From Verrucomicrobia bacterium S94 (lineage in GTDB: Bacteria; Verrucomicrobiota; Kiritimatiellia; Kiritimatiellales; Pontiellaceae), in assembly GCA_004299845.1 (NCBI GenBank), contig CP036201.1, positions 1,364,001 to 1,428,000 of the forward strand: a stretch of 64,000 nt of DNA. The letters run 5' to 3'. Of this stretch, positions 1 through 64,000 are shown one piece after another. The notes under the pieces were generated by a model. It worked only from the letters and a program-made list of their open reading frames with translations, was not told where the DNA came from and did not search any database. A program made the position numbers and the translations under genes. Position 1 is the first letter of the stretch, and the number at the start of each line of letters is the position of its first letter.

Positions 1-750
1 GAAGTCAACGCGGATGATCTGACCGACATCCGCACACCGCAGGGCAAACCGGCCTTTAAACCATCTCCTGAATATCTGTGGGTGAAAAAGCACGGACTGG
101 AAAAAGAAGCCACCCATGCCTATCTGGCCAGTATCAGTTTTGCCGATGCCTGTCTCGGAAAGATCTTCCAGGCTCTGGAAAACAGCAGATATGCCGACAA
201 CACCATCGTCATCATCTGGGGCGACCACGGGTGGCATCTCGGAGAAAAGCAACGTTTCCTCAAAAACACTACCTGGAACGAATCAGCCAAAACACCTTTA
301 ATTATTAAAATGCCGGGCATGGAAAAACCGGCAATCTGCAACCGCACGGTCAGTCTGATCGATATCTACCCTACCCTCATCCGTCTCTGCGGCCTGCCGG
401 AAAAGGAACTCGACGGCATCGATTTTTCACCGTTGCTGAAGGATCCGAATGCCGCATGGACACGGCCGGGCATTACTGTTTCCAATGCCGGAACCTCTGT
501 GATGGGGGAACGCTGGCACTATATACAACAGCTTGACGGCACCGAAGAATTCTACGATCTTCAGAAAGACCCGATGGAATGGACGAATCTGATCAGCAGC
601 CCGGAACATGCAGAACGGATTGATGCGATGAGAAAGTGGATTCCGTCAAAACGGGCTGAATTTACGGGACCGATCCTCAGAAAACCTAAAAATTATGTAA
701 ATGCCGATGCAGCACCGAATATGAAAAGGGTTCTCAATGCACTTCAATAA
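1..750 (+). CDS. Sulfatase, iduronate-2-sulfatase-like (C-terminal part, 5' end outside window)
   Basis: The reading frame is open from base 1, so the N-terminal half with the catalytic Cys/Ser motif lies outside the window. The visible 249 residues carry the sulfatase C-terminal core: the segment WGDHGWHLGEK, typical of iduronate-2-sulfatase-like enzymes (Asp-His metal site followed by a substrate Lys), then a partner-strand region and a closing FYDLQKDPMEWTNL segment found near the end of nearly all these enzymes. Such enzymes hydrolyse sulfate esters of polysaccharides, usually in the periplasm. The next gene starts inside this one, and a fucosidase follows, so a role in desulfating a fucose-containing marine glycan is likely. 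Substrate cannot be told from sequence. Confidence 0.9.
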   Translation, partial: EVNADDLTDIRTPQGKPAFKPSPEYLWVKKHGLEKEATHAYLASISFADACLGKIFQALENSRYADNTIVIIWGDHGWHLGEKQRFLKNTTWNESAKTPLIIKMPGMEKPAICNRTVSLIDIYPTLIRLCGLPEKELDGIDFSPLLKDPNAAWTRPGITVSNAGTSVMGERWHYIQQLDGTEEFYDLQKDPMEWTNLISSPEHAERIDAMRKWIPSKRAEFTGPILRKPKNYVNADAAPNMKRVLNALQ

Positions 751-2068
751 AATGAGCGGTATTAACGCGTTTTTAGAAAATGCAGCCCGGACAAGCTCAT
801 TGATTGCAGTGACGCTGTTGCTGCCGATGGTACTCTACGCGGAAGAACCGCTGATTGAATCCATCGACATCAACCGGCTCTCTTTTGAAGGAACCCTGGC
901 GTTCTCTCCCGGTAACGGCAGTCTGCTGCGAATCGAATCCACGGAAGCCAATGCTTTTCCTTCTGTTTTAATCCACGCTCCCGATACCCCCTGGAATCTC
1001 ACCGGACATCGTTTTGTTGAAACATCGTTTACCAACACCGGCGATGTACCGGTTAACGTTGCCTTCTGGGCCGTGGGCCGGCCGGGCTGGGATGCGGCGG
1101 TCGAAACCGTTAAACTCGAACCCGGACACAGCGGTCTCTGTTCCATCGATCTTTCCCAGCGCTGGAAAGGCGGACGGGTGCCTAAACTCGATCCATCACA
1201 CATTGAATATCTGCGTATTTCGTTTCTGCGCCCCGCAACCGGTGCCTCTGTTGAAATGACTGCCGTCCGGCTGAAAGGACATGCTGAACCGCTCCGGTAC
1301 CCGGCCGGTTACGAACGGCTTGAAGTTCCTGCCATGATGAATGTTCCGCCGGTCCCGGGGAAACGGGTGAAGCATCAGCTGAAGACCTATGAAGACCGGG
1401 AAGCCTATCATGTGCTCTACCTGCCTCCGAACTGGAAACCGGGAAAACGCTTTCCGGTGATTGTGGAATATTCCGGAAACCGCTGGCTCAATCCGCCCTG
1501 CCATTCGCCGGGCCGGCCGGAGAGTGGCCGCATGGGATTCGGCATGTCGGAGGGTAAAGGATTTATCTGGGTCAATGCCCCCTTTGTGAACCGGGACGGA
1601 TCTCTGGCGCTGAACGGCTGGGGCGATGCCGATGTCACCGCGGATTATGCAATCGATCTGGTGGAAATGATCTGCACGGATTTCGGTGGCGATCCGGATA
1701 ACGTGATCCTCACCGGTTTTTCCCGCGGTGCCGTGGCCTGCGGATATATCGGACTGCGGAACGATAAGATTGCCGGACTATGGAAGGCTTTTCACCCGTG
1801 CCAGCATTATGACGGCGACGGCGTACACGGAGCGACCTTTGAAAGTGCGCTGAAGGAACGGATGCCGCGCCTCAACGGACGCCCCACCTTCCACACCGAC
1901 AACGGGCGGCATGCCGAACTGCACGAACTTTTTGAACGGACCGGGCAGCCGGTCACCTTTGCTGAATCGGGTATCGGTGCACATACCGATTCGATGCTGC
2001 TGGAAAACCGGCCGTCAACGCTTCAGCTGCGCACGTGGCTGGCGGGTGTGGTAAAGCCGAAGCGATAG
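737..2068 (+). CDS. Secreted alpha/beta-hydrolase (esterase-like) with N-terminal beta-rich domain
   Basis: 443 residues. The first 35 form a hydrophobic signal-like segment ending VLYA-EE, so export is expected. Residues about 40-180 look like a beta-sandwich carbohydrate-binding-type domain. Residues about 200-440 resemble an alpha/beta-hydrolase: the nucleophile elbow GFSRGA is near residue 328 and a candidate catalytic His lies in GIGAHTDS near the end. The start at 737 is supported by AAAAGGG six bases upstream; an in-frame ATG lies at 752. The gene overlaps the sulfatase by 14 bases, indicating co-transcription. It may remove acyl groups from the same polysaccharide. I do not recognise a named CE family, so the esterase role is inference from fold and context. 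Confidence 0.75.
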   Translation: MHFNKMSGINAFLENAARTSSLIAVTLLLPMVLYAEEPLIESIDINRLSFEGTLAFSPGNGSLLRIESTEANAFPSVLIHAPDTPWNLTGHRFVETSFTNTGDVPVNVAFWAVGRPGWDAAVETVKLEPGHSGLCSIDLSQRWKGGRVPKLDPSHIEYLRISFLRPATGASVEMTAVRLKGHAEPLRYPAGYERLEVPAMMNVPPVPGKRVKHQLKTYEDREAYHVLYLPPNWKPGKRFPVIVEYSGNRWLNPPCHSPGRPESGRMGFGMSEGKGFIWVNAPFVNRDGSLALNGWGDADVTADYAIDLVEMICTDFGGDPDNVILTGFSRGAVACGYIGLRNDKIAGLWKAFHPCQHYDGDGVHGATFESALKERMPRLNGRPTFHTDNGRHAELHELFERTGQPVTFAESGIGAHTDSMLLENRPSTLQLRTWLAGVVKPKR

Positions 2069-2371
2069 GTTGCCCGCCTGTCCTGTTTATTCCCTTTAAA
2101 ACGTTTTTCATAAACTGTTAAGGGGATTCCCTGAAACAACTCATGATTACTGTTTCACCGACCACCTGTCCGGCATTGCATCCACAACTGATCCTTTCCG
2201 GTGCTCAGGAGTCGGCCGGTACAGAACGTCTCTCAAAAATGCCCGAAGCACAGATCCGTCGGCACTCCCCTCCCCGGAAATAAGCCTGAATTATGCGTCC
2301 AGATCTCGATCCGGCATTCGTTAAAAGGATAATGTTATCTGTAACAATCGTTTTAATGAGAGGATCAATCC
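2069..2371. other. Gene-free gap ahead of the fucosidase
   Basis: About 300 bases with no convincing coding frame. The only structure noted is a GATAA-TG-TTATC inverted repeat close to the fucosidase start (listed separately) and the ribosome binding site GAGAGG before the ATG at 2372. No clear terminator for the upstream pair was found. Confidence 0.5.
2328..2339. promoter_or_regulatory. Candidate operator, GATAATGTTATC inverted repeat
   Basis: A perfect 5-bp inverted repeat with a 2-base spacer (GATAA TG TTATC) lies 32 bases upstream of the fucosidase ATG. Its place just ahead of the gene fits an operator or promoter element. It is short enough to arise by chance, so this is tentative. Confidence 0.25.
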
Positions 2372-3877
2372 ATGAAAACCGCCCTGATCGGCCTGACACT
2401 TTTTTGCAGCTGTTCCGCATTTTCCGCTGACTGGAAACCGGAGTGGGAAAATCTGAAACGGCACAAGGCAGTACCGCAGTGGTTTGCGGATGCTAAGCTC
2501 GGTGTCTATTTCCACTGGGGTGTCTATTCCGTTCCGGCATGGGGAACGGAATGGTATCCGCGCTGGATGTATGTGCCGGACCGTCCGGATAACCTCTGGG
2601 GCGGCGATGTGTATGAATATCACCGCAGGACCTACGGTGCTGACGTGCATTATCACGATTACATCGATAAATGGACCGGCGAAAATTTTAACGCTGCGGA
2701 ATGGGTGGATATGTTTGAAAACATGGGCGCAAAATTCATCGGTTCCATTGCCGAGCATCACGATGGTGTTTCCCTCTGGGACAGTCAGACGAATGAATGG
2801 AATTCTGTAAAGATGGGCCCCGGCATTGATGTGGTAAAAGCTATCGCGGATGAAACCTATAAACGAAACCTGAAGTTTATGGCCACGTTTCATCACGGTT
2901 TTCACATGATGTTCTATCCGAAAATTAAAGGTAAATGGCCCCGGCCTAATTATGATGACTATTATTATGATGAGGTCGATGTACCGCAGGATCCGAAATA
3001 CGCGAAACTTTACGGGAATATGTCCTACGACGATGCCAACGATCTGTGGCTGGGTAAACTCAACGAAGTGATTGAAGCCCACTGCCCGGATTATATCTGG
3101 ATGGATTTCGGTCAACGCTATGTGAAAGAATCGCACCGAAAACAGTTTCTGGCAAATTATTTCAACAAGGCGGACGAAGTCGGCAAAGAAGTGGTCGTAA
3201 ATACGAAGGGCGATTTCTTTCCCACTGAACTGGCCGTGGTGAATGTTGAACGCGCCACGATGCAGGATATTACGCCCGAAGTCTGGATCACCGATTTTAT
3301 TCTCGGGTCATCATGGTGTTTCAATCGGGAAAAACGTACCGCCATAAAACCTGCGGAAGCAATTCGCGTGCTGGCCGATGTGGTCAGTAAAAACGGCGTG
3401 ATGCTGCTCTCCGCCGGCCCTATGGCCGACGGCACCATCCCGGAAGAACAGGTGAAGGCCATGGAGGGTATCGGTGCATGGATGAAGCTCTACGGTGAAG
3501 CGATTTACGGTACCCGCCCCTTCCATATGTTCGGCCATGGACCAACCGTGCTCAAACGCGATGAGAAGGATGCCTGGAATGAATACGGGAAAATCAAGGA
3601 CGGCATCTGGGATTTAATGGAGGACGACATCCGCTACACTACCAAAGGAAAAACCGTTTATGCCATCCAGCTCGGCTGGCCCGGAAAAAACAGGGAAATC
3701 CTGCTAGAGGGATTCAAAGACCCGGTTCTGCGTATGCGCGTGAAATCGGTATCGGTTCTGGGCAGCAGACAGCGCATTAAATGGAAAAAATCCAGTAAAG
3801 GACTGAGGGTCCGCTCACCGAAAGAAAAGCCGGCCGAAGCCGATTCCGCTCTGGTATATAAAATCGAACTGAGATAA
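2372..3877 (+). CDS. Alpha-L-fucosidase, GH29, secreted
   Basis: 501 residues with a signal peptide (MKTALIGLTLFCSCSAFSA, cleavage near residue 19). The GH29 signature regions are present: WFADAKLGVYFHWGVYSVP at the start of the barrel, an EHHDGVSLWDS segment matching the family's KHHDGF-type motif, and IWMDFGQRY near residue 243 with the Asp expected to be the catalytic nucleophile. It would release terminal L-fucose from glycans by a retaining mechanism in the periplasm or outside the cell. Start chosen at the ATG with GAGAGG eight bases upstream. With the sulfatase and esterase it forms a polysaccharide-degradation group. The linkage specificity cannot be read from sequence. Confidence 0.93.
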   Translation: MKTALIGLTLFCSCSAFSADWKPEWENLKRHKAVPQWFADAKLGVYFHWGVYSVPAWGTEWYPRWMYVPDRPDNLWGGDVYEYHRRTYGADVHYHDYIDKWTGENFNAAEWVDMFENMGAKFIGSIAEHHDGVSLWDSQTNEWNSVKMGPGIDVVKAIADETYKRNLKFMATFHHGFHMMFYPKIKGKWPRPNYDDYYYDEVDVPQDPKYAKLYGNMSYDDANDLWLGKLNEVIEAHCPDYIWMDFGQRYVKESHRKQFLANYFNKADEVGKEVVVNTKGDFFPTELAVVNVERATMQDITPEVWITDFILGSSWCFNREKRTAIKPAEAIRVLADVVSKNGVMLLSAGPMADGTIPEEQVKAMEGIGAWMKLYGEAIYGTRPFHMFGHGPTVLKRDEKDAWNEYGKIKDGIWDLMEDDIRYTTKGKTVYAIQLGWPGKNREILLEGFKDPVLRMRVKSVSVLGSRQRIKWKKSSKGLRVRSPKEKPAEADSALVYKIELR

Positions 3878-3889
3878 GTCGTTCCCGGA

Positions 3890-5532
3890 TCAGTTTATCG
3901 GCAGCTGTACGCTCTGTGTATGCTTTTCGACAGGAAGCCCTTCACTTTCAATCAGCACAGTAAATTCTCCTTTACTGCCTTTGGGAAGGGCTTTCTTAAC
4001 CGGAAGCCGAACCATTGATTTTTCAAAGGGTTTCAGTCCCCGAACCGTTCTTTTGGAAAGCAGCTCACGGCCTTTCAGAACGTTTACCGTCGAAGGTTTT
4101 GAAGGCACGGTTCCGAAATTGGTTACTTCCACATATGCATCAAGTCCTGTTGCGGTAAACTCAAACTTCGGTGCGAGTGCGGAAAGAACCGGTACTTCGT
4201 AGACGACTCCCGGGAGACGGCTCCAGCCATAAAGAATTGCTCCGTCCTTTGTTTCCCCAGAAGTTTTCCGGCGAAGTTCTCTTCTGTCAGTCCCGACTCT
4301 TTTCCGGAAAAAATCAGAATCAGATCTTCTCCGTCCTTTTCCAAAGACTGAAACTTTGCTCCGCGGCCGTAATTCACTGCTGCGGAATCGCCGAAACGAA
4401 TGGAATCGAAATCGATATCCTCTATCGGATTAAAGTCGCTTTCGGCCCGGATTTTCACCCGGATATCCGCCGAGGAAGTAAAAAAAGGCTCTTTATTAAG
4501 CACCTCGATCAGACGCGGCTTCTGCACCGGAATCACGATACTTTTTGAATTATGAATGTCATTCGGCAGATCGGAGTGCTTGTCTGTATCGATGACCGCA
4601 AAGAAACTGAGATACGGCCGTCCATATTCATCCTGCAGAAAACGAATGCGTTCATATTTATACCAATCCAGCGAAGAACCGTCCGTATATTCCGCAATAC
4701 CCGGCACATAGGCCTCGCCTGCTTCCGTTTTCCAATGGAACCCGTCTTTAGAACGCAGATAGTAGGCAATCCGTCCCTTCCAGTCATTCACGATGATATG
4801 ATACTGAATATCATCTTTCCACATGACCGGATCTTCGAAAATACCGGGAACCCGGGGATAAACCGATTCTGAACTCACCTCATACCAGCGATCCTTACCA
4901 TCCGGACTGGCCCAGATATAACCGCGGCGCGAGACGGCAATCATCGAGCGGTCCGCTCGTTCCGCAAACGAAAAGTTTACAAAGTTTTTAAAAGCGTAAC
5001 GCTCACGCCGGTCGAAAATATAGGTTCCCGCCTTCCAGGGGCCATCCAGACTTTCAGACGAATAGAAACGGCCGTGCGTGGAATAGATCATCCATTCATC
5101 GTGTGCATTCCGATAAAGCTCCGGATTATGCCCCGGTCCGATCCGGTCCTTGAAAACATACGGTCCCACCGGGTCATCCGCCACGGCATGAACAATTTCG
5201 GAGTCAAAATAACCGAAATGGCCGCGCGGCTCGTTTTCCGGCCAGCGGGCGGTATAAAGGTGATATTTTCCGTTTTCGTTATGAGGAAAAGCACACCAGT
5301 AGGACCACTTCGGATCTTCTATGCCATTAGTAATATCACGCGGTTTAACATTTTCGCCACCCCAAGTATCAGACGTCATGCCGTCCCGCATCGGCATAGG
5401 AAGAAACAGATCCTTAAACTGCCCTCCGCGAACCAGCTTCTTCCATTCTTCCGGCCGCTCCCGGACCACACTGTCCGCAATGGAAAACAGACACAGCCCC
5501 GCACAGGCCATTCCCAGCACCAGTCGTTTCAT
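3890..5532 (-). pseudogene. Secreted five-bladed beta-propeller glycoside hydrolase, apparent frameshift
   Basis: Start at 5532 (MKRLVLGMACAGLCLF signal peptide), with AAGGAG six bases upstream; an earlier in-frame ATG at 5550 lacks such a site. Residues 30-350 look like a GH43/GH117-type propeller glycosidase (WSYWCAFPHNENGKYHLY, a GHNPELYRN segment, IFEDPVMWKDD). The first frame ends at 4123 with an unnatural Ser/His-rich tail. A -1 shift near 4258, at GGGG AAAC on the coding strand, gives a natural continuation (ETKDGAILYGWSRLPGVVYE) to a stop at 3890, adding about 120 residues of an Ig-like/CARDB-type domain. One missing G explains this. It may be a true pseudogene or a sequence error. 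Convergent with the fucosidase. Confidence 0.75.
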
Positions 5533-5697
5533 CAACAGCTCCTTCAGCAATTCCTCGATAAATATACGTCTTTTACTCCGCAGCGATAGGGGTGTTTACG
5601 CTAAAGACATATTGAATTCCGTCAGCGATTCATTCCGTCCGGAGCGCAGCGGCATCCTCGGGTCAAGAACAGTAAAGGTCCGTCGGATGCTCGGAAG

Positions 5698-6231
5698 TTA
5701 TGATGATTTCCGGGCTTTATAAAGCATCCAGGCGGCGAGTGTTTTGGCATCGGCAACTCCGCCGCTGCGAATCAGAGCATCCATCTCCTCTTCGGTCAGC
5801 AGAACGGTTTCAATGCGTTCATCATCATCAAAAGAAACCGCACCGGGTTCAGCAGCTACGCGGGCGAAAAATACATCGATGCGTTCCGTGCAGTATCCGA
5901 CACTCGGGAACACGGGACCAAGCAGTTCGAGCGTTTCAGCCCTGTAACCGGTCTCCTCCTGCAGTTCGCGCTCGGCGGAAACAATCTCTTTTTCCCCGGG
6001 ATCGCAGTTTCCGGCCACCACCTCAAAACAAATCCGCTCCATCGGCTTGCGGAACTGTCGGATGAATATAAACCGGCCGTCGGGCCGCTGCGGAATAACG
6101 GCAACAGCGACCCCATGGTGTACAATTTCACGTTTGGATTTCCGTCCGTTCTCGAGCTCGACGTCGAGCACATCGACATTAAGAATGAGACCTTCATAAA
6201 CGGTCCTGCGGGAAAGCGTTTTTTCGTACAT
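5698..6231 (-). CDS. Nudix hydrolase, ADP-ribose pyrophosphatase-like
   Basis: 177 residues. The Nudix box is complete: G-x5-E-x7-REL-x-EE-x-G, seen as GNCDPGE followed by KEIVSAERELQEETGY near residues 77-98. The general layout (N-terminal strand region, then FIRQFRKPMERICFEVVAG) resembles ADP-ribose or nucleoside-diphosphate-sugar pyrophosphatases of the NudF/YffH type. It would hydrolyse a nucleoside diphosphate linked to another group, Mg-dependent, in the cytoplasm. GGAG lies seven bases before the ATG. Divergent from the dGTPase gene, sharing a 51-base intergenic region. The exact substrate is unknown. Confidence 0.88.
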   Translation of the reverse strand: MYEKTLSRRTVYEGLILNVDVLDVELENGRKSKREIVHHGVAVAVIPQRPDGRFIFIRQFRKPMERICFEVVAGNCDPGEKEIVSAERELQEETGYRAETLELLGPVFPSVGYCTERIDVFFARVAAEPGAVSFDDDERIETVLLTEEEMDALIRSGGVADAKTLAAWMLYKARKSS

Positions 6232-6282
6232 TTTTCATCTCCGGTTTGAACAGCTGAATCCTCTCCTTTATAGTCCGCCGCC

Positions 6283-7431
6283 ATGAACCACGCGAGAAAA
6301 GATTGGGAAAGGGCCGAAGCGGCTTACCTTGCCTCCTATGCATCAAAGAGTTTCGAAAGTCTGGGCCGCCGGCACCCGGAACAGCCGCATCCGCGCCGCA
6401 GCTGCTTTGCGCGCGACCGCGACCGTATTCTGCACAGCCGCTGTTTCCGAAGACTGGAATATAAAACCCAGGTTTTTGTGAACGGAACAGCGGATCACTA
6501 CCGCACGCGCCTGACCCATACCATGGAAATGTCGGCCACCGGCCGGACGCTGGCGCGTATTCTGAGAGCCAATGAGGATCTGACGGAGTGCATCTGCCTG
6601 GCCCACGATCTCGGCCACAGCCCGTTCGGGCACGAAGGCGAGCATGTGCTTGATGAGCTGATGAAAGATTACGGCGGATTTGATCATAACCTGCAAAGTC
6701 TGCGTAATGTGGAACTGGTCGAGTCACCCTATCCTGACTTCAAAGGACTCAACCTGACCTGGGAAGTACGTGCCGGTCTGCTGAAACACGAGGCACATCG
6801 CGAACATGCAGAACTGGACGGACACCCCATCGGACCGTTCCAGTCGCTGGAAGCACAGATTGCCGATATTGCCGATGACATGACCTATCACGCCCACGAT
6901 GTGGACGACGGACTTGAAGCAGGCATTGTAACCCAGGAACAGCTCGAAACAACGGAGTTCTGGAAAATGGCCGCATCAATGACAAAGGAACGATACCCGA
7001 ATCTTTCAGCGTTTCAGTTCCAGCGCGCAACCATCCGGGCCATGCTTGAGCTGCAGGTGGTCGATGTGACGGACCACGCACTCCAACGGCTGGAAAAAAT
7101 CAATCCGCAGTCAGTGCGCGATGTGATGACCGCCCCGGAACGGATCGTGGAGTTCAGTCCGGAAATGAAGGAAATACTCAGCCAGTTTTCGGCCTTCATG
7201 TTCAAAAATATGTATTACCATCGCAGCGTTGCCGATGCGGCCCGGCAGGCGGTCTCAATGATGCGCAAACTGTTTCTGTATTATATTGCGCACCCGGAAT
7301 CGATGGGCGAAAAAGCCCGGGAGCGGCTGGATGAGGAAGGTCTTTGGCGCACAGTATGCGACTATGTGGCCGGCTGTACCGACCGCTATGCCATTGAAGA
7401 ATTCCAAAAATACGGCCTGCAGCAGATTTAA
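6283..7431 (+). CDS. dgt: Deoxyguanosinetriphosphate triphosphohydrolase-like protein (HD domain)
   Basis: 382 residues. The N-terminal RRLEYKTQVFVNGTADHYRTRLTHTMEM segment and the HD motif LAHDLGHSPFGHEGE (metal-binding His and His-Asp) are characteristic of dGTPase/dNTP triphosphohydrolases of the short, 380-residue class. Such enzymes cleave dNTPs to deoxynucleoside and triphosphate and help control dNTP pools. No clear ribosome binding site precedes the ATG; the N-terminus matches the family's usual length. The substrate may be broader than dGTP in this subfamily. Confidence 0.92.
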   Translation: MNHARKDWERAEAAYLASYASKSFESLGRRHPEQPHPRRSCFARDRDRILHSRCFRRLEYKTQVFVNGTADHYRTRLTHTMEMSATGRTLARILRANEDLTECICLAHDLGHSPFGHEGEHVLDELMKDYGGFDHNLQSLRNVELVESPYPDFKGLNLTWEVRAGLLKHEAHREHAELDGHPIGPFQSLEAQIADIADDMTYHAHDVDDGLEAGIVTQEQLETTEFWKMAASMTKERYPNLSAFQFQRATIRAMLELQVVDVTDHALQRLEKINPQSVRDVMTAPERIVEFSPEMKEILSQFSAFMFKNMYYHRSVADAARQAVSMMRKLFLYYIAHPESMGEKARERLDEEGLWRTVCDYVAGCTDRYAIEEFQKYGLQQI

Positions 7432-7453
7432 ATGAGTACCGTGGAGATTAAGA

Positions 7454-7867
7454 ATGGATGATTATATTCCGCTTTTACGGTTTGCATCGGATATCGGAAT
7501 GGTCGTCCTGATCTGGCTTGTTCAGCTGATCATTTATCCATCGTTCTTTCTGATCGATGCCGGCAAATTCACCGCCTGGCACGCACGTTACACCCGGCGG
7601 ATTTCTGTTGTGGTGATGCCCCTGATGATCGCGCAGGCCGTCAGCACTGCGGTGTTACTCACCCGGAACGCCGATCCGGGACTGAAGCTGGAAACTGTCG
7701 GTCTCATAGCCGCCTGGACCGTAACCTTCAGTCTGTCGGTCCCCTGCCATAAAAAACTTCAGCAATCAGGAAAAAATGATGACGTCATCCGGCGCCTGAT
7801 CTTCACCAACTGGTTTCGAACAGCCGCCTGGACGCTGGTTTTACTATCGGGATTACTCACGGAATAA
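7454..7867 (+). CDS. Small integral membrane protein of unknown function
   Basis: 137 residues with about four hydrophobic segments (residues 10-35, 52-70, 80-100, 118-135). The pattern LIWLVQLIIYPSFFLI followed by F-x-x-WHARYTRR recalls a family of four-helix inner-membrane proteins with a conserved YP motif and His in the first loop. No function is assigned to it. GGAG is seven bases upstream of the ATG. It lies 22 bases behind dgt and is probably co-transcribed. Confidence 0.7.
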   Translation: MDDYIPLLRFASDIGMVVLIWLVQLIIYPSFFLIDAGKFTAWHARYTRRISVVVMPLMIAQAVSTAVLLTRNADPGLKLETVGLIAAWTVTFSLSVPCHKKLQQSGKNDDVIRRLIFTNWFRTAAWTLVLLSGLLTE

Positions 7868-7901
7868 GCGCTCGTTTTCACGAAGCCCGCTGCAAAGCGG
7901 C

Positions 7902-7930
7902 TTGACGGAGCGGTGAGCAGATGCCATATA
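7902..7930 (+). promoter_or_regulatory. Candidate promoter for the Nramp-fold transporter gene
   Basis: TTGACG (7902-7907) followed after about 17 bases by CATATA (7925-7930), upstream of the gene at 7983. TTGACG in a GCTTGACG context recurs ahead of metY (12092) and ahead of the tRNA gene (57854), so it may be a common -35 box here. The -10 box is weak. Confidence 0.4.
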
Positions 7931-7982
7931 TGTCATCTTTATTAACAAATAGTGTAATGAACTAACCGGTCGGAGACTTAAA

Positions 7983-9428
7983 ATGAGTGATGAGCAGAAA
8001 TCAAGCGGGCTTCCGATGGCCAGCAAATGGGATCCGGAAAAGATCCGCAAAGAAGAGGAATACCTCAAGGATCTGAACACCAAACCCTTTGGCCAGAAGG
8101 TAAAAGGATATTTCAAACTGACCGGACCGGCCTGGATGCAGAGCGCCATGACTCTGGGGGCCGGTTCTGCTGCGGCGTCGGTGGTGGCCGGCGCGTTTTT
8201 CGGATATCAGCTGTTGTGGGTTCAGCCGATTGCAATGTTCCTGGGCGTCTTCATGATGGCGGCACTGTCGAATATCACACTGACCAAGGGTGAACGCGGA
8301 TACGAAGTGGTAAAACGTGAGCTGCATCCGTCCATTGCATTTTTCTGGGCATTAGCCACTGTGGTTTCGACCGTGATCTGGCACTTCGGCCAGTATGCCC
8401 TGCTCGGCGGGGCCTTCTGGGATATTGCCAACGTGGCCGGTATTGAAAACGCAGGAGATTCAAAAACCATCGAAACGGTGGTGCGTTTTGCCGGCGGATT
8501 CCTGATTCTCGGCATTAACATTGCCCTGACCTGGAACTATGGCGGAAAATCCAAGGGCATCAAAATCTATGAAGGTTTTCTCAGCTGGACCATTCGCGCG
8601 GTAATGGCCGCCTTCCTGATTGTGGTTGTTGTGCAGGCCGTGAAAATGGAAGTCGACTGGGGCGGAGTCTTTAAAGGCTTCTTTGCGTTCTCTGTGCCCG
8701 GCGAAGGTTCCATAACCACCATTCTCGGCGCCATCGGTGCCGCAGTAGGCATTAATATGACCTTTCTCTACCCCTACTCTATTCTGGCAAAAGGCTGGGG
8801 AAAACACCATAAAGGACTGGCCCGCTTCGATTTGGTGATGTCGCTGTTTGTGCCCTACATCATTCTCACATCGCTGATCATCATCGGTATGGCTTCCACC
8901 GTGCACGGAAACCTCGGCGAAGGCGTAACACAGGCGAACTTCAAACCGATTGATGCCGCACAGGCGCTGGCCAGCGTATTGGGCAGCGGTCTCGGACGTA
9001 TTGTATTCGACCTCGGTTTTGCCGGTATGGCCTGCGGCGCCATCAGTGCCCATATGGTCTGCTGCGGGTTCACCGTCTGCGAAATGTTCGGCCTCGAATA
9101 CACCACTAAACGTTACCGCATGTTCACGCTGGTTCCGGCCATTGGGATTCTGGGCGTAATGATCCAGAGTCCGATCTGGCTGCCGGTGATTGCTTCCGCG
9201 CTCGCTTTCACTATGCTTCCGATCGCCTATGTCAGCTTCTTTATTCTGAACAACAAGCGGTCTTATCTGGGTGATGCGGTTGGAAAAGGCTGGAAGCGCA
9301 TTGCCGTGAATACCGTTCTGCTGATTGCGGTAATTCTGTCACTGATCGGAGCCGGTATTAAAATCAAAAGCGGTGTTATTGATAAAATCGCCAATATGGC
9401 GAACAAAGAAGCTGCGAAACAGCCGTAA
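7983..9428 (+). CDS. Nramp-fold (LeuT-type) membrane transporter lacking the metal-site motif
   Basis: 481 residues, about eleven hydrophobic segments after a 40-residue charged N-terminus. Residues 43-80 (GPAWMQSAMTLGAGSAAASV, then GAFFGYQLLWVQ) align with helix 1 of Nramp transporters, but the DPGN metal motif is replaced by GAGS. In the helix-6 region (IGAAVGINMTFLYPYS) the usual MPH motif is missing too. Family members import Mn2+, Fe2+ or Mg2+; without these ligands the substrate is probably different. GGAG is eight bases before the ATG. Convergent with mnmA. The Nramp assignment is by overall pattern and needs a structural comparison. Confidence 0.72.
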   Translation: MSDEQKSSGLPMASKWDPEKIRKEEEYLKDLNTKPFGQKVKGYFKLTGPAWMQSAMTLGAGSAAASVVAGAFFGYQLLWVQPIAMFLGVFMMAALSNITLTKGERGYEVVKRELHPSIAFFWALATVVSTVIWHFGQYALLGGAFWDIANVAGIENAGDSKTIETVVRFAGGFLILGINIALTWNYGGKSKGIKIYEGFLSWTIRAVMAAFLIVVVVQAVKMEVDWGGVFKGFFAFSVPGEGSITTILGAIGAAVGINMTFLYPYSILAKGWGKHHKGLARFDLVMSLFVPYIILTSLIIIGMASTVHGNLGEGVTQANFKPIDAAQALASVLGSGLGRIVFDLGFAGMACGAISAHMVCCGFTVCEMFGLEYTTKRYRMFTLVPAIGILGVMIQSPIWLPVIASALAFTMLPIAYVSFFILNNKRSYLGDAVGKGWKRIAVNTVLLIAVILSLIGAGIKIKSGVIDKIANMANKEAAKQP

Positions 9429-9430
9429 AC

Positions 9431-10516
9431 CTACGGCACTTCGTCAATCCAGCCCCCGCCGAGCACTTCTCCGTTTCTGTAAAAAACGGCGGCCTGACCG
9501 GGGGTCAGTGCAAACTGGGGCTCGTCAAATATGACGCGCCCCTTTTTCCGGTCACCCGAAACCTCAACTGTTGCCTGCGCCCCGTTACTCCGGTAGCGCG
9601 GACGTACTTCGCAAACGAAATCGTCCTGCGGCGGTTCGCCGGCAATCCAGTGAATATCGTCGAGCAGGCATTCGGATTTCATCACTCCCGGCCGTGGAGC
9701 AATTTCAACAATGTTATTCTCTGTATCCAGACGTTTGACATACATCCGCTCACCCAGGGCAATCCCGAGCTTCCCCCGCTGGCCTACCGTGAAATTATGC
9801 AGTCCGTCATGCTCGCCGACCACTTTTCCGGTGTGATCAACAATGTGTCCCTTCTGAACAACCGACGGATCGCGCTTCTCGACAAATTCCGCCAGCTTGC
9901 CCTCTTCAATAAAGCAGAGATCCTGACTGTCCCCGCGGGAAACAACGGGCAGTCCGCGCTCGGCGGAATAAGCCTTCACTTCCGGCTTTTCGATTCCGGC
10001 CAGCGGAAACAGCAGCATCGCGAGCTGTTTCTGGCCAAGACGATGCAGAAAGTACGACTGATCCTTATTCGGATCGGCTGCGGCTAACAGATGGTAGATC
10101 CCGCTTTCATCCTTTTCGACGCGGGCATAATGACCTGTAGCCACAAAATTACAGTTGAGCTGCACGGCACGATCAACCAGAAAACCGAACTTCACAAATG
10201 AATTACAATAGATACAGGGTGAAGGTGTACGCCCTGCGGCATACGATTTTACAAAAGGATCAACAATTTTATCAGTGAAAATGTCCTGTGCATTGACAAC
10301 ATAGTGACGGATATCCAGATAGGAACAGACGCGGCGTGCGCGCTCCACGTCCTCAAGAGAACAGCACCGCGAACCGTCTTTCCACATATGCGCCGTCAGG
10401 CCGATAACTTCATATCCCTGATCCACCAGCATCGCGGCAGCGGCCGAACTGTCGGTTCCACCGCTCATACCGACCGCAACACGACCTTTTGAAGGGTTCT
10501 GTTCTGAATTTGACAT
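9431..10516 (-). CDS. mnmA: tRNA-specific 2-thiouridylase MnmA
   Basis: About 361 residues. The PP-loop appears as VGMSGGTDSSAAAAML (Thr where most have Val), with the catalytic Cys in the TPSPCIYCN segment and the second Cys in SQDLCFI. The C-terminal region includes GQRGKLGIALGERMYV and the beta-barrel ending. MnmA uses ATP and sulfur relayed from cysteine desulfurase to make 2-thiouridine at position 34 of tRNA-Lys, -Glu and -Gln. I chose the ATG at 10516 (MSNSEQN); the frame stays open to a TTG at 10543 with no ribosome binding site. Transcribed away from the ribbon-helix-helix gene. Confidence 0.95.
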   Translation of the reverse strand: MSNSEQNPSKGRVAVGMSGGTDSSAAAAMLVDQGYEVIGLTAHMWKDGSRCCSLEDVERARRVCSYLDIRHYVVNAQDIFTDKIVDPFVKSYAAGRTPSPCIYCNSFVKFGFLVDRAVQLNCNFVATGHYARVEKDESGIYHLLAAADPNKDQSYFLHRLGQKQLAMLLFPLAGIEKPEVKAYSAERGLPVVSRGDSQDLCFIEEGKLAEFVEKRDPSVVQKGHIVDHTGKVVGEHDGLHNFTVGQRGKLGIALGERMYVKRLDTENNIVEIAPRPGVMKSECLLDDIHWIAGEPPQDDFVCEVRPRYRSNGAQATVEVSGDRKKGRVIFDEPQFALTPGQAAVFYRNGEVLGGGWIDEVP

Positions 10517-10660
10517 GCGCGGAAGATAGACACGACACTGCAACTTGGCAAGTTAAGCAGACATTTATTTGAACAGTGTTTAAAATCACTTGTCGAAAGT
10601 ACATAAATCATCAATAAAGAATCACAAACTCGAAAACAAGAGGGAGGAGCAATGTGTTTT

Positions 10661-10679
10661 TCTAGTATTTTTTACTAGA
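10661..10679. promoter_or_regulatory. Inverted repeat TCTAGTA-N5-TACTAGA, candidate operator
   Basis: A perfect 7-bp inverted repeat around a T5 spacer lies about 60 bases ahead of the ribbon-helix-helix gene and between it and mnmA. Ribbon-helix-helix proteins commonly bind such repeats near their own promoter, so autoregulation is a reasonable guess. Confidence 0.4.
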
Positions 10680-10739
10680 CCACCGCGCCGGCGTTTACTA
10701 CAAACGAAAAGAACTTTAATAAACAACGAGGTATAACAC

Positions 10740-10922
10740 ATGGCTACTAACCCTATCGGTAAAAATACGAAAACCATCGGAATCAATATGTCAAAGAAGA
10801 TGGCTGATGAACTTGAAAAACGTGCAGATTCCATGCACCTGTCTACGAGCAAATACTGCAAAGTGATCCTGACTGAATGGTTGGAATCCGGTCGTAAGCT
10901 GACCCTGCAGGAAAAAAAATAA
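10740..10922 (+). CDS. Small ribbon-helix-helix-like protein
   Basis: 60 residues: a basic, Thr-rich start, then a strand TKTIGINMS and two helices KKMADELEKRADSM and STSKYCKVILTEWLESG. This is the layout of Arc/MetJ/CopG-type DNA-binding proteins, where the strand inserts into the major groove and the second helix makes the dimer. GAGG lies eight bases ahead of the ATG. It stands alone, followed by a strong terminator, with no toxin partner beside it. The role is probably transcriptional; targets are unknown. Confidence 0.75.
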   Translation: MATNPIGKNTKTIGINMSKKMADELEKRADSMHLSTSKYCKVILTEWLESGRKLTLQEKK

Positions 10923-10952
10923 GGCTCCGTGATTTTTAAGCGGACTGATCAG

Positions 10953-10984
10953 AACAGGGTTCTTAACAGAACCCTGTTTTGTTT
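10953..10984 (+). terminator. Rho-independent terminator after the ribbon-helix-helix gene
   Basis: Perfect 11-bp stem AACAGGGTTCT / AGAACCCTGTT with a 4-base loop, followed by TTGTTT. Confidence 0.85.
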
Positions 10985-11041
10985 GGCTTTTCCAGTCATT
11001 GGAATCCCTGTTTTTTATAAGAAAAAACAGCCGGTTAGTCT

Positions 11042-11070
11042 TTGACAGGCCGCGCTTTAAGGGGTATGGT
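11042..11070 (+). promoter_or_regulatory. Sigma-70-type promoter of the small basic protein gene
   Basis: TTGACA (11042-11047), 17-base spacer, TATGGT (11065-11070), about 40 bases ahead of the ATG at 11112. The -35 box is perfect and the -10 matches four of six. A strong promoter fits a gene for an abundant ribosome-sized basic protein. Confidence 0.65.
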
Positions 11071-11111
11071 CCGCGATCATTTTTTGAGAAAATAACGACG
11101 GAGAGTTTATC

Positions 11112-11267
11112 ATGTCCATGCACAGCAGCTTGAAAGGCGCGGCTAAAATCCGCACGAAACGTAATGTACTGAAGCGCTTTGAGCGCGTTGAAAAACTGAA
11201 GGCCGAAGGCCGCTGGGCTGAGGGCGATCGCGCGCACGGTCTGCCGAAGACCAAGCCGGAAGCTTAA
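11112..11267 (+). CDS. Small basic protein of the Chlamydiae/Verrucomicrobia type
   Basis: 51 residues, strongly basic: MSMHSSLKGAAKIR, then TKRNVLKRFERVEKLKAEGR, then WAEGDRAHGLPKTKPEA. This matches a short protein family conserved in Chlamydiae and Verrucomicrobia (TIGR04137-type 'small basic protein'), whose RNVLKRFERxE core and GLPKTK tail are nearly invariant. Function is unknown; its size, charge and strong expression suggest an RNA- or ribosome-associated role. GGAGAG precedes the ATG. It has its own promoter and terminator. It is the most useful taxonomic marker in the window. Confidence 0.93.
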   Translation: MSMHSSLKGAAKIRTKRNVLKRFERVEKLKAEGRWAEGDRAHGLPKTKPEA

Positions 11268-11286
11268 TTCAGCGCTTACGCATTTG

Positions 11287-11323
11287 CAAAGCACTCCAGG
11301 CTGCAGCCGGGGGTGCTTTTTTA
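11287..11323 (+). terminator. Rho-independent terminator of the small basic protein gene
   Basis: AAGCACTCC pairs with GGGGTGCTT (one G-T wobble) around a 12-13-base loop, followed by a T6 run. Confidence 0.8.
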
Positions 11324-11330
11324 TTGAATC

Positions 11331-12080
11331 ATGCCTGCAAACGAATCCATTCGACTCCAGAAACACCTGGCCGACTGCGGTCTGGGCTCCCGGCGCTTCT
11401 GTGAAAAACTGATTTCCGCCGGACGGGTTAAGGTGGACGGTAAAATTGTTACCGAGCTGGGAACCAAAGTGGTTCCCGGCCGGCAGAAAGTGGAATGCAA
11501 CGGAAAACCGGTTATTCAGGAACCCCCGGTTACCCTGCTGCTGAACAAACCGCCCAAAGTGATCTGCACCTCGGATGATCCACAGGGCCGGACCACTGTA
11601 CTTGACCTGCTTGACGATCTGCCGGAACGCGTTTACACCGTCGGCCGCCTTGATTTCATGAGCGAAGGGCTGATTGTAGTGACCAACGATGGCGATCTTG
11701 CCCATGCCCTGATGCACCCGAGGTATCATATTCCCAAGGTCTATAAGGTCTGGATTGATACGCCGCTGGGCTTTCACCAGCGGCCGAAAATGATGCGCGG
11801 AATTCCCAACCGGGGCGAAACCCTGCGTGTGCTCCATATTGATGAGGGCAAACATACGAAACAAGGGGTTGAATATACCATCACTCTGGGCGAAGGCCGT
11901 AACCGCCATATTCGCCGGCTGATGGAACATTTTGATAAAAAAGTTTTCCGGCTGCAGCGTACTGCTATCGGACCGATCCGACTGGACGACCTGAAAACCG
12001 GCGAATGGCGCCGCGTCAAACCCGCCGAGTTGAAACTGCTGCGCATTGCCATCCGGGAAGCAAAAGCGCAGGCAAAATAG
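11331..12080 (+). CDS. rRNA pseudouridine synthase, RsuA/RluB/RluF family
   Basis: 249 residues. An N-terminal S4 RNA-binding domain (IRLQKHLADCGLGSRRFCEK, residues 6-65) precedes a pseudouridine synthase domain with the catalytic Asp in VGRLDFMSEGLIVVTNDG near residue 105 and the GRNRHIRRLMEHF segment near 200. This fits RluB/RsuA-type enzymes that isomerise a single uridine in 23S or 16S rRNA. Which position is modified cannot be told with certainty; RluB is most common in non-proteobacteria. The ATG follows the previous terminator closely, with no obvious ribosome binding site. Confidence 0.9.
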   Translation: MPANESIRLQKHLADCGLGSRRFCEKLISAGRVKVDGKIVTELGTKVVPGRQKVECNGKPVIQEPPVTLLLNKPPKVICTSDDPQGRTTVLDLLDDLPERVYTVGRLDFMSEGLIVVTNDGDLAHALMHPRYHIPKVYKVWIDTPLGFHQRPKMMRGIPNRGETLRVLHIDEGKHTKQGVEYTITLGEGRNRHIRRLMEHFDKKVFRLQRTAIGPIRLDDLKTGEWRRVKPAELKLLRIAIREAKAQAK

Positions 12081-12135
12081 CGCAAAGCCGCTTGACGTCA
12101 GCAGATGATAAATAATACCGTATTTGTCATATATA

Positions 12136-12243
12136 AATTGCATTAAGAGCGGCGTGAGGGAACTGGCCCGGCGAGCGTCCGGCAACCTGAAAAGAACGCA
12201 GGTGCCAAGGCCAGGCTTTGCAGCGCAAAGCAACGATGTGTTC
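12136..12243 (+). promoter_or_regulatory. SAM riboswitch (S-box, SAM-I type)
   Basis: The segment carries the S-box core: AAGAG, GAGGGAACTGGCCC, CCGGCAACC and GGTGCCAAGGCC in the right order. Helix P3 can form from ACCT/AGGT, and P4 is a clear GCTTTG-CAGCG-CAAAGC hairpin. It lies 79 bases ahead of the metY ATG, the classic place for a SAM-sensing leader that shuts off methionine synthesis. P1 pairing (around TTGCAT with GATGTG) is weak as drawn by eye, so the exact ends are approximate. A TTGACG at 12092 may be the -35 box. Confidence 0.85.
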
Positions 12244-12321
12244 CAGCAGATGGAAAAAGATCGCTGTCTTTTCGCAAAGTTTTTCCCGGCGGCGTGAATA
12301 TCAACCCGAAGGAGAAACCTA

Positions 12322-13587
12322 ATGAGTAAACTGGAAACCCAATGTCTGCACGCCGGATACGAATCCGTCGAAGGAAGTACTAAATCCCAGGCTGTTCCGC
12401 TGTACCGCACGGCATCCTACCGTTTTGACAGCACCGAACACGCGGCCAATCTGTTCACCCTCAAAGAACTGGGCAATATCTACACCCGCCTGATGAATCC
12501 CACCTCCGATATTCTGGAACAGCGCGTGGCTGCTCTGGAAGGCGGAGCCGCAGCGCTCGCACTGGCCTCCGGTACCAGCGCGGTATTTTACAGCATCATC
12601 AATCTGGCGAAGTCGGGTGATGAGATTGTGTCCTCCAGCAATCTCTATGGCGGCACCTACACGCAGTTCAACGACATTCTGCCGGGCATGGGCATCAAGG
12701 TGAACTTTGTGGATTCGTCCGACCCGAAAAATTTTGAAGCCGCCATCAATGAAAAAACCAAAGCGGTATTCTGCGAAACCATCGGCAACCCCGCTCTGGG
12801 ACTGACCGATATCCAGGGCGTTGCCGATATCGCACACGCGCACGGGCTTCCGCTGATTGTCGATTCCACTTTCACCACTCCAGCCCTGCTGCGTCCGCTG
12901 GACCACGGGGCCGACATTGTCGTCCACTCGCTGACCAAATGGATGGGCGGTCACGGAACCGGCATCGGCGGCATTGTTGTAGACTCCGGAAAATTTGACT
13001 GGACCACCGGCAAGCACCCGCTGCTGTCCGACCCGGAGCCAAGCTACTGGAACGTCAGTTTCGCTAACGATCTCGGCGATCTGGCTCCCCTCGCCTACAT
13101 TCTGCGTATGCGTCTGATTCCGCTTCGCAATCTCGGAGCCTGCATCGCTCCGGACAACGCCTGGATGGCTCTGCAGGGCATTGAAACACTGGCTCTGCGT
13201 ATGGAGCGCCACTCCGAAAACGGTCGCGCCGTGGCCGAACACCTGAAAAAAAGCAGCTCCGTCGAGTGGGTTAAATATGCCGGAGACGACAAACTGGCAT
13301 CGAAATATCTCCCGAACGGAGCCGGCGGCATGGTCGTCTTTGAAATCAAAGGCGGCGAAGAGGCCGGCCGTAAATTCATCGAAGCCCTCAGTATGTTCTC
13401 ACACGTAGCCAATGTGGGCGATGCGCGCAGTCTGGCCATTCATCCGGCAAGTACGACGCATTCCCAGCTGACACCGGAACAGCAGGCTGCCGGCGGTATT
13501 ACGCCCGGTCTGATCCGTCTATCGATCGGTATCGAACATATCGACGATATTCTGGCCGATATCGACCAGGCACTGGCTCGGTCATAA
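12322..13587 (+). CDS. metY: O-acetylhomoserine sulfhydrylase (PLP-dependent)
   Basis: 421 residues. Cys/Met-metabolism PLP fold: SGTSAVFYSIINLAKSGDEI near residue 85, the PLP-phosphate region LYGGTY, and the Schiff-base Lys in VVHSLTKWMGGHGTGIGG near residue 210. Length and the GGHG loop fit O-acetylhomoserine aminocarboxypropyltransferase, which makes homocysteine from O-acetylhomoserine and sulfide. The SAM riboswitch upstream supports a methionine-pathway role. AAGGAG precedes the ATG by seven bases. A related cystathionine gamma-synthase activity cannot be fully excluded. Confidence 0.93.
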   Translation: MSKLETQCLHAGYESVEGSTKSQAVPLYRTASYRFDSTEHAANLFTLKELGNIYTRLMNPTSDILEQRVAALEGGAAALALASGTSAVFYSIINLAKSGDEIVSSSNLYGGTYTQFNDILPGMGIKVNFVDSSDPKNFEAAINEKTKAVFCETIGNPALGLTDIQGVADIAHAHGLPLIVDSTFTTPALLRPLDHGADIVVHSLTKWMGGHGTGIGGIVVDSGKFDWTTGKHPLLSDPEPSYWNVSFANDLGDLAPLAYILRMRLIPLRNLGACIAPDNAWMALQGIETLALRMERHSENGRAVAEHLKKSSSVEWVKYAGDDKLASKYLPNGAGGMVVFEIKGGEEAGRKFIEALSMFSHVANVGDARSLAIHPASTTHSQLTPEQQAAGGITPGLIRLSIGIEHIDDILADIDQALARS

Positions 13588-13599
13588 AAAACGGAAACA

Positions 13600-13624
13600 G
13601 GCCGTCCCGTTCCGGGGCGGTCTT
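13600..13624 (+). terminator. Probable terminator after metY
   Basis: GGCCGTCCC / GGGGCGGTC stem with a 5-base loop, two wobbles, followed by TT. The preceding 19 bases (ATAAAAAACGGAAACAGGC) recur at about 34535. Confidence 0.6.
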
Positions 13625-13635
13625 AAAATTCAGCC

Positions 13636-15029
13636 TCATCGATTTTTCAAACTCAAATGCGGAGCAATAAACAGTATCAGCAGCCCTGCCAGAATACCCG
13701 GCATACCTTCATAGATCATATTGTGCCAGCCGGCCCCGCGCCAAAGCATAGCGACGGCCAAACCGCCCAGCATCGCAAATACAGCCGTTTTATGACCGGG
13801 CTTTCCGCCGAAGCACAGATACATCAGCAGCGGAGCAAAGGCACTTGCCAGTCCTGACCACGCCATAATCACCAGACTGAATACACTCTGTTTATTCAGA
13901 ATGGCCCAGCCCAGCGCAAATACGGTGATCAGAACAGTCGTCACTTTCAGCATCCAGGTTTTTTCAATCTTCTGCGGAATCAGATCGTGGGTAACCGCCG
14001 AAGAACAGCTCAGCACCACGGAATCCGCTGTGGACATCGTTGCCGCAAAAACACCGGCAAGAATCAGCCCGACCAGAAACGGCGGCAACAGCTCCTGTGC
14101 CATCATCGGCAACGCCAGTTCGGCATCAAAAGCACCCGTGTCGGACAGGTAGATTCTCGACAGCATGTAGCGGCGGCATAAAACGCGATAAACCAGAGAT
14201 AATACCAGAACTTTGCCCGCACCATTTTGGTTTTACAGTCGAGCGTCATAAACCGCACCATGACATGCGGCTGCCCGGCAACCGACAATCCGGCAAATCC
14301 CCAGCTGACAGCAAAAAAAAGGCCGCCGAACAGCCCCGGAAAAACCAGTCCCTTGGGAAACAGGTCAAGAAATCCTTCCACCCGGCCCATCTGCTCAATT
14401 GCACCGGACACGCCACCAACCGAAGAGGTAGCCACAATCAGCAGCAGACTCATCGCCAGCATCATCACGACCGACTGCGCCGCATCGGTCCAGATGGACG
14501 CCCGGATGCCGCCGGAAAAACAATAGACCGCTACCAGCACCGCACCGATCACCGCACCGGTCCATTCCGGCCAGTCAAACAGCACATGCAGTGCCTTGCT
14601 TCCCGCCACAAGCTGTGCTCCGGCGTAGGCCATCAGAAAGATCAGCGTCACTGCGGCGGCCAGACGCTGCAGCACCACGTTCCGATTTCCGTTCCATGCG
14701 CTGAGCACTCCGGCATAACTGACTTCACCGGTACGCTCTGTCGCAATGCGCAGCCGCCGATGAACCAGACTGGAGGCCACCATATCACCCAGAATCCAGC
14801 CGGTCATCAGCCAGATCGAAGCCAGCCCGGTCACATAGGTGTAGCCGATGACTCCGATAAACATGTATCCGCTGTTGTTGGTCGCAACGGCGGAAAGTCC
14901 AACGAGTGACGGCGGGATTGAACTGCTGGCCAGATAATAATCTTTTTTGGTTCCCCGACTGTGCAGCACCGAACTGATACCGATGACCGCAAACAGACTG
15001 AGAAATAAAAGAAATCCGAAAACCATCAT
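13636..15029 (-). pseudogene. Sodium/solute symporter (SSS family) of the ectoine operon, apparent frameshift
   Basis: Residues 1-297 (from the ATG at 15029) show SSS-family helices and the signature region YCFSGGIRASIWTDAAQSVV, closest by eye to Na+/proline (PutP-like) symporters. Near 14170 the frame turns into a Cys/Arg-rich tail and stops at 14103. A -1 shift there joins YAAAT directly to LSRIYLSDTGAFDAELALPMM and a natural remainder with ATMSTADSVVLSCSSAV, ending at 13636. Together they make one symporter of about 463 residues. It lies 22 bases behind ectC, so it probably took up ectoine or another compatible solute. It is either a recent pseudogene or a sequencing error. Confidence 0.8.
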
Positions 15030-15051
15030 GCGTTCATCCCCGCCCTTGCGA

Positions 15052-15456
15052 TCAATCTACAACGGCTTCCGCTTCCAGCGAATAGGAGCCGTCTTCCCGG
15101 TGCACCTCTTTACCGTGCAAAGGCGGATTGAAAACACAGGCCATCTGCATTTCCTCAAAGGCACGAAGCATATGATCGTCATTTTTATCGAGGATATAAA
15201 TAGTGCCCGGTTCAATGGGATACTTTATACCGTCACTGAGCGTCTCTACTTCGCCACGCCCGGAGATGCAATAGACGGACTCCAGATGTTTTTTGTAATG
15301 AAGATGAAAATCGGCATCTTTATAAATCGTCGTGATATGAAATGAAAATCCCATTCCGTCATCACGAAGAAGCAGACGCGTGCTCTCCCAGTTTCCATCC
15401 GGCGAGACAACACGACGCGCAGAGGCATTGGCCTCCTTGAGGTTTCTGACAATCAT
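15052..15456 (-). CDS. ectC: L-ectoine synthase
   Basis: 134 residues, the usual length. A cupin with [10 protein letters not shown] at the start, the metal-site region [17 protein letters not shown] and the [16 protein letters not shown] segment, all hallmark EctC motifs. It closes the ring of N-gamma-acetyl-2,4-diaminobutyrate to form ectoine in the cytoplasm. Its ATG overlaps the ectB stop by four bases, indicating translational coupling within ectABC. No ectD (hydroxylase) or dedicated aspartokinase gene follows. Confidence 0.97.
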
Positions 15457-16784
15457 TTTACTTTTTCCTCCACATGGTTCTTCTCAACAATGACATCATC
15501 GAAATAATCGGTCTCCTCTGGAATTTCATCCACTCGTCGGCACACCAGCCGGACAGCATTCTCCAGAATATCAATACCCCGCTTCAGGTTTTCGTCCGTA
15601 ATAACCAACGGACACAGCAGCTTAATCACCTGATCATCCGCGCCGCTGGTTTCAATAATCAGCCCCTGACGGAATGCCGCCTGGGTAATCTGTCCGGCAA
15701 TATCCCCATTGACACAGTTAATGCCCTGAAACATGCCGCGGCCGCGGGTGGTAAAATGGCCTTCACCATATTCGTCCACGATTTTATTCAGCCGTTTCTC
15801 AATATATTTCCCTTTTCGCTGTACCTCTTTTTCGAAAGTGTCATCACTCCAGAATTCATCAATCGCCGCCTTTGCCGTAACAAAAGCCATGTTGTTTCCA
15901 CGGAATGTGCCGTTGTGTTCACCGGGTTTCCAATTGTCGTATTTCGGTTTGATCAGCACCACAGCAAACGGCAGACCGTAACCGCTGAGGGATTTTGAGA
16001 GCGTAATGATATCGGGTTTGATCCCCGCTTCTTCAAAACTGAAAAAGTTTCCGGACCGGCCGTTGCCTGCCTGAATGTCATCAACAATCAACAGCATTTC
16101 ATGTTTTCTGCACACCGCTTCCAGCTTTCTCAGCCACTCCACGGTGCAGGCGTTAATGCCGCCTTCGCCCTGAATACATTCAACAATGGCCGCCGCCGGC
16201 TTATCAATGCCGCTGCTCGAATCCGAAAGGATCTTGTCCATATATTCAATGGTATCGAGATCGTCACCCATGTAGCCGTCGTAGGGCATCCGGCTGCTGC
16301 CGGCCAGTGTCAGTCCCGCCGCGCCGCGATGATGCGAGTTGCCCGTACAGGCCAGCGAACCCATACTCACCCCGTGAAAGCCGTTGGTGAACGAAATGAT
16401 GTTACTGCGGCCCGTGTAGCTTCGGGCCGCTTTCAGTGCTGCCTCGACCGCATTGGTTCCGGTAGGACCGGTGAACATGACCATATAATCGAGCTCACGA
16501 GGCTGAAGAATTTTTTTCTGAAAGGTTTCCAGAAACTCGCGTTTGGCTTCGGTATGCAGGTCCAGACTGTGCGAGATACCGTCGTTGGCAATATATTCCA
16601 ACAGCTTTTCTTTGAATACCGGATGGTTGTGGCCGTAGTTCAGCGAACCGGCACCCGCCAGAAAATCGAGATATTCATTACCATCGGTGTCATAAACATA
16701 CTCCCCTTTTGCACGTTCAAAAATGCGGGGGAAATTTCGAGCATAACTCTGAACTTCTGATTCTATTTCATCGAAGATCTTCAT
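15453..16784 (-). CDS. ectB: Diaminobutyrate-2-oxoglutarate transaminase
   Basis: 443 residues, class III aminotransferase. Key features: [17 protein letters not shown] near residue 95, the Asp of [12 protein letters not shown] near 238, and the PLP Lys in [13 protein letters not shown] near 268. Length and motifs match EctB, which converts aspartate semialdehyde to 2,4-diaminobutyrate, the first step of ectoine synthesis. Its ATG directly follows the ectA stop codon. Confidence 0.96.
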
Positions 16785-17297
16785 CTATTTTTCCTCGCTT
16801 TGCTGTTTGGTTATCGGGCCGATATGCCACAGTTCTTCCGATTCGTGGATACCTTCAAAATGTGTGTCACGATCAAATCCTGCAGAAACCTTTACAGGGG
16901 CATGCAGCGCGGCGGCCAATTTAGAGAATACCGCCTGCGAAGCCTTATTGGTCGGGGTGATGGTGGTTTCCAGTGCCTGAATATTCCGGCAGGCCGGGCG
17001 TTTCAGCAGTTCGAGCAGCATCCGGCCGGCCAATCCCTGACCACGGGCCGGTTCCGCTACGGCAACCTGCCAGATAAAAAGCGTGTCAGGTCGATCCGGA
17101 ATCAGATAGCCGCTGATAAAGCCGACCAGATTCCCCTGCTCTTTTGCACAGATTGCCGTTTCATTAAAATGGGAACATTGCAATAGATTACAGTATACGG
17201 AGTTCGGATCCAGCGGAGGACATGCTGCAACCAGCCGGTGCAGCGCATAACCGTCGGTGGATACCGGCGGATGAAAATCAATGGTTGTTTTTTGCAA
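16785..17297 (-). CDS. ectA: L-2,4-diaminobutyrate N-acetyltransferase
   Basis: 170 residues, GNAT fold. It begins like other EctA proteins (DGYALHRLVAACPPLDPNSV, YCNLLQCSHF) and has the acetyl-CoA loop VAVAEPARGQGLAGRML near residue 90. It acetylates 2,4-diaminobutyrate at the gamma amino group. The start appears to be a TTG at 17297, with GAGG four to five bases upstream. First gene of the ectoine operon, divergent from the MarR-type regulator. Confidence 0.95.
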   Translation of the reverse strand: MQKTTIDFHPPVSTDGYALHRLVAACPPLDPNSVYCNLLQCSHFNETAICAKEQGNLVGFISGYLIPDRPDTLFIWQVAVAEPARGQGLAGRMLLELLKRPACRNIQALETTITPTNKASQAVFSKLAAALHAPVKVSAGFDRDTHFEGIHESEELWHIGPITKQQSEEK

Positions 17298-17364
17298 AAT
17301 ACCTCGCTTTGCAGTCGGTTGCTGTTGCTTTAAATTGAAATCAAGGCAAGCTGACTGTGTGTTG

Positions 17365-17374
17365 TATTCGAATA
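17365..17374. promoter_or_regulatory. Palindrome TATTCGAATA in the ectA leader
   Basis: A perfect 10-bp palindrome about 70 bases upstream of the ectA start, in the shared ectA/regulator intergenic region. Possible operator for the divergent MarR-type protein; tentative. Confidence 0.3.
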
Positions 17375-17446
17375 TCGTTTTTTATTTACGGACAGTTTCT
17401 ACCGCCCTGAGTACGGGAAAGCGCAAGCACCGTAGAAAAGGATGAA

Positions 17447-17475
17447 TTTGCATGCAAACTATTTCGTGTTAGAAT
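17447..17475 (+). promoter_or_regulatory. Promoter of the ectR-like gene with overlapping palindrome
   Basis: TTTGCA (17447-17452), 17-base spacer, TAGAAT (17470-17475, five of six to TATAAT). The -35 box is half of the perfect 12-bp palindrome TTTGCATGCAAA (17447-17458). A MarR-family dimer bound there would block the promoter, suggesting autorepression. Confidence 0.5.
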
Positions 17476-17518
17476 TATTCGTCTAGATATCTTATCAGGT
17501 ATAAAGAAAGAGCTCATC

Positions 17519-18064
17519 ATGACCGAACAAAGTAATATTACGCTGGAGCAACGGAACGAATTTTTCGAAACCTATGGCATCCGTGTGCTGAAATCGCTGC
17601 GCCGCATTATCCGCGCCGTTGATATCCACTCCAAAAAACTGAGCCATGATTATAAAATCACGGCACCGCAGATGATCTGCCTTTACAGCCTTCAGAAAAA
17701 CGGACCGATGACGCAGTCCGAGCTGGCCCAGGATGTCGATCTCGGTATGAGCACGGTGAACGGCATAATTGACCGTTTACATGCAAAAGGCTGGATTCAC
17801 CGACAGCGTGACGAGGTGGACCGCCGCAAAGTTTTTCTTGAACTGACGGAAAGCGGAACAGTTCAGGCCAATGAAGCCCCTGCTCTGCTGCAGGATAAAC
17901 TCTCTGAAGCCCTGCAGGCCCTGCCGGAACTGGAACAGGCCGCCATTGCATTGTCGCTCGAACGTATCGTTGAACTTATGGGTGTCGGTCATCTGGAAGC
18001 TTCAAGCAACCTGATTCCTACCGAACAGATTCCGGAAAATCCGTCTTCGTCCGCTCGCGGTTGA
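17519..18064 (+). CDS. ectR: MarR-family regulator of ectoine genes (EctR-like)
   Basis: 181 residues. Winged-helix core at about residues 40-135: ITAPQMICLYSLQKNGPMTQ, SELAQDVDLGMSTVNGIIDR recognition helix and the wing RDEVDRRKVFLELT. MarR-type EctR1 proteins of similar length repress ectABC in halotolerant methylotrophs and others, and the divergent position next to ectA supports the same job here. The C-terminal 40 residues are longer than in minimal MarR proteins. The link to ectoine is from context; the ligand or signal is unknown. Confidence 0.85.
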   Translation: MTEQSNITLEQRNEFFETYGIRVLKSLRRIIRAVDIHSKKLSHDYKITAPQMICLYSLQKNGPMTQSELAQDVDLGMSTVNGIIDRLHAKGWIHRQRDEVDRRKVFLELTESGTVQANEAPALLQDKLSEALQALPELEQAAIALSLERIVELMGVGHLEASSNLIPTEQIPENPSSSARG

Positions 18065-18157
18065 TAGATCAGACATCCAGCCGGGATGTCCCATAATACG
18101 GTGGCGACGGCGTGAACGAGTCGCATTTAAGCATCGCCGTTCGCATTCCGATATGCT

Positions 18158-18217
18158 TGTTTATTTCCGGCAGCGCGCAGATGAAGACTGCGTTGCATGG
18201 TTTGCCGGAAATAAACA
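18158..18217. promoter_or_regulatory. Long hairpin in the leader of yaaA
   Basis: TGTTTATTTCCGGCA (18158-18172) is perfectly complementary to TGCCGGAAATAAACA (18203-18217), a 15-bp stem. Inside it CGCAG/CTGCG can form a second short stem. The structure ends just ahead of the GGAAAG ribosome binding site of the next gene. No T-run follows, so it is not an ordinary terminator of the MarR gene on this strand. Confidence 0.6.
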
Positions 18218-18232
18218 TCGGATGGAAAGAAA

Positions 18233-18997
18233 ATGATCTGTTTATTATCCCCCTCGAAAAGTATGGATATGGAGCCGGTGAATCTGAAGGATTTCACCGA
18301 ACCGCTTTTTCTCGAAAAATCGCAGCAGCTGATTTCCAGAGCCCGGAAGTTCAGTACGGCCGAGCTGATGGAATTCATGGAGATCAGTGAAAAACTCGCG
18401 GAGCTGAACCGGCAGCGTTTCAACGACTGGAACCTGCCGTTCACTCTTGAAAATGCTAAACAGGCGGTTTTCGCGTTTACCGGCGATGTCTATGACGGAC
18501 TCGATGCCGGTTCACTGAAAAAAGCCGATCTGAATTTTGCACAGGAGCATCTACGGATACTCTCCGGGCTTTACGGATTACTGAAACCGCTCGACCTGAT
18601 CCAGCCCTATCGCCTGGAAATGAGCCGTCCGCTGGAAACACGCGGGGCAAAAAATCTGTATCAATTCTGGAGCACACTGATTACCGAAGAACTGAATCAG
18701 ACACCGGGCGATGCGATAATCAACCTGGCCTCGAATGAATACTTTAAAGCCATCGATAAAAAGACGCTGAAAAAGGATATTATATCGCCGGTGTTCAAGG
18801 ACGGAAAAAACGGAACCTTTAAAATCATCAGCTTTTTCGCCAAAAAGGCGCGTGGCGCGATGGCCCGTTTTATTATCGAAAACCGCGTAACATCACCTGA
18901 AGAACTGCTGAAGTTCAATGAATCGGGATATGCATTCAACCCCGAATTATCCACACCGGCCACGCCGGTCTTTACTCGCCCGGAAAAACGAGCATAA
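18233..18997 (+). CDS. yaaA: YaaA family protein (peroxide stress / DUF328)
   Basis: 254 residues, matching the family's size. Recognised from MICLLSPSKSMDM at the N-terminus, AVFAFTGDVYDGLDAGSL, LRILSGLYGLLKPLDLIQPYR and NLASNEYFKAI, all conserved YaaA blocks. E. coli YaaA lowers intracellular iron and DNA damage under peroxide stress and has a helix-hairpin-helix-like DNA-binding fold; its biochemical activity is still unclear. Start at the ATG with GGAAAG upstream, behind a long hairpin. Confidence 0.95.
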   Translation: MICLLSPSKSMDMEPVNLKDFTEPLFLEKSQQLISRARKFSTAELMEFMEISEKLAELNRQRFNDWNLPFTLENAKQAVFAFTGDVYDGLDAGSLKKADLNFAQEHLRILSGLYGLLKPLDLIQPYRLEMSRPLETRGAKNLYQFWSTLITEELNQTPGDAIINLASNEYFKAIDKKTLKKDIISPVFKDGKNGTFKIISFFAKKARGAMARFIIENRVTSPEELLKFNESGYAFNPELSTPATPVFTRPEKRA

Positions 18998-19001
18998 AAG
19001 G

Positions 19002-19205
19002 TTATGCCTTACAGCAGCACGAACAGCTGTTTGCTCGGCGGTAGATTTTCCGAGCTTCCGACATTGCTTTCAATGCCGTTGAAAAAGCACCGAGTGCTTT
19101 CAGCTGTTTCTTTTCAGGCATCAGTACACAGCCTGCCGCGTGCATCTGTCTCACACCGCTCCAGGACTGCGGCTGAGTCTCAAGGTAGTATCTTACTTTA
19201 GCCAT
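19002..19205 (-). CDS. Small His/Cys-containing protein of unknown function
   Basis: 67 residues starting MAKVRYYLETQPQ, with GGAG seven bases upstream of the ATG at 19205 (an earlier ATG at 19217 has none). The arrangement of an aromatic strand, MHAAGC, then LGAFSTALKAMSEARKIYRR and a final NSCSCCCKA resembles a family of 60-70-residue proteins, common in Bacteroidetes, with H-x3-GC and a C-terminal C-x2-C. These Cys and His residues could bind zinc. Nothing is known of function. Convergent with yaaA. Confidence 0.7.
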   Translation of the reverse strand: MAKVRYYLETQPQSWSGVRQMHAAGCVLMPEKKQLKALGAFSTALKAMSEARKIYRRANSCSCCCKA

Positions 19206-19339
19206 TATGCGCTCCATATTTTTTACAGGATCAATGGTAACTTTTAATATTGGGATAAGATAAACAGCAGGTTAAATGATCGTGTTCACTCGAATGAATA
19301 CCGCCTGTTTTTTCAAGGTTTGGAACTTTTCCGCCGCTG

Positions 19340-19654
19340 ATGAGATGCGGTATAAACAATGACATGAGTTCGGACCATGGCAGAAAGCAGTTGCATGCGT
19401 TTTTTTCCGGGCGGGTTCAAGGTGTCGGATTTCGTTACACCGTCTGCGAACTGGCGTCGTCGTTCGCTGTCACCGGGTTTGTGAAAAATCTATGGGACGG
19501 CGATGTAGAACTTGTGGCGGAAGGCGCGCATCAGGAGCTGGTCGATTTCCTGAACAGGATCAGAACCTCGCGGCTGGGCCGCGGAATCGTACAGGTCCGG
19601 GTTGGCTGGAATGAAGCCTCAGACCGATTTAAACAGTTTGGAATCGAATTTTAA
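19340..19654 (+). CDS. acyP: Acylphosphatase
   Basis: 104 residues. The active-site loop SGRVQGVGFRYTV holds the phosphate-binding Arg, and GFVKNLWDGDVELVAEG holds the catalytic Asn. The enzyme hydrolyses acyl phosphates such as acetyl phosphate or carbamoyl phosphate. The C-terminus varies from the usual GF-x-I form but ends in FGIEF. An internal ATG at 19364 (MSSDHGRKQLHAFF) gives a length closer to the family norm of 90-95 residues. Overlaps the next gene by one base. Confidence 0.92.
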   Translation: MRCGINNDMSSDHGRKQLHAFFSGRVQGVGFRYTVCELASSFAVTGFVKNLWDGDVELVAEGAHQELVDFLNRIRTSRLGRGIVQVRVGWNEASDRFKQFGIEF

Positions 19655-20376
19655 TGAAGTACGCAATTTTAGGAGATATTCATGCCAACCTCGAAGCACT
19701 GACCGCTGTGCTGGAGGATGCCGGAAAACAGGGCGTCACCCATTATGCCTGCACCGGGGATGTGGTGGGCTATAATGCTGACCCGAAAAACTGCCTGCAG
19801 ATCATCCGCAACCTGAAATGCAGTGTGGTACAGGGCAATCATGACTATTATGCCGCCTGCAACGAGAACATGGAACTGTTCACGCCCATGGCTCAGAAAA
19901 GTATCCGCTGGACCCGGAAACATCTATCGCCCTTCGAACGGAAATATCTGCGGCATCTTCCGCTGATTATCGACATCGAAAACTTCACGATTGTGCACAG
20001 CTCCCTGAGTAATCCGCACCGCTGGAACTATATTTTCAAACGCCGCGCCGCCGATGCCAATTTCCGGAACCAGTTTAATAATGTCTGCTTTTTCGGACAT
20101 ACCCACGTCCCGCTCGCCTTTGTGAAAGGGGAAAGCATTGAAAAAGGGTTTTATGAGACACTGCAGATTAAACCGGGTTTTCAGTATCTGATCAATGTGG
20201 GCAGTGTCGGACAACCGCGCGACCGGAATCCTAAAGCGGCCTATGTAATCTACGACCTGGAGACGCAGACGATTACGATGCGCCGGGTTGAATATGATCT
20301 TACAGCAACTCAGAAAAAAATAAGGGCAGCCGGGCTGCCCTTCAGAAATGCTCTGCGTCTGGCCAGCGGGCGTTAA
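19654..20376 (+). CDS. Metallophosphoesterase (calcineurin-like, YfcE/MJ0936 type)
   Basis: 240 residues. The dimetal motifs are all present: ILGDIHANLEAL (D-x-H), CTGDVVGYNADP (GD), VQGNHDYYAA (GNHD) and FFGHTHVPLAF (GHTH). These small single-domain enzymes hydrolyse phosphodiesters; their natural substrates are mostly unknown. Its ATG overlaps the acylphosphatase stop (TAATG), so the two are coupled. The end overlaps by four bases the IspD-like gene on the other strand. Confidence 0.92.
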   Translation: MKYAILGDIHANLEALTAVLEDAGKQGVTHYACTGDVVGYNADPKNCLQIIRNLKCSVVQGNHDYYAACNENMELFTPMAQKSIRWTRKHLSPFERKYLRHLPLIIDIENFTIVHSSLSNPHRWNYIFKRRAADANFRNQFNNVCFFGHTHVPLAFVKGESIEKGFYETLQIKPGFQYLINVGSVGQPRDRNPKAAYVIYDLETQTITMRRVEYDLTATQKKIRAAGLPFRNALRLASGR

Positions 20377-21119
20377 ACTGCACCTGCGGAAGCCTGCTGT
20401 TTCCGGGCGATCTCACCGGCCGCACCGCCTTCCCCCACCAGTTTTGCATGCAGCAGAGCGGCTGCAATTTCGAGATCACTGCGGCTACGGATTTTCATAT
20501 TTTCAAAACCGGCTTCAACCAGATGTATTTCTGAAGAAGACGATACCAATGATGACTCATCATCAATCAGCTTAGTTCCTTTGTTTTTTGTACTGATGAT
20601 CTCTTTAATTACAGCTGTTTTGAATGCCTGCGGCGTTTGAGCACTCCAGATCGTATTCCGATCCAGTGTTTCAACCACACGATTTCCTTTCGGTGCAAAT
20701 TTAGTCGCATCCTTAATCTTATGTGCCGCAATAGCGCAACCATAACGCTTAGCACGTTTCACCGTTTCAGACAGAACGCTTCGGGTGAGAAACGGACGTG
20801 AAGCTTCGTGAATCACAACGACCCCCGGATCCGTCTTAATTTTACTGAAAACAGTCCGCAGTGAACTCATCCGGTTAACCCCGCCGACAACCACACCGCG
20901 TACTTTCGTACATCCGAAGCGTTTAATTGCATGAATCGTTGGGTCCACCCGCTCCTTCCTTACCACCACCACAATACTGTCAATACAGTCGGCATTCTCC
21001 AGTGTCTTCAGGGAGTGCGATAAAATCGGACCGCTACCCAGCGGCAGAAATGCCGCCTCAGTCCCCGAAGCGATTTCCTCCTCTTTCCCGCAGGCAATAA
21101 CAATGGCCATAACACTCAT
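20373..21119 (-). CDS. IspD-like nucleotidyltransferase with altered catalytic loop
   Basis: 248 residues. The fold and many motifs match 2-C-methyl-D-erythritol 4-phosphate cytidylyltransferase: VVIHEASRPFLT, WSAQTPQAFK, DDESSLV, and FENMKIRSRSDLEIA. But the N-terminal nucleotide loop, normally G-x-G-x-R ... P-K-Q, reads CGKEEEIASGTEAAF, so the Arg and Lys that bind the CTP phosphates appear absent. It may be an inactive paralogue or have another donor. AAGGAG lies five bases ahead of the ATG. If no other ispD exists in the genome, this should be the MEP-pathway enzyme. Confidence 0.8.
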   Translation of the reverse strand: MSVMAIVIACGKEEEIASGTEAAFLPLGSGPILSHSLKTLENADCIDSIVVVVRKERVDPTIHAIKRFGCTKVRGVVVGGVNRMSSLRTVFSKIKTDPGVVVIHEASRPFLTRSVLSETVKRAKRYGCAIAAHKIKDATKFAPKGNRVVETLDRNTIWSAQTPQAFKTAVIKEIISTKNKGTKLIDDESSLVSSSSEIHLVEAGFENMKIRSRSDLEIAAALLHAKLVGEGGAAGEIARKQQASAGAV

Positions 21120-21264
21120 ATTTTCTCCTTAACCCCGATGCAAATAACTTGAGCTCATTAAGTTACACCCTTAAAAAGAACACGTCAAGATTTGATCAAA
21201 AACGGTTTTGCTTTCCTTCCGAAGAACAACCCTCCATGATCCCGTCATGGATTCGGTGAGTTCT

Positions 21265-21621
21265 ATGCTTATTCTTTATGACGGCAACTGCCCGCTCTGC
21301 TGTGCCAAACGTGATTTTCTGATGAGAAGAGATCGCAGAGGCGCACTTGAATTTGCCGATATTCGCGATCCGGATTTTTGCCTTCCTCTGGACGGAATCC
21401 CCCTTGATATGCTCGCCGCTGAAATTCATGCCATCACAAATGAACGCCAGGTATTGCACGGTATGGAGGTCATCCGAGCCGCTTATCGCGCCATCGGTAT
21501 CGGGTGGATTGCGGCTCCGACCGGCTGGCCGCTGCTTCGTCCATTCTTCGACCTCCTGTATACACATATCGCCAGAAACCGGCTGAAAATCAGTCACCGA
21601 CTTTTTCGTCCCTCTCGCTAA
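21265..21621 (+). CDS. DCC-family thiol-disulfide oxidoreductase-like protein (DUF393)
   Basis: 118 residues from the ATG at 21265 (in-frame alternatives at 21247 and 21208). MLILYDGNCPLCCAKRDFLMRRD carries the D-G-x-C-x-x-C motif defining the DCC family, followed by LEFADIRDP and a GMEVIRAAYRAIGIG segment. Family members are predicted thioredoxin-like redox proteins of unknown role. GGTGAG precedes the chosen start by four bases. Confidence 0.88.
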   Translation: MLILYDGNCPLCCAKRDFLMRRDRRGALEFADIRDPDFCLPLDGIPLDMLAAEIHAITNERQVLHGMEVIRAAYRAIGIGWIAAPTGWPLLRPFFDLLYTHIARNRLKISHRLFRPSR

Positions 21622-21819
21622 TCACTTTAATACAACATGTTGCGCAGCCCCAACACAACACCCATAATTTGTTCATTGACTTGTTTTCCAGGCTTGGACA
21701 AAATTTATTTATGAAAGGCGGATATACGATACAACAGACCTTCAAGGGCTGGAAAGGAGACCAATCGATACCCTTGACTCATCCATACCCTAACCCGACC
21801 CCGAAAGGCCCCAGGCAAT

Positions 21820-23148
21820 ATGACCACCCCCCAGAAGAAAATCTTCGTTCTTGATACCAATGTAATCCTTCACGACAGCAGCTGCATTCATCAGTTCGGC
21901 GAACATGATATCGTCATACCTATCACCGTACTGGAAGAACTCGATCACTTTAAGAAAGGAAATGATTCGCTCAATTTTCACGCCCGCGAATTTGCCCGTA
22001 CACTCGACTCACTGGCCGAAGACAAGCTGTTTAACGGTGGTGTATCCATTGGCACCGGTCGTGGTAAAATAAGCATTAAACTCGACAGTGAATTTCATGA
22101 AAATATTGCAGCCAATTTTGCCGACCGGAAAAAACCGGATCACCGGATTCTGAACAGCGGCTATTCGGTGGCCAAAGAATATCCGGACAGGATCGTTACG
22201 CTGGTAACCAAAGACGTCAACCTGCGGATGAAGGCCAAAGCCGTCGGGCTGCTGGCAGCCGACTATAAAAACGACCATGTCTCCGACATTCAGCGGCTCT
22301 ATACCGGAACACGCATGGAAGAAAACGTGGATCCGGAACTGATCAACCTGATGTATACCCCGCCGTATGAATTCGCTTCAGACCGGTTGAAGGTGGATCA
22401 CCCTCTCATTCCCAATGAATATCTTATCCTGCGCGGTGAACGAAAGTCCGCTCTGGCGGTTTATGACGATGAAATGAACCTCATCAAACATGTGGATAAA
22501 GTGCCGGCCTTTGGAATTACACCGCGAAATTCCGAACAGACCTATGCCCTCGATGCCATCCTGAACGATAACGTCCGGCTTGTTACACTCACCGGAAAAG
22601 CCGGCACAGGAAAAACGCTGATTGCACTCGCCGGGGCATTGAAACGGAAAAAAAGTTACCGCCAGATTCTGATGGCCCGACCTATTGTTGCGCTCAGCAA
22701 TAAGGATATCGGCTTTCTTCCGGGCGATATTCATTCCAAGCTTGATCCCTACATGAAACCGCTTTTTGATAATCTCGCAGTTATTGAACATGCTCAGGGC
22801 GACTCCAAGAAAAGCCAGGTCACCAAACTTGTGGATGATAAAAAACTGATTATCGAGCCGCTTTCCTATATTCGCGGCCGAAGTCTGGTGAACACCTTCT
22901 TCATCATTGATGAAGCCCAGAATTTAACGCCGCACGAAATCAAAACCATTATCACCCGTGCAGGGGAAGGCACAAAAATTGTGTTTACCGGCGATGTGTT
23001 TCAGATCGACCATCCTTATCTCGACAGCCATTCAAACGGCCTGAGTTATCTGATTGAAAAGATGACCGGACAGCGGCTCTACGCACACGTCAACCTGACC
23101 AAAGGCGAGCGCTCGGAACTGGCCGACCTGGCCGGGTCGCTACTCTGA
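21820..23148 (+). CDS. PIN domain-PhoH ATPase fusion (PhoH2-like)
   Basis: 442 residues. Residues 8-150 are a PIN-type nuclease domain (FVLDTNVILHDSSC, VLEELDHFKKG, later TKDVNLRMKA), and residues 230-440 a PhoH ATPase with Walker A LTGKAGTGKT near 258 and Walker B FFIIDEAQNLTPHE near 361. PhoH2 proteins of this architecture unwind and cleave RNA in an ATP-dependent way. About 200 bases of noncoding DNA precede it. Convergent with the DciA-like gene, three bases apart. Confidence 0.93.
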   Translation: MTTPQKKIFVLDTNVILHDSSCIHQFGEHDIVIPITVLEELDHFKKGNDSLNFHAREFARTLDSLAEDKLFNGGVSIGTGRGKISIKLDSEFHENIAANFADRKKPDHRILNSGYSVAKEYPDRIVTLVTKDVNLRMKAKAVGLLAADYKNDHVSDIQRLYTGTRMEENVDPELINLMYTPPYEFASDRLKVDHPLIPNEYLILRGERKSALAVYDDEMNLIKHVDKVPAFGITPRNSEQTYALDAILNDNVRLVTLTGKAGTGKTLIALAGALKRKKSYRQILMARPIVALSNKDIGFLPGDIHSKLDPYMKPLFDNLAVIEHAQGDSKKSQVTKLVDDKKLIIEPLSYIRGRSLVNTFFIIDEAQNLTPHEIKTIITRAGEGTKIVFTGDVFQIDHPYLDSHSNGLSYLIEKMTGQRLYAHVNLTKGERSELADLAGSLL

Positions 23149-23150
23149 AA

Positions 23151-23534
23151 TCAGCCGTGCTTTAACTCAAAGCGAAGGTGACGGATCTGCATGCCGGTGA
23201 AGTTCGACTGGAGTTTAAACAGGAGCGGACGCTTCATCCGCTCCAGTTCCGGAACCCATCCCGGATGATCGACAAACACCGTCAACGCATGATCTTTTAT
23301 AAATCCCGGTTCACTGTGACTGGCTATCTGCGGCCCCGCCAGTTTTTCCCAGGCATTCCGCAACACAACCACACTTTCCTGTACCGGCTGATCAAAATCC
23401 GAGACCACATCCTTCAGAATCTCCGCCACACTTTTCATGTCGCGCCGGGGTGCCATCGGTTTGTTCAGATGATACCGAACGCGATCAAGCTCCCACCGGC
23501 TGTTATTTTTTCTGCTGTGACGTGGTTGCTCCAT
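23151..23534 (-). CDS. dciA: DUF721/DciA-family protein
   Basis: 127 residues. The KSVAEILKDVVSDF and VLRNAWEKLAGPQIASHSEP blocks and the beta strand LTVFVDHPGWVPELER are typical of the DUF721 domain, found in DciA, which loads or stimulates the replicative helicase DnaB in bacteria without DnaC. The basic N-terminus (RHSRKNNSRWELDRVRYHL) could bind DNA. Whether it serves DnaB here is inferred from family. Confidence 0.85.
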   Translation of the reverse strand: MEQPRHSRKNNSRWELDRVRYHLNKPMAPRRDMKSVAEILKDVVSDFDQPVQESVVVLRNAWEKLAGPQIASHSEPGFIKDHALTVFVDHPGWVPELERMKRPLLFKLQSNFTGMQIRHLRFELKHG

Positions 23535-23635
23535 GCGGCGATTGAGCCAGATAGACGTCCCTCAATACAAGGTTATTGACGACAGAAAAACAGCTTTCTC
23601 CGCCACAACCTGCACTTCTAAAAGAGGATGGACGG

Positions 23636-24433
23636 TCAGTTTCCGTTGATAAAGTTTACCGCATTCCGGAACAGTTCCAGGCCGAGCCCCTGCTCCGGAA
23701 GTTTACCGTCCAGTTTCTGCTTGTCCCAGTTCGGATGATTTTCCGGGAACAGATAGGCTTCCGGGTGCGGCATCATACCGAAAATACGTCCGGTCGGATC
23801 CGTCAGTCCGGCAATCGCATGCAGCGAACCATTTGGATTTGCCGGAAAATCCTGTGTCGGATTGTTTTCGGTATCCACATAACGTGCCGCCACGCAACCT
23901 TGAGCTTCCAGCTTTTCAAGCAGTTCATTATCCAGCGTGAAAACCTTGCCTTCGCCGTGCCGGATCGGAAGCGGCATGGTGCCCAGACCTTTTGTGAATA
24001 CACACGCGGTATCTTCAAAACGTATGTTGCACCAGAAATTCTGGAAGGAGCCGCAGTCATTCTGCATCAGAGCAACTGTCGGTTCAAAATACGTTCCGTC
24101 GAGTCCGGGCAGCAGCCCCATTTTGGTCATCACCTGAAAACCGTTGCAAATGCCCATGATCAGCTTGCCGTCATCAATAAACTGCTGAATCTGCGCCTGC
24201 ATATGGTGTTTTACGCGCAGAGCAAAAACGTGTCCGCTGGTCATATGGTCGCCATAGGAAAATCCACCGATAAACATCATCGCCTGAAAATCTTCCAGCT
24301 GATCCGGATGATCCAGCAGATCGTTCAGGTGAACCAGCTTAGGTTCCGCTCCGGCCAGTTTCCATGCATGGGCGCTCTCCGCTTCGCAGTTCACCCCGTA
24401 TCCTGTAATAATCAAAACCTTTGGCTTACTCAT
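23636..24433 (-). CDS. purQ: Phosphoribosylformylglycinamidine synthase subunit PurQ
   Basis: 265 residues, class I glutamine amidotransferase. Nucleophile Cys in IMGICNGFQVMTKMGLLPG near residue 98; His-Glu in GMMPHPEAY near 226. It starts PKVLIITGYGVNCEAESAHA, the PurQ N-terminal pattern. It releases ammonia from glutamine for the PurL synthetase in purine synthesis. Somewhat longer than the common 225-residue form. GAGGAAAG precedes the ATG. Lies eight bases behind pyrF, pairing purine and pyrimidine genes in one operon. Confidence 0.93.
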   Translation of the reverse strand: MSKPKVLIITGYGVNCEAESAHAWKLAGAEPKLVHLNDLLDHPDQLEDFQAMMFIGGFSYGDHMTSGHVFALRVKHHMQAQIQQFIDDGKLIMGICNGFQVMTKMGLLPGLDGTYFEPTVALMQNDCGSFQNFWCNIRFEDTACVFTKGLGTMPLPIRHGEGKVFTLDNELLEKLEAQGCVAARYVDTENNPTQDFPANPNGSLHAIAGLTDPTGRIFGMMPHPEAYLFPENHPNWDKQKLDGKLPEQGLGLELFRNAVNFINGN

Positions 24434-24441
24434 TCTTTCCT

Positions 24442-25134
24442 CTATTTGTTCATGTCTTCAAGCATCGCCGTTGCTGCGGCAACCGGATCTTCGGCATGCA
24501 TGATCGGGCGGCCGATTACCAGATGCGTCGCCCCCTGCTCCACGGCAAACGACGGTGAAGCCACACGCTTCTGATCGCCGATATCTCCGTTCGGCATGCG
24601 GATGCCCGGTGTAACCAGAATCGCTTCCGGAAACGCATCGCGCAGTACTTTGGCTTCGTGCGCACTGGTAACCATCCCGTCGATCCCCGACGAAACAGCC
24701 AGTTCTCCCAGTTTCACGGCCTGTTCGGAAACCGTACGATTAATCCCTAAATCTGTAAAATCATCTGCACTCAGGCTGGTCAGCGTGGTGACCGCCACAA
24801 TTTTCGGCGGGTTTGCGCATTCCGCTGCCGCTTTGGCCGCATACTCGAGCATGGCGCGTCCACCGATTGCATGAACAGTCATGAGGTTCACACCGTGGCT
24901 CGCTGCGGTTTTTACGGCGTTGGCTACGGTCTGCGGAATATCGTGCAGTTTCAAATCGAGAAAGATTTTCTTGCCGCGTTTTTTCAACGGTTCCAGTACG
25001 GAAGGTCCTTCGGCACAGAAGAGTTCGAGCCCTACTTTATACCACTCAATAAAATCGGGTAATTCCTGAAGTTTGGCCTCCATTGCCTCGGTATTCGGCA
25101 CATCGAGCGCCACGATCAAATCTGCTTTATTCAT
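24442..25134 (-). CDS. pyrF: Orotidine 5'-phosphate decarboxylase
   Basis: 230 residues. LIVALDVPNTEAM, YKVGLELFCAEGP and FLDLKLHDIPQTVANAVK hold the Lys-Asp catalytic array (D-x-K-x-x-D) and the C-terminus TPGIRMPNGD...GATHLVIGRPI the phosphate site. Last step of UMP synthesis. Start at 25134, with AAAGGA nine bases upstream; the frame also opens earlier at 25158. Confidence 0.96.
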   Translation of the reverse strand: MNKADLIVALDVPNTEAMEAKLQELPDFIEWYKVGLELFCAEGPSVLEPLKKRGKKIFLDLKLHDIPQTVANAVKTAASHGVNLMTVHAIGGRAMLEYAAKAAAECANPPKIVAVTTLTSLSADDFTDLGINRTVSEQAVKLGELAVSSGIDGMVTSAHEAKVLRDAFPEAILVTPGIRMPNGDIGDQKRVASPSFAVEQGATHLVIGRPIMHAEDPVAAATAMLEDMNK

Positions 25135-25176
25135 CCGAAAATCCTTTCTGCGTTCCAAAGTCTGGAAAGCTAGCAG

Positions 25177-25201
25177 AAAAGTTCCGGACGCTGGAACTTT
25201 T
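25177..25201. terminator. Inverted repeat between the GH13 gene and pyrF
   Basis: AAAAGTTCC and GGAACTTTT form a perfect 9-bp stem with a 7-base loop. It lies in the gap between two leftward genes and may end the upstream transcript, but no T-run follows on that strand. Confidence 0.4.
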
Positions 25202-25271
25202 AAGCGTGCGTTTTTTTCGGAATCGGAATTTCAGGAGGATGCGGCTACTGTTGCCAACCCAATCCGGGCAC

Positions 25272-27005
25272 TTAAATTTTCAGCCAGACCGTCTGATAGG
25301 GCTCAAACGGAATGACTTTTCCATCACCCATATACCGGCGGCCGGTCAGCAGATCCGAACAGGAATCTGCACGGTTCAGCCGGTAGAGGCGGTCATCGAC
25401 GGTCAGCTCCTGATAATCGGCGGTAAAGTTACTGATGCACACCACACGCTCTTCTTTCCACTCACGCTCGATCACAAACCACTCGGAACCCAGGTTGATA
25501 ATCTGCTGGCCTGCATCCGGATGGAATACTTTATGTTGTGCCCGGCAGTTCAGGCGTCGGGTATATTCTTTGAGAACCTTAGCGGCAGGAGACGCCTTAT
25601 CGGTGATCTGTTTTTCCAGTTCACTCTCATCCCATTTCAGGCGGTTGATGGTACGCGCCCGTCCGGTTTCCTCAACCCCGGCATAGTTATTCCGTGTGGC
25701 GGTCAGGCTGTGGAAATACACGGCCGGCACACCGCGCAGCGACATGGCCACCGTCTGTGAGCAGAGGAAACGCGCCAGATGATGATCGGTTACCTGCTCA
25801 GGATCATCACCCATGGCATCAAAATAGGTAATATTCAGTTCGTATGGACTTTCCGTACCATCGGGGTTGGCCTTCATGGAAACATGCCCGCCCTGCGACT
25901 TCACACGGGCCGCCAGTTTCTGCAGTTCCTCATCCGGAACAATACCCTGCAGAGGCCGGACCCCGATGCCATCGTGCGATGCCGTAAAGTTAAAATAAGT
26001 ACACTTTGGCGGAAGATCATTGAGCGATGCCGCCCAGTTGGTCAGATAGCTCGAATCTCCGTTCAGCAGACCATGCAGCAGCAGTGGCGGCAGACTGAAC
26101 TGATAAACCATGTGGGCTTCATCGCCGTCACCGAAATAGGAGATATTCTCTTCATGCGGCACATTCGTTTCGGTCAGCAGCACCACATTCGGCGCTACCA
26201 TATCCAGCAGATCGCGCATGAGCTTCACCACTTCATGCGTCTGTTTAAGGTGAATACAACTGGTGCCCACCTGCTTCCACAGATAGGCAATGGCATCCAG
26301 ACGAATAATCGTTGCTCCATTGGCGACATAAAAAAGAAGAATATCCAGAAATTCAAAAAGCACATCCGGATTGGCAAAATTGAGATCCATCTGATCGTCG
26401 CTGAACGTTGTCCAGACATGGGTATCACCGTGCTGCGTGTGTACCGGGGTCAGCAGCGGAAGCGCGCGCGGCCGCGTTACCGCACTTAGATCGACATTCG
26501 GATCCTCCTCGATAAAATAGTTCCGATACGGAGCAATGTTGTTTACATAATCAATAAACCATTTACAGCTCCGCGAACAGTGATTGAGCACCAGATCAAA
26601 CATCAGCCGGAATTCCCGGCCCAGGTCTTCAACATCCGCCCACTTTCCGAGCTTCCGGTCCACGGCGCGATAGTCGACCACCGAAAATCCGTCGTCCGAA
26701 GTGTAGGGATAAAACGGCAGAATATGCACCGTATTGATGGATCCGCTCAGATACCGGTCTGCAAAACGTTTAAGTACCTTCAGCGGGGGCTCATCACCGT
26801 TCTGAATCATATCGCCATAGGTAATAAGAACGGCAGAGGTTTCGTCCCAGAGATCCGCCTCGCTGAAGCCTTCAAGACCGATGCCGTACCGCCCGATCAG
26901 CTGCACCATACGCTCGAGCAGCTGCTCCACTTTCTGCGGACCGTAAAGCCGGTTAAACCGCGTGCGCATCCGCTCCAGCGCCTGGATATCGAGATTTTTG
27001 ATCAT
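25272..27005 (-). CDS. GH13_18 glycoside phosphorylase, probably glucosylglycerate phosphorylase
   Basis: 577 residues, a sucrose-phosphorylase-type GH13 fold: [33 protein letters not shown], nucleophile region [12 protein letters not shown] (Asp near residue 237) and acid/base [19 protein letters not shown] (Glu near 280). GH13_18 includes phosphorylases of sucrose, sucrose-6-phosphate, glucosylglycerol and glucosylglycerate. A GpgS gene in the divergent operon argues for glucosylglycerate: the enzyme would release glucose 1-phosphate and glycerate. Its ATG overlaps the stop of the preceding GT4 gene by four bases. Specificity is inference. Confidence 0.82.
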
Positions 27006-28264
27006 GGTTCTAAACCTTTGATGTTGGTAATGAGCGTACGCAGACTTCTGCGCAGAACAGAATAACTGAAGAAACGGTTGGCCACTGCATAGTTATGCTC
27101 AACCGTGGTCTTTCGATACCCCTCATCCGCCAGCAGACGGCGGACATCATCCACCACCTCTTTCGTCAGATAGCCGTCCATCAGAGGCACACGAAATCCT
27201 TTCGGTTCAATATCACGCGCAAAAATAGAATACCGGTTGATCAGGATCGGCAGTTTGAAATAGACGGCTTCAAGAAAGGCGTTTCCGAAACCTTCATACA
27301 GACTCGGATAGGTTACAAAATCAACAAAAGGATACAGATCCCACAGGGTATAGATTTTCTGACCTTTCGAATTTTTCTGACGGAATTCACCGATACGGTC
27401 ATCAATAATCCGCAGGTCCACTCCCGAATCATGTGCCAGCTCTTCGAGCATATGCTGATATTCATATCCCTCATCCCCGCCGGCATGGGAAATGACCAGC
27501 TTCATTTTCGGATCGCCCAGCGTTTCCAGCAGTTTGATCGAATGCTCAATGCCTTTCCGCGGCACAATCCGGGTCGGCTGAAGAATCAGGATATCATCTT
27601 CTGCAAAACCGAGATCAGCCCGCAGCCCTTTGGTATATTCATCGGGTTGAGGCGGCGGCGTTTCAAAATCGAATACATTCGGTATCAGCTCCGATGAGAG
27701 CCCCTTGCGCCACGACAGTTCTTCGCGGGCGGCCTGATTAATCACGACATGCTGCAGTTCATCGTCCCGTGGCGGAAACGCCATATCCAGAAAATCCGGA
27801 ACCCCGTTGACAGAAAACCGCACACGCTCCCAGTAAAAATCATGATGGTGCGCAATGGAAGGAATCCGGGTTTCGGCCAGAAATTCAGTAATGGCGACAC
27901 CAAGCGGAACATGCATGGGAATGGTGAGCGCATTCTGAAAAATTAAAATGCGCAGATCATACCGATTCACAAATTCATACAGCGTGGTTTTCAGGTATTC
28001 CGCCATATCACGAATCCGGCGGCTGACAATCGGATCGCGGAACGTCTTTCCCCAGATCCGCTCATTGATCCAGACATTCTCCGGATGTTCAAAATGCGCC
28101 TCCGGAACGCAATAACTCACTTCAGGCGCCCGGTCCAGCCGTCCCGCATACCAGAAGCTCCTGAACTCATGATCCCATAAAACCTTTGCCCATTTTGCAC
28201 TTTCCAGGGAGACCCCGTCGGTGCCGGCAAAACGCGTTGAAACAAATCCGATATTTTCGCTCAT
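27002..28264 (-). CDS. GT4 glycosyltransferase of the glucosylglycerate locus
   Basis: 420 residues, GT-B fold. The donor-binding C-terminal half shows [21 protein letters not shown] and the E-x7-E region [17 protein letters not shown]. The N-terminus ([20 protein letters not shown]) is the acceptor side. GAGGCGG precedes the ATG. Mannosylglucosylglycerate is made in some bacteria (Petrotoga, Rhodopirellula) by a GT4 acting after GpgS, so this enzyme may add a second sugar. That role is inferred from position; trehalose-type GT4 enzymes are an alternative. First gene of the leftward operon. Confidence 0.75.
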
Positions 28265-28423
28265 TTCCGCCTCTGAATTGTTATCGAAAGCATAGACACG
28301 CCAATGAACATGAAAAGCATTTTTGTCGTTTTATTAATTTCTGACACAAAAAAGTGTATGGCGGGTTGCCAACACCGAACTACTTTCATTAGACTCAATG
28401 AATATCATTAAACAAGGATCTAT

Positions 28424-29605
28424 ATGGAAATCAAATTTGGAAGCATTGACGAAATACTCGAACTGCTCCCCGCTCTTCCTGACAAACTTAGAGGCATTCA
28501 GGAAACCCTAATAGCCAATCTGATCATGCTCAGCGAAATTCCTTCGCCGACGTTTGAGGAAGAAGCCCGGGTAAAACTTCTCCTCCAGCGCATGCTTGAA
28601 AGTGAGCTGGATAACATCTCAACAGACGAAGCCGGCAACGGTGTCGGTATCATTCCCGGAAAAGATCCATCCCGTAATATACTGCTTGTTGCCCACGCGG
28701 ATTCGGTATATTCCGAAAAAGTCGATCATGCCATCAGTGTCCTGGCCGAAGAAATTGTCGGTCCCGGCATTGCTGATAACAGTCTCGGTATGGCGGTACT
28801 CGCCACGCTCCCGAACATTCTCGAAATGCTCGGCATTCAGCTCAACGCCAATCTGGTGCTGCTGTCGAGCACCAAAGGCCTCGGCAGCGGCAACCTCGAC
28901 GGGCTTCGCTTTTTTATGGATAATAATAAAATTCCGTTTGAGGCAGGTATCTGCATTGAAGGAGAAAAACTCGGCCGCCTCAGCTACACCGCCGAAGGCA
29001 TGTTCCGCGGACACATCACCTGCAGTATTCCGGAAGAACTTGACTGGCAGCGTGTCGGACAGAACAGTGCCATTATCGCGTTGAATGAAGTCATCAACCG
29101 TATTCTGGAAATTCCGATTCCCAAACGCCCGCGAACCTCTATTGTTTTGGGAGCCATCCGCGGCGGTAAGAGTTATAATGTTATGGCCACACACTCGAGC
29201 CTTCGGTTTGAAGTTCGAAGCGAAGATGCGGAAATGGTTCAGACCATTCGGGAGCGTATTGAAGATATCATTGCCCATGCATCATCCCCCTATAATGCTG
29301 AATTCAAATTCGATATTGTTTCCTCCCGTGAGCCGGGCGGAATCGATGTAAGTCATCCGCTCGTAAAAAGCTGCCGGATGGTGATGGAGAAACTCGGTGT
29401 ACAGCCGACCATCCGGCCAAGCATGTCGGAGGTCTCCGAGCTCATTGCCCGGGGCCTTCCTGCCGTCACCCTCGGCATTACGGAAGCCAGCAACCTGCAC
29501 GATCTCAACGAAACCATTCGTATTAAACCCATATACACCGGTCTGGCACAGCTGCTTGCCGTGCTGCTCGCTATCGATGGAGGCTTCTGCAATGAACCTG
29601 AATGA
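28424..29605 (+). CDS. M20-family metallopeptidase-like protein with an altered active site
   Basis: 393 residues. The M20 layout is clear: LLVAHADSVYSEK (H-x-D near 88), GPGIADNSLGMAVLATLPN (metal Asp near 118), a dimerisation domain at about 190-290 and a late His in ASNLHDLNETI. But the usual Glu-Glu base/ligand segment reads SSTKGLGSGN, so the general base is missing by eye. AAGGA lies ahead of the ATG. It heads the rightward operon with GpgS, and no peptide role is evident. It may bind or hydrolyse another amide, or be non-catalytic. Confidence 0.75.
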   Translation: MEIKFGSIDEILELLPALPDKLRGIQETLIANLIMLSEIPSPTFEEEARVKLLLQRMLESELDNISTDEAGNGVGIIPGKDPSRNILLVAHADSVYSEKVDHAISVLAEEIVGPGIADNSLGMAVLATLPNILEMLGIQLNANLVLLSSTKGLGSGNLDGLRFFMDNNKIPFEAGICIEGEKLGRLSYTAEGMFRGHITCSIPEELDWQRVGQNSAIIALNEVINRILEIPIPKRPRTSIVLGAIRGGKSYNVMATHSSLRFEVRSEDAEMVQTIRERIEDIIAHASSPYNAEFKFDIVSSREPGGIDVSHPLVKSCRMVMEKLGVQPTIRPSMSEVSELIARGLPAVTLGITEASNLHDLNETIRIKPIYTGLAQLLAVLLAIDGGFCNEPE

Positions 29606-30566
29606 TTGGATTAAAAACAACACCATGCATCACTCCCAGTTCTGGGACCTCAAAAAACTGGTGGAGGAAAAAGAAAAACAGAATCTGAAAATCTCGCTCT
29701 GTCTGCCGACCCTCAACGAAGAAAAGACCATCGGTAAAGAGATTGTCATGTTCAAATCCGAACTGATGGATCGCTATCCCCTGCTTGATGAGATTGCAGT
29801 GATTGACTCCGGCTCGACTGATGCCACCCGCGAAATTTCCGCAAATTTCGGTGCCGAGGTTCATCTTTCCTCCGACATTCTGCCACAGTACGGTGAGAAA
29901 AAAGGAAAAGGCGAAAACCTCTGGAAAGCGGTCTATCAGCTCAACGGAGATGTCATTGTCTATGTCGATGCTGATATCAAAAACATCCACCCGCGTTTTG
30001 TCTACGGACTGGTCGCACCGCTGATTTACCGACCGGAAGTGCACTATGTCAAAGCATTCTACGACCGGCCACTGGCCTTCTCTCAAGGCATCCGTCCGTC
30101 CGGAGGAGGACGCGTCACAGAAATTCTGACCCGTCCGCTCTTTTCGCTCTTCTTCCCCGAACTGACCGGACTCGTACAGCCGCTCTCCGGCGAATATGCC
30201 GTGCGCCGCGAAGTGCTTGAAGCCATTCCGTTTCCCATCGGTTACGGCGTGGAAACCTCACACCTGATCGACGTCTATGAAAAATGGGGTATGGAAGCCA
30301 TCGCCCAGGTCGATCTCGATCAGCGTGTGCACCGCAACCAGGAAACCCGCGATCTCGGTAAAATGGCCTTCGGCATTCTGAGAGCTTTTCTCTACCGCGC
30401 CGAAGCGCTGGGGGTCATCGGAACGCTGCCCGAACTCAGTACCGAGCTTAAGCAGTTCCAGGCCCACGACGAAGAATTCGAACAGGTTACCCACACCATC
30501 GTTGAAGAAGAGCGTCCGCCGATGATCGAGCTGCCCGAATACCGTGAAAAATTCGGCATTAAATAG
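29592..30566 (+). CDS. gpgS: Glucosyl-3-phosphoglycerate synthase (GT81)
   Basis: 324 residues from the ATG at 29592, supported by GGAGG eight bases upstream; it overlaps the M20-like gene by 14 bases. GT-A fold motifs: SLCLPTLNEEKTIGKEI, AVIDSGSTDATREI, the metal motif VYVDADIKN, and RPSGGGRVTEILTRPLFSLFFPEL, distinctive for GpgS. It transfers glucose from a nucleotide sugar to 3-phosphoglycerate, the first step to glucosylglycerate, a compatible solute. No dedicated GpgP phosphatase gene is seen beside it. Confidence 0.93.
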   Translation: MNLNDWIKNNTMHHSQFWDLKKLVEEKEKQNLKISLCLPTLNEEKTIGKEIVMFKSELMDRYPLLDEIAVIDSGSTDATREISANFGAEVHLSSDILPQYGEKKGKGENLWKAVYQLNGDVIVYVDADIKNIHPRFVYGLVAPLIYRPEVHYVKAFYDRPLAFSQGIRPSGGGRVTEILTRPLFSLFFPELTGLVQPLSGEYAVRREVLEAIPFPIGYGVETSHLIDVYEKWGMEAIAQVDLDQRVHRNQETRDLGKMAFGILRAFLYRAEALGVIGTLPELSTELKQFQAHDEEFEQVTHTIVEEERPPMIELPEYREKFGIK

Positions 30567-30610
30567 CCTCGCTGAATAATCCGGTTTATTCCTGTATTCC
30601 ATGGTTTAAT

Positions 30611-32035
30611 ATGAACAGGTTAGCTGTAGCTGTCATTCATTATCACCTGCGTCCCGGCGGCGTGACGCGGGTGATCGAGCGCACCGTTGAATCACTCCGT
30701 GATCAGATGGATTTTTTCTGTATCAGCGGCGAAACGCCGGCAGAAGATGCTCAGCTTTTCCCCATATCCGAAACCTTTAAGCCTCTGGAATATTCTGACG
30801 CCGCCGATTTTCCGGACCTTGAAACATCGGTTAAGGAACTCCAGCAACTGGCCCGGAATCATTTCGGGCGCGCCCCCGACATCTGGCACATTCACAATCA
30901 CTCGCTGGGTAAAAACAGCTTTATGCCGCAACTGGTCCGGGCGCTGGCCAATTCCGGCTGCCGGCTGCTCCTGCAACCCCATGATTTTGCGGAAGACGGC
31001 CGTGCGGCAAACTATGCCCTGCTCACCCGGGCCCTTGGTGAAAACCTGAACCGGATACTGTATCCCGATGCGGATCATATTGTGTATGCTCCCATCAATT
31101 TCCGGGATAAATCCTTCCTCGAAAACATCGGACTTTCCAAGGTCCGAGAGTTGCCCAATTCAGTAACAGCCCACGGAAAATCCAGCATCGAAAGTTCTTC
31201 TTCAGCCCGCACCATCGTCTATCCCGCCCGGGCCATTCGTCGGAAAAACCTCGGTGAATTTCTGCTTTGGAGCCTGCTGGCTCCCGAAGGGTATCTTTTC
31301 CAGAGCACCCTCGCGCCGCAGAATCCCAAATGGCAGGTTTACTACGATGAATGGGTCCAGTTTGCCGAAGAGCTGAATCTTCCGGTTGAATTCGATGCCG
31401 GTCGGAAACATGATTTTGCGGAACTTGTGCAGCAGGCGGAAGCTTTGATGACGACCAGTATTCAGGAGGGATTCGGCCTCGCATTTCTTGAGCCCTGGCT
31501 GGAAGGTAAACATCTGATCGGCAGAAAGCTTCCGGAAATCACCACCGACTTTGAAGCCGAAGGTCTTAATCTTTCAGGGCTCTATGAAACCCTGCCGGTT
31601 CCGCTGGAGTGGGCCGGCGAAGAACGGTTTTTCCAGACGCTGGAAAAGAAAATGCGCGAAATGTACGCCGCCTATTCCCGGTCCTGGAAACCGGATCTGC
31701 TTGACGAAGCTCAATCGACACTGGTGAAAGACGGGACCGTCGATTTCGGCATTCTCGATGAAACGCTGCAGCGTAGCGTGATCCGTCATCTGGTGGAGCA
31801 TCCGGAAGATCAATCCCTTCTCCCCCCTCTCCCCCTGACCCCCTCTCCCCCGGTCATTGATCACAATCGCGCTGTAATCGAATCCAATTACAGCCAGAAA
31901 GCCTATGCGAATCGGTTAATGGGCATTTACAGCGATCTCGCACAGGCGGATATCAGTGCCGTTTCTTCTGCCGACGCACCCTGCCTGCTGAATCAGTTCC
32001 TGAAAGCGGATCGGTTCAATCTGCTCAGAACGTAG
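30611..32035 (+). CDS. Glycosyltransferase (GT4-like) with a proline-rich insert
   Basis: 474 residues. It begins VAVIHYHLRPGGVTRVIER, a GT-B start with the GGV loop; TIVYPARAIRRKNLGEF and TSIQEGFGLAFLEPWLEG form the donor site. Residues about 400-415 are LLPPLPLTPSPP, encoded by a low-complexity CCCTCTCCCCC run that looks inserted. The C-terminal 70 residues after it resemble no domain I know. It sits 45 bases behind gpgS, so it may act on the same glycerate solute or a related glycoside. Confidence 0.75.
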   Translation: MNRLAVAVIHYHLRPGGVTRVIERTVESLRDQMDFFCISGETPAEDAQLFPISETFKPLEYSDAADFPDLETSVKELQQLARNHFGRAPDIWHIHNHSLGKNSFMPQLVRALANSGCRLLLQPHDFAEDGRAANYALLTRALGENLNRILYPDADHIVYAPINFRDKSFLENIGLSKVRELPNSVTAHGKSSIESSSSARTIVYPARAIRRKNLGEFLLWSLLAPEGYLFQSTLAPQNPKWQVYYDEWVQFAEELNLPVEFDAGRKHDFAELVQQAEALMTTSIQEGFGLAFLEPWLEGKHLIGRKLPEITTDFEAEGLNLSGLYETLPVPLEWAGEERFFQTLEKKMREMYAAYSRSWKPDLLDEAQSTLVKDGTVDFGILDETLQRSVIRHLVEHPEDQSLLPPLPLTPSPPVIDHNRAVIESNYSQKAYANRLMGIYSDLAQADISAVSSADAPCLLNQFLKADRFNLLRT

Positions 32036-32074
32036 ATAACGTTTTCGCTATAGCGGCAGATCTGCAGATCAAAA

Positions 32075-32104
32075 AAGCGCACTTCCGTTTCCGGAAGTAC
32101 GCTT
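32075..32104. terminator. Bidirectional terminator between the GT4-like gene and nrdJ
   Basis: AAGCG-C-ACTTCCG pairs with CGGAAGT-A-CGCTT, with A-rich and T-rich flanks (AAAAAAGCGC ahead). It serves the two convergent genes. Confidence 0.75.
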
Positions 32105-32128
32105 CGTTCAGGAGGTATTTTTTCGGGA

Positions 32129-34387
32129 TCAAATCAGTTCGCATGCCCCGCCTGCACAGGCAATTTCACCCTGCAGGTTGGTTTCATCAGACTCTTCCTT
32201 CATCTGCGTATAGTCGACCGTGCGGAACTTGGAGATCAGTTCATTCCACAGTGTTTCGTCCTGCGCAGTAACCACCTCTTCATGCGGCGCCTGCTGATAG
32301 ATCTTGTCACCGGTGGCGGCCAGCATGCTGATGCCGGTAAAGTCGGCGCGGTTTTCCCAGATGTAGTCCGCCACATCATCCCATTCGTCATCGCGAACGG
32401 TCAGGGTGTTGGACACATTGTGATACAGGCCGGGGTTCAGCTCCGGACGGGCGGTTCCGGGCACCACCCAGTTCTGCTGTGTGGAGTGTACATATTTAAG
32501 CAGATCCAGCGCGGACATTTCTGAGCGCAGAATCGCTTCTTCCGGGGCTTCAACACAGAAAGTGATGACATCGTCGGTTTTATTGGCACTCCACACCGAC
32601 TCTTCACACATGTGCGGGTTGGTCTCATTGAAATATTTGTAGACCGGATCGGTTTTGTTGGCCTGTACCCGGCGGAAGTATCGGCGTGCATGACGCGGAT
32701 GGATCCCCGAGGCCGTACCCAGCAGCAGTGATGTTGAACCTGCAGGTTTTACACAGGTCAGACGTGCAGCCGGTTCGGTCCCTATTTTCAGCGTGATCTC
32801 GCGGTTCACCTCAATGGCATATTTGGCCATTTTCCGCTGCATTTCCGGATCCAGCGTAATTGCCGGAGAGTCCATCATGCCGGTAATCGACACACCGAGC
32901 AGTGCTTCACGGCGACACAGCTTTTCGGTGGTTTCGCCGAGATAAGGGAAACTGGTATAGGCCGCCTGCAGCGAACCGATAATGGTTGCGGCGCGCACTG
33001 CAATACGGAAATCCTCTTCGGAAAGAAGTTTAGCTCCGTTGATTTCCGTCAGGTTGCAGAACTGCCAGCCCGATTCCACGGTCACATTGCCGTCCTCATC
33101 TTTCACCTCCAGATGCGGATTCAGTCCGATTTCACAGCAGGGGTTGCAGCCATGAGACTGGTCATTGGCAAAATAGAAGCCGGGTTCACCCCACTCTTTC
33201 TGTTTCTGGAAAATACGCAGGAACTGCGCTTTCGAAGTTTCGCCGCGAATCAGTTTTACAGAGTTGTTGGAACGGCCGCGCTGCGGGTTGGTTTCAAACC
33301 AGTTTCCGCGCTTGGCGTTCATCATTTCACCGTCATCCGGAGAAAACAGACAGATGGTGGCGGAGCGGCGCACACCGCCGGCAATTACCGCATCGGCCGC
33401 ATGCATCATAATGTCGTAGGCTTCGATCGGTTTCAGTTTGCGGCCAAGAGCACCGTCGAGCACATTGCGGGCGCGTTCCAGTGCACGACGCAGCGGCACA
33501 TGGCCCGGTGCGCGACCGCCGGAAGTGGTCAGTTTGGCACCGCGCGGACGAATCTGGGAATAGTTGAACTCCACCAGATAACCTTCAATATAGCTGTCCA
33601 TGAGTGCCTGCATGGCATCCGCCCATCCTTCGATGGTGTCCGGAATCGTGAAGTGCACCACGGAACCTTCATCAATCGCAGGAGCCAGCGCCGGAAGTTT
33701 TTCGACATGTTCAAACTCAACACTGAAGCCGACCCCGGTGCCGCAGAGCAGCAGAAAAAGACCTTCTGCAAAAAATTCCACACGATCACAGATACCGAAG
33801 GTGCAGTTGTACATGCGGGCATGATTGGATTCAATGGCCTTTCCGCCGAACTGCATCGAGCGCATGGACGGTAGACAGCGTTTTTCAAGCACCCGGTCAA
33901 AGGCCCAGTTGATATCCTCTTCAGCGGCCGGAAACTGGCGCAAATGCATCTCGCGGACGCGGTTTACCGCTTCCGTAAAGGTTTCTCGGCGGCCGAGCTC
34001 CGGAAGAAAACGGGCATAACGGCTGGCAAGCATGTAGTCCTGGATGGCCGATGCATCAGGCCGCAGGCGCTGATTACGGGCCTGCTTATGCTCTTCACGA
34101 TAAAGGATGTAAGCTTTGGCCACATCGTACAGACCGGCTCCCATCAGCTGCTGCTCCACCAGATCCTGAATGTGTTCGACATCGACTTCCTCGGTCCCGC
34201 GGCTCTTATATCCGGTAATGATATTATCAATTTTTGTGGTGATATCCTTGATGATGGTCACAAGATGTTGTGGTACCTCTTCAACCTCTTTGAGGGTTCC
34301 CCGAACCGCTTTTTCGATCGCGGCGAAGATCTTTTTATGATCGTAATCGACCGTCGCAAAGTCGCGTTTTTTAACTTTTATTGCCAT
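32129..34387 (-). CDS. nrdJ: Adenosylcobalamin-dependent ribonucleotide reductase (class II)
   Basis: 752 residues from the ATG at 34387 with AAAGGG upstream; the frame opens 69 bases earlier. An ATP-cone (about residues 4-95, VKKRDFATVDYDHKKIFAAI) is followed by the catalytic barrel: MRSMQFGGKAIESNHARMYN, FLLLCGTGVGFSVE and the finger-loop region around NLTEINGAK. The C-terminus ends CAGGACELI, whose two Cys would be re-reduced by thioredoxin. RYARFLPELGRRETF resembles monomeric nucleoside-triphosphate reductases of the Lactobacillus type. Needs B12, so the cell can make dNTPs with or without oxygen. Candidate NrdR boxes lie upstream. Confidence 0.93.
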   Translation of the reverse strand: MAIKVKKRDFATVDYDHKKIFAAIEKAVRGTLKEVEEVPQHLVTIIKDITTKIDNIITGYKSRGTEEVDVEHIQDLVEQQLMGAGLYDVAKAYILYREEHKQARNQRLRPDASAIQDYMLASRYARFLPELGRRETFTEAVNRVREMHLRQFPAAEEDINWAFDRVLEKRCLPSMRSMQFGGKAIESNHARMYNCTFGICDRVEFFAEGLFLLLCGTGVGFSVEFEHVEKLPALAPAIDEGSVVHFTIPDTIEGWADAMQALMDSYIEGYLVEFNYSQIRPRGAKLTTSGGRAPGHVPLRRALERARNVLDGALGRKLKPIEAYDIMMHAADAVIAGGVRRSATICLFSPDDGEMMNAKRGNWFETNPQRGRSNNSVKLIRGETSKAQFLRIFQKQKEWGEPGFYFANDQSHGCNPCCEIGLNPHLEVKDEDGNVTVESGWQFCNLTEINGAKLLSEEDFRIAVRAATIIGSLQAAYTSFPYLGETTEKLCRREALLGVSITGMMDSPAITLDPEMQRKMAKYAIEVNREITLKIGTEPAARLTCVKPAGSTSLLLGTASGIHPRHARRYFRRVQANKTDPVYKYFNETNPHMCEESVWSANKTDDVITFCVEAPEEAILRSEMSALDLLKYVHSTQQNWVVPGTARPELNPGLYHNVSNTLTVRDDEWDDVADYIWENRADFTGISMLAATGDKIYQQAPHEEVVTAQDETLWNELISKFRTVDYTQMKEESDETNLQGEIACAGGACELI

Positions 34388-34462
34388 TTTTGACCCTTTC
34401 TGAAATGAGCGATTACCGTGAATACTGAACGTTTCCGGAAGTATTTGAGGGCACACAGTAAT

Positions 34463-34511
34463 ATACTATATATGGTAGTCGCCGAAAACAAATGCACAAT
34501 ATCTATGTATT
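34463..34511 (-). promoter_or_regulatory. Candidate NrdR box pair upstream of nrdJ
   Basis: ATACTATATATGGTAG (34463-34478) and ACAATATCTATGTATT (34496-34511) resemble the NrdR box ACACTATATATAGTGT (12 and about 10 of 16 by eye) and are 33 bases apart, close to three helical turns, as in known NrdR targets. They lie 76-124 bases ahead of the nrdJ start. The second overlaps an inverted repeat, an alternative explanation. NrdR represses ribonucleotide reductase genes. Confidence 0.5.
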
Positions 34512-34738
34512 CGTAGATATTGAAGGAAAAAAAATAAAAAACGGAAACAGGCAGTCCACGGTCAGGATTTAACCCTTTTTAGTCAGCCGGTTTACACCGG
34601 ATGATGAAGAAAAATGTTAGGACTGCGTAAGTATTGGGAGAACAGAAAAAGACGGGGCTGCATGCGACTCCACCCAAACCCTGGACCACAACATATATGC
34701 GGATCCGTTTGTCATGTATTCAAACGTGAATCCACGTA

Positions 34739-34769
34739 TTGACAACGGTCTGCAAAGGTTCACTATACC
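34739..34769 (+). promoter_or_regulatory. Candidate promoter ahead of the STAS-like gene
   Basis: TTGACA (34739-34744) and TATACC (34764-34769, 19-base spacing) directly before the ATG at 34776. Transcription would start near or at the ATG, and there is no ribosome binding site, so the message may be leaderless. Confidence 0.35.
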
Positions 34770-34775
34770 GCGAAA

Positions 34776-35138
34776 ATGAAAATGCGCGTCACATACAATG
34801 AAGAGCAGCGCTTCATTGAGACATCCATCATTGGACTTCTTGATATGGAGGCCGTGGAACGGGGATTAGTGGAAATGAATACCGTCATGGACCGCTATGA
34901 CTGCCGGCAGGTGCTCTACGATCTCACACAGGCCGAACTCGGCCTTGAAACGCATGAAATCTATTTCATTCCCAAGCTCCTCAAAGAATCCGGAAATATG
35001 ATTGTTAAGCGAGCGGTCATCTTTTCTCCGGACGATGAGCAGGATATGGCCTTTTTTGAAACGGTTGCCGCCAATCAGGGACTCACGGTTCAGATCTTCA
35101 CAGAACGGAAGGCGGCCCTTGACTGGTTGCTGGCATGA
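34776..35138 (+). CDS. STAS/SpoIIAA-like small protein
   Basis: 120 residues with alternating strands and helices: VTYNEEQRFIETSIIGLL, RQVLYDLTQAELGLETHE and VKRAVIFSPDDEQDMAFFE, the pattern of SpoIIAA-like (STAS-fold) proteins. These often act as anti-anti-sigma factors or lipid-binding modules, but no phosphorylatable Ser motif is evident. It has no ribosome binding site and may be read from a leaderless message. It overlaps the following GT2 gene by four bases (ATGA). Confidence 0.65.
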   Translation: MKMRVTYNEEQRFIETSIIGLLDMEAVERGLVEMNTVMDRYDCRQVLYDLTQAELGLETHEIYFIPKLLKESGNMIVKRAVIFSPDDEQDMAFFETVAANQGLTVQIFTERKAALDWLLA

Positions 35139-36121
35139 AGGTTTCTGTGATCATGCCTGTCTGGAATGCAGCCGATACGGTATTGCAGACTTTGGAAACG
35201 CTTCGTTCCCAGACCTACGAATCGATGGAAATCATCGTCGTGGACGACGGATCGACGGACGGCACCACCGAACTGCTGCGGAAGCAGAAGGATATTCTAC
35301 TGATCGAACGACCGCATCGAGGCATTGTTCCGGCCCTGAATGATGGCCTTCAGGCTGCGGGCGGAACCTTTATTGCCCGGATGGATGCTGACGATTTATG
35401 CCACCCGAAGCGCATCGAAAAACAGGTGGAGTATCTTAAAAAACATCCGGAAATCGGACTGGTGGGCTGCTGTGTTCAGTTTGGAGGAGACCGGGAACAG
35501 CAGGCAGGCTACGCCGCTTACGTGGGCTGGATCAATTTGCTGACGGAACCGGACGACATTGCGCTCAACCGGTTTGTGGAGTCTCCGTTCGCCCACCCTT
35601 CCGTTATGTTCCGGCGCGCACTGCTTCAGGAATGCGGGACCTATCGCGATGGCTGTTTTCCAGAGGATTACGAGCTCTGGCTCCGCTGGATGGCCGATGG
35701 AGTCCGTATGGGAAAGGTCAAAGAGACACTCCTTACATGGAATGATCCTCCGTCACGTCTGTCACGTACGGATAATCGGTATTCCGTTGATGCCTTCTAT
35801 CGTATAAAAGCCGGTTATCTCTGCCGATGGCTGGAAACAAACAACCCGCATTATCCGGAGGTGCTGATCTGGGGTGCCGGCCGGGTAACCCGTAAACGCG
35901 CTGCAATTCTGGAAGAATGCGGCCTTCGCATTACGCATTATATTGACATTAAATCACGACGCCTTAACTGCGGTACTCCGGTCATCCGTCCGGAGGAAAT
36001 TCCGACTCCTGATTCCTGCATGGTTCTTTCCATGGTCGGGAACCGCGGTGCCCGGCATCAGATTCATAATTATCTGGCAGAATGCGGATTCGTAACCGGA
36101 AAAAGTATGATCGCCTGCTAG
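35135..36121 (+). CDS. GT2 family glycosyltransferase with C-terminal nucleotide-fold extension
   Basis: 328 residues. GT-A core at 1-230: VSVIMPVWNAADTVLQTLET, IIVVDDGSTDGTTELL, the metal motif ARMDADDLCHPKRI and FPEDYELWLRWMADG. The last 90 residues, starting EVLIWGAGRVTRKRAAIL, resemble a small Rossmann-like GxGxxT domain found behind some GT2 domains. The sugar and acceptor are unknown. It is translated from an ATG that overlaps the STAS-like gene's stop. Confidence 0.85.
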   Translation: MKVSVIMPVWNAADTVLQTLETLRSQTYESMEIIVVDDGSTDGTTELLRKQKDILLIERPHRGIVPALNDGLQAAGGTFIARMDADDLCHPKRIEKQVEYLKKHPEIGLVGCCVQFGGDREQQAGYAAYVGWINLLTEPDDIALNRFVESPFAHPSVMFRRALLQECGTYRDGCFPEDYELWLRWMADGVRMGKVKETLLTWNDPPSRLSRTDNRYSVDAFYRIKAGYLCRWLETNNPHYPEVLIWGAGRVTRKRAAILEECGLRITHYIDIKSRRLNCGTPVIRPEEIPTPDSCMVLSMVGNRGARHQIHNYLAECGFVTGKSMIAC

Positions 36122-36321
36122 TCACAATAATGTATTCAAAATTAAAATAAATACATATGTGTGCATACAAAGCCAAAATTAACATTACTCATTTGTATAT
36201 TTATAAATTTTATATCTAAGCCTTTTATAAAGCGTTACACCGTTTTTATCCCGCAGCCATACAGTCCGCCGGCCTGCGGTGGCACACCTGATGCGATTAG
36301 TGTTCCCAAGGATGCATAAAC

Positions 36322-37779
36322 ATGAATTTTGAAGCGTATGAAACGGAAGCTTTTTTTGATGAGCTGTTTGACAACCAGGGACATTCGCGAGAATCAGCGA
36401 AGTTGCTTGTAAACGCCATCGAATCACTGGCCGAAGGCGATCTGCTCAAACGTCAGGAAGCCAGCGAACGGGCCATGCACAGCATGGGAATAACGTTCAA
36501 TGTTTATGGTTCCGGTGAAGGTACCGAGCGGACGATTCCGTTCGATATCGTGCCGCGAATCATCGACGGAAAAGAATGGGATGTAGTCGAGGCCGGATTG
36601 AAACAGCGGATCAAGGCCGTTAACCGGTTTATCGACGACATTTATCACGACCGGAATATCATTGCCGACGGCGTGATTCCCGAATGGATTTTCACCTCGT
36701 CCAAAGGCTACCTGCCCCAATGTCAGGGACTGAATCCGCCCAAAGGGGTCTGGGCACACGTTACCGGCACGGATCTGGTGCGTGACAATAAAGGGACATT
36801 CTATGTTCTTGAAGACAATCTCAGGGTGCCCTCAGGTGTATCTTATGTTCTGCTGAACCGGACCCTGATGAAACGAAATTTTCCGGAGGTTTTCCATAAA
36901 AGCCGGGTACGCCGTGTCGTGGATTATCCCGATCAGTTCATGAAAATGCTTCATCATGTTGCGCCGGAGGGGATCGACCGTCCAAACGTTGCGGTGCTGA
37001 CGCCGGGCATATACAACTCGGCCTATTTTGAGCACGCCTTTCTCGCCCAGCAGATGGGAGCCCTGCTGGTGGAAGGTCATGATCTGGTTTATGACGGAAA
37101 ATATGTGTGTGCACGGACAGTCGAAGGCCTGGTTCGCATCGATATCATCTACCGGCGGATCGACGATGAATTTCTGGATCCCGAAGTATTCAGGGAGGAT
37201 TCCTATCTCGGCTGTGCCGGTATGATGAAGGCTTTCCGAGAAGGAACGCTGACGCTGGCCAACGCCCCCGGCACCGGCGTGGCCGATGACAAGGTGGTTT
37301 ATGCCTTTGTTCCGGACATGATTAAATATTATCTGGGAGAGGATCCGCTGCTGCCCAGTGTTCCCACTCATCTTTGCTGCGATGATGAATCGCTGGAATA
37401 CACATTGGATAATCTCGATAAACTGGTCGTCAAACCGGCCAGTGAATCCGGCGGATACGGGATGCTGATCGGCCCGAAAGCTTCGCAGAAAGAACGTGAT
37501 AATTTCGCCCGCGCACTGCGTAAAGATCCGCGCAATTATATTTCACAGCCAACCCTCTCTCTCTCCAGAGCCCCTGTTGTGGTCAATGACCACTTCGAGG
37601 GGCGGCATGTCGATTTACGCCCCTTCATTCTGCACCGGGGTGATGATTCCTATGTCCTTCCCGGAGGTCTGACACGAGTGGCCCTCAAGAAGGGTTCACT
37701 GGTCGTGAACTCCTCACAGGGCGGAGGAACAAAAGACACCTGGGTTGTGGACCAGGGAACCGGACAGGAGGTGGCCTGA
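36322..37779 (+). CDS. Circularly permuted type 2 ATP-grasp protein
   Basis: 485 residues. The family blocks are visible: PFDIVPRIIDGKEWDVVEAG, GLKQRIKAVNRFIDDIYHD, VTGTDLVRDNKGTFYVLEDN, LRVPSGVSYVLLNR and the late KPASESGGYGMLIGP and PGGLTRVALKKGSLVVNSSQ. These permuted ATP-grasps are predicted to ligate carboxylates to amines, making small peptides. AGGA lies nine bases before the ATG. First of five genes with an alpha-E protein, two transglutaminase-like proteins and a fused copy of itself. The ahead-lying 200 bases are AT-rich. Confidence 0.9.
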   Translation: MNFEAYETEAFFDELFDNQGHSRESAKLLVNAIESLAEGDLLKRQEASERAMHSMGITFNVYGSGEGTERTIPFDIVPRIIDGKEWDVVEAGLKQRIKAVNRFIDDIYHDRNIIADGVIPEWIFTSSKGYLPQCQGLNPPKGVWAHVTGTDLVRDNKGTFYVLEDNLRVPSGVSYVLLNRTLMKRNFPEVFHKSRVRRVVDYPDQFMKMLHHVAPEGIDRPNVAVLTPGIYNSAYFEHAFLAQQMGALLVEGHDLVYDGKYVCARTVEGLVRIDIIYRRIDDEFLDPEVFREDSYLGCAGMMKAFREGTLTLANAPGTGVADDKVVYAFVPDMIKYYLGEDPLLPSVPTHLCCDDESLEYTLDNLDKLVVKPASESGGYGMLIGPKASQKERDNFARALRKDPRNYISQPTLSLSRAPVVVNDHFEGRHVDLRPFILHRGDDSYVLPGGLTRVALKKGSLVVNSSQGGGTKDTWVVDQGTGQEVA

Positions 37780-38735
37780 TGCTTCTCAGCCGCGTAGCCG
37801 ATAATATTTACTGGATGAGCCGCTACATTGAACGCGCTTCGAATATAGCCCGTTTCCTTGAAGTAAGCTATCAGCTCAACCTCGATCAGTCGTCCGGGGA
37901 TCAGGAACAGTGGGGCCCGCTCATTGAAATTACCGGTGATATGGCCATTTTTAAAGCACGCTACGGCGCGCCGACCCGCGATAATGTCATGCATTTTCTG
38001 ATGTTTAATCCGGAATATCCAAACTCCATCTCGCGCTGTCTCAGCACAGCACGCTCTATTGCCAAAGGAATGCGGGAAACCGTTTCGGATGACATGTTCC
38101 GGGAGATTAACGCGCTGGGAAAACGGGTACCCGAAACCAGTCGCGAAAAAGCCCAGTTTCACACCCGGGTCTTCCAGCTCTGTCGCGAAATTAAACGCGA
38201 TGCCATGCTGATCGAGGCCATGGCGTCGGAAACCATAGAACGCGGTCAGGGCTACCATTTCTGGCGCGTCGGACGCTATCTGGAACGCGCCGACAAAACC
38301 TCTCGGCTGCTGCACGTCAAATACTTTCATCTCCTGCCCGACCTCGATGCCGTCGGAACACCGATGGATGATCTGCAGTGGAGTGCTGTACTTGATTCAA
38401 TGGATGCCAGAGAAACCTATATTCGAACCCGCGGACTGATTGTTCCCGATAAGGTTGTCGATCTGATGGTACTTGATCAGGGACATCCCCGGGCAATTCT
38501 GTTCTGCCTGAACGCCGTGGTGGAGAGTTTATACCGCATCACGCGTGACAAACCGGGAGAGCCCCATAGGATCGTCGAACAACTGTGTGAAAAACTGCTG
38601 GCGATGTCGGCCAAAGAGATCATTAAGTTTGGCATGAATGAGTTTATCGATGATCTTCAGTTGAGTTTTAATGAAGTGAATAATGCCATTCACACGCATT
38701 TTATTTCCCCTAAAGCCGTGACGGGCGGAGTTTAA
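37779..38735 (+). CDS. Alpha-E domain protein (DUF403)
   Basis: 318 residues, almost entirely helical. The start MLLSRVADNIYWMSRYIERA is diagnostic of the family, with a duplicated W-x-VGRYLERADKTSRLLHVK block in the middle. The family always travels with permuted ATP-grasp proteins and may be a partner in peptide ligation. No enzymatic motif is known. The ATG overlaps the ATP-grasp stop (TGATG), so the two are made together. The same pair is fused in the gene at 42095. Confidence 0.9.
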   Translation: MLLSRVADNIYWMSRYIERASNIARFLEVSYQLNLDQSSGDQEQWGPLIEITGDMAIFKARYGAPTRDNVMHFLMFNPEYPNSISRCLSTARSIAKGMRETVSDDMFREINALGKRVPETSREKAQFHTRVFQLCREIKRDAMLIEAMASETIERGQGYHFWRVGRYLERADKTSRLLHVKYFHLLPDLDAVGTPMDDLQWSAVLDSMDARETYIRTRGLIVPDKVVDLMVLDQGHPRAILFCLNAVVESLYRITRDKPGEPHRIVEQLCEKLLAMSAKEIIKFGMNEFIDDLQLSFNEVNNAIHTHFISPKAVTGGV

Positions 38736-38740
38736 ACATC

Positions 38741-41700
38741 ATGGCTATACGCATTGCACTGAACCATAAAACCCAGTATTTCTATGATCGTCCCGCAACA
38801 CTCGGAGCCCAGATCATCCGCCTTCGCCCGACCCCGCACTGCCGCACACCGATCGTCAGCTATTCACTCAATGTGCTTCCGGAAGATCATTTTATCAACT
38901 GGCAGCAGGATCCGCAGAACAACTACCTCGCCCGTCTGCTGATTAATGAGCCGACTGAACGTTTCGAGATTGAAGTCGATCTCATTGCAGAACTCAAACC
39001 GATCAATCCATTCGATTTCTTCCTCGAAAAATACGCCGAGGACTACCCGTTTGAATACCCGCCGGCTTTGAGACGGGAACTGCGCCCTTTTTTCCAGAAA
39101 CAGCGGATGCGGCCTCTTTTTCAGGAGTTTGTTGAATCCATCGACACTTCGGAAATCCGGACCATCGATTTCCTGGCGATGGTTAACCAGAAAGTTTATG
39201 AGCGGCTGGAATACACCCTGCGCATGGACCCCGGCATTTACACGCCGGAACGGACCCTGAAGGAAGGGAAAGGCAGCTGCCGCGATTTTGCCTGGCTACT
39301 GGTGCACGTGTTCCGCCGCCTCGGCCTCGCTTCGCGCTTTGTATCCGGCTACTCCATCCAGTTGGTTGCCGATGAAAAACCGGTGGACCCTAACGCGCCG
39401 GCCGGTGTCAACCAGGATATCTGCGACCTGCATGCCTGGTGCGAAGTCTATCTGCCCGGAGCCGGCTGGGTCGGACTGGATGCCACCAGCGGCCTCTTCT
39501 GCGGCGAAGGACATATCCCGCTTACCGCCTCCGCCGATGCGCGCCACGCTTCGCCGGTTGAGGGGGCGATCTCCTTGTGCGAAACCACCTTCAATGTGGA
39601 GATGTCGGTTACGCGCATTCACGAAGATCCGCGCGTCACCAAGCCCTACACCGAAGGACAGTGGCAATCGATTCTGGATCTGGGCGATGTTGTGGACGAA
39701 AAACTGAATGCCGGTGATGTCCGGTTGAGCATGGGCGGCGAACCCACTTTTGTTTCCGCAACCGATCTTGAAGGCGAAGAATGGAATACCGAGGCGGTGG
39801 GCCCCACGAAAAAACCGCTGTCGGAAGAATTGATCCGTCGATTGCGAAAACGTTTCGGCCCCGGCGGCATGCTGCATTTCGGACAGGGCAAATGGTATCC
39901 GGGCGAACCGCTGCCCCGCTGGGCACTGGGCCTCTACTGGCGCAAAGACGGCGTTCCCATGTGGGAACGTGAGGATCTGCTGGGAACCGAAGCCACGGAT
40001 TACGGTTTCACCCATGAAGATGCCCGCGAACTTTCGGAGGAACTGACCCGCCAGCTGGGTGTAGACCGGAAATATATAAATCCGGCCTACGAAGATCCGG
40101 TAAAATATGCACTGCGCGAACGAGACCTGCCCGTCAATGTTGACCCGCTGGACAGCAAACTGGATGATCCGCAGGAGCGCGAACAGCTGTTGCGCGTGTT
40201 TAACCGCGGCCTGAATAATCCGGTCGGCTTCGTTCTCCCGTTGGAGAAACAGCCCTGGGGATGGCAGAGCGGACTGTGGATGCTGCGCGGGAAACAGCTG
40301 TTTCTGATTCCCGGGGATTCCCCGCTCGGGCTGCGTCTGCCGCTCGAAAGTCTGCCCTGGGCCAAACAGGAGGATCTCGATCCAACCCTGCCGCCCGACC
40401 CTTCCTGGCGGCATCCGCCGCTTCCCGGCCGGCGTTCAATCGTGGTGCCTCAGCATCCGGAAGACGGACGCGAACTTCCGAACCTTGGGAAAAATTCCGT
40501 GGAGGAAATGATCGGCGAACCTCCGCCCCGTCATGATGTACTGCCGGAACCGGGCCAGTCGGCAGACTGGATACTCCGAACGGCGCTCTGTGTTGAAGCG
40601 CGCGATGGCCGGCTCTGCATTTTCATGCCGCCGACCTACACCATTGAAGACTATCTTGATCTGCTCAATGCCGTGGAACATGCCGCAGCGATTGTAAACA
40701 AACCGGTGCTGATCGAAGGGTACACTCCGCCGCACGATCCGCGCATTGATTACATGAAAGTCACGCCCGACCCCGGAGTTATTGAGGTCAATATCCAGCC
40801 GGCCTATTCATGGCGTGAAATGGTGCATAACACCACAGTACTTTATGAGGAAGCCCGTCAGACACTGGTGCGGACCGACAAGTTTCAGCTCGACGGAAAA
40901 CATACCGGAACCGGCGGCGGCAATCACGTGGTAGTCGGCGGTGCAACGCCTGCTGATTCCCCCTTTCTTCGCCGCCCCGATGTGCTGAAGTCGCTGATCG
41001 GCTTCTGGATGAACCACCCGTCGCTCAGTTATCTGTTCAGCGGACTGTTTATCGGACCCACCTCACAGGCACCGCGTGTGGATGAAGGCCGTCCGGACGC
41101 TGCTTATGAAATGGAGCTGGCATTTAAACAGATTCCGAAGATGGGCGATCCCAATATCCCACCATGGCTGATAGACCGCGTGCTTCGGCACCTGCTTACC
41201 GACCTGACCGGAAATACGCACCGCGCGGAATTCTGCATCGATAAACTCTATTCCCCGGACAGCCCGACCGGCCGGCTCGGACTGGTGGAATTCCGCGGGT
41301 TCGAAATGCCGCCGCATGCCCGCATGAGCCTTACCCAGCAGCTTCTGATTCGAGCTTTGATCGCCCACTTCTGGGAAACCCCCTATGAAGCACCGCTTAC
41401 CCGCTGGCTCACCCATTTGCACGACCGGTTCCTGCTGCCGCACTTTGTCCGCGAAGATTTCGGCAAAGTCATCGACACCCTGAACCAGGCCGGTTTTCCC
41501 TTCCAGCAGGACTGGTTTACCACCCACTTTGAATTCCGTTTTCCAGTCATTGGAACGGTCAATTATGACGGCGTGAATATCGAACTGCGGCAGGCCATCG
41601 AACCCTGGCTGGTACTGGGAGAAGAAGCCGGCGGAGGCGGTACGGCACGCTATGTGGACTCCTCTCTGGAACGGCTTCAGATAAAAATCTCCGGTCTCAT

Positions 41701-42082
41701 CGAACAGCGCCATGCGGTTTCGGTGAACGGCCTTGAAGTTCCGTTGAGCCCGACCGGGACACCGGGCGAATTTGTGGCCGGACTGCGCTATCGTGCATGG
41801 CAGCCGCCGAGTTGCCTGCATCCGACGATTCCGGTGCATACGCCGCTTGTCTTCGACCTGGTGGACAGGCACAATGATCATGCCGTCGGAGGATGCACCT
41901 ATTATGTCAGCCACCCCGGCGGAAGAAGCCATGAACATTTTCCCATCAATGCCCTGGAAGCGGAAACGCGGCGCGGCGAACGGTTTAAACCGTTCGGCCA
42001 CACGCCGGGACCTCTGCATATCCGCCGCATTGAGCGGAGTCCGGAAGCGCCCGTTACACTCGACCTGCGTCGGCAGTATTGA
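38741..42082 (+). CDS. Large transglutaminase-like protein with DUF2126 domain
   Basis: 1113 residues. Residues 1-100 resemble the N-terminal beta domain of bacterial transglutaminase-like proteins; 165-260 hold the Cys-His-Asp triad in GKGSCRDFAWLLVHVFRRLG, CDLHAWCEVYLPG and VGLDATSGL. The remainder is a DUF2126-type region starting near RLSMGGEPTFVS and continuing through GGNHVVVGG to the end. The catalytic domain would cleave or transfer on glutamine or peptide bonds. GGAG is ten bases before the ATG. It sits six bases behind the alpha-E gene. Confidence 0.9.
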   Translation: MAIRIALNHKTQYFYDRPATLGAQIIRLRPTPHCRTPIVSYSLNVLPEDHFINWQQDPQNNYLARLLINEPTERFEIEVDLIAELKPINPFDFFLEKYAEDYPFEYPPALRRELRPFFQKQRMRPLFQEFVESIDTSEIRTIDFLAMVNQKVYERLEYTLRMDPGIYTPERTLKEGKGSCRDFAWLLVHVFRRLGLASRFVSGYSIQLVADEKPVDPNAPAGVNQDICDLHAWCEVYLPGAGWVGLDATSGLFCGEGHIPLTASADARHASPVEGAISLCETTFNVEMSVTRIHEDPRVTKPYTEGQWQSILDLGDVVDEKLNAGDVRLSMGGEPTFVSATDLEGEEWNTEAVGPTKKPLSEELIRRLRKRFGPGGMLHFGQGKWYPGEPLPRWALGLYWRKDGVPMWEREDLLGTEATDYGFTHEDARELSEELTRQLGVDRKYINPAYEDPVKYALRERDLPVNVDPLDSKLDDPQEREQLLRVFNRGLNNPVGFVLPLEKQPWGWQSGLWMLRGKQLFLIPGDSPLGLRLPLESLPWAKQEDLDPTLPPDPSWRHPPLPGRRSIVVPQHPEDGRELPNLGKNSVEEMIGEPPPRHDVLPEPGQSADWILRTALCVEARDGRLCIFMPPTYTIEDYLDLLNAVEHAAAIVNKPVLIEGYTPPHDPRIDYMKVTPDPGVIEVNIQPAYSWREMVHNTTVLYEEARQTLVRTDKFQLDGKHTGTGGGNHVVVGGATPADSPFLRRPDVLKSLIGFWMNHPSLSYLFSGLFIGPTSQAPRVDEGRPDAAYEMELAFKQIPKMGDPNIPPWLIDRVLRHLLTDLTGNTHRAEFCIDKLYSPDSPTGRLGLVEFRGFEMPPHARMSLTQQLLIRALIAHFWETPYEAPLTRWLTHLHDRFLLPHFVREDFGKVIDTLNQAGFPFQQDWFTTHFEFRFPVIGTVNYDGVNIELRQAIEPWLVLGEEAGGGGTARYVDSSLERLQIKISGLIEQRHAVSVNGLEVPLSPTGTPGEFVAGLRYRAWQPPSCLHPTIPVHTPLVFDLVDRHNDHAVGGCTYYVSHPGGRSHEHFPINALEAETRRGERFKPFGHTPGPLHIRRIERSPEAPVTLDLRRQY

Positions 42083-42094
42083 GGATTGGCGTTG

Positions 42095-44614
42095 ATGGAC
42101 AATTTAATAAGCAATTATCATCCCATCAGCGAAACCTATTCGGAGATGGCGGATCAGGATGGTGGTTTGCGACCGCACTGGGAACCCATGATCAACCGCC
42201 TGAATGCCTACGGTGCGGAAAATATTTCCAAACGCTGGAACCGGGCGCGGCGAATCATTCAGCAAAACGGAATTACCTATAATGTGGCGGAAAGCGATAC
42301 CCGGGTCAGCCGACCCTGGGAACTCGACCCGGTTCCGCTGATGATCTCCCCCGATGAGTGGACCGCTATTTCTGCCGGCCTGATACAGCGCATGCAGCTG
42401 CTGAACCGAATGCTGGCCGACCTTTACGGGGAACAGGAACTGCTCAAAAGCGGAACCCTTCCCAGCGAACTGATTCTGGCAAATAGGGCCTTTCTACGCT
42501 CCTGCTGCCCCATCAGGCCTCCGCAGAATCAGTTTCTGACCATGCTGGCGGTTGATCTGGCGCGGGCACCTAACGGCGAATGGCGCGTGGTGAAAGACCG
42601 GACTCAGGCTCCTTCAGGCGCGGGTTATGCGCTGGAAAACCGCATCATTGTTTCACGTACCTTTCCAACCATGTATCGTGAGTGCCGGATAGAGCGGCTG
42701 GCCGGTTTCTTTTCCACCCTTCGAAACCGGCTGGCGGAACTCTCTCCGCGAAAGATCGATAATCCACGTATCGTCATCCTTACACCGGGCATGATGAGCG
42801 ACTCCTATTTTGAACACGCCTACCTCTCGCGCTATCTCGGTTTTCCGCTGGTGCAGGGCAATGATCTGACGGTCCGTGAAAATCAGGTTTTTCTGAAAAC
42901 ACTGGGCGGATTGCGACAGGTTGATGTGATTCTTCGCCGACAGAATGATTCCGACTGCGATCCGCTGGAACTGAACCAGGCGTCCTCCCTCGGAATTCCC
43001 GGCCTCGTACAGGCCGCAGTTTCAGGTGAAGTGGTCATTACCAATGCCCTGGGCAGCGGACTGGCCGAAACACCGGCACTGCTCCCCTTCTACCCCATGC
43101 TCTGCCGTCATCTGCTTAAGGAGGAACCCCTGCTCTGGACCGTACCGACATGGTGGTGCGGACAGAATCTGGAAATGAATCAGGTCATTGATAATCTGGA
43201 TGATTTTGTCATTAAACGCTCATTCTGCGGTTCGCATGAACATCCGATCTTTCCACGGCACCTGCTCCCTGAAGCACGCAAAAAACTGATCGCCCGAATC
43301 AAAGATGATCCCAAACGTTTTATCGCTCAGGAAAATACATCCCTTTCGGCCGCCCCCTGCTGGCGAGATGGTCATCTGACTCCCCGCCACTCTATGCTGC
43401 GTGCCTTCGTGGTTGCCACACGCACCGGTTGGAAGGTCATGCCCGGCGGACTTACGCGTATCTCTTCGAAAAGTGATTCCACCGTAGTGAGTATGGAACG
43501 GGGCGGCGGATCGAAAGACACCTGGGTACCGGCGCGGGGTCATGTTGAAAAAATCACCCTGCTCCCGAAGTCCGGAAACGAGGTGGAACTTTCCCGCGGC
43601 GAAGACAACCTCTCCAGCCGGGTGGCTGACAACCTGTTCTGGCTGGGCCGTTATATTCAACGCGCTGAACTTCAGACCCGTACGCTGCGCACCGTACTGC
43701 GCCGGATGACGGAGGAAACGCTTCCGGACGGTACCCCCGAACTTCCGGAACTTATCCGGACACTCGGTGTTCTCACGGATCTTACGCAGAAAAATGCAGC
43801 GACCAATCCGATTGCTGAAATGGACCAAACACGTGCGTTCCTCTGTTCGGTCATCTTTGCAGACAATCAACCGAACAATCTGTATGCCGCACTCAACAAT
43901 GCCGGAAAGATCGGCGCCATAGTACGCGACCGGATAAGCATGGATGCCTGGCGGATTCTCGACCGGCTTACCCGGGAGCTGCAGGCCACCTCCTGCGAAG
44001 ATGAACTGACCGATATTGCCGACATGCTGGATAACCTCATTGTTCCGCTTTCCGCATTTTCGGGAATGGGCTTCGAAAGTATGACCCATGGATACGCCTG
44101 GCGTTTTATGGATATGGGATTCCGGCTCGAACGGGCAGTAATGAGTGCCATGCTGCTCAAAGAACTGCTTACATCGCCCGATCCCTATGAAGCCCCGATG
44201 CTGGATGCCATTCTTGAAATCGGCAGCAGTTCAATCACGTATCGTACGCGTTATCAAAGCAATGTAGCGGTTCTTCCGCTGCTTGACCTGCTCATTTCCG
44301 ATCACTCCAATCCACGCAGTATAGCTTTCCAGCTGGAACTGTTGAATGAACACATCCGCGAACTTTCCAATCTGCCAAGAACCGGACAGCTGACGGAACA
44401 GATTCAGAGCGAAGAACTGGTTCGTTTCGTGGAAAATTTTGATCTCTCCACGATCACCGCATTTGATGCAGAGGGACGTCGGCCGAGACTGGCGGAATAT
44501 CTTCAGTGCATAATCGATAAAGTTCAGGAACTCAGTATTCTGATTAACGAACGTTATCTTTCGCACGTGCAGTCCACCAGCAAGCTCTCCACGCTGGTAG
44601 GAGGTGGATCATGA
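42095..44614 (+). CDS. Fused circularly permuted ATP-grasp / alpha-E protein
   Basis: 839 residues. Residues 1-490 repeat the permuted ATP-grasp pattern (VKDRTQAPSGAGYALENRI, ILTPGMMSDSYFEHAYLSRY, VMPGGLTRISSK), and residues 515-835 the alpha-E pattern starting SSRVADNLFWLGRYIQRAEL. It is thus a one-chain version of the two proteins encoded at 36322 and 37779. Start at the ATG with GAGGA nine bases upstream; the frame also opens at a TTG at 42086. It overlaps the next gene by four bases. Confidence 0.92.
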   Translation: MDNLISNYHPISETYSEMADQDGGLRPHWEPMINRLNAYGAENISKRWNRARRIIQQNGITYNVAESDTRVSRPWELDPVPLMISPDEWTAISAGLIQRMQLLNRMLADLYGEQELLKSGTLPSELILANRAFLRSCCPIRPPQNQFLTMLAVDLARAPNGEWRVVKDRTQAPSGAGYALENRIIVSRTFPTMYRECRIERLAGFFSTLRNRLAELSPRKIDNPRIVILTPGMMSDSYFEHAYLSRYLGFPLVQGNDLTVRENQVFLKTLGGLRQVDVILRRQNDSDCDPLELNQASSLGIPGLVQAAVSGEVVITNALGSGLAETPALLPFYPMLCRHLLKEEPLLWTVPTWWCGQNLEMNQVIDNLDDFVIKRSFCGSHEHPIFPRHLLPEARKKLIARIKDDPKRFIAQENTSLSAAPCWRDGHLTPRHSMLRAFVVATRTGWKVMPGGLTRISSKSDSTVVSMERGGGSKDTWVPARGHVEKITLLPKSGNEVELSRGEDNLSSRVADNLFWLGRYIQRAELQTRTLRTVLRRMTEETLPDGTPELPELIRTLGVLTDLTQKNAATNPIAEMDQTRAFLCSVIFADNQPNNLYAALNNAGKIGAIVRDRISMDAWRILDRLTRELQATSCEDELTDIADMLDNLIVPLSAFSGMGFESMTHGYAWRFMDMGFRLERAVMSAMLLKELLTSPDPYEAPMLDAILEIGSSSITYRTRYQSNVAVLPLLDLLISDHSNPRSIAFQLELLNEHIRELSNLPRTGQLTEQIQSEELVRFVENFDLSTITAFDAEGRRPRLAEYLQCIIDKVQELSILINERYLSHVQSTSKLSTLVGGGS

Positions 44615-45516
44615 TTTACCACCTCCGCCACCGCACCACATTTGAGTACTCCAACCCCGTCACCTTCGTCTACAATGTGCTGCGGCTCAAACCGCGCACA
44701 CTTCCGTGGCAGCAGGTGCATTCTACCAGACTCTCTATTCTTCCGGAACCGGCTGTGCTGGCAGAACGAACCGATTATTTCGGGAATACGGTGACGTTCT
44801 GCAACATTGAAATGAAACACGACACCATGCAGATTCTCATGGAAAGTGTTGTCGAGGTTCAACCCCGCTCCCTGGTCGGCACCCTCAAAGGCATTTCCTG
44901 GGACACCGTGCGCGAACGACTCCGCGGAGCACGTTCAGCCGAAGGACTGGATGCATTCCAGTTCTGTTTTGATTCGGCCGCCGTTTCTCGTCTTCCGGAA
45001 AGTGAGGCCTACTGCAGACCTTCCTGTAAACCGGGTGCGTCAGCCCATGATGTTGCGATGGACCTTATGCACCGCATTCATTCGGATTTTATTTTCGATT
45101 CCACCGCCACAACCGTTTCAACTCCGGTTGCGGAAGTCCTGAAAAACCGTCGGGGTGTCTGTCAGGATTTTGCACATTTAATGATCAGCTGTCTGCGCAG
45201 CGTCGGCATACCCACACGCTACAACAGCGGCTATATCCAGACGACGCCGCCACCCGGCCGTCCCCGACTGGAAGGAGCGGATGCCTCCCACGCCTGGGTC
45301 GGCGTCTACTGCCCGGTGAACGGCTGGCTGGATCTCGACCCTACGAATAATAAAATAGCTGACGATCAATTTATCACCATCGGCTGGGGCAGAGACTATC
45401 AGGATATCAGTCCCGTTTCCGGCGTGATGCTCGGCGGAGGCCGGCATCAGGTCCGGGCGGAGGTCGATATGATTCCCGAATCAGAACTTCAGCAGCTCCA
45501 GCAGCAACAGCAGTAA
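44611..45516 (+). CDS. Transglutaminase-like cysteine protease family protein
   Basis: 301 residues. N-terminal beta domain (MIYHLRHRTTFEYSNPVTFV) as in the large protein, then the triad: VCQDFAHLMISCLRSVGIPT (Cys near 182), DASHAWVGVYCPVNGWLDLD (His, Asp). The last residues are a Gln run, LQQLQQQQQ, from CAG repeats. ATGA overlap with the fused ATP-grasp/alpha-E gene couples their translation. It probably processes the product made by the ligases, or a cell-surface peptide. Confidence 0.92.
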   Translation: MIYHLRHRTTFEYSNPVTFVYNVLRLKPRTLPWQQVHSTRLSILPEPAVLAERTDYFGNTVTFCNIEMKHDTMQILMESVVEVQPRSLVGTLKGISWDTVRERLRGARSAEGLDAFQFCFDSAAVSRLPESEAYCRPSCKPGASAHDVAMDLMHRIHSDFIFDSTATTVSTPVAEVLKNRRGVCQDFAHLMISCLRSVGIPTRYNSGYIQTTPPPGRPRLEGADASHAWVGVYCPVNGWLDLDPTNNKIADDQFITIGWGRDYQDISPVSGVMLGGGRHQVRAEVDMIPESELQQLQQQQQ

Positions 45517-45524
45517 CTCATTTA

Positions 45525-46022
45525 TTACACCAGGGCCCGGATTTCCTGCAGCAGTTCATCCTGCGATTTTCCGGAACAGGCCATCACATGATCCGCGTAT
45601 TTAAGATAGAGCGGCCGACGTTCTTCATAGAGATCCGCCAGAGTCATTCCCGGTTTAATCACCACACCGCGCTTCGAAAAATCACCGATACGCCGGATAA
45701 TTTCATCCAGAGGAACATCCAGAAAAATCACGGTCGCCATCGACTTCAGATGCGCCATCGCGCTATCGCAATAGACCGCACTTCCGCCGGTGGAAATTAC
45801 GCAGTTTTCACAGACAACGGACTGAACCGTAGCACATTCCAGTTCCTGATATTCGGCGAGGCCGTCACGGTCCTGAAACGCCTGCATACTTTCACCGGCC
45901 CGCGCCTGTACCAACAGATCGGTATCAATAAACCCTTTTGACAGCCATTTCGCCAGTTGCACGCCCAGCGTGCTCTTCCCGCTGGCCGGCATACCGATTA
46001 AAACCAGATTCGTTTTTTCCAT
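45525..46022 (-). CDS. aroK: Shikimate kinase
   Basis: 165 residues. Walker A LIGMPASGKSTLGVQLA, the shikimate-site FIDTDLLVQ and STGGSAVY (usually GGG), LDVPLDEIIRRIGD and the lid Arg in EERRPLYLKYAD. It phosphorylates shikimate in the chorismate pathway. It overlaps by one base the Dabb gene upstream, so they share a transcript. A GGS for GGG change in the third motif is mild, but a related sugar kinase is not excluded. Confidence 0.88.
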   Translation of the reverse strand: MEKTNLVLIGMPASGKSTLGVQLAKWLSKGFIDTDLLVQARAGESMQAFQDRDGLAEYQELECATVQSVVCENCVISTGGSAVYCDSAMAHLKSMATVIFLDVPLDEIIRRIGDFSKRGVVIKPGMTLADLYEERRPLYLKYADHVMACSGKSQDELLQEIRALV

Positions 46023-46312
46023 CAGACTTCGAAATCGACCGCATGGCGTTCACAAACCCGCAGCTTGATAAATTCGCCCACCTTCACATGCTCCGGGTGT
46101 TCGGCATACGCCTTGAGATCCTCAAGCGATGCAAATTCGGAATACAGCACAATATCCTTAGACTGATCCGTTCCCAGCACATCCAGCCCGACCTCAATAT
46201 CCAGCAGGGTCGGCGCAACGCCCTTCAGCGCTTCCAGTCTGGCTTTCATTTCAACCCGCTCCTCCAGCGGCACGTCATCTTTAAATTTCCACATCACAAT
46301 ATGTTTTATCAT
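46022..46312 (-). CDS. Dabb (dimeric alpha-beta barrel) domain protein
   Basis: 96 residues matching the stress-responsive A/B barrel family: MIKHIVMWKFKDD at the start, LEALKGVAPTLLDIEVGLD, and YAEHPEHVKVGEFI, the conserved HPxH block. Such proteins dimerise into a ferredoxin-like barrel; some act in sugar or aromatic metabolism, most have no known role. It is transcribed with aroK. Confidence 0.93.
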   Translation of the reverse strand: MIKHIVMWKFKDDVPLEERVEMKARLEALKGVAPTLLDIEVGLDVLGTDQSKDIVLYSEFASLEDLKAYAEHPEHVKVGEFIKLRVCERHAVDFEV

Positions 46313-46476
46313 GTCTTTACCTCAACTCAGAGTTAACGGAGGTGTAATCCTCTAAGAAGATTCAATCAAATCTATTCAGTTCCAAATCTATCAGAAGGTG
46401 ATAAAACAGGATTTAAACTGAATACAGAATATGATATATGAAGGTCGTATTAAACAGAAAGCTTCAGGACATCCTT

Positions 46477-49221
46477 ATGCGTTTACCCCGAACCCTTTTA
46501 TTTCTACTGATGACATCAGCAACGCTGATCAGCACCGCCGAAAAGCCCTTGATATCGGCGGCTGATGAACTGGCGGGGATTTTAGACACGATACGTTCCG
46601 ATTCGATCACGGTCGACTATCCGGAAAATAATTCTGTTTTCCCTCCGGATATCGTGGCCCCGACATTTATGTGGCATGATCCCACACCGGCAACAAACTG
46701 GGCGATCTTTGTCAAAGATGCTGATGGATATGTTTCCGTTTTTTATTCCGATGGCGCACAACACCCGCTTGAAATTGATCCGGACGCAGTCAGTGAAGCC
46801 AATGCACACTATCGTCCCTCCGCCTATGCTGAATCATCCAGACACTGGACTCCGGATGAAACGATATGGGAAAATATAAAAAGAATTTCCACCGGAAAAG
46901 CTGTCGATATCTATATTGCAGGACTACCGAAATCAGCAAATGGAGATCCCATATCGTTGGGCCATGTCCGGATTTCCACATCAACGATACCGGTCGGAGC
47001 TCCAATTTTTTACCGGGATGTCCCTCTTATGCCTTCAAGGAACACCTCCGGAAAAATCAGTCCCTTATCCAAAGACCTGATGCATCTTATGAAATGGCGG
47101 CTTCGGGATATATCAAAACCTGAAGCCCCGGTTGTTCTTCAGGATATGCCGACCTGTGCAAACTGCCACTCATTTTCAACCGACGGTAAAACACTGGGTA
47201 TGGATATGGATGGACCCAATGGAGATAAAGGAGCTTACGGTATTGTTCCGGTTGAAAAAAATATCGTCATTGAAAACCAGGACATTCTTTCATGGAATAC
47301 ATATGAAGATACGCCGGATGGTCATATGAATTTCGGACTCTTCTCACAGATCTCTCCAGACGGACGGTATGTGATCAGCACACTCAACGAAGATACTTTT
47401 GTGGCTAACTACCCGAATTTCGGATTCCTGCAGTCCTTTTATCCGACGCGAGGAATCCTCGTCGTCTACGACCGGACCACCGGTCGCATGTTTCCTTTGC
47501 CGGGAGCGGACGATCCCCGTTTTGTTCAAACCAATGCAGTATGGAGTCCCGATGGCAAAGAACTGGTTTTTTCCAGAGCACCGGCACAGGACGCTTTTGC
47601 CAGTCTGAAAGTCCCTACATATGCTGGAGATGACGGAGAACCTGACATTCAGTATGACCTGTACCGCATTCCTTTCAATCAAGGAAAAGGAGGAAAAGCT
47701 CTTCCCGTTGAAGGCGCTTCGAACAACGGAAAAAGTAACTCGTTCGCAAAATTTTCTCCCGATGGAAAATGGATTGTCTACGTGCAGGCTGCCCGCGGCC
47801 AGTTAATGCGTCCGGACAGTAAACTGTACATCATTCCGGCCAGTGGAGGAACCGCCCGCGAAATGAACTGCAACCTTACCCCGATGAATTCATGGCACAG
47901 CTGGTCCCCCAACAGCCGCTGGCTTGTTTTTTCCTCTAAAGGTATGGGACCATTTACCAAAATGTTTCTTACTCATATCGATGAAAACGGCGTAGACACC
48001 CCTGCAATCCTGATTCCTAATTCCACAGCAGCAAACCGTGCTGTAAACATCCCTGAATTTGTAAATGGAGAAGTTGACGCTATCGAAAAAATAAGTGCCC
48101 CATCGCAAGAATCCTACAAACTATACAAACAAAGTAAACTCTTCGCAGATCAAGACCAACTCGACAGAGCACTTGAAATAATTAATCAATCACTCGCTCT
48201 GAACCCGTATTATGCAAAGGGTCATTATCGAAAAGGCACCATTCTTTTGCAGATGAATCAAACCAATGAAGCGTTGTCCTGCTTCATCGACGCGAATAAA
48301 TATGATCCGGAAATGGCTGAAGCGTATGATTTTGTCATTTATTATTACATGCAGAATGAAGGCATTGACAAAGCCATTGACTATATGATCGGCCTCCTGA
48401 ACAGAATCCCTGTAAATCCGTTAGCCGAAAAAACGCTCGCCGATCTTTACCTCCGGAGAGGTGATCATTCTCTTGCAATACAACATTATATAAACGCAGC
48501 TCAAAGCAAACGGTACCCCGCTGACTTCTACGGACATATTGGTAGTTCTTTACTTAAATTGGGGGCTTATAAAGAAGCGCGAATTTGTTTCGAAAGAGCT
48601 CTTGAAATTGACCCCGATAACGCAAATGTAATTTACAGCCTGGGTATCTACTATCAAAAAACCGGATACTTTGAAAAAGCCACAGCGCTGTTCAGACAGG
48701 CTGTGGAGTTGGACAGCAATTCAGGTGCTCATTATGACCTCGGTGTTCTGGCCATGAATGAAAATCACCTGGACGCAGCCGTCTTTCATTTCAAAAAGTT
48801 CCTGCAGAAAAGACCAAAGGTTACAGTCGCAAGAAATAAGCTGGCATCCATCTACTATATGCAGGGAAAGCTGCATGAAAGTGCCGTCCAATATGAAATG
48901 ATTCTGGATGAGGATCCCGAAAACATCAGCGCCCTGCTGTTGCTGTCTAAAATATATGCAACCAGCGCAAATCCTCAGATTGCACACCCGGAGCGTGCAA
49001 TTACCCTATCCGAACGCGGCTGTGAATTGACCGGCTACAAACAGCCTGTTTATCTCGACAGTCTGGCGGTGGCTTATGCTTCTGCCGGCCGTTATTCCGA
49101 CGCGGTCGCCATGTCGGAAAAAGCCCTCCATCATATCCATATCTCGGCAACCAATAATCCATCATTGTTACATCACATCGAAAGCAATCTGTCATTATTT
49201 AAAAGCAGACTGGAGCAATGA
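46477..49221 (+). CDS. Secreted CxxCH protein with beta-propeller and TPR repeats
   Basis: 914 residues from the ATG at 46477, with AGGA seven bases upstream; the frame opens at 46438. Signal peptide MRLPRTLLFLLMTSATLIST. A single heme-type CANCH site lies near residue 225, inside a region that resembles TolB-like propeller repeats (ISPDGRYVIS, WSPDGKELVFS, FSPDGKWIVY). From about residue 545 there are roughly nine TPR units (GHYRKGTILLQMNQTNEALS and similar). The domain order fits large extracytoplasmic proteins of Bacteroidetes and Kiritimatiellota of unknown role. Base composition is visibly more AT-rich than its neighbours. Confidence 0.8.
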   Translation: MRLPRTLLFLLMTSATLISTAEKPLISAADELAGILDTIRSDSITVDYPENNSVFPPDIVAPTFMWHDPTPATNWAIFVKDADGYVSVFYSDGAQHPLEIDPDAVSEANAHYRPSAYAESSRHWTPDETIWENIKRISTGKAVDIYIAGLPKSANGDPISLGHVRISTSTIPVGAPIFYRDVPLMPSRNTSGKISPLSKDLMHLMKWRLRDISKPEAPVVLQDMPTCANCHSFSTDGKTLGMDMDGPNGDKGAYGIVPVEKNIVIENQDILSWNTYEDTPDGHMNFGLFSQISPDGRYVISTLNEDTFVANYPNFGFLQSFYPTRGILVVYDRTTGRMFPLPGADDPRFVQTNAVWSPDGKELVFSRAPAQDAFASLKVPTYAGDDGEPDIQYDLYRIPFNQGKGGKALPVEGASNNGKSNSFAKFSPDGKWIVYVQAARGQLMRPDSKLYIIPASGGTAREMNCNLTPMNSWHSWSPNSRWLVFSSKGMGPFTKMFLTHIDENGVDTPAILIPNSTAANRAVNIPEFVNGEVDAIEKISAPSQESYKLYKQSKLFADQDQLDRALEIINQSLALNPYYAKGHYRKGTILLQMNQTNEALSCFIDANKYDPEMAEAYDFVIYYYMQNEGIDKAIDYMIGLLNRIPVNPLAEKTLADLYLRRGDHSLAIQHYINAAQSKRYPADFYGHIGSSLLKLGAYKEARICFERALEIDPDNANVIYSLGIYYQKTGYFEKATALFRQAVELDSNSGAHYDLGVLAMNENHLDAAVFHFKKFLQKRPKVTVARNKLASIYYMQGKLHESAVQYEMILDEDPENISALLLLSKIYATSANPQIAHPERAITLSERGCELTGYKQPVYLDSLAVAYASAGRYSDAVAMSEKALHHIHISATNNPSLLHHIESNLSLFKSRLEQ

Positions 49222-49366
49222 TCCAACGCGACCAGCCATCATCATACCGTTTGTTAAAACGTATCCCACATTTTACCCGATCAAGCCGTAAGCGGGAAAG
49301 AAGGACATAATAACGCAACAACTCGGCGCATTGGAATTTCATTTCGTCGTAATCAACCGTATCGCC

Positions 49367-51322
49367 TTAATGCTGCGGTGGATAAAGGCGGTCCCGCTCC
49401 TCCTGCGGCAGGACGGTATAATAGTAGAGCTGACGCATCTGATATAACTGCAACTCCTCTTTCAGTCGGGATAAAACATCCGGATACCCGGAGGAAAGAT
49501 CGGTCCACTCCGTCGGATCCTCCTCCAGGTTCAGCAACCATTCTCCATCGCGCGCGCTGAAGATATATTTCCATGGATAATCGACAATGCCATGCGCCTT
49601 AATGACGCCGTGCGAAAGCAGATATACCGGGGCACTCCGCGGTTGCTTCAGCACCGGCCGCCCCTGGAAATTCGGATGATTCGGCATGCCCAGAATTTCC
49701 AGCACGGTCGGATTGATATCGATAAGCGATATGGGATCCTCGCGAACGCCGGTTTCTGCCGCGCCGGGTAGTTTAAACAGCACAGCTGTGCGAACCTGAT
49801 CTTCGAACAACGAAGTACCATGGGTCGGATAGCCGCGCTGATAAAACGCTTCACCGTGATCAGATGCCACGACAATCAGACTGTTTTCGTACAGCCCCTG
49901 CTCCTTCAGATAATCCACAAAAGCGCCGACCTGTGCGTCTACATAATGCAACGCATTGTCGAAACGGTTGATCACCGTATCGATATGCGCTTGGTCAAAG
50001 TTGAAAAAGGAAAATTCAAACTCATCCGTATTCCACGGCGCATAAGGCCGAGCAGCATCTTCGGGCAGGTCATACGGAAAATGGGTAGCCTGAAAATTCA
50101 GATACATAAAAACCGGCTGCCCGCCATCCGCCGCATCCAGGAACTCGACCGCGCGCCGGCGAACCGTTTCATCCTTGATCTTCGATTCGATTCCGATGTT
50201 TTCGCCGAGCTCATCCTTCGAATGGTAGAAGTGCTGCAGACGGGTGCGGGCATGGATAAACGTTTTCATGCCCTGCCAGTCTTCATTCTGCGCCGAGAAA
50301 AAGGCCGTCCGGTATCCGGCATATGAAAGAATATCCATGAGCAGTGTTTTCGGATAATTCACCTCTTCAAACTGATCGAGTTTTTTGCGGCGCAGCGGAT
50401 ACTGCGAAGCATGCGTGCTTGTCTGCGAATAATTGGAATGACAGGCCGCCGCATAAGCGCGGTTGAACACCAGCGCCTCCTCTGCCAGCCGGTCGAGGTT
50501 AGGCGTGATTCTCTTTCGCGAATAGCCGGTGAATCCATAGTGATCCCACGAAACCGATTCGAGCATGATAAAAAACACATGCGGTTTTTCGGTCAGCGGT
50601 TCCGCTATTGATTGGAAATACTCCTCCATAGAAACCTGTTCCTCCATCACCAGCCCGCGCAGAAAATCAACGGACGGCGAGGCCGTCGGCAGCAGATTAT
50701 CGATGATCGCAAAGGTCAGATACGTCGTCGGCAGCAGTCCCTGTCGAATATGTACAGCGCGATCGTCGTCCATAGAATAAACCGCCACAAATCCGCCGGC
50801 TCCGGAAGTGATAAACAGCACGCAGAGCAGTGCAAAACGCTGCGGCGAGTGGCTGAACGAATGATGGTGATACTGCCTGGTGTACAGCAGACTGATCAGG
50901 AGCGACAACGCCGCCACACCGAGCAGCTCCCCGCCCATTCCGCTGATGATTTCCGGAAGAATCTGCGGCGCATTCGAAAGCCCTGTCTGAAAAGCATCCC
51001 ACGAAATAAACGAGTTCACCTGCAGATACATCAGTTGCGACGCCGTGTACATGCCCATGAAAAAAAACGTCGCCAATGCACACAGCGCAAAACGTACCGG
51101 CTTTTTTCCACGCTCCGGAAGAAAAATAAACAGATGATTGATACCGTGGTGCATCAGCGTCAGCACCGCAACCAGCGGCAGCTGCAGTGTCCACGCCAAC
51201 AGCACCGGAACCGCACCGGTCTCCGGCCACCGCCCCCGCGCCAGCAGCCCTAAGAGCGAAATCACGTTGCAGAACGTGAACAGCCCCAGCCAGAGATAAA
51301 AGGTTTTTATGAATTTGTGCAT
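49367..51322 (-). CDS. Membrane-anchored sulfatase-fold enzyme (LTA-synthase-like)
   Basis: 651 residues. The first 190 hold about five membrane helices; residues 250-570 are a sulfatase/alkaline-phosphatase-fold domain (VFFIMLESVSWDHYGFTGYS, VVASDHGEAFYQ). The nucleophile segment reads HSNYSQTSTH, with a Ser/Thr and no C/S-x-P-x-R, so it is a transferase of the lipoteichoic-acid-synthase or EptA type and not a true sulfatase. The end has WKYIFSARDGEWLLNLEEDP, as in sulfatases. It may transfer phosphoglycerol or phosphoethanolamine to a surface glycan. Acceptor is not known. Confidence 0.82.
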   Translation of the reverse strand: MHKFIKTFYLWLGLFTFCNVISLLGLLARGRWPETGAVPVLLAWTLQLPLVAVLTLMHHGINHLFIFLPERGKKPVRFALCALATFFFMGMYTASQLMYLQVNSFISWDAFQTGLSNAPQILPEIISGMGGELLGVAALSLLISLLYTRQYHHHSFSHSPQRFALLCVLFITSGAGGFVAVYSMDDDRAVHIRQGLLPTTYLTFAIIDNLLPTASPSVDFLRGLVMEEQVSMEEYFQSIAEPLTEKPHVFFIMLESVSWDHYGFTGYSRKRITPNLDRLAEEALVFNRAYAAACHSNYSQTSTHASQYPLRRKKLDQFEEVNYPKTLLMDILSYAGYRTAFFSAQNEDWQGMKTFIHARTRLQHFYHSKDELGENIGIESKIKDETVRRRAVEFLDAADGGQPVFMYLNFQATHFPYDLPEDAARPYAPWNTDEFEFSFFNFDQAHIDTVINRFDNALHYVDAQVGAFVDYLKEQGLYENSLIVVASDHGEAFYQRGYPTHGTSLFEDQVRTAVLFKLPGAAETGVREDPISLIDINPTVLEILGMPNHPNFQGRPVLKQPRSAPVYLLSHGVIKAHGIVDYPWKYIFSARDGEWLLNLEEDPTEWTDLSSGYPDVLSRLKEELQLYQMRQLYYYTVLPQEERDRLYPPQH

Positions 51323-51456
51323 GATAATGTTAGAAATGCGTTAGTCGCAGAACCTAGGCAAACCGTCCCCGACGTTCAACGGCAAAGTACATCGGTGTGG
51401 AAGCGGCTCTTCTTCCTTGATCTCCCCGTTTGGCTGTGTCCTTATTTCCGGCTCCC

Positions 51457-54400
51457 ATGAATACGGCTGAAACAAAGGAAATACTGCAAACGGTGAAGCG
51501 CTCACTCGACGACGTGCTGCTCCGCGATCGTTCACACCTGAATGCGCTGATGCGGCGTATCCGCCAGCGTATTCATGACAACAAACCGGTCGATAACCTG
51601 ATCGGGAAGCTGAAAGACGCGCATTTTCAGGCTCTCGAACGTGCACACCGGCGCGCGCGGGTCAGCCTGAAACTGGATTATCCCGAAATTCTTCCCGTCT
51701 CCGGGAAAAAAGATGAAATCCGAAAACTCATCGAAGAAAACCAGATTGTAATTGTCTGCGGCACCACCGGCTCAGGAAAAACCACGCAGTTGCCTAAAAT
51801 TGCTTACGAAGCCGGTGCCGGAAAAACCGGCCGGATCGGCGTCACCCAGCCCCGCCGACTGGCCGCCACCGGCATGGCGCGGCGTGTCGCCGAAGAAATG
51901 GGGGCGGATTACGGGAAAGGCGTCGGCTGTCAGGTCCGCTTCGATGATCAGACCTGCGACGAAACCATCATTAAATTTATGACCGATGGCATTCTGCTGG
52001 CTGAAACCCAGCACGACCGCCATCTGCTGCAATATGACTGCCTCATCATCGACGAGGCCCACGAGCGCAGCCTGAATATCGATTTTATTCTCGGCTATCT
52101 CAAAAATCTGCTCAGAATCCGCCCCGACCTTAAAATCGTCATCAGCTCGGCCACGCTGGATGCCGAAAGTTTTTCGGACTTTTTTGATCAGGCCCCAGTA
52201 ATTGAAGTCGAGGGCCGCACCTATCCGGTAGAGGATTTCTTTCTTCCGCCGGGCAAAGATGAAGAACTCTCCAATCATATCCTGCGCGCCATGCGCTGGA
52301 TTTCGGACGTCGATGACCGGGGCGATGTGCTGATCTTTCTTCCCGGCGAGCGCGAGATCCGCGATGCCGCGAAAAAACTGGAAGGCCAGCACTGGAAAAG
52401 CACCGAAATTCTTCCTCTTTTCGGAAGACTCTCCATGGGAGAACAGCAGCGCGTTTTTAAAGTGGGCGGGCGTCGGCGGATTATTCTGGCAACGAATGTG
52501 GCCGAAACGTCGATCACTATTCCGGGCATTCATTATGTCATTGATTCCGGGCTGGTACGACTCAGCCGCTACAATCCGCGCACGCAGGTGCAGGGCCTCC
52601 AGATTGAACAGGTTTCACAGGCCAGTGCCCGCCAGCGGCGTGGACGCTGCGGCCGTGTGACCGACGGTATCTGCGTCTATCTCTACGACAAGGAAGTACT
52701 CGAAAACAGTGCCGAATATACCGACCCCGAAATCCGCCGCACTTCGCTGGCCGGCGTGATCCTGCAGATGGATATGCTGAATCTGCCGCCGATCGACCGC
52801 TTCCCGCTGATCGATCCGCCGCAGACTGCGCTGGTGAACGAAGGCTATAAAACGCTTTATGATATCGGCGCAATTGACAAAGACCGAAAACTGACCCCCA
52901 TCGGCAAACAGATTGTCCGATTCCCGCTGGATCCGCATCTGGCGCGCATGATTCTGCAGGCCAAAGAGGAAGACGTTCTGCCTGAGGTGCTGATTATTGT
53001 GGCGTTTCTCTCGATTCAGGATGTCCGGGAACGCCCGACGGAAAAAGCGGAGGCGGCCGATCAGGCCCACGCCAAATGGAAAGACCCGCGATCTGACTTC
53101 ATCACCATCCTTAATCTCTGGAACGATATTGAAGACGCGCGCCGCGAATCCCACGGCAGACTCCGTAAATTCTGTAAAACCAATTTTGTGAATTACCGCC
53201 GCGTCATGGAATGGCGCAACCTCTGGAAGGATCTGAAAAACACCGATGGAATTTCCGGCTCCATTAAGCGCGCGAAAAAACAGGAGGTTCCGACGGCGCT
53301 GTATGACGGCATTCACCGCAGCCTGCTGGCGGGACTGCCGGCGAATATCGGACTGAAGGGTGAAGACCGCGAATTTACGGCAGCCCGCAACCGTAAGTTT
53401 TTTATCTTCCCCGGATCCGGCCTGTTTAAAAAACCGCCGGAATGGGTCATGACGTTTTCGCTGGTGGAAACTACAAAGCTCTATGCGCGCATCGTTGCCG
53501 AAATTGAACCCCAATGGGTTGCCGAGATTGCGCCGCATCTTTGTAAAGAAATCTATAAACAACCCGAATGGAATCCGGATAAAGGCTTCGTTTATGCCAA
53601 AGAGTCCGTCCTCTCCGGCGGACTGACGCTGACCCATGGAAAACCGGTACACTTCGGCCCCATCCATCCGGAAAAAGCCCGCGAAATTTTTATCCGTGAA
53701 GGCATGGTGCCGGGTAATCTGAAAACGCGCGGCGGCTGGCTGAAAATCCATCAGCGCATGCTCGATGATATTCAGGCATTGGAAGAAAAAATCCGTCGTC
53801 CCGGTGCCCTGCTCGACACCGACGCCATTTTCCACCATTTTGACCGCCTGCTGCCGGCGGACGTCTATTCCGTCCAGACGCTGGAACAATGGATCCGTAA
53901 AACCAAAGCCCGTATTGCGATGAAGGCCGAGGAGGCCATGTTCCCGCAGACTTCACCCCTTCGAATGGAGGATTATCCGGAATACCTGACCTTCCATCAC
54001 GAGGACTTTCACCTCATCTATACCTTCGAACCCGGCGATGAACTGGACGGAATTGCGCTGGTCTGCCCTACCGACAAACTGGCTTTTCTACCGGACTGGG
54101 CCCCCGACTGGCTTGTTCCCGGCTGGCTTGAAGAAAAGGTCAACCGCCTCCTGCGCACGCTGCCGAAAAATCTGCGCACCACCCTTGCCCCTATCGATCA
54201 GACGGCCCGCACTTTTGCCCATACCTGCACGGGTGAGCACCAGGAACCCCTGCTCACAGCATTGGCCCGCTGGCTGCAGCTGGAATTTAAACTGCCGGTG
54301 GATGCGTCTGATTTTGATGAAAAATCGCTGCCCGGATTTTTACGCATGAAGGTGATCGAAACAAAGGGGGATGAAATTGTTAAAATCCATACTTCGATTT

Positions 54401-55302
54401 CGGAAGAGCATCGCAGTAACGTCTATTTGAACGGCGCAGAAACCGCCTTTGCCAAATGGTCACTGCCGCCGGGCAAAGACTGGCCCGGCAAAGAACTGCC
54501 GGAATTCATTACGTCGGATGACCGTGGAAAAACACGGGGTTATCCGGCACTGACGGCCGAAGCAGGAGGCGTCGGGCGTGCGGTATTTATGAATCAGCCG
54601 CAGGCGAGGCATGCCCATCTGGCCGGCCTGGCGCAGCTTTTCCGGCTGAAGCATCCGGACCAGGTGAAATACATTGAAAAACGCCCGCCGCTGAGTACCG
54701 GTATGCAGCTGACCCTTTCCGCCATCGACAGCGATTTTCTGACCGATCTGATGAATGCGTCTATCGTGGATGCACTGACCGATGATCTGCGCTGCGAAAT
54801 CCGGGATCCTGAAACCTTTGAAAAGCGTGCGGTTATTGCTCGCAGCGAAGTATTTGAAAAATTCGAAAAAAATGCCCGGATTCTGGAAAAGCTGCTCGAT
54901 CAGCGCGAAGCGATCGTGAAAGCCATTGCCGAACTTCGGGCGGATTTCGACATTCTTCACGATCTGGAGATGCAGCTCGAATTCCTGTTCCGCCCCGGCT
55001 TTATTCAGACCCTGGATATGTTCAGTCGATACCCGCGCTATCTCAAAGCCATGCAGGTGCGTATTCAGCGTGCCCGGAATAATTCCGATGCCGACGCCAG
55101 AAAGCTGCTCGAAATTGAACCCTTTCAAAACCGGCTGAATGAAAAGCTGCTCGACTGTGAAAATATTGCGGGGGCGATTGATCTGATTGAGTTTGCGATG
55201 CAGCTCGAGGAATTCCGTGTAAACCGCTTTGCGCCGGAAATTAAAACACCGGTTAAGGTTTCTGCACAACGGCTTGAGGAAGCCTGGAATAACCTGTTAT
55301 AA
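51457..55302 (+). CDS. hrpA: ATP-dependent RNA helicase HrpA (DEAH box)
   Basis: 1281 residues from the ATG at 51457; the frame also opens at a TTG at 51430. Walker A VCGTTGSGKTTQLPK near 102, DEAH in LIIDEAHERSLNIDF near 197, SSATLDAESF motif III, and QRRGRCGRV motif VI. The long C-terminal region with OB-fold and DUF3418-like parts is typical of HrpA at this length. HrpA rescues stalled ribosomes in E. coli. No clear ribosome binding site is seen. It lies alone, opposite the sulfatase-fold gene. Confidence 0.93.
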   Translation: MNTAETKEILQTVKRSLDDVLLRDRSHLNALMRRIRQRIHDNKPVDNLIGKLKDAHFQALERAHRRARVSLKLDYPEILPVSGKKDEIRKLIEENQIVIVCGTTGSGKTTQLPKIAYEAGAGKTGRIGVTQPRRLAATGMARRVAEEMGADYGKGVGCQVRFDDQTCDETIIKFMTDGILLAETQHDRHLLQYDCLIIDEAHERSLNIDFILGYLKNLLRIRPDLKIVISSATLDAESFSDFFDQAPVIEVEGRTYPVEDFFLPPGKDEELSNHILRAMRWISDVDDRGDVLIFLPGEREIRDAAKKLEGQHWKSTEILPLFGRLSMGEQQRVFKVGGRRRIILATNVAETSITIPGIHYVIDSGLVRLSRYNPRTQVQGLQIEQVSQASARQRRGRCGRVTDGICVYLYDKEVLENSAEYTDPEIRRTSLAGVILQMDMLNLPPIDRFPLIDPPQTALVNEGYKTLYDIGAIDKDRKLTPIGKQIVRFPLDPHLARMILQAKEEDVLPEVLIIVAFLSIQDVRERPTEKAEAADQAHAKWKDPRSDFITILNLWNDIEDARRESHGRLRKFCKTNFVNYRRVMEWRNLWKDLKNTDGISGSIKRAKKQEVPTALYDGIHRSLLAGLPANIGLKGEDREFTAARNRKFFIFPGSGLFKKPPEWVMTFSLVETTKLYARIVAEIEPQWVAEIAPHLCKEIYKQPEWNPDKGFVYAKESVLSGGLTLTHGKPVHFGPIHPEKAREIFIREGMVPGNLKTRGGWLKIHQRMLDDIQALEEKIRRPGALLDTDAIFHHFDRLLPADVYSVQTLEQWIRKTKARIAMKAEEAMFPQTSPLRMEDYPEYLTFHHEDFHLIYTFEPGDELDGIALVCPTDKLAFLPDWAPDWLVPGWLEEKVNRLLRTLPKNLRTTLAPIDQTARTFAHTCTGEHQEPLLTALARWLQLEFKLPVDASDFDEKSLPGFLRMKVIETKGDEIVKIHTSISEEHRSNVYLNGAETAFAKWSLPPGKDWPGKELPEFITSDDRGKTRGYPALTAEAGGVGRAVFMNQPQARHAHLAGLAQLFRLKHPDQVKYIEKRPPLSTGMQLTLSAIDSDFLTDLMNASIVDALTDDLRCEIRDPETFEKRAVIARSEVFEKFEKNARILEKLLDQREAIVKAIAELRADFDILHDLEMQLEFLFRPGFIQTLDMFSRYPRYLKAMQVRIQRARNNSDADARKLLEIEPFQNRLNEKLLDCENIAGAIDLIEFAMQLEEFRVNRFAPEIKTPVKVSAQRLEEAWNNLL

Positions 55303-55339
55303 ATTTGATTTAACGTATTTTCAAGAAATGAGGATGAAC

Positions 55340-56005
55340 ATGCTTTCCGCAGTGATTTTTGATTTTGACGGCATTATTGTCGACAGCGAACCGATGCACT
55401 TCCGGGCTTTCAATGAAGTCCTGAACCCTTTGGAAATTGAGATCTCCTGGAAGGAATACTGCGAAGTATACATCGGTTTCGATGACCGGGATGCTTTTCG
55501 TGAAGCCTTCAAACTCAAACGAAAAAAAGTCAGCTCGCGCGACATCAAACATCTGATCAAACAGAAGGCGGAAGTTTTCCAGCACTATATTCACTCCGGC
55601 GAAGTTACGCCGCTGCCCGGAGCCGTAGAACTGATTAAAAGTATTCCCGTCCGACTGCCGCTGGCGCTCTGCAGCGGAGCGCTGCGCGAGGACATTGACC
55701 CCATCATTAAAAATCTGGGGATCGACGGCTGCTTCGACCAGATTATCACGGCGGAGGACACCCCCAAAAGCAAGCCTGATCCGGCTCCGTATATTCTCAC
55801 CTGCAAAAAACTGAATATTGGGGATCCGTCCACGGCCGTCGCGATTGAAGACACCCCCGCCGGAATCATGTCAGCCAAAGGAGCCGGGCTGAAAGTCCTG
55901 GCTGTAACCAACAGCTATGACCGGGGTTATCTGATGGAAGCGGATGCGGTAACCGACTCCTTGGAAAAAGTGAGCCGTCCGCAGCTTGAAAATCTGATCG
56001 TGTAG
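55340..56005 (+). CDS. HAD-superfamily hydrolase, beta-phosphoglucomutase-like
   Basis: About 221 residues. The nucleophile motif VIFDFDGIIVDSEPMH, Ser in ALCSGALREDI, KPDPAPYILTCKKL and AIEDTPAGIMSAKGAG mark subclass I HAD enzymes of the beta-phosphoglucomutase/phosphatase type, with a four-helix cap. Start at 55340 with AGGA five bases upstream; ATGs at 55328 and 55334 are possible. Substrate is unknown. It follows hrpA by about 38 bases. Confidence 0.9.
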   Translation: MLSAVIFDFDGIIVDSEPMHFRAFNEVLNPLEIEISWKEYCEVYIGFDDRDAFREAFKLKRKKVSSRDIKHLIKQKAEVFQHYIHSGEVTPLPGAVELIKSIPVRLPLALCSGALREDIDPIIKNLGIDGCFDQIITAEDTPKSKPDPAPYILTCKKLNIGDPSTAVAIEDTPAGIMSAKGAGLKVLAVTNSYDRGYLMEADAVTDSLEKVSRPQLENLIV

Positions 56006-56053
56006 TTTGCTGTACAAATGCCGGCGGAAGCACTCTCCGCCAGTCTAATCCAA

Positions 56054-56500
56054 TCAACAAACAGATTCCTGCGAACCGGCAATATAGGTTTCGAGATTCC
56101 GGATTTTGAAATCCTTTTCCAGCAGCAGATATTTTACAACGTCGCCGATCGATACAATACCGCACAGCTGCTTGTCGCGCAGAACCGGAAGATGACGAAT
56201 TCGCTTATCCGTCATAATCTGCATGCATTCATCAAGCGACGTATCCGGCGAAACGGTCGTTAATGTTTTCGACATAATATCGCCCACCGTCACATCTTCG
56301 ACGCACAAACGCGGCAGTACCACTTTTCGAAAAACATCACGCTCCGAAAGAATGCCCTTCACTTCACCTTCATCCATCACCAGTGCTGTACCTGCCGAAC
56401 GCGTGCACATCAGATCCACCACATCATGCAGCGGCTGCTCCGGTTTAACCGTTAAAACATCATGCCCTTTGGAATCCAGCAGGTTGGAAACATTACTCAT
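56054..56500 (-). CDS. CBS-domain pair protein
   Basis: 148 residues from the ATG at 56500, with GGAGG six bases upstream. Two CBS motifs: VKPEQPLHDVVDLMCTRSAG with LVMDEGEVKGILSERDVFRK, and VSPDTSLDECMQIMTDKRIR with LPVLRDKQLCGIVSIGDVVK. Such stand-alone pairs bind adenine nucleotides and sense energy state. The C-terminal tail ends in ESVC, with no extra domain. Partner not known. Confidence 0.92.
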   Translation of the reverse strand: MSNVSNLLDSKGHDVLTVKPEQPLHDVVDLMCTRSAGTALVMDEGEVKGILSERDVFRKVVLPRLCVEDVTVGDIMSKTLTTVSPDTSLDECMQIMTDKRIRHLPVLRDKQLCGIVSIGDVVKYLLLEKDFKIRNLETYIAGSQESVC

Positions 56501-56579
56501 TGCGACCTCCATATACTTTTTCGCTCTTGCTCAAAGACCAGTATAGTCCGTAAACGGAAATCAACAAGCAGTTGTTGAC

Positions 56580-56962
56580 TCAGATCATATGCAAGGTTTT
56601 GTCAGCCACCTTTTCGCCGTCCAGCCAGGTAATCAACCGCCACGTCCCTTTTTTATCCTCAACCGGTGCCCAGATGGTATCCCCAGAAAAAAACGGAAGT
56701 CGTTGGTCTTTACATAAAGCTCCCCATCAAACGGCGCCGCAGTTTTTCCATCGGCATCTTTAAACGGCGGGTGCTCAATGCGGAACGTAATTCTGCTGTT
56801 GCGGGCATTCTGTATCCGGAGAATATAACCGAACTCAATGTCCAGTTCGGTTTTAATCTCCGCCGTGATTTTTACAAGGTTCGGAAGATCCCTGCTGTTG
56901 CGGTCCCACCCATCGTACAGCCCGTAACTGTGCATCGTCACTTCCGGTTTTTTCTTTGCCAT
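56580..56962 (-). pseudogene. DUF3859-like protein, apparent frameshift
   Basis: The frame from 56962 (MAKKKPEVTMHSYGLYDGWD) reads to FRFF and then turns into a basic tail ending at 56633. A -1 shift within CGTTTTTTTCTGGGG on the coding strand, near 56690, gives GDTIWAPVEDKKGTWRLITW and then LDGEKVADKTLHMI with a stop at 56580. That ending (a G-x-W strand followed by KxF/L-type closure) is what DUF3859 proteins have, so one missing T or G explains the break. Full length would be about 127 residues. Function unknown; the DUF name is from memory. Confidence 0.7.
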
Positions 56963-56980
56963 ATGTCCGTCCTTCCAGCG

Positions 56981-57589
56981 CTACCCCTTCTTTTTGAACG
57001 AACATCTGCCGATTTTCTTATAGGAAAAAATCAGTTCAAAATCGGTCGTCTCATCGGCATCCGGCACAAAAGCCTCAACCTCCTCAAACCGGACATCAGC
57101 TTTCAGCAGCGAATAAATCTCATCAAAATACGGAAGATGGTCTGAAGAAACATGCAGACAGCCTCCGCTTTCCAGTGTCCGGTACAGCGCATCCATGAAC
57201 GGCGGATTGAACAGGCGATTATCATGGTGCCGCTCTTTCGGCCAAGGATCCGGAAAGAAAAAATAATAATTCGCCACATAGTCGGAAGGCATCAGATAAT
57301 TGATCGCATAATAGCCCTCCATGCGGAACAGCCGGCAGTTTTCTCTGCCTGCACGCTCGCAGCGCCGGCCGCTGCTGTTGATGCGGCCCAGCTGGCGCTC
57401 GATACCCAGGAAATTAATCTCCGGGAATTTGCCGGAACGCGCCACCAGAAAACGCCCTTTTCCTGATCCGATATCCACTTCAAGCGGATGTTCAGGATGA
57501 GGAAACTCCGCCTTGAAATCGATCAGGTCCAGCCAGTTGTCCGGCATAATCCGTAATACGGTCTTCTTTTTTCTGCTCATAGGCGGCAT
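56981..57589 (-). CDS. trmB: tRNA (guanine-N7-)-methyltransferase
   Basis: 202 residues. SAM-binding LEVDIGSGKGRFLVA near residue 38, FLGIERQ, and the diagnostic YFFFPDPWPKERHHDNRL near 120. TrmB makes 7-methylguanosine at position 46 of many tRNAs. GGAAA precedes the ATG at 57589; ATG at 57580 is also possible. Only 18 bases from the DUF3859-like gene in the same direction. Confidence 0.95.
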   Translation of the reverse strand: MPPMSRKKKTVLRIMPDNWLDLIDFKAEFPHPEHPLEVDIGSGKGRFLVARSGKFPEINFLGIERQLGRINSSGRRCERAGRENCRLFRMEGYYAINYLMPSDYVANYYFFFPDPWPKERHHDNRLFNPPFMDALYRTLESGGCLHVSSDHLPYFDEIYSLLKADVRFEEVEAFVPDADETTDFELIFSYKKIGRCSFKKKG

Positions 57590-57629
57590 ACTTTTTCCGA
57601 ATTAGTGAGCGGAGGGCAAGTAAATCCAA

Positions 57630-57776
57630 ATGGGAATCGCTGATAGAGACTATATGCGCGAACCGCAGAAAGAACCCAGACTGCGGAAACCGAAAGCAAA
57701 AATACCGAAAGCGGGCAATAAACCGCCTTTTCTCAAACGTCTCCGGTTCTGGATATGGAACCTTAAAAACCGCTGA
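57630..57776 (+). CDS. Small basic protein, rhomboid-leader-like N-terminus
   Basis: 48 residues: MGIADRDYMREPQKEPRLRK, basic and Pro-rich middle, then FLKRLRFWIWNLKNR. The start M-G-I-x-D-R-D-Y-M-R recurs at the head of many short proteins and of some rhomboid proteins; the amphipathic Trp-rich end could touch a membrane. GGAGGG lies 13 bases before the ATG, a little far. Function unknown. Confidence 0.6.
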   Translation: MGIADRDYMREPQKEPRLRKPKAKIPKAGNKPPFLKRLRFWIWNLKNR

Positions 57777-57853
57777 TCAAATTCTATCCCACGCGTTATA
57801 AACAGGTAACGCAATCCCCTCCGATTTATTTAAAAAAAGTTGATTTAAGGGCC

Positions 57854-57882
57854 TTGACGAAGGTCCGTCGGATGGGTACCTT
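57854..57882 (+). promoter_or_regulatory. Candidate promoter of the tRNA-Gly gene
   Basis: TTGACG (57854-57859), 17-base spacer, TACCTT (57877-57882), 24 bases ahead of the mature tRNA 5' end. The -10 match is weak. Confidence 0.45.
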
Positions 57883-57906
57883 ATGCGCTCGTTTCTACGA
57901 AAAACT

Positions 57907-57980
57907 GCGGGCGTAGTTCAATGGTAGAACCCCAGCCTTCCAAGCTGGTTACGACAGTTCGAATCTGTTCGCCCGCTCCA
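57907..57980 (+). tRNA. tRNA-Gly (anticodon TCC)
   Basis: 74 bases with encoded CCA. Acceptor GCGGGCG pairs with CGCCCGC; anticodon stem CCAGC/GCTGG encloses the loop CTTCCAA, anticodon TCC at positions 34-36; T arm ACAGTTCGAATCTGT. Reads GGA/GGG codons. Followed by a strong terminator, so it is a single-gene transcript. Confidence 0.97.
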
Positions 57981-57984
57981 TTTT

Positions 57985-58016
57985 AAAGGACCTTCCTTAA
58001 CCGGAAGGTCCTTTTT
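57985..58016 (+). terminator. Rho-independent terminator after tRNA-Gly
   Basis: AAAGGACCTTCC / GGAAGGTCCTTT, a perfect 12-bp stem with a 6-base loop running into TTTTT. Confidence 0.9.
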
Positions 58017-58059
58017 CGTTGCTGAAGTAGCTAGGTCGCAAGAACTGACTGCGGCGAAT

Positions 58060-58404
58060 TCAGGCCTCTCCGAATCCTTTCGGCATCGGAATATTCGCAT
58101 CAATTTCGCGTTGCACTTTTTCCGCAGCGGCTCGAATGCCTTCTTTACGCAGAATCTCGACATAGAATGAAGTCAGCCCACGTTGCTCCGCATCGTTGAT
58201 GTACGGGTCGATTTCCGCCGGATGAATCACTTTCGCCTCTGCTTCGGTATCCCCGAACCGGCAGTCGAAATCCCAGAAATCCACGCCTGCAGGCAGTTCC
58301 CTGCGGCGCTCCCGTTTGATGTATTTGCGGATCTCATGCTTCACCGCTTCAATCATACGCGGATATTTTATTTTCGAATGAGTCAGATTAAATGTCTTTT
58401 TCAT
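58060..58404 (-). CDS. DUF6172-like conserved hypothetical protein
   Basis: 114 residues: MKKTFNLTHSKIKYPRMIEA, KHEIRKYIKRERRRELPAGV, DFWDFDCRFGDTEAEAKVIH and GLTSFYVEILRKEG, blocks I associate with a conserved family (DUF6172) common in gamma-proteobacteria and PVC bacteria. Function unknown; no catalytic motif is obvious. It lies 15 bases downstream of rnhA in the same direction. Confidence 0.82.
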   Translation of the reverse strand: MKKTFNLTHSKIKYPRMIEAVKHEIRKYIKRERRRELPAGVDFWDFDCRFGDTEAEAKVIHPAEIDPYINDAEQRGLTSFYVEILRKEGIRAAAEKVQREIDANIPMPKGFGEA

Positions 58405-58419
58405 AATAACGTCCCATGG

Positions 58420-58987
<568 letters not shown>

Positions 58988-58993
58988 TAACAA

Positions 58994-60112
58994 TCAGGCA
59001 ATTTCCCGGAACTGAATCTTCAAATCCCGCGCAAGTTTGATGATGCGCTTTTCATCACTCGGAGTTATCAGCACCAGCGAAATGCCCGATTTGCCCGCCC
59101 GGCCGGTGCGGCCGCTGCGGTGCGTGTAATATTCATTTTTTTCCGGCAGCTGATGATGGATCACAAAAGAGAGATTATCCACATCGATGCCGCGCGCCGA
59201 TACATCGGTCGAAACCAGCAGGCGCACGCGCCCCTTTTTGAACATCCGCATAATCTTGTCGCGCTCGCTCTGCATCAGATCACCGTGCAGCACGGCATGA
59301 GTGATGCCCGCCTTTTCGAGCGATTGACCGAAATCAATCGTATCCTGCCGCGTACGGCAGAAAATCACCCCCTGCTGCTGGCCGCGCTCCTTCAGAAAGT
59401 CGAGGATCTGCTCCAGCTTTTCCCCCTCTTTGCAACGAATCAGCAGATGCCGGATATCCGGATTCACAATGTGCTGTTTATCGACTTTCAGAAACGGCGA
59501 CTCATCACCGAGATGTTTGCTGATCATTTTTTTTATGCCCGCCGGCATCGTCGCTGAAAACAGCCAGACATTCCGCTGCCCCGCGGTCAGTTTCAGCACG
59601 GCATCAATATCCTCGCGAAAGCCGAGCTTCAGCATTTCATCGGCTTCGTCCAGCACCACGGTCCGAACTCCGGAGAGATCGACCGCCTTGCGCCGCACCA
59701 AGTCCATTAGGCGCCCCGGCGTCGCCACCAGCACCTGCGTCGGACGCTTCAGCGCCTCAATCTGCACATCAATTTTATCCCCGCCACACACGACATAGGA
59801 AAACATGCGCTCGGTATATTTCGTAAAACGGAACAGCTGCTTCTGCACCTGCTTCGCCAGCTCCCGCGTCGGTGCCAGCACCAGACCCTGAATCTGCGGA
59901 TTTTTCGGATCCATCGACGCCAGCAACGGCAGCCCGAACGCCGCGGTCTTCCCGGTACCCGTCTGCGCCTGGGCAATGAAATCGGTCTGTTTCCCGAGAA
60001 TCATCGGAATCGTTTTCGCCTGAATGCCTGTAGGATGCTTAATCCCCAGCTCATTCAGTCCTTTAATATAATCGTCGGTTATTCCGAGCGCTTCAAATGA
60101 TTTCATAGCCAT
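58994..60112 (-). CDS. DEAD-box ATP-dependent RNA helicase
   Basis: 372 residues from the ATG at 60112; the frame opens at 60169. Motifs in order: Q motif FEALGITDDYIKGLNELGIK, AQTGTGKTAAF (I), PTRELAKQV (Ia), VLDEADEML (II), FSATMP (III), VSTDVSARGIDVDN (V) and HRSGRTGRAG (VI). No C-terminal RNA-binding extension, so it resembles short RhlE-type helicases involved in ribosome assembly or RNA decay. AGGATAGG precedes the start. Confidence 0.93.
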   Translation of the reverse strand: MAMKSFEALGITDDYIKGLNELGIKHPTGIQAKTIPMILGKQTDFIAQAQTGTGKTAAFGLPLLASMDPKNPQIQGLVLAPTRELAKQVQKQLFRFTKYTERMFSYVVCGGDKIDVQIEALKRPTQVLVATPGRLMDLVRRKAVDLSGVRTVVLDEADEMLKLGFREDIDAVLKLTAGQRNVWLFSATMPAGIKKMISKHLGDESPFLKVDKQHIVNPDIRHLLIRCKEGEKLEQILDFLKERGQQQGVIFCRTRQDTIDFGQSLEKAGITHAVLHGDLMQSERDKIMRMFKKGRVRLLVSTDVSARGIDVDNLSFVIHHQLPEKNEYYTHRSGRTGRAGKSGISLVLITPSDEKRIIKLARDLKIQFREIA

Positions 60113-60719
60113 TGGTCCTATCCTGAAAATTTGTGCAAGCGGGGGAACCTGAACGTTTAACCCTGCCAATACGAGCTAAATGCTCGAAAAAGGCTATCCA
60201 AACTCTTCAAAAAGATACATACCCCGTTTCCGAAGAATCCCAAGACTTATACCACTTGCTGAAACATACGGGTATATTTTTACCACCCGCTCCGCTGGAG
60301 GACCTCGGAGAACTCAGAATCCTTCCTCCGTGTTCCTCTGGGTCCCTCGTGGTGAAACTTCGGAGATTCCGGACGACGAGGTTTATACCGAGAAGGTATC
60401 AAGCAGGGTATTATGTACCGCAGGCGGCCCGCCTGCTCCCGACAATCAACGGCCCTGAAAAAATCATTGAAAACCGATCTCACGCAAAGGCACAGAGAAC
60501 GCGGAGCACTGGCCTGAATGATTCACGCGACAGATGCGGTACAGATACGAAACGTCGAAAAGTATAGTGTAGCTGCCTACCCCGAGCCCCCGCCTTAAAT
60601 CCGAGGACCGACCCTTTTTCCGGAGAAGTAATCAATATACTCACCCATACCAAAAAAGACTCGAGAGGGGTCTCGTGAACCCCGCTCAAAATCAAGAGTG
60701 ATTTCAAATTCATACGAAC
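60113..60719. other. About 600-base gene-free, repeat-bearing stretch
   Basis: No convincing coding frame. It carries two segments that look like dispersed intergenic repeats: CTCCGTGTTCCTCTGGGTCC / CTCGTGGTGAAACT (about 60327-60360) and CACGCAAAGGCACAGAGAAC GCGGAG (about 60480-60505). The DEAD-box gene's promoter must lie at the left end. The right end borders the accessory ABC-ATPase cassette. Confidence 0.55.
60327..60505. repeat. Fragments of dispersed intergenic repeats
   Basis: Both fragments belong to a recognisable style of extragenic repeat (read on the minus strand, TCTGTGCCTTTGCGTGAGAT; on the plus strand, CTCCGTG-TTCCTCTGGGTCC-CTCGTGGTGAAA) that is common between genes in PVC and some delta-proteobacterial genomes. 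In this window each occurs once, so the repeat nature rests on recall and not on copies seen here. Confidence 0.4.
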
Positions 60720-62825
60720 TCATCCATTCGCCCCCTCAACAATTTTATTACATTCGGTAACAACATACTCCGGAATGGTGTCGAATTTGGCAGGATCAAG
60801 CTGACAGACAAATTCATTTTCGATGTGATATGTCTGCTTAATGAATTTTTCGATAACAGCATCATTTTCGTCATGATCAATAAGCCGACACACCTGGAGC
60901 TTCTCATACCCATTCGTACATGAAGCGTACAAGAGCTTCATTTGATTGACATTAGTAATACGGTTCAAAAGTGAAGGATATGAAAAACCTGCTAGATAAT
61001 TTAATACTTCAGCACATCCGTTATCAAACTTGGCCTGTTCCATTTCTGGGTGATGGCCGTCTGCATCTCTCGGCTCACGGGTGTCAACTCCACGATCTTT
61101 GTTGTTCCTTTTGTGCAATAAGTTCGATAATATTTGATATGCATCACCTTTTTCATCTGTAATCTCGAAGTGCCGCCTCAAGTAGATCAACTTAATAATA
61201 TCATCTTTCTCTGAATTAAGTGCATTCTTACAAATTTCAGCAAATGTTTGAACATCGTGTTTCTCGATAGATAGTTCCTCAATGATGCCAGCTTTCAGCT
61301 TGAGAAATGATGCTGTTGTTTGGTTGCGGAACCTGTGGGATAAGGCTTTGACTGTATCGATGATGGGCTCTACATCGTGTGTAAGCATTAATACGGTTTT
61401 ATTCTTTAAGCATGAGTTCGCATCACGCCGGAAAAGCATCTCGAGAATAGCGTATTTCTTGTTTTTATCAAACGACGATATTGGATCATCCAGAATGATC
61501 AAATCCGGTTTTTTTGATAAACATTCGTACATAAACAATACGATCGAAAATGCATTTCTCTCTCCGAAACTAAGGTGCTGATTTCCACCACTGAGATGAG
61601 TGTCATGATCCAAATGCCGAAGCTTAAGCTGCGCCTGCTCTCCCTCGCCGGAAATATTAACCGCATACCGATATCCTGCATAGGCAAGGAAGGTATTGAT
61701 GTCTTTTTCATGCTTTTCAACAACTCTTTGCATCTCTCGGCGCTGTTGAGCAACTTTCCCTTGAAGCAAACCGGCCTTTTCTATCATGGCATCGATAGAT
61801 GTATTAATAGGTGTTATGGCCTCTTGGGTCTTTTGGGAGTTGAGCTTTTCAATAAAAGATAGGTCAATTTTATATGAAGGGAGCACTTCGGCGACTTTGT
61901 CACCATCCTTGAACTGAAAACCGGAAAGAGTCCGGAGTTTCTCAAGCTTACCGACAAATGAGTCGATTTGGTTTTTAACATCAATCAGGAAATCAACATG
62001 TTCTTTCTCAATTCCATCTTTCAATGTTGTGATTATCGACAAACTGGACCGTGCAGTATCCGAAAAATAATCGCCGAGGCGGTCTATTACACCGATAATG
62101 GCAACCAAATTTTTAATAGTGTTCTTGTCGTATTCCTGACCGACCCTCTTTATCTGTTCCTTCTTATCGGCAGCATGTGAACTACAGAAAGGACAATTGT
62201 CGGACAGTTCTGCAAAATCATAACCTTTTGTTTGCCAGTCAACCCACCCAACGCTCTGCTGACTTTGGATAAAGGGTTTATACGATTCGAGACCAGCCGG
62301 GATATGTTCAATTTTATTTCCTCCAGCCAAACCTTTCATACCAGAGGATGCCTTGGAAATTCCCGTTTTGGTTAGCTTGAAAGCATTTCCCATCTCTTTG
62401 AGGGTGGCAATTAATGCCTCCAACTCATCATTATTTACGAACAGTTGCTTGATTTCGGCAACAAGTTCTTCGATTTCCTGCTCCTTCTTCCTGTAAGCAT
62501 CCGTCTTAATGAAAATCTCAAAGCTATTGCTGAGCAATTCATCCGGCTTGAAAACGAACTGGCTCACATATTCTTCGTTGAAGCACATGACTTGCTGAAG
62601 CGTATCCAGTCCATTTACTTCCGGCCGTTTATCTTCGGGATTTCCTGCCTTCAACTTAAACGGCAAAAGCTTACCCAGATCCGAACCAGAAGCTCCAAGA
62701 ACAATACCCTGCGCTATCGTGCTCTTTCCGGTTCCGTTGGGAGCAAACTTAATATTTAGTTTATTCTCAGCCAGTGTAATGTTCGCTAAATCAATATTAT
62801 TGCAGTTCTTAATTTCGATGTTCAT
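60720..62825 (-). CDS. ABC-type ATPase with zinc-hook-like CxxC and possible HEPN RNase domain (PrrC/RloC-like)
   Basis: 701 residues. Walker A FAPNGTGKST near 28; coiled-coil arms between about 100 and 400, with a CPFC pair near 210 as in the zinc hook of RloC; ABC signature LSFGERNAFS near 416; Walker B PDLIILDDPISSFD near 443 and the HDVEP His loop. The C-terminal 230 residues hold R-x3-E (RRHFE), LLHKRN and RDADGHH, an R-x4-H motif of HEPN nucleases, the fold of PrrC and RloC anticodon nucleases. Visibly AT-richer than flanking genes. Its ATG overlaps the four-helix-bundle gene's stop. Likely antiviral; unproven. Confidence 0.75.
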   Translation of the reverse strand: MNIEIKNCNNIDLANITLAENKLNIKFAPNGTGKSTIAQGIVLGASGSDLGKLLPFKLKAGNPEDKRPEVNGLDTLQQVMCFNEEYVSQFVFKPDELLSNSFEIFIKTDAYRKKEQEIEELVAEIKQLFVNNDELEALIATLKEMGNAFKLTKTGISKASSGMKGLAGGNKIEHIPAGLESYKPFIQSQQSVGWVDWQTKGYDFAELSDNCPFCSSHAADKKEQIKRVGQEYDKNTIKNLVAIIGVIDRLGDYFSDTARSSLSIITTLKDGIEKEHVDFLIDVKNQIDSFVGKLEKLRTLSGFQFKDGDKVAEVLPSYKIDLSFIEKLNSQKTQEAITPINTSIDAMIEKAGLLQGKVAQQRREMQRVVEKHEKDINTFLAYAGYRYAVNISGEGEQAQLKLRHLDHDTHLSGGNQHLSFGERNAFSIVLFMYECLSKKPDLIILDDPISSFDKNKKYAILEMLFRRDANSCLKNKTVLMLTHDVEPIIDTVKALSHRFRNQTTASFLKLKAGIIEELSIEKHDVQTFAEICKNALNSEKDDIIKLIYLRRHFEITDEKGDAYQILSNLLHKRNNKDRGVDTREPRDADGHHPEMEQAKFDNGCAEVLNYLAGFSYPSLLNRITNVNQMKLLYASCTNGYEKLQVCRLIDHDENDAVIEKFIKQTYHIENEFVCQLDPAKFDTIPEYVVTECNKIVEGANG

Positions 62826-63070
62826 AACTCATCCTTCGCAACCAGCTTACCCCACCATTTTTCAGCATCCGCAATGCTGTATTTGGTGAGAAAGTCTGCC
62901 TCGCTTTGCGCACCTTCACCTTCAGCAACATTGGCTCCAACCGATGTTCCAGCGCGTAACAACTGGTTGCTGAGTGTTCGATTGATGCCCGGCTTCTCAT
63001 CCAGAACCTGACAGACTCGAATGATTCGTAATGCAAAATCTTTGGTTCTATCCGGCAGGTCCCTTTTCAT
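62822..63070 (-). CDS. Four-helix-bundle protein (23S rRNA intervening-sequence type), short form
   Basis: 82 residues from the ATG at 63070 (an earlier one at 63085 lies inside the repeat). DRTKDFALRIIRVCQVL, LSNQLLRAGTSVGANVAEGE and SEADFLTKYSIADAEKWW follow the S23/IVP family, but the normal last helix (EARETxYWL) is replaced and cut short by about 35 residues. Family members occur inside 23S intervening sequences and near mobile genes; function unknown. AAGGTG from the repeat serves as ribosome binding site. ATGA overlap couples it to the ATPase. Confidence 0.8.
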   Translation of the reverse strand: MKRDLPDRTKDFALRIIRVCQVLDEKPGINRTLSNQLLRAGTSVGANVAEGEGAQSEADFLTKYSIADAEKWWGKLVAKDEL

Positions 63071-63073
63071 TCT

Positions 63074-63148
63074 TTCACCTTTCAACGTTCACCCTTCACC
63101 CTTTGTATTTTTCACCCCTCACCCTTTACACTTCACCCTTTAACACCC
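63074..63148 (-). repeat. Low-complexity GGGTGAA repeats ahead of the four-helix-bundle gene
   Basis: On the minus strand, degenerate units such as AAAGGGTGAAG, GAGGGGTGAA, AAGGGTGAAGGGTGAACG and AAAGGTGAAAG follow one another. They contain several ribosome-binding-site-like AGGGTG cores. Similar runs often precede four-helix-bundle protein genes. They separate the cassette from recQ. Confidence 0.75.
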
Positions 63149-63151
63149 TGC

Positions 63152-64000
63152 CTAGGATTGCTGCATAAACGCCCGCACCACCCGCAGGTCGGCATAGGTG
63201 ACTTTGTTGCCGGACGCTTCGATGATCGACCGCAGTGAAGCACCGCCCATTCGCCCGAAAAGCTCTTCGCAGAGCTGACGGGTTTCGGCCGGAAGCAGCT
63301 TTTCGATTTCCAGCGTCTCCCCATCGGCCAGCAACGTTTCGATGTGCTGGGCCACCGTTGATTCCGTCAGATCGCGCACGGCGGCAATGCCCTCCAGCGA
63401 ATGCCCCGCCTTCGCCATCTTCAGCGTTTCACGCACCGTCTGGCCGGGGCGTTTTTTCTTCTTTTTGATTTTAATCGGCACCTGCAAAACCGCGCGCTGT
63501 TCCGCCTCCTCCGGGAAACGGATTTTAAACATCTCGATAATGGTCATGAAGGTGTCGCCGTATTTATCCAGTTTGGCCGCACCGACGCCGGAAATACCCG
63601 CCATCTGCTCCGGCGTATCGGGAAAATAAAGCGCCATTTCGCGCAGCGTACGATCCGAGAAAATCACAAACGGCGGAACGCCTTCCTCCTGCGCCAGCCG
63701 CTGACGCTCCGCCCGCAGCTGATCAAACAGCTTTCTGGAATAGTCGCCTGCCACTTGCGTTTTGTCCGAGGCCTGGAACGCTTTCTGACGAATCACCTCA
63801 AATTTCTTTTTGCCGAACAGCACTTGTTTGCCTTTGGGCGTCAGCGCCAGCGCGGAAAACCGCTCCGCATCCTGCACCAGGCATTCCTGTGCGAGCAGAT
63901 CGTCGATCATCCGCCGCCAGTATTTCTTGGTTTCGTCTTTGCCCACGCCGTAGGTTTTCAACTGATCGTGCCCCAGCTCGCGAATCCGCGCAGTGTTTGC
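63152..64000 (-). CDS. recQ: RecQ-type ATP-dependent DNA helicase, C-terminal part (5' end outside window)
   Basis: The frame is open to base 64000 with no start, so the helicase core lies beyond the edge. Seen: end of the RQC winged-helix domain (ARIRELGHDQLKTYGVGKDE), an HRDC domain at about 95-165 from the first visible residues (VPPFVIFSDRTLREMA, GISGVGAAKLDKYGD), and a C-terminal helix-turn-helix-type extension (VRETLKMAKAGHSLEGIAAV) as in many long RecQ proteins. It unwinds DNA at forks and during recombination. Followed by the repeat and accessory cassette. Confidence 0.92.
   Translation of the reverse strand, partial: ANTARIRELGHDQLKTYGVGKDETKKYWRRMIDDLLAQECLVQDAERFSALALTPKGKQVLFGKKKFEVIRQKAFQASDKTQVAGDYSRKLFDQLRAERQRLAQEEGVPPFVIFSDRTLREMALYFPDTPEQMAGISGVGAAKLDKYGDTFMTIIEMFKIRFPEEAEQRAVLQVPIKIKKKKKRPGQTVRETLKMAKAGHSLEGIAAVRDLTESTVAQHIETLLADGETLEIEKLLPAETRQLCEELFGRMGGASLRSIIEASGNKVTYADLRVVRAFMQQS

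Follow-up and report, generated by a model that had tools for sequence, protein, structure and literature searches.

RloC, an anticodon nuclease with a zinc hook, is defined by the motif R-x3-E-x36-52-H (PMC2610378). The prr type I restriction-modification (R-M) locus encodes PrrC between its hsdS and hsdR genes; the protein carries an R-E-x31-H triad (of the R320-E324-H356 type). In the Coxiella 23S rRNA intervening sequence (IVS), tandem heptamers precede an S23p/four-helix-bundle (4HB) ORF (PMC4990558). S23/IVP proteins have remained puzzling ever since the discovery of rRNA intervening sequences, and in a library of open-access papers the Coxiella IVS is the only description that we found of 4HB genes with heptamers or inverted repeats.

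Here we describe a locus in which an ABC ATPase with likenesses to RloC and PrrC directly follows a 4HB gene and its heptamer array. It lies in a 64-kb stretch of DNA, called the window below. The original prediction read the two genes as a defence pair. We find that a candidate-defence ATPase has come by chance to adjoin a broken 4HB gene, itself one of a class of genes that are bracketed by repeats and have been little described; the cassette is probably a relic and not a two-gene system, with an ATPase that would work alone. It is the 4HB elements, and not the gene pairing, that are surprising and give the locus its interest.

The cassette occupies a variable site between recQ and a DEAD-box helicase gene

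The features of the region are collected in Table 1. Sequence and ORFs confirmed that the cassette consists of two minus-strand genes, with the ATPase start and the 4HB stop overlapping as ATGA, and that this two-gene unit is AT-richer than its surroundings (GC 0.39-0.45 versus 0.50-0.58), both as originally predicted. The 4HB gene was given an ATG start, and an alternative TTG start at 63085 is possible. On the far side of the ATPase gene the stretch from 60170 to 60719 is gene-poor and contains a palindromic repeat. An Rfam scan of the region gave no matches.

Table 1. Features of the cassette and its borders, in window coordinates
Feature	Position	Strand	Description
ATPase gene	60720..62825	-	701 aa, Rad50/SMC-type ABC ATPase; coiled coil, CPFC, helical C-terminal domain; PADLOC PDC-S06 (PDLC04889)
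Truncated 4HB gene	62822..63070	-	TIGR02436/PF05635, 82 aa; family match over residues 7-70 only
Degenerate 7-nt tandem array, GGGTGAA-type	63071..63141 (about)	-	Upstream of the 4HB gene; TRF period 7 and 37
recQ, 3' part	63152..64000	-	RQC, HRDC and HTH_40 domains (Pfam); left border of the insert
Insert not present in relatives	60621..63150	.	Genome comparison
Probable intrinsic terminator	60652..60688	-	Hairpin then T run, downstream of the ATPase gene; by eye
Palindromic repeat remnant	60282..60356 (about)	.	ACCACCCGCTCCGC...GGTGGT-like arms; of the kind flanking GxxExxY genes in the genus; also in G035
DEAD-box helicase gene	58994..60169	-	Right border gene

Comparison with a sister species (G035), whose RecQ is 93% identical, delimited the insert: in the DNA alignment, identity ends at the recQ stop codon and restarts at window position 60620. 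Between those two points the sister species carries gajA and gajB, a complete Gabija system (L075:1309-4087), which shares with the cassette this recQ/DEAD-box site only, its genes being unrelated. In five further genomes (G228, G160, G389, G248 and G127) recQ lies close to the DEAD-box gene, and in several congeners the two are adjacent. In the window the gap holds a 2.5-kb insert with an intact PDC-S06 ATPase gene. The recQ/DEAD-box gap is thus a variable site at which defence genes arrive and leave.

The ATPase belongs to a widely shared family of defence candidates

The ATPase matches a PADLOC PDC-S06 model (PDLC04889) over essentially its full length, with residues 1-697 aligned to positions 1-688 of the 693 in the profile (E 6e-295); other PDC-S06 models match mainly around the ATPase head, and the PDC-S06 label itself denotes a candidate. 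Its Pfam match is AAA_13. The protein is an additional member of this listed family, which is known as a candidate defence kind. Eleven relatives at 67-82% identity were found in Balneolaceae, Bacteroidales, Kiritimatiellae, Nitrospira/Nitrospirae, Nitrosomonas, Pseudomonadales, Marinobacter, Undibacterium and Acidithiobacillus. Within the home phylum the gene is rare, occurring in 6 of 388 sampled genomes; the sample included nine congeners, none of which has it. Full-length relatives at a greater distance (53-58%) are carried by 815 plasmids, mostly from Escherichia and Salmonella. Phage records and IMG/VR yielded no relatives.

One such plasmid is R64 (L095), where the relative (WP_000350638) is flanked by ibfA and pifA, which PMC8004404 names as phage-inhibition genes. 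The relative is not ibfA itself, which we ruled out by position (ibfA at 32,653-34,209, the relative at 35,673-37,811); nor is it pifA.

Other relatives are neighboured by hsdS, by type III-like R-M genes and brxL-like genes (labels that were assigned partly by eye), or by a type II methylase and its endonuclease. Two loci, L013 from Kiritimatiellae and L014 from Nitrospira, have the relative within a type I R-M operon that is complete. The gene order there is hsdM, Bro-N, hsdS, DUF2188, ATPase, AlbA_2/HATPase_c_4-type gene, hsdR, which places the ATPase gene between hsdS and hsdR; hsdM and Bro-N of L013 were assigned from position and length. L014 has in addition a 4HB gene, of the subfamily found in the window, between Bro-N and hsdS (hsdM, Bro-N, 4HB, hsdS, DUF2188, ATPase, AlbA_2-type gene, hsdR). 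No R-M genes stand next to the ATPase in the window; elsewhere in the genome there are three HSDR_N loci, one of them about 49% identical to the partner HsdR. The ATPase is an intact, widely shared anti-phage candidate that, from these sequence comparisons, behaves like a defence module. The original prediction of a Rad50/RloC/PrrC-like defence candidate is borne out by the PDC-S06 match, by neighbourhoods of R-M, BREX-type and plasmid defence genes, and by the Gabija system at the same site in the sister species. For the defence field this names a plasmid-borne, widely transferred candidate ATPase family that is easily testable, and removes a false partner from it.

At L014 we also noted a gene-less palindromic heptamer array (L014:4630-4720), which separates the hsdS end from DUF2188. 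After this array comes the tail belonging to a different hsdS allele, and hsdS ends might be exchanged through the array.

The ATPase is RloC-like in architecture

Walker A (PNGTGKST), the ABC signature (LSFGE), Walker B (LIILDDP) and the CPFC motif (residues 211-214), all anticipated by the original prediction, are present and conserved. Both cysteines of CP[FY]C are invariant in 15 of 15 sequences, and the motif is placed where RloC has its zinc hook. In the AlphaFold2 model of the ATPase (pLDDT 80), residues 1-520 resemble the heads of Rad50 and SMC proteins, with Z up to 15.8, and PtuA of Septu and retrons, with Z about 14.

Within the C-terminal domain (residues 520-701), R550, R551, Y640, E641, K642, R647, H667, E669 and N670 are invariant, and E554 and H571 are nearly so, one relative having K at H571 and D at E554. 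An R-x3-E motif is conserved, with the conserved H571 at x16 from the Glu, and the His residues at x50-51 (H605/H606) are not conserved. Modelled alone (pLDDT 84), this domain gave no match to a solved fold above noise in Foldseek (best E 0.98) or VIA (best Z 2.9), and no known nuclease was matched. The original prediction had taken RDADGHH as the motif of a HEPN-type RNase. That motif is confined to the window sequence among those compared, and the C-terminal domain has no conserved R-x4-6-H motif; the assignment by motif was dropped. A Las1 chain that could have suggested HEPN stood only at Foldseek rank 10 (E 4.2) and was not counted.

The protein thus shares with RloC an ABC head, a CxxC in the coiled coil, a helical C-terminal domain and R-x3-E, but lacks a conserved His 36-52 residues after the Glu, and no sequence-profile link to RloC was found. 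Its relatives at L013 and L014 share with PrrC the position between hsdS and hsdR; the family differs from PrrC in having a CPxC, in lacking the R-E-x31-H triad, and in being often found away from type I R-M operons. The ATPase is RloC-like in architecture, and we do not file it as RloC, PrrC or HEPN.

We give somewhat less than an even chance to the ATPase being a genuine RNase of RloC/PrrC type, an anticodon nuclease with a contracted triad R550-E554-H571 that would be silenced by R-M enzymes where these are linked. The invariant CPxC, the conserved R-x3-E with its near-invariant H571 and the PrrC-like position of L013 and L014 would all fit such an enzyme. The His spacing of x16 instead of x31-52, the unmatched C-terminal fold, the relative with substitutions at both H571 and E554, and the many relatives unlinked to a type I R-M operon argue against it.

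The 4HB gene is truncated and is probably not a partner of the ATPase

The shortened last helix of the 4HB protein, part of the original prediction, is real, and the loss is larger than a shortening: the C-terminal ~48 residues are gone, and with them the whole of helix 4 and the latter half of helix 3. The protein is truncated rather than specialised. The window 4HB gene is collinear with the 4HB gene in the Nitrospira R-M operon (L014), array included, up to residue 67 (KYSIA). Beyond this point follow 15 unrelated residues (DAEKWWGKLVAKDEL), and a search for the source of this tail gave no match.

We then asked whether the pair recurs. With a 4HB profile run over 21 other ATPase loci, an adjacent 4HB gene was found at 0 of 21; the sole 4HB-bearing locus among them is L014, where the 4HB gene lies ~1.8 kb upstream of the ATPase gene with hsdS and DUF2188 between. 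Eight of the 15 ATPase-bearing genomes other than that of the window have no 4HB gene at all. This lack of recurrence, which the original prediction had itself named as grounds for refutation, speaks against a defence pair. A dedicated two-gene system, with the 4HB protein as the controller of a HEPN anticodon nuclease, is suggested by the adjacency with its ATGA overlap and by an ATPase of defence type; given in addition the incomplete 4HB fold, the unconserved RDADGHH and the missing HEPN match, we consider it very improbable.

The kinship of the 4HB gene points elsewhere. Among its 17 closest 4HB genes (L205-L221), taken from a search of 388 genomes of the phylum plus the Nitrospira locus used as query, nine have homologues of the type I R-M operon genes no more than 1.5 kb away. 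Since type I R-M operons are where the closest sampled 4HB relatives cluster, the best reading of the pair, from sequence, is that of a deletion remnant in a variable site. Given the collinearity with L014 and the nine of 17 near type I genes, the simplest reading is a deletion within such an operon that spared the array, half a 4HB gene and the ATPase gene. A deletion running from inside the 4HB gene to just before the ATPase start would have joined the two genes, either before or after transfer. No intermediate of such a deletion was seen, which counts against this reading, as does the untraced 15-residue tail.

Two further explanations accept the truncation and draw other conclusions from it. 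The truncated ORF could have been retained as a leader cistron, through which translation would be coupled into the ATPase gene and the ATPase level set, for which the ATGA overlap and the intact start codon and array might be cited; this is a single case, upstream contexts differ at the other ATPase loci, and we regard the proposal as unlikely. The whole insert could instead be decaying and inactive, its R-M operon partner genes gone and its 4HB gene truncated. The ATPase ORF is full length with every invariant residue retained, which makes general decay quite unlikely in our estimation.

Under the deletion-remnant reading that we prefer, the ATPase would need no partner and act as a sensor-effector of the Rad50/RloC-like kind. 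What its head and CPxC coiled coil would sense is phage DNA, or else a restriction enzyme's state, and sensing would release the C-terminal effector, most likely a growth-stopping nuclease. The 4HB remnant and its array would play no part in defence. They would stem from small inserts of another class, which carry a 4HB gene flanked on both sides by inverted 7-nt arrays specific to each locus. Through the retained ATGA overlap the two genes may still be translationally coupled to some degree.

4HB genes are bracketed by inverted heptamer arrays

The GGGTGAA repeats upstream of the 4HB gene, which the original prediction had pointed out, form a genuine array with a period of 7 and 9.3 copies. 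Its lag-7 self-match is the highest anywhere in the 64-kb window, and the array is therefore not a chance occurrence. It represents a left arm only (IR score 9 for the window locus); no right arm was found in the window, though most loci of the family have one. We examined all ten 4HB genes of the home genome, and most have short tandem repeats on both sides that are mutually inverted and differ from locus to locus.

This arrangement extends well beyond the home genome. Over 38 loci in the genus, the inverted flank match was 16.7 versus 10.8 for mismatched pairs (sd 2.4), and over 28 loci from ATPase-bearing genomes of other groups (Bacteroidota, Nitrospira and other families of the home phylum) it was 20.4 versus 10.8 (0/20,000 permutations). 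A further comparison of 4HB loci gave 18.5 versus 10.9 (0/10,000 permutations). Among the loci of these sets some are orthologous, and independent insertions are fewer than loci. The lag spectrum of 59 loci peaked at 7 (0.618) and 14 (0.541) only, while 40 control genes had 0.400 at lag 7 and no inverted match. The array result held when the set was enlarged to 72 loci. Units vary, for example (GAATGAT)n at L217, (CACTTCT)n at L207 and (CATTCAG)n at L214.

Sister sites occur in filled and empty states. The lysA-dapA site (L127-L151) is filled in G035, G127, G392 and G400, empty in G000, G228, G160, G050 and others, scarred in G248 and decayed in G398. The gmd-fcl junction (L153-L169) is empty in some species, holds a GxxExxY gene in others, and elsewhere is occupied by one of at least four distinct 4HB types. 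Here the right array becomes the new N-terminus of Fcl, and at L163 an in-frame insert of ~80 aa within Fcl includes the peptide STPDSKLQT, which resembles the translation of a heptamer array.

Like the Coxiella IVS, these 4HB elements have a 4HB ORF preceded by tandem heptamers and are closed by inverted sequence; they differ in lying between protein genes and in having each a heptamer of its own. The window copy has the S23/TIGR02436 ORF and upstream heptamer array of the rRNA-IVS kind and lacks the inverted far end. By analogy, the Coxiella rRNA element looks like one case of the 4HB-element design. We tentatively propose, as an idea that could well prove wrong, that the 4HB (S23/IVP) genes of several phyla are the cargo of small insertion elements that lie between operon genes and carry inverted, strictly 7-nt arrays with a unit varying per locus, rRNA intervening sequences being one special case. 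If this is true, the origin of a new unit at each site and movement without a recognisable transposase would amount to a new mechanism. Locus-specific inverted arrays between protein genes, together with filled, empty and scarred sister sites, make the role of S23/IVP proteins directly testable.

The heptamer unit at lysA-dapA resembles the native lysA end and might derive from the target. Copying of the unit from the target is suggestive at this site, but gmd-fcl has different units behind the same target end, and we do not claim it. Two functions for the arrays were also set aside: as RNA stems, their wobble asymmetry (G.U versus A.C, 76 to 59) was too weak, and as all-frame stop-codon devices they had no excess over shuffles.

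GxxExxY (TIGR04256) genes in the genus (L175-L204) likewise have inverted flanks, of the ACCACGGAGGGCACGGAG kind (18.7 versus 11.3), and these flanks showed no period of 7. The gene-less palindrome adjoining the cassette (Table 1) is of this GxxExxY flank kind.
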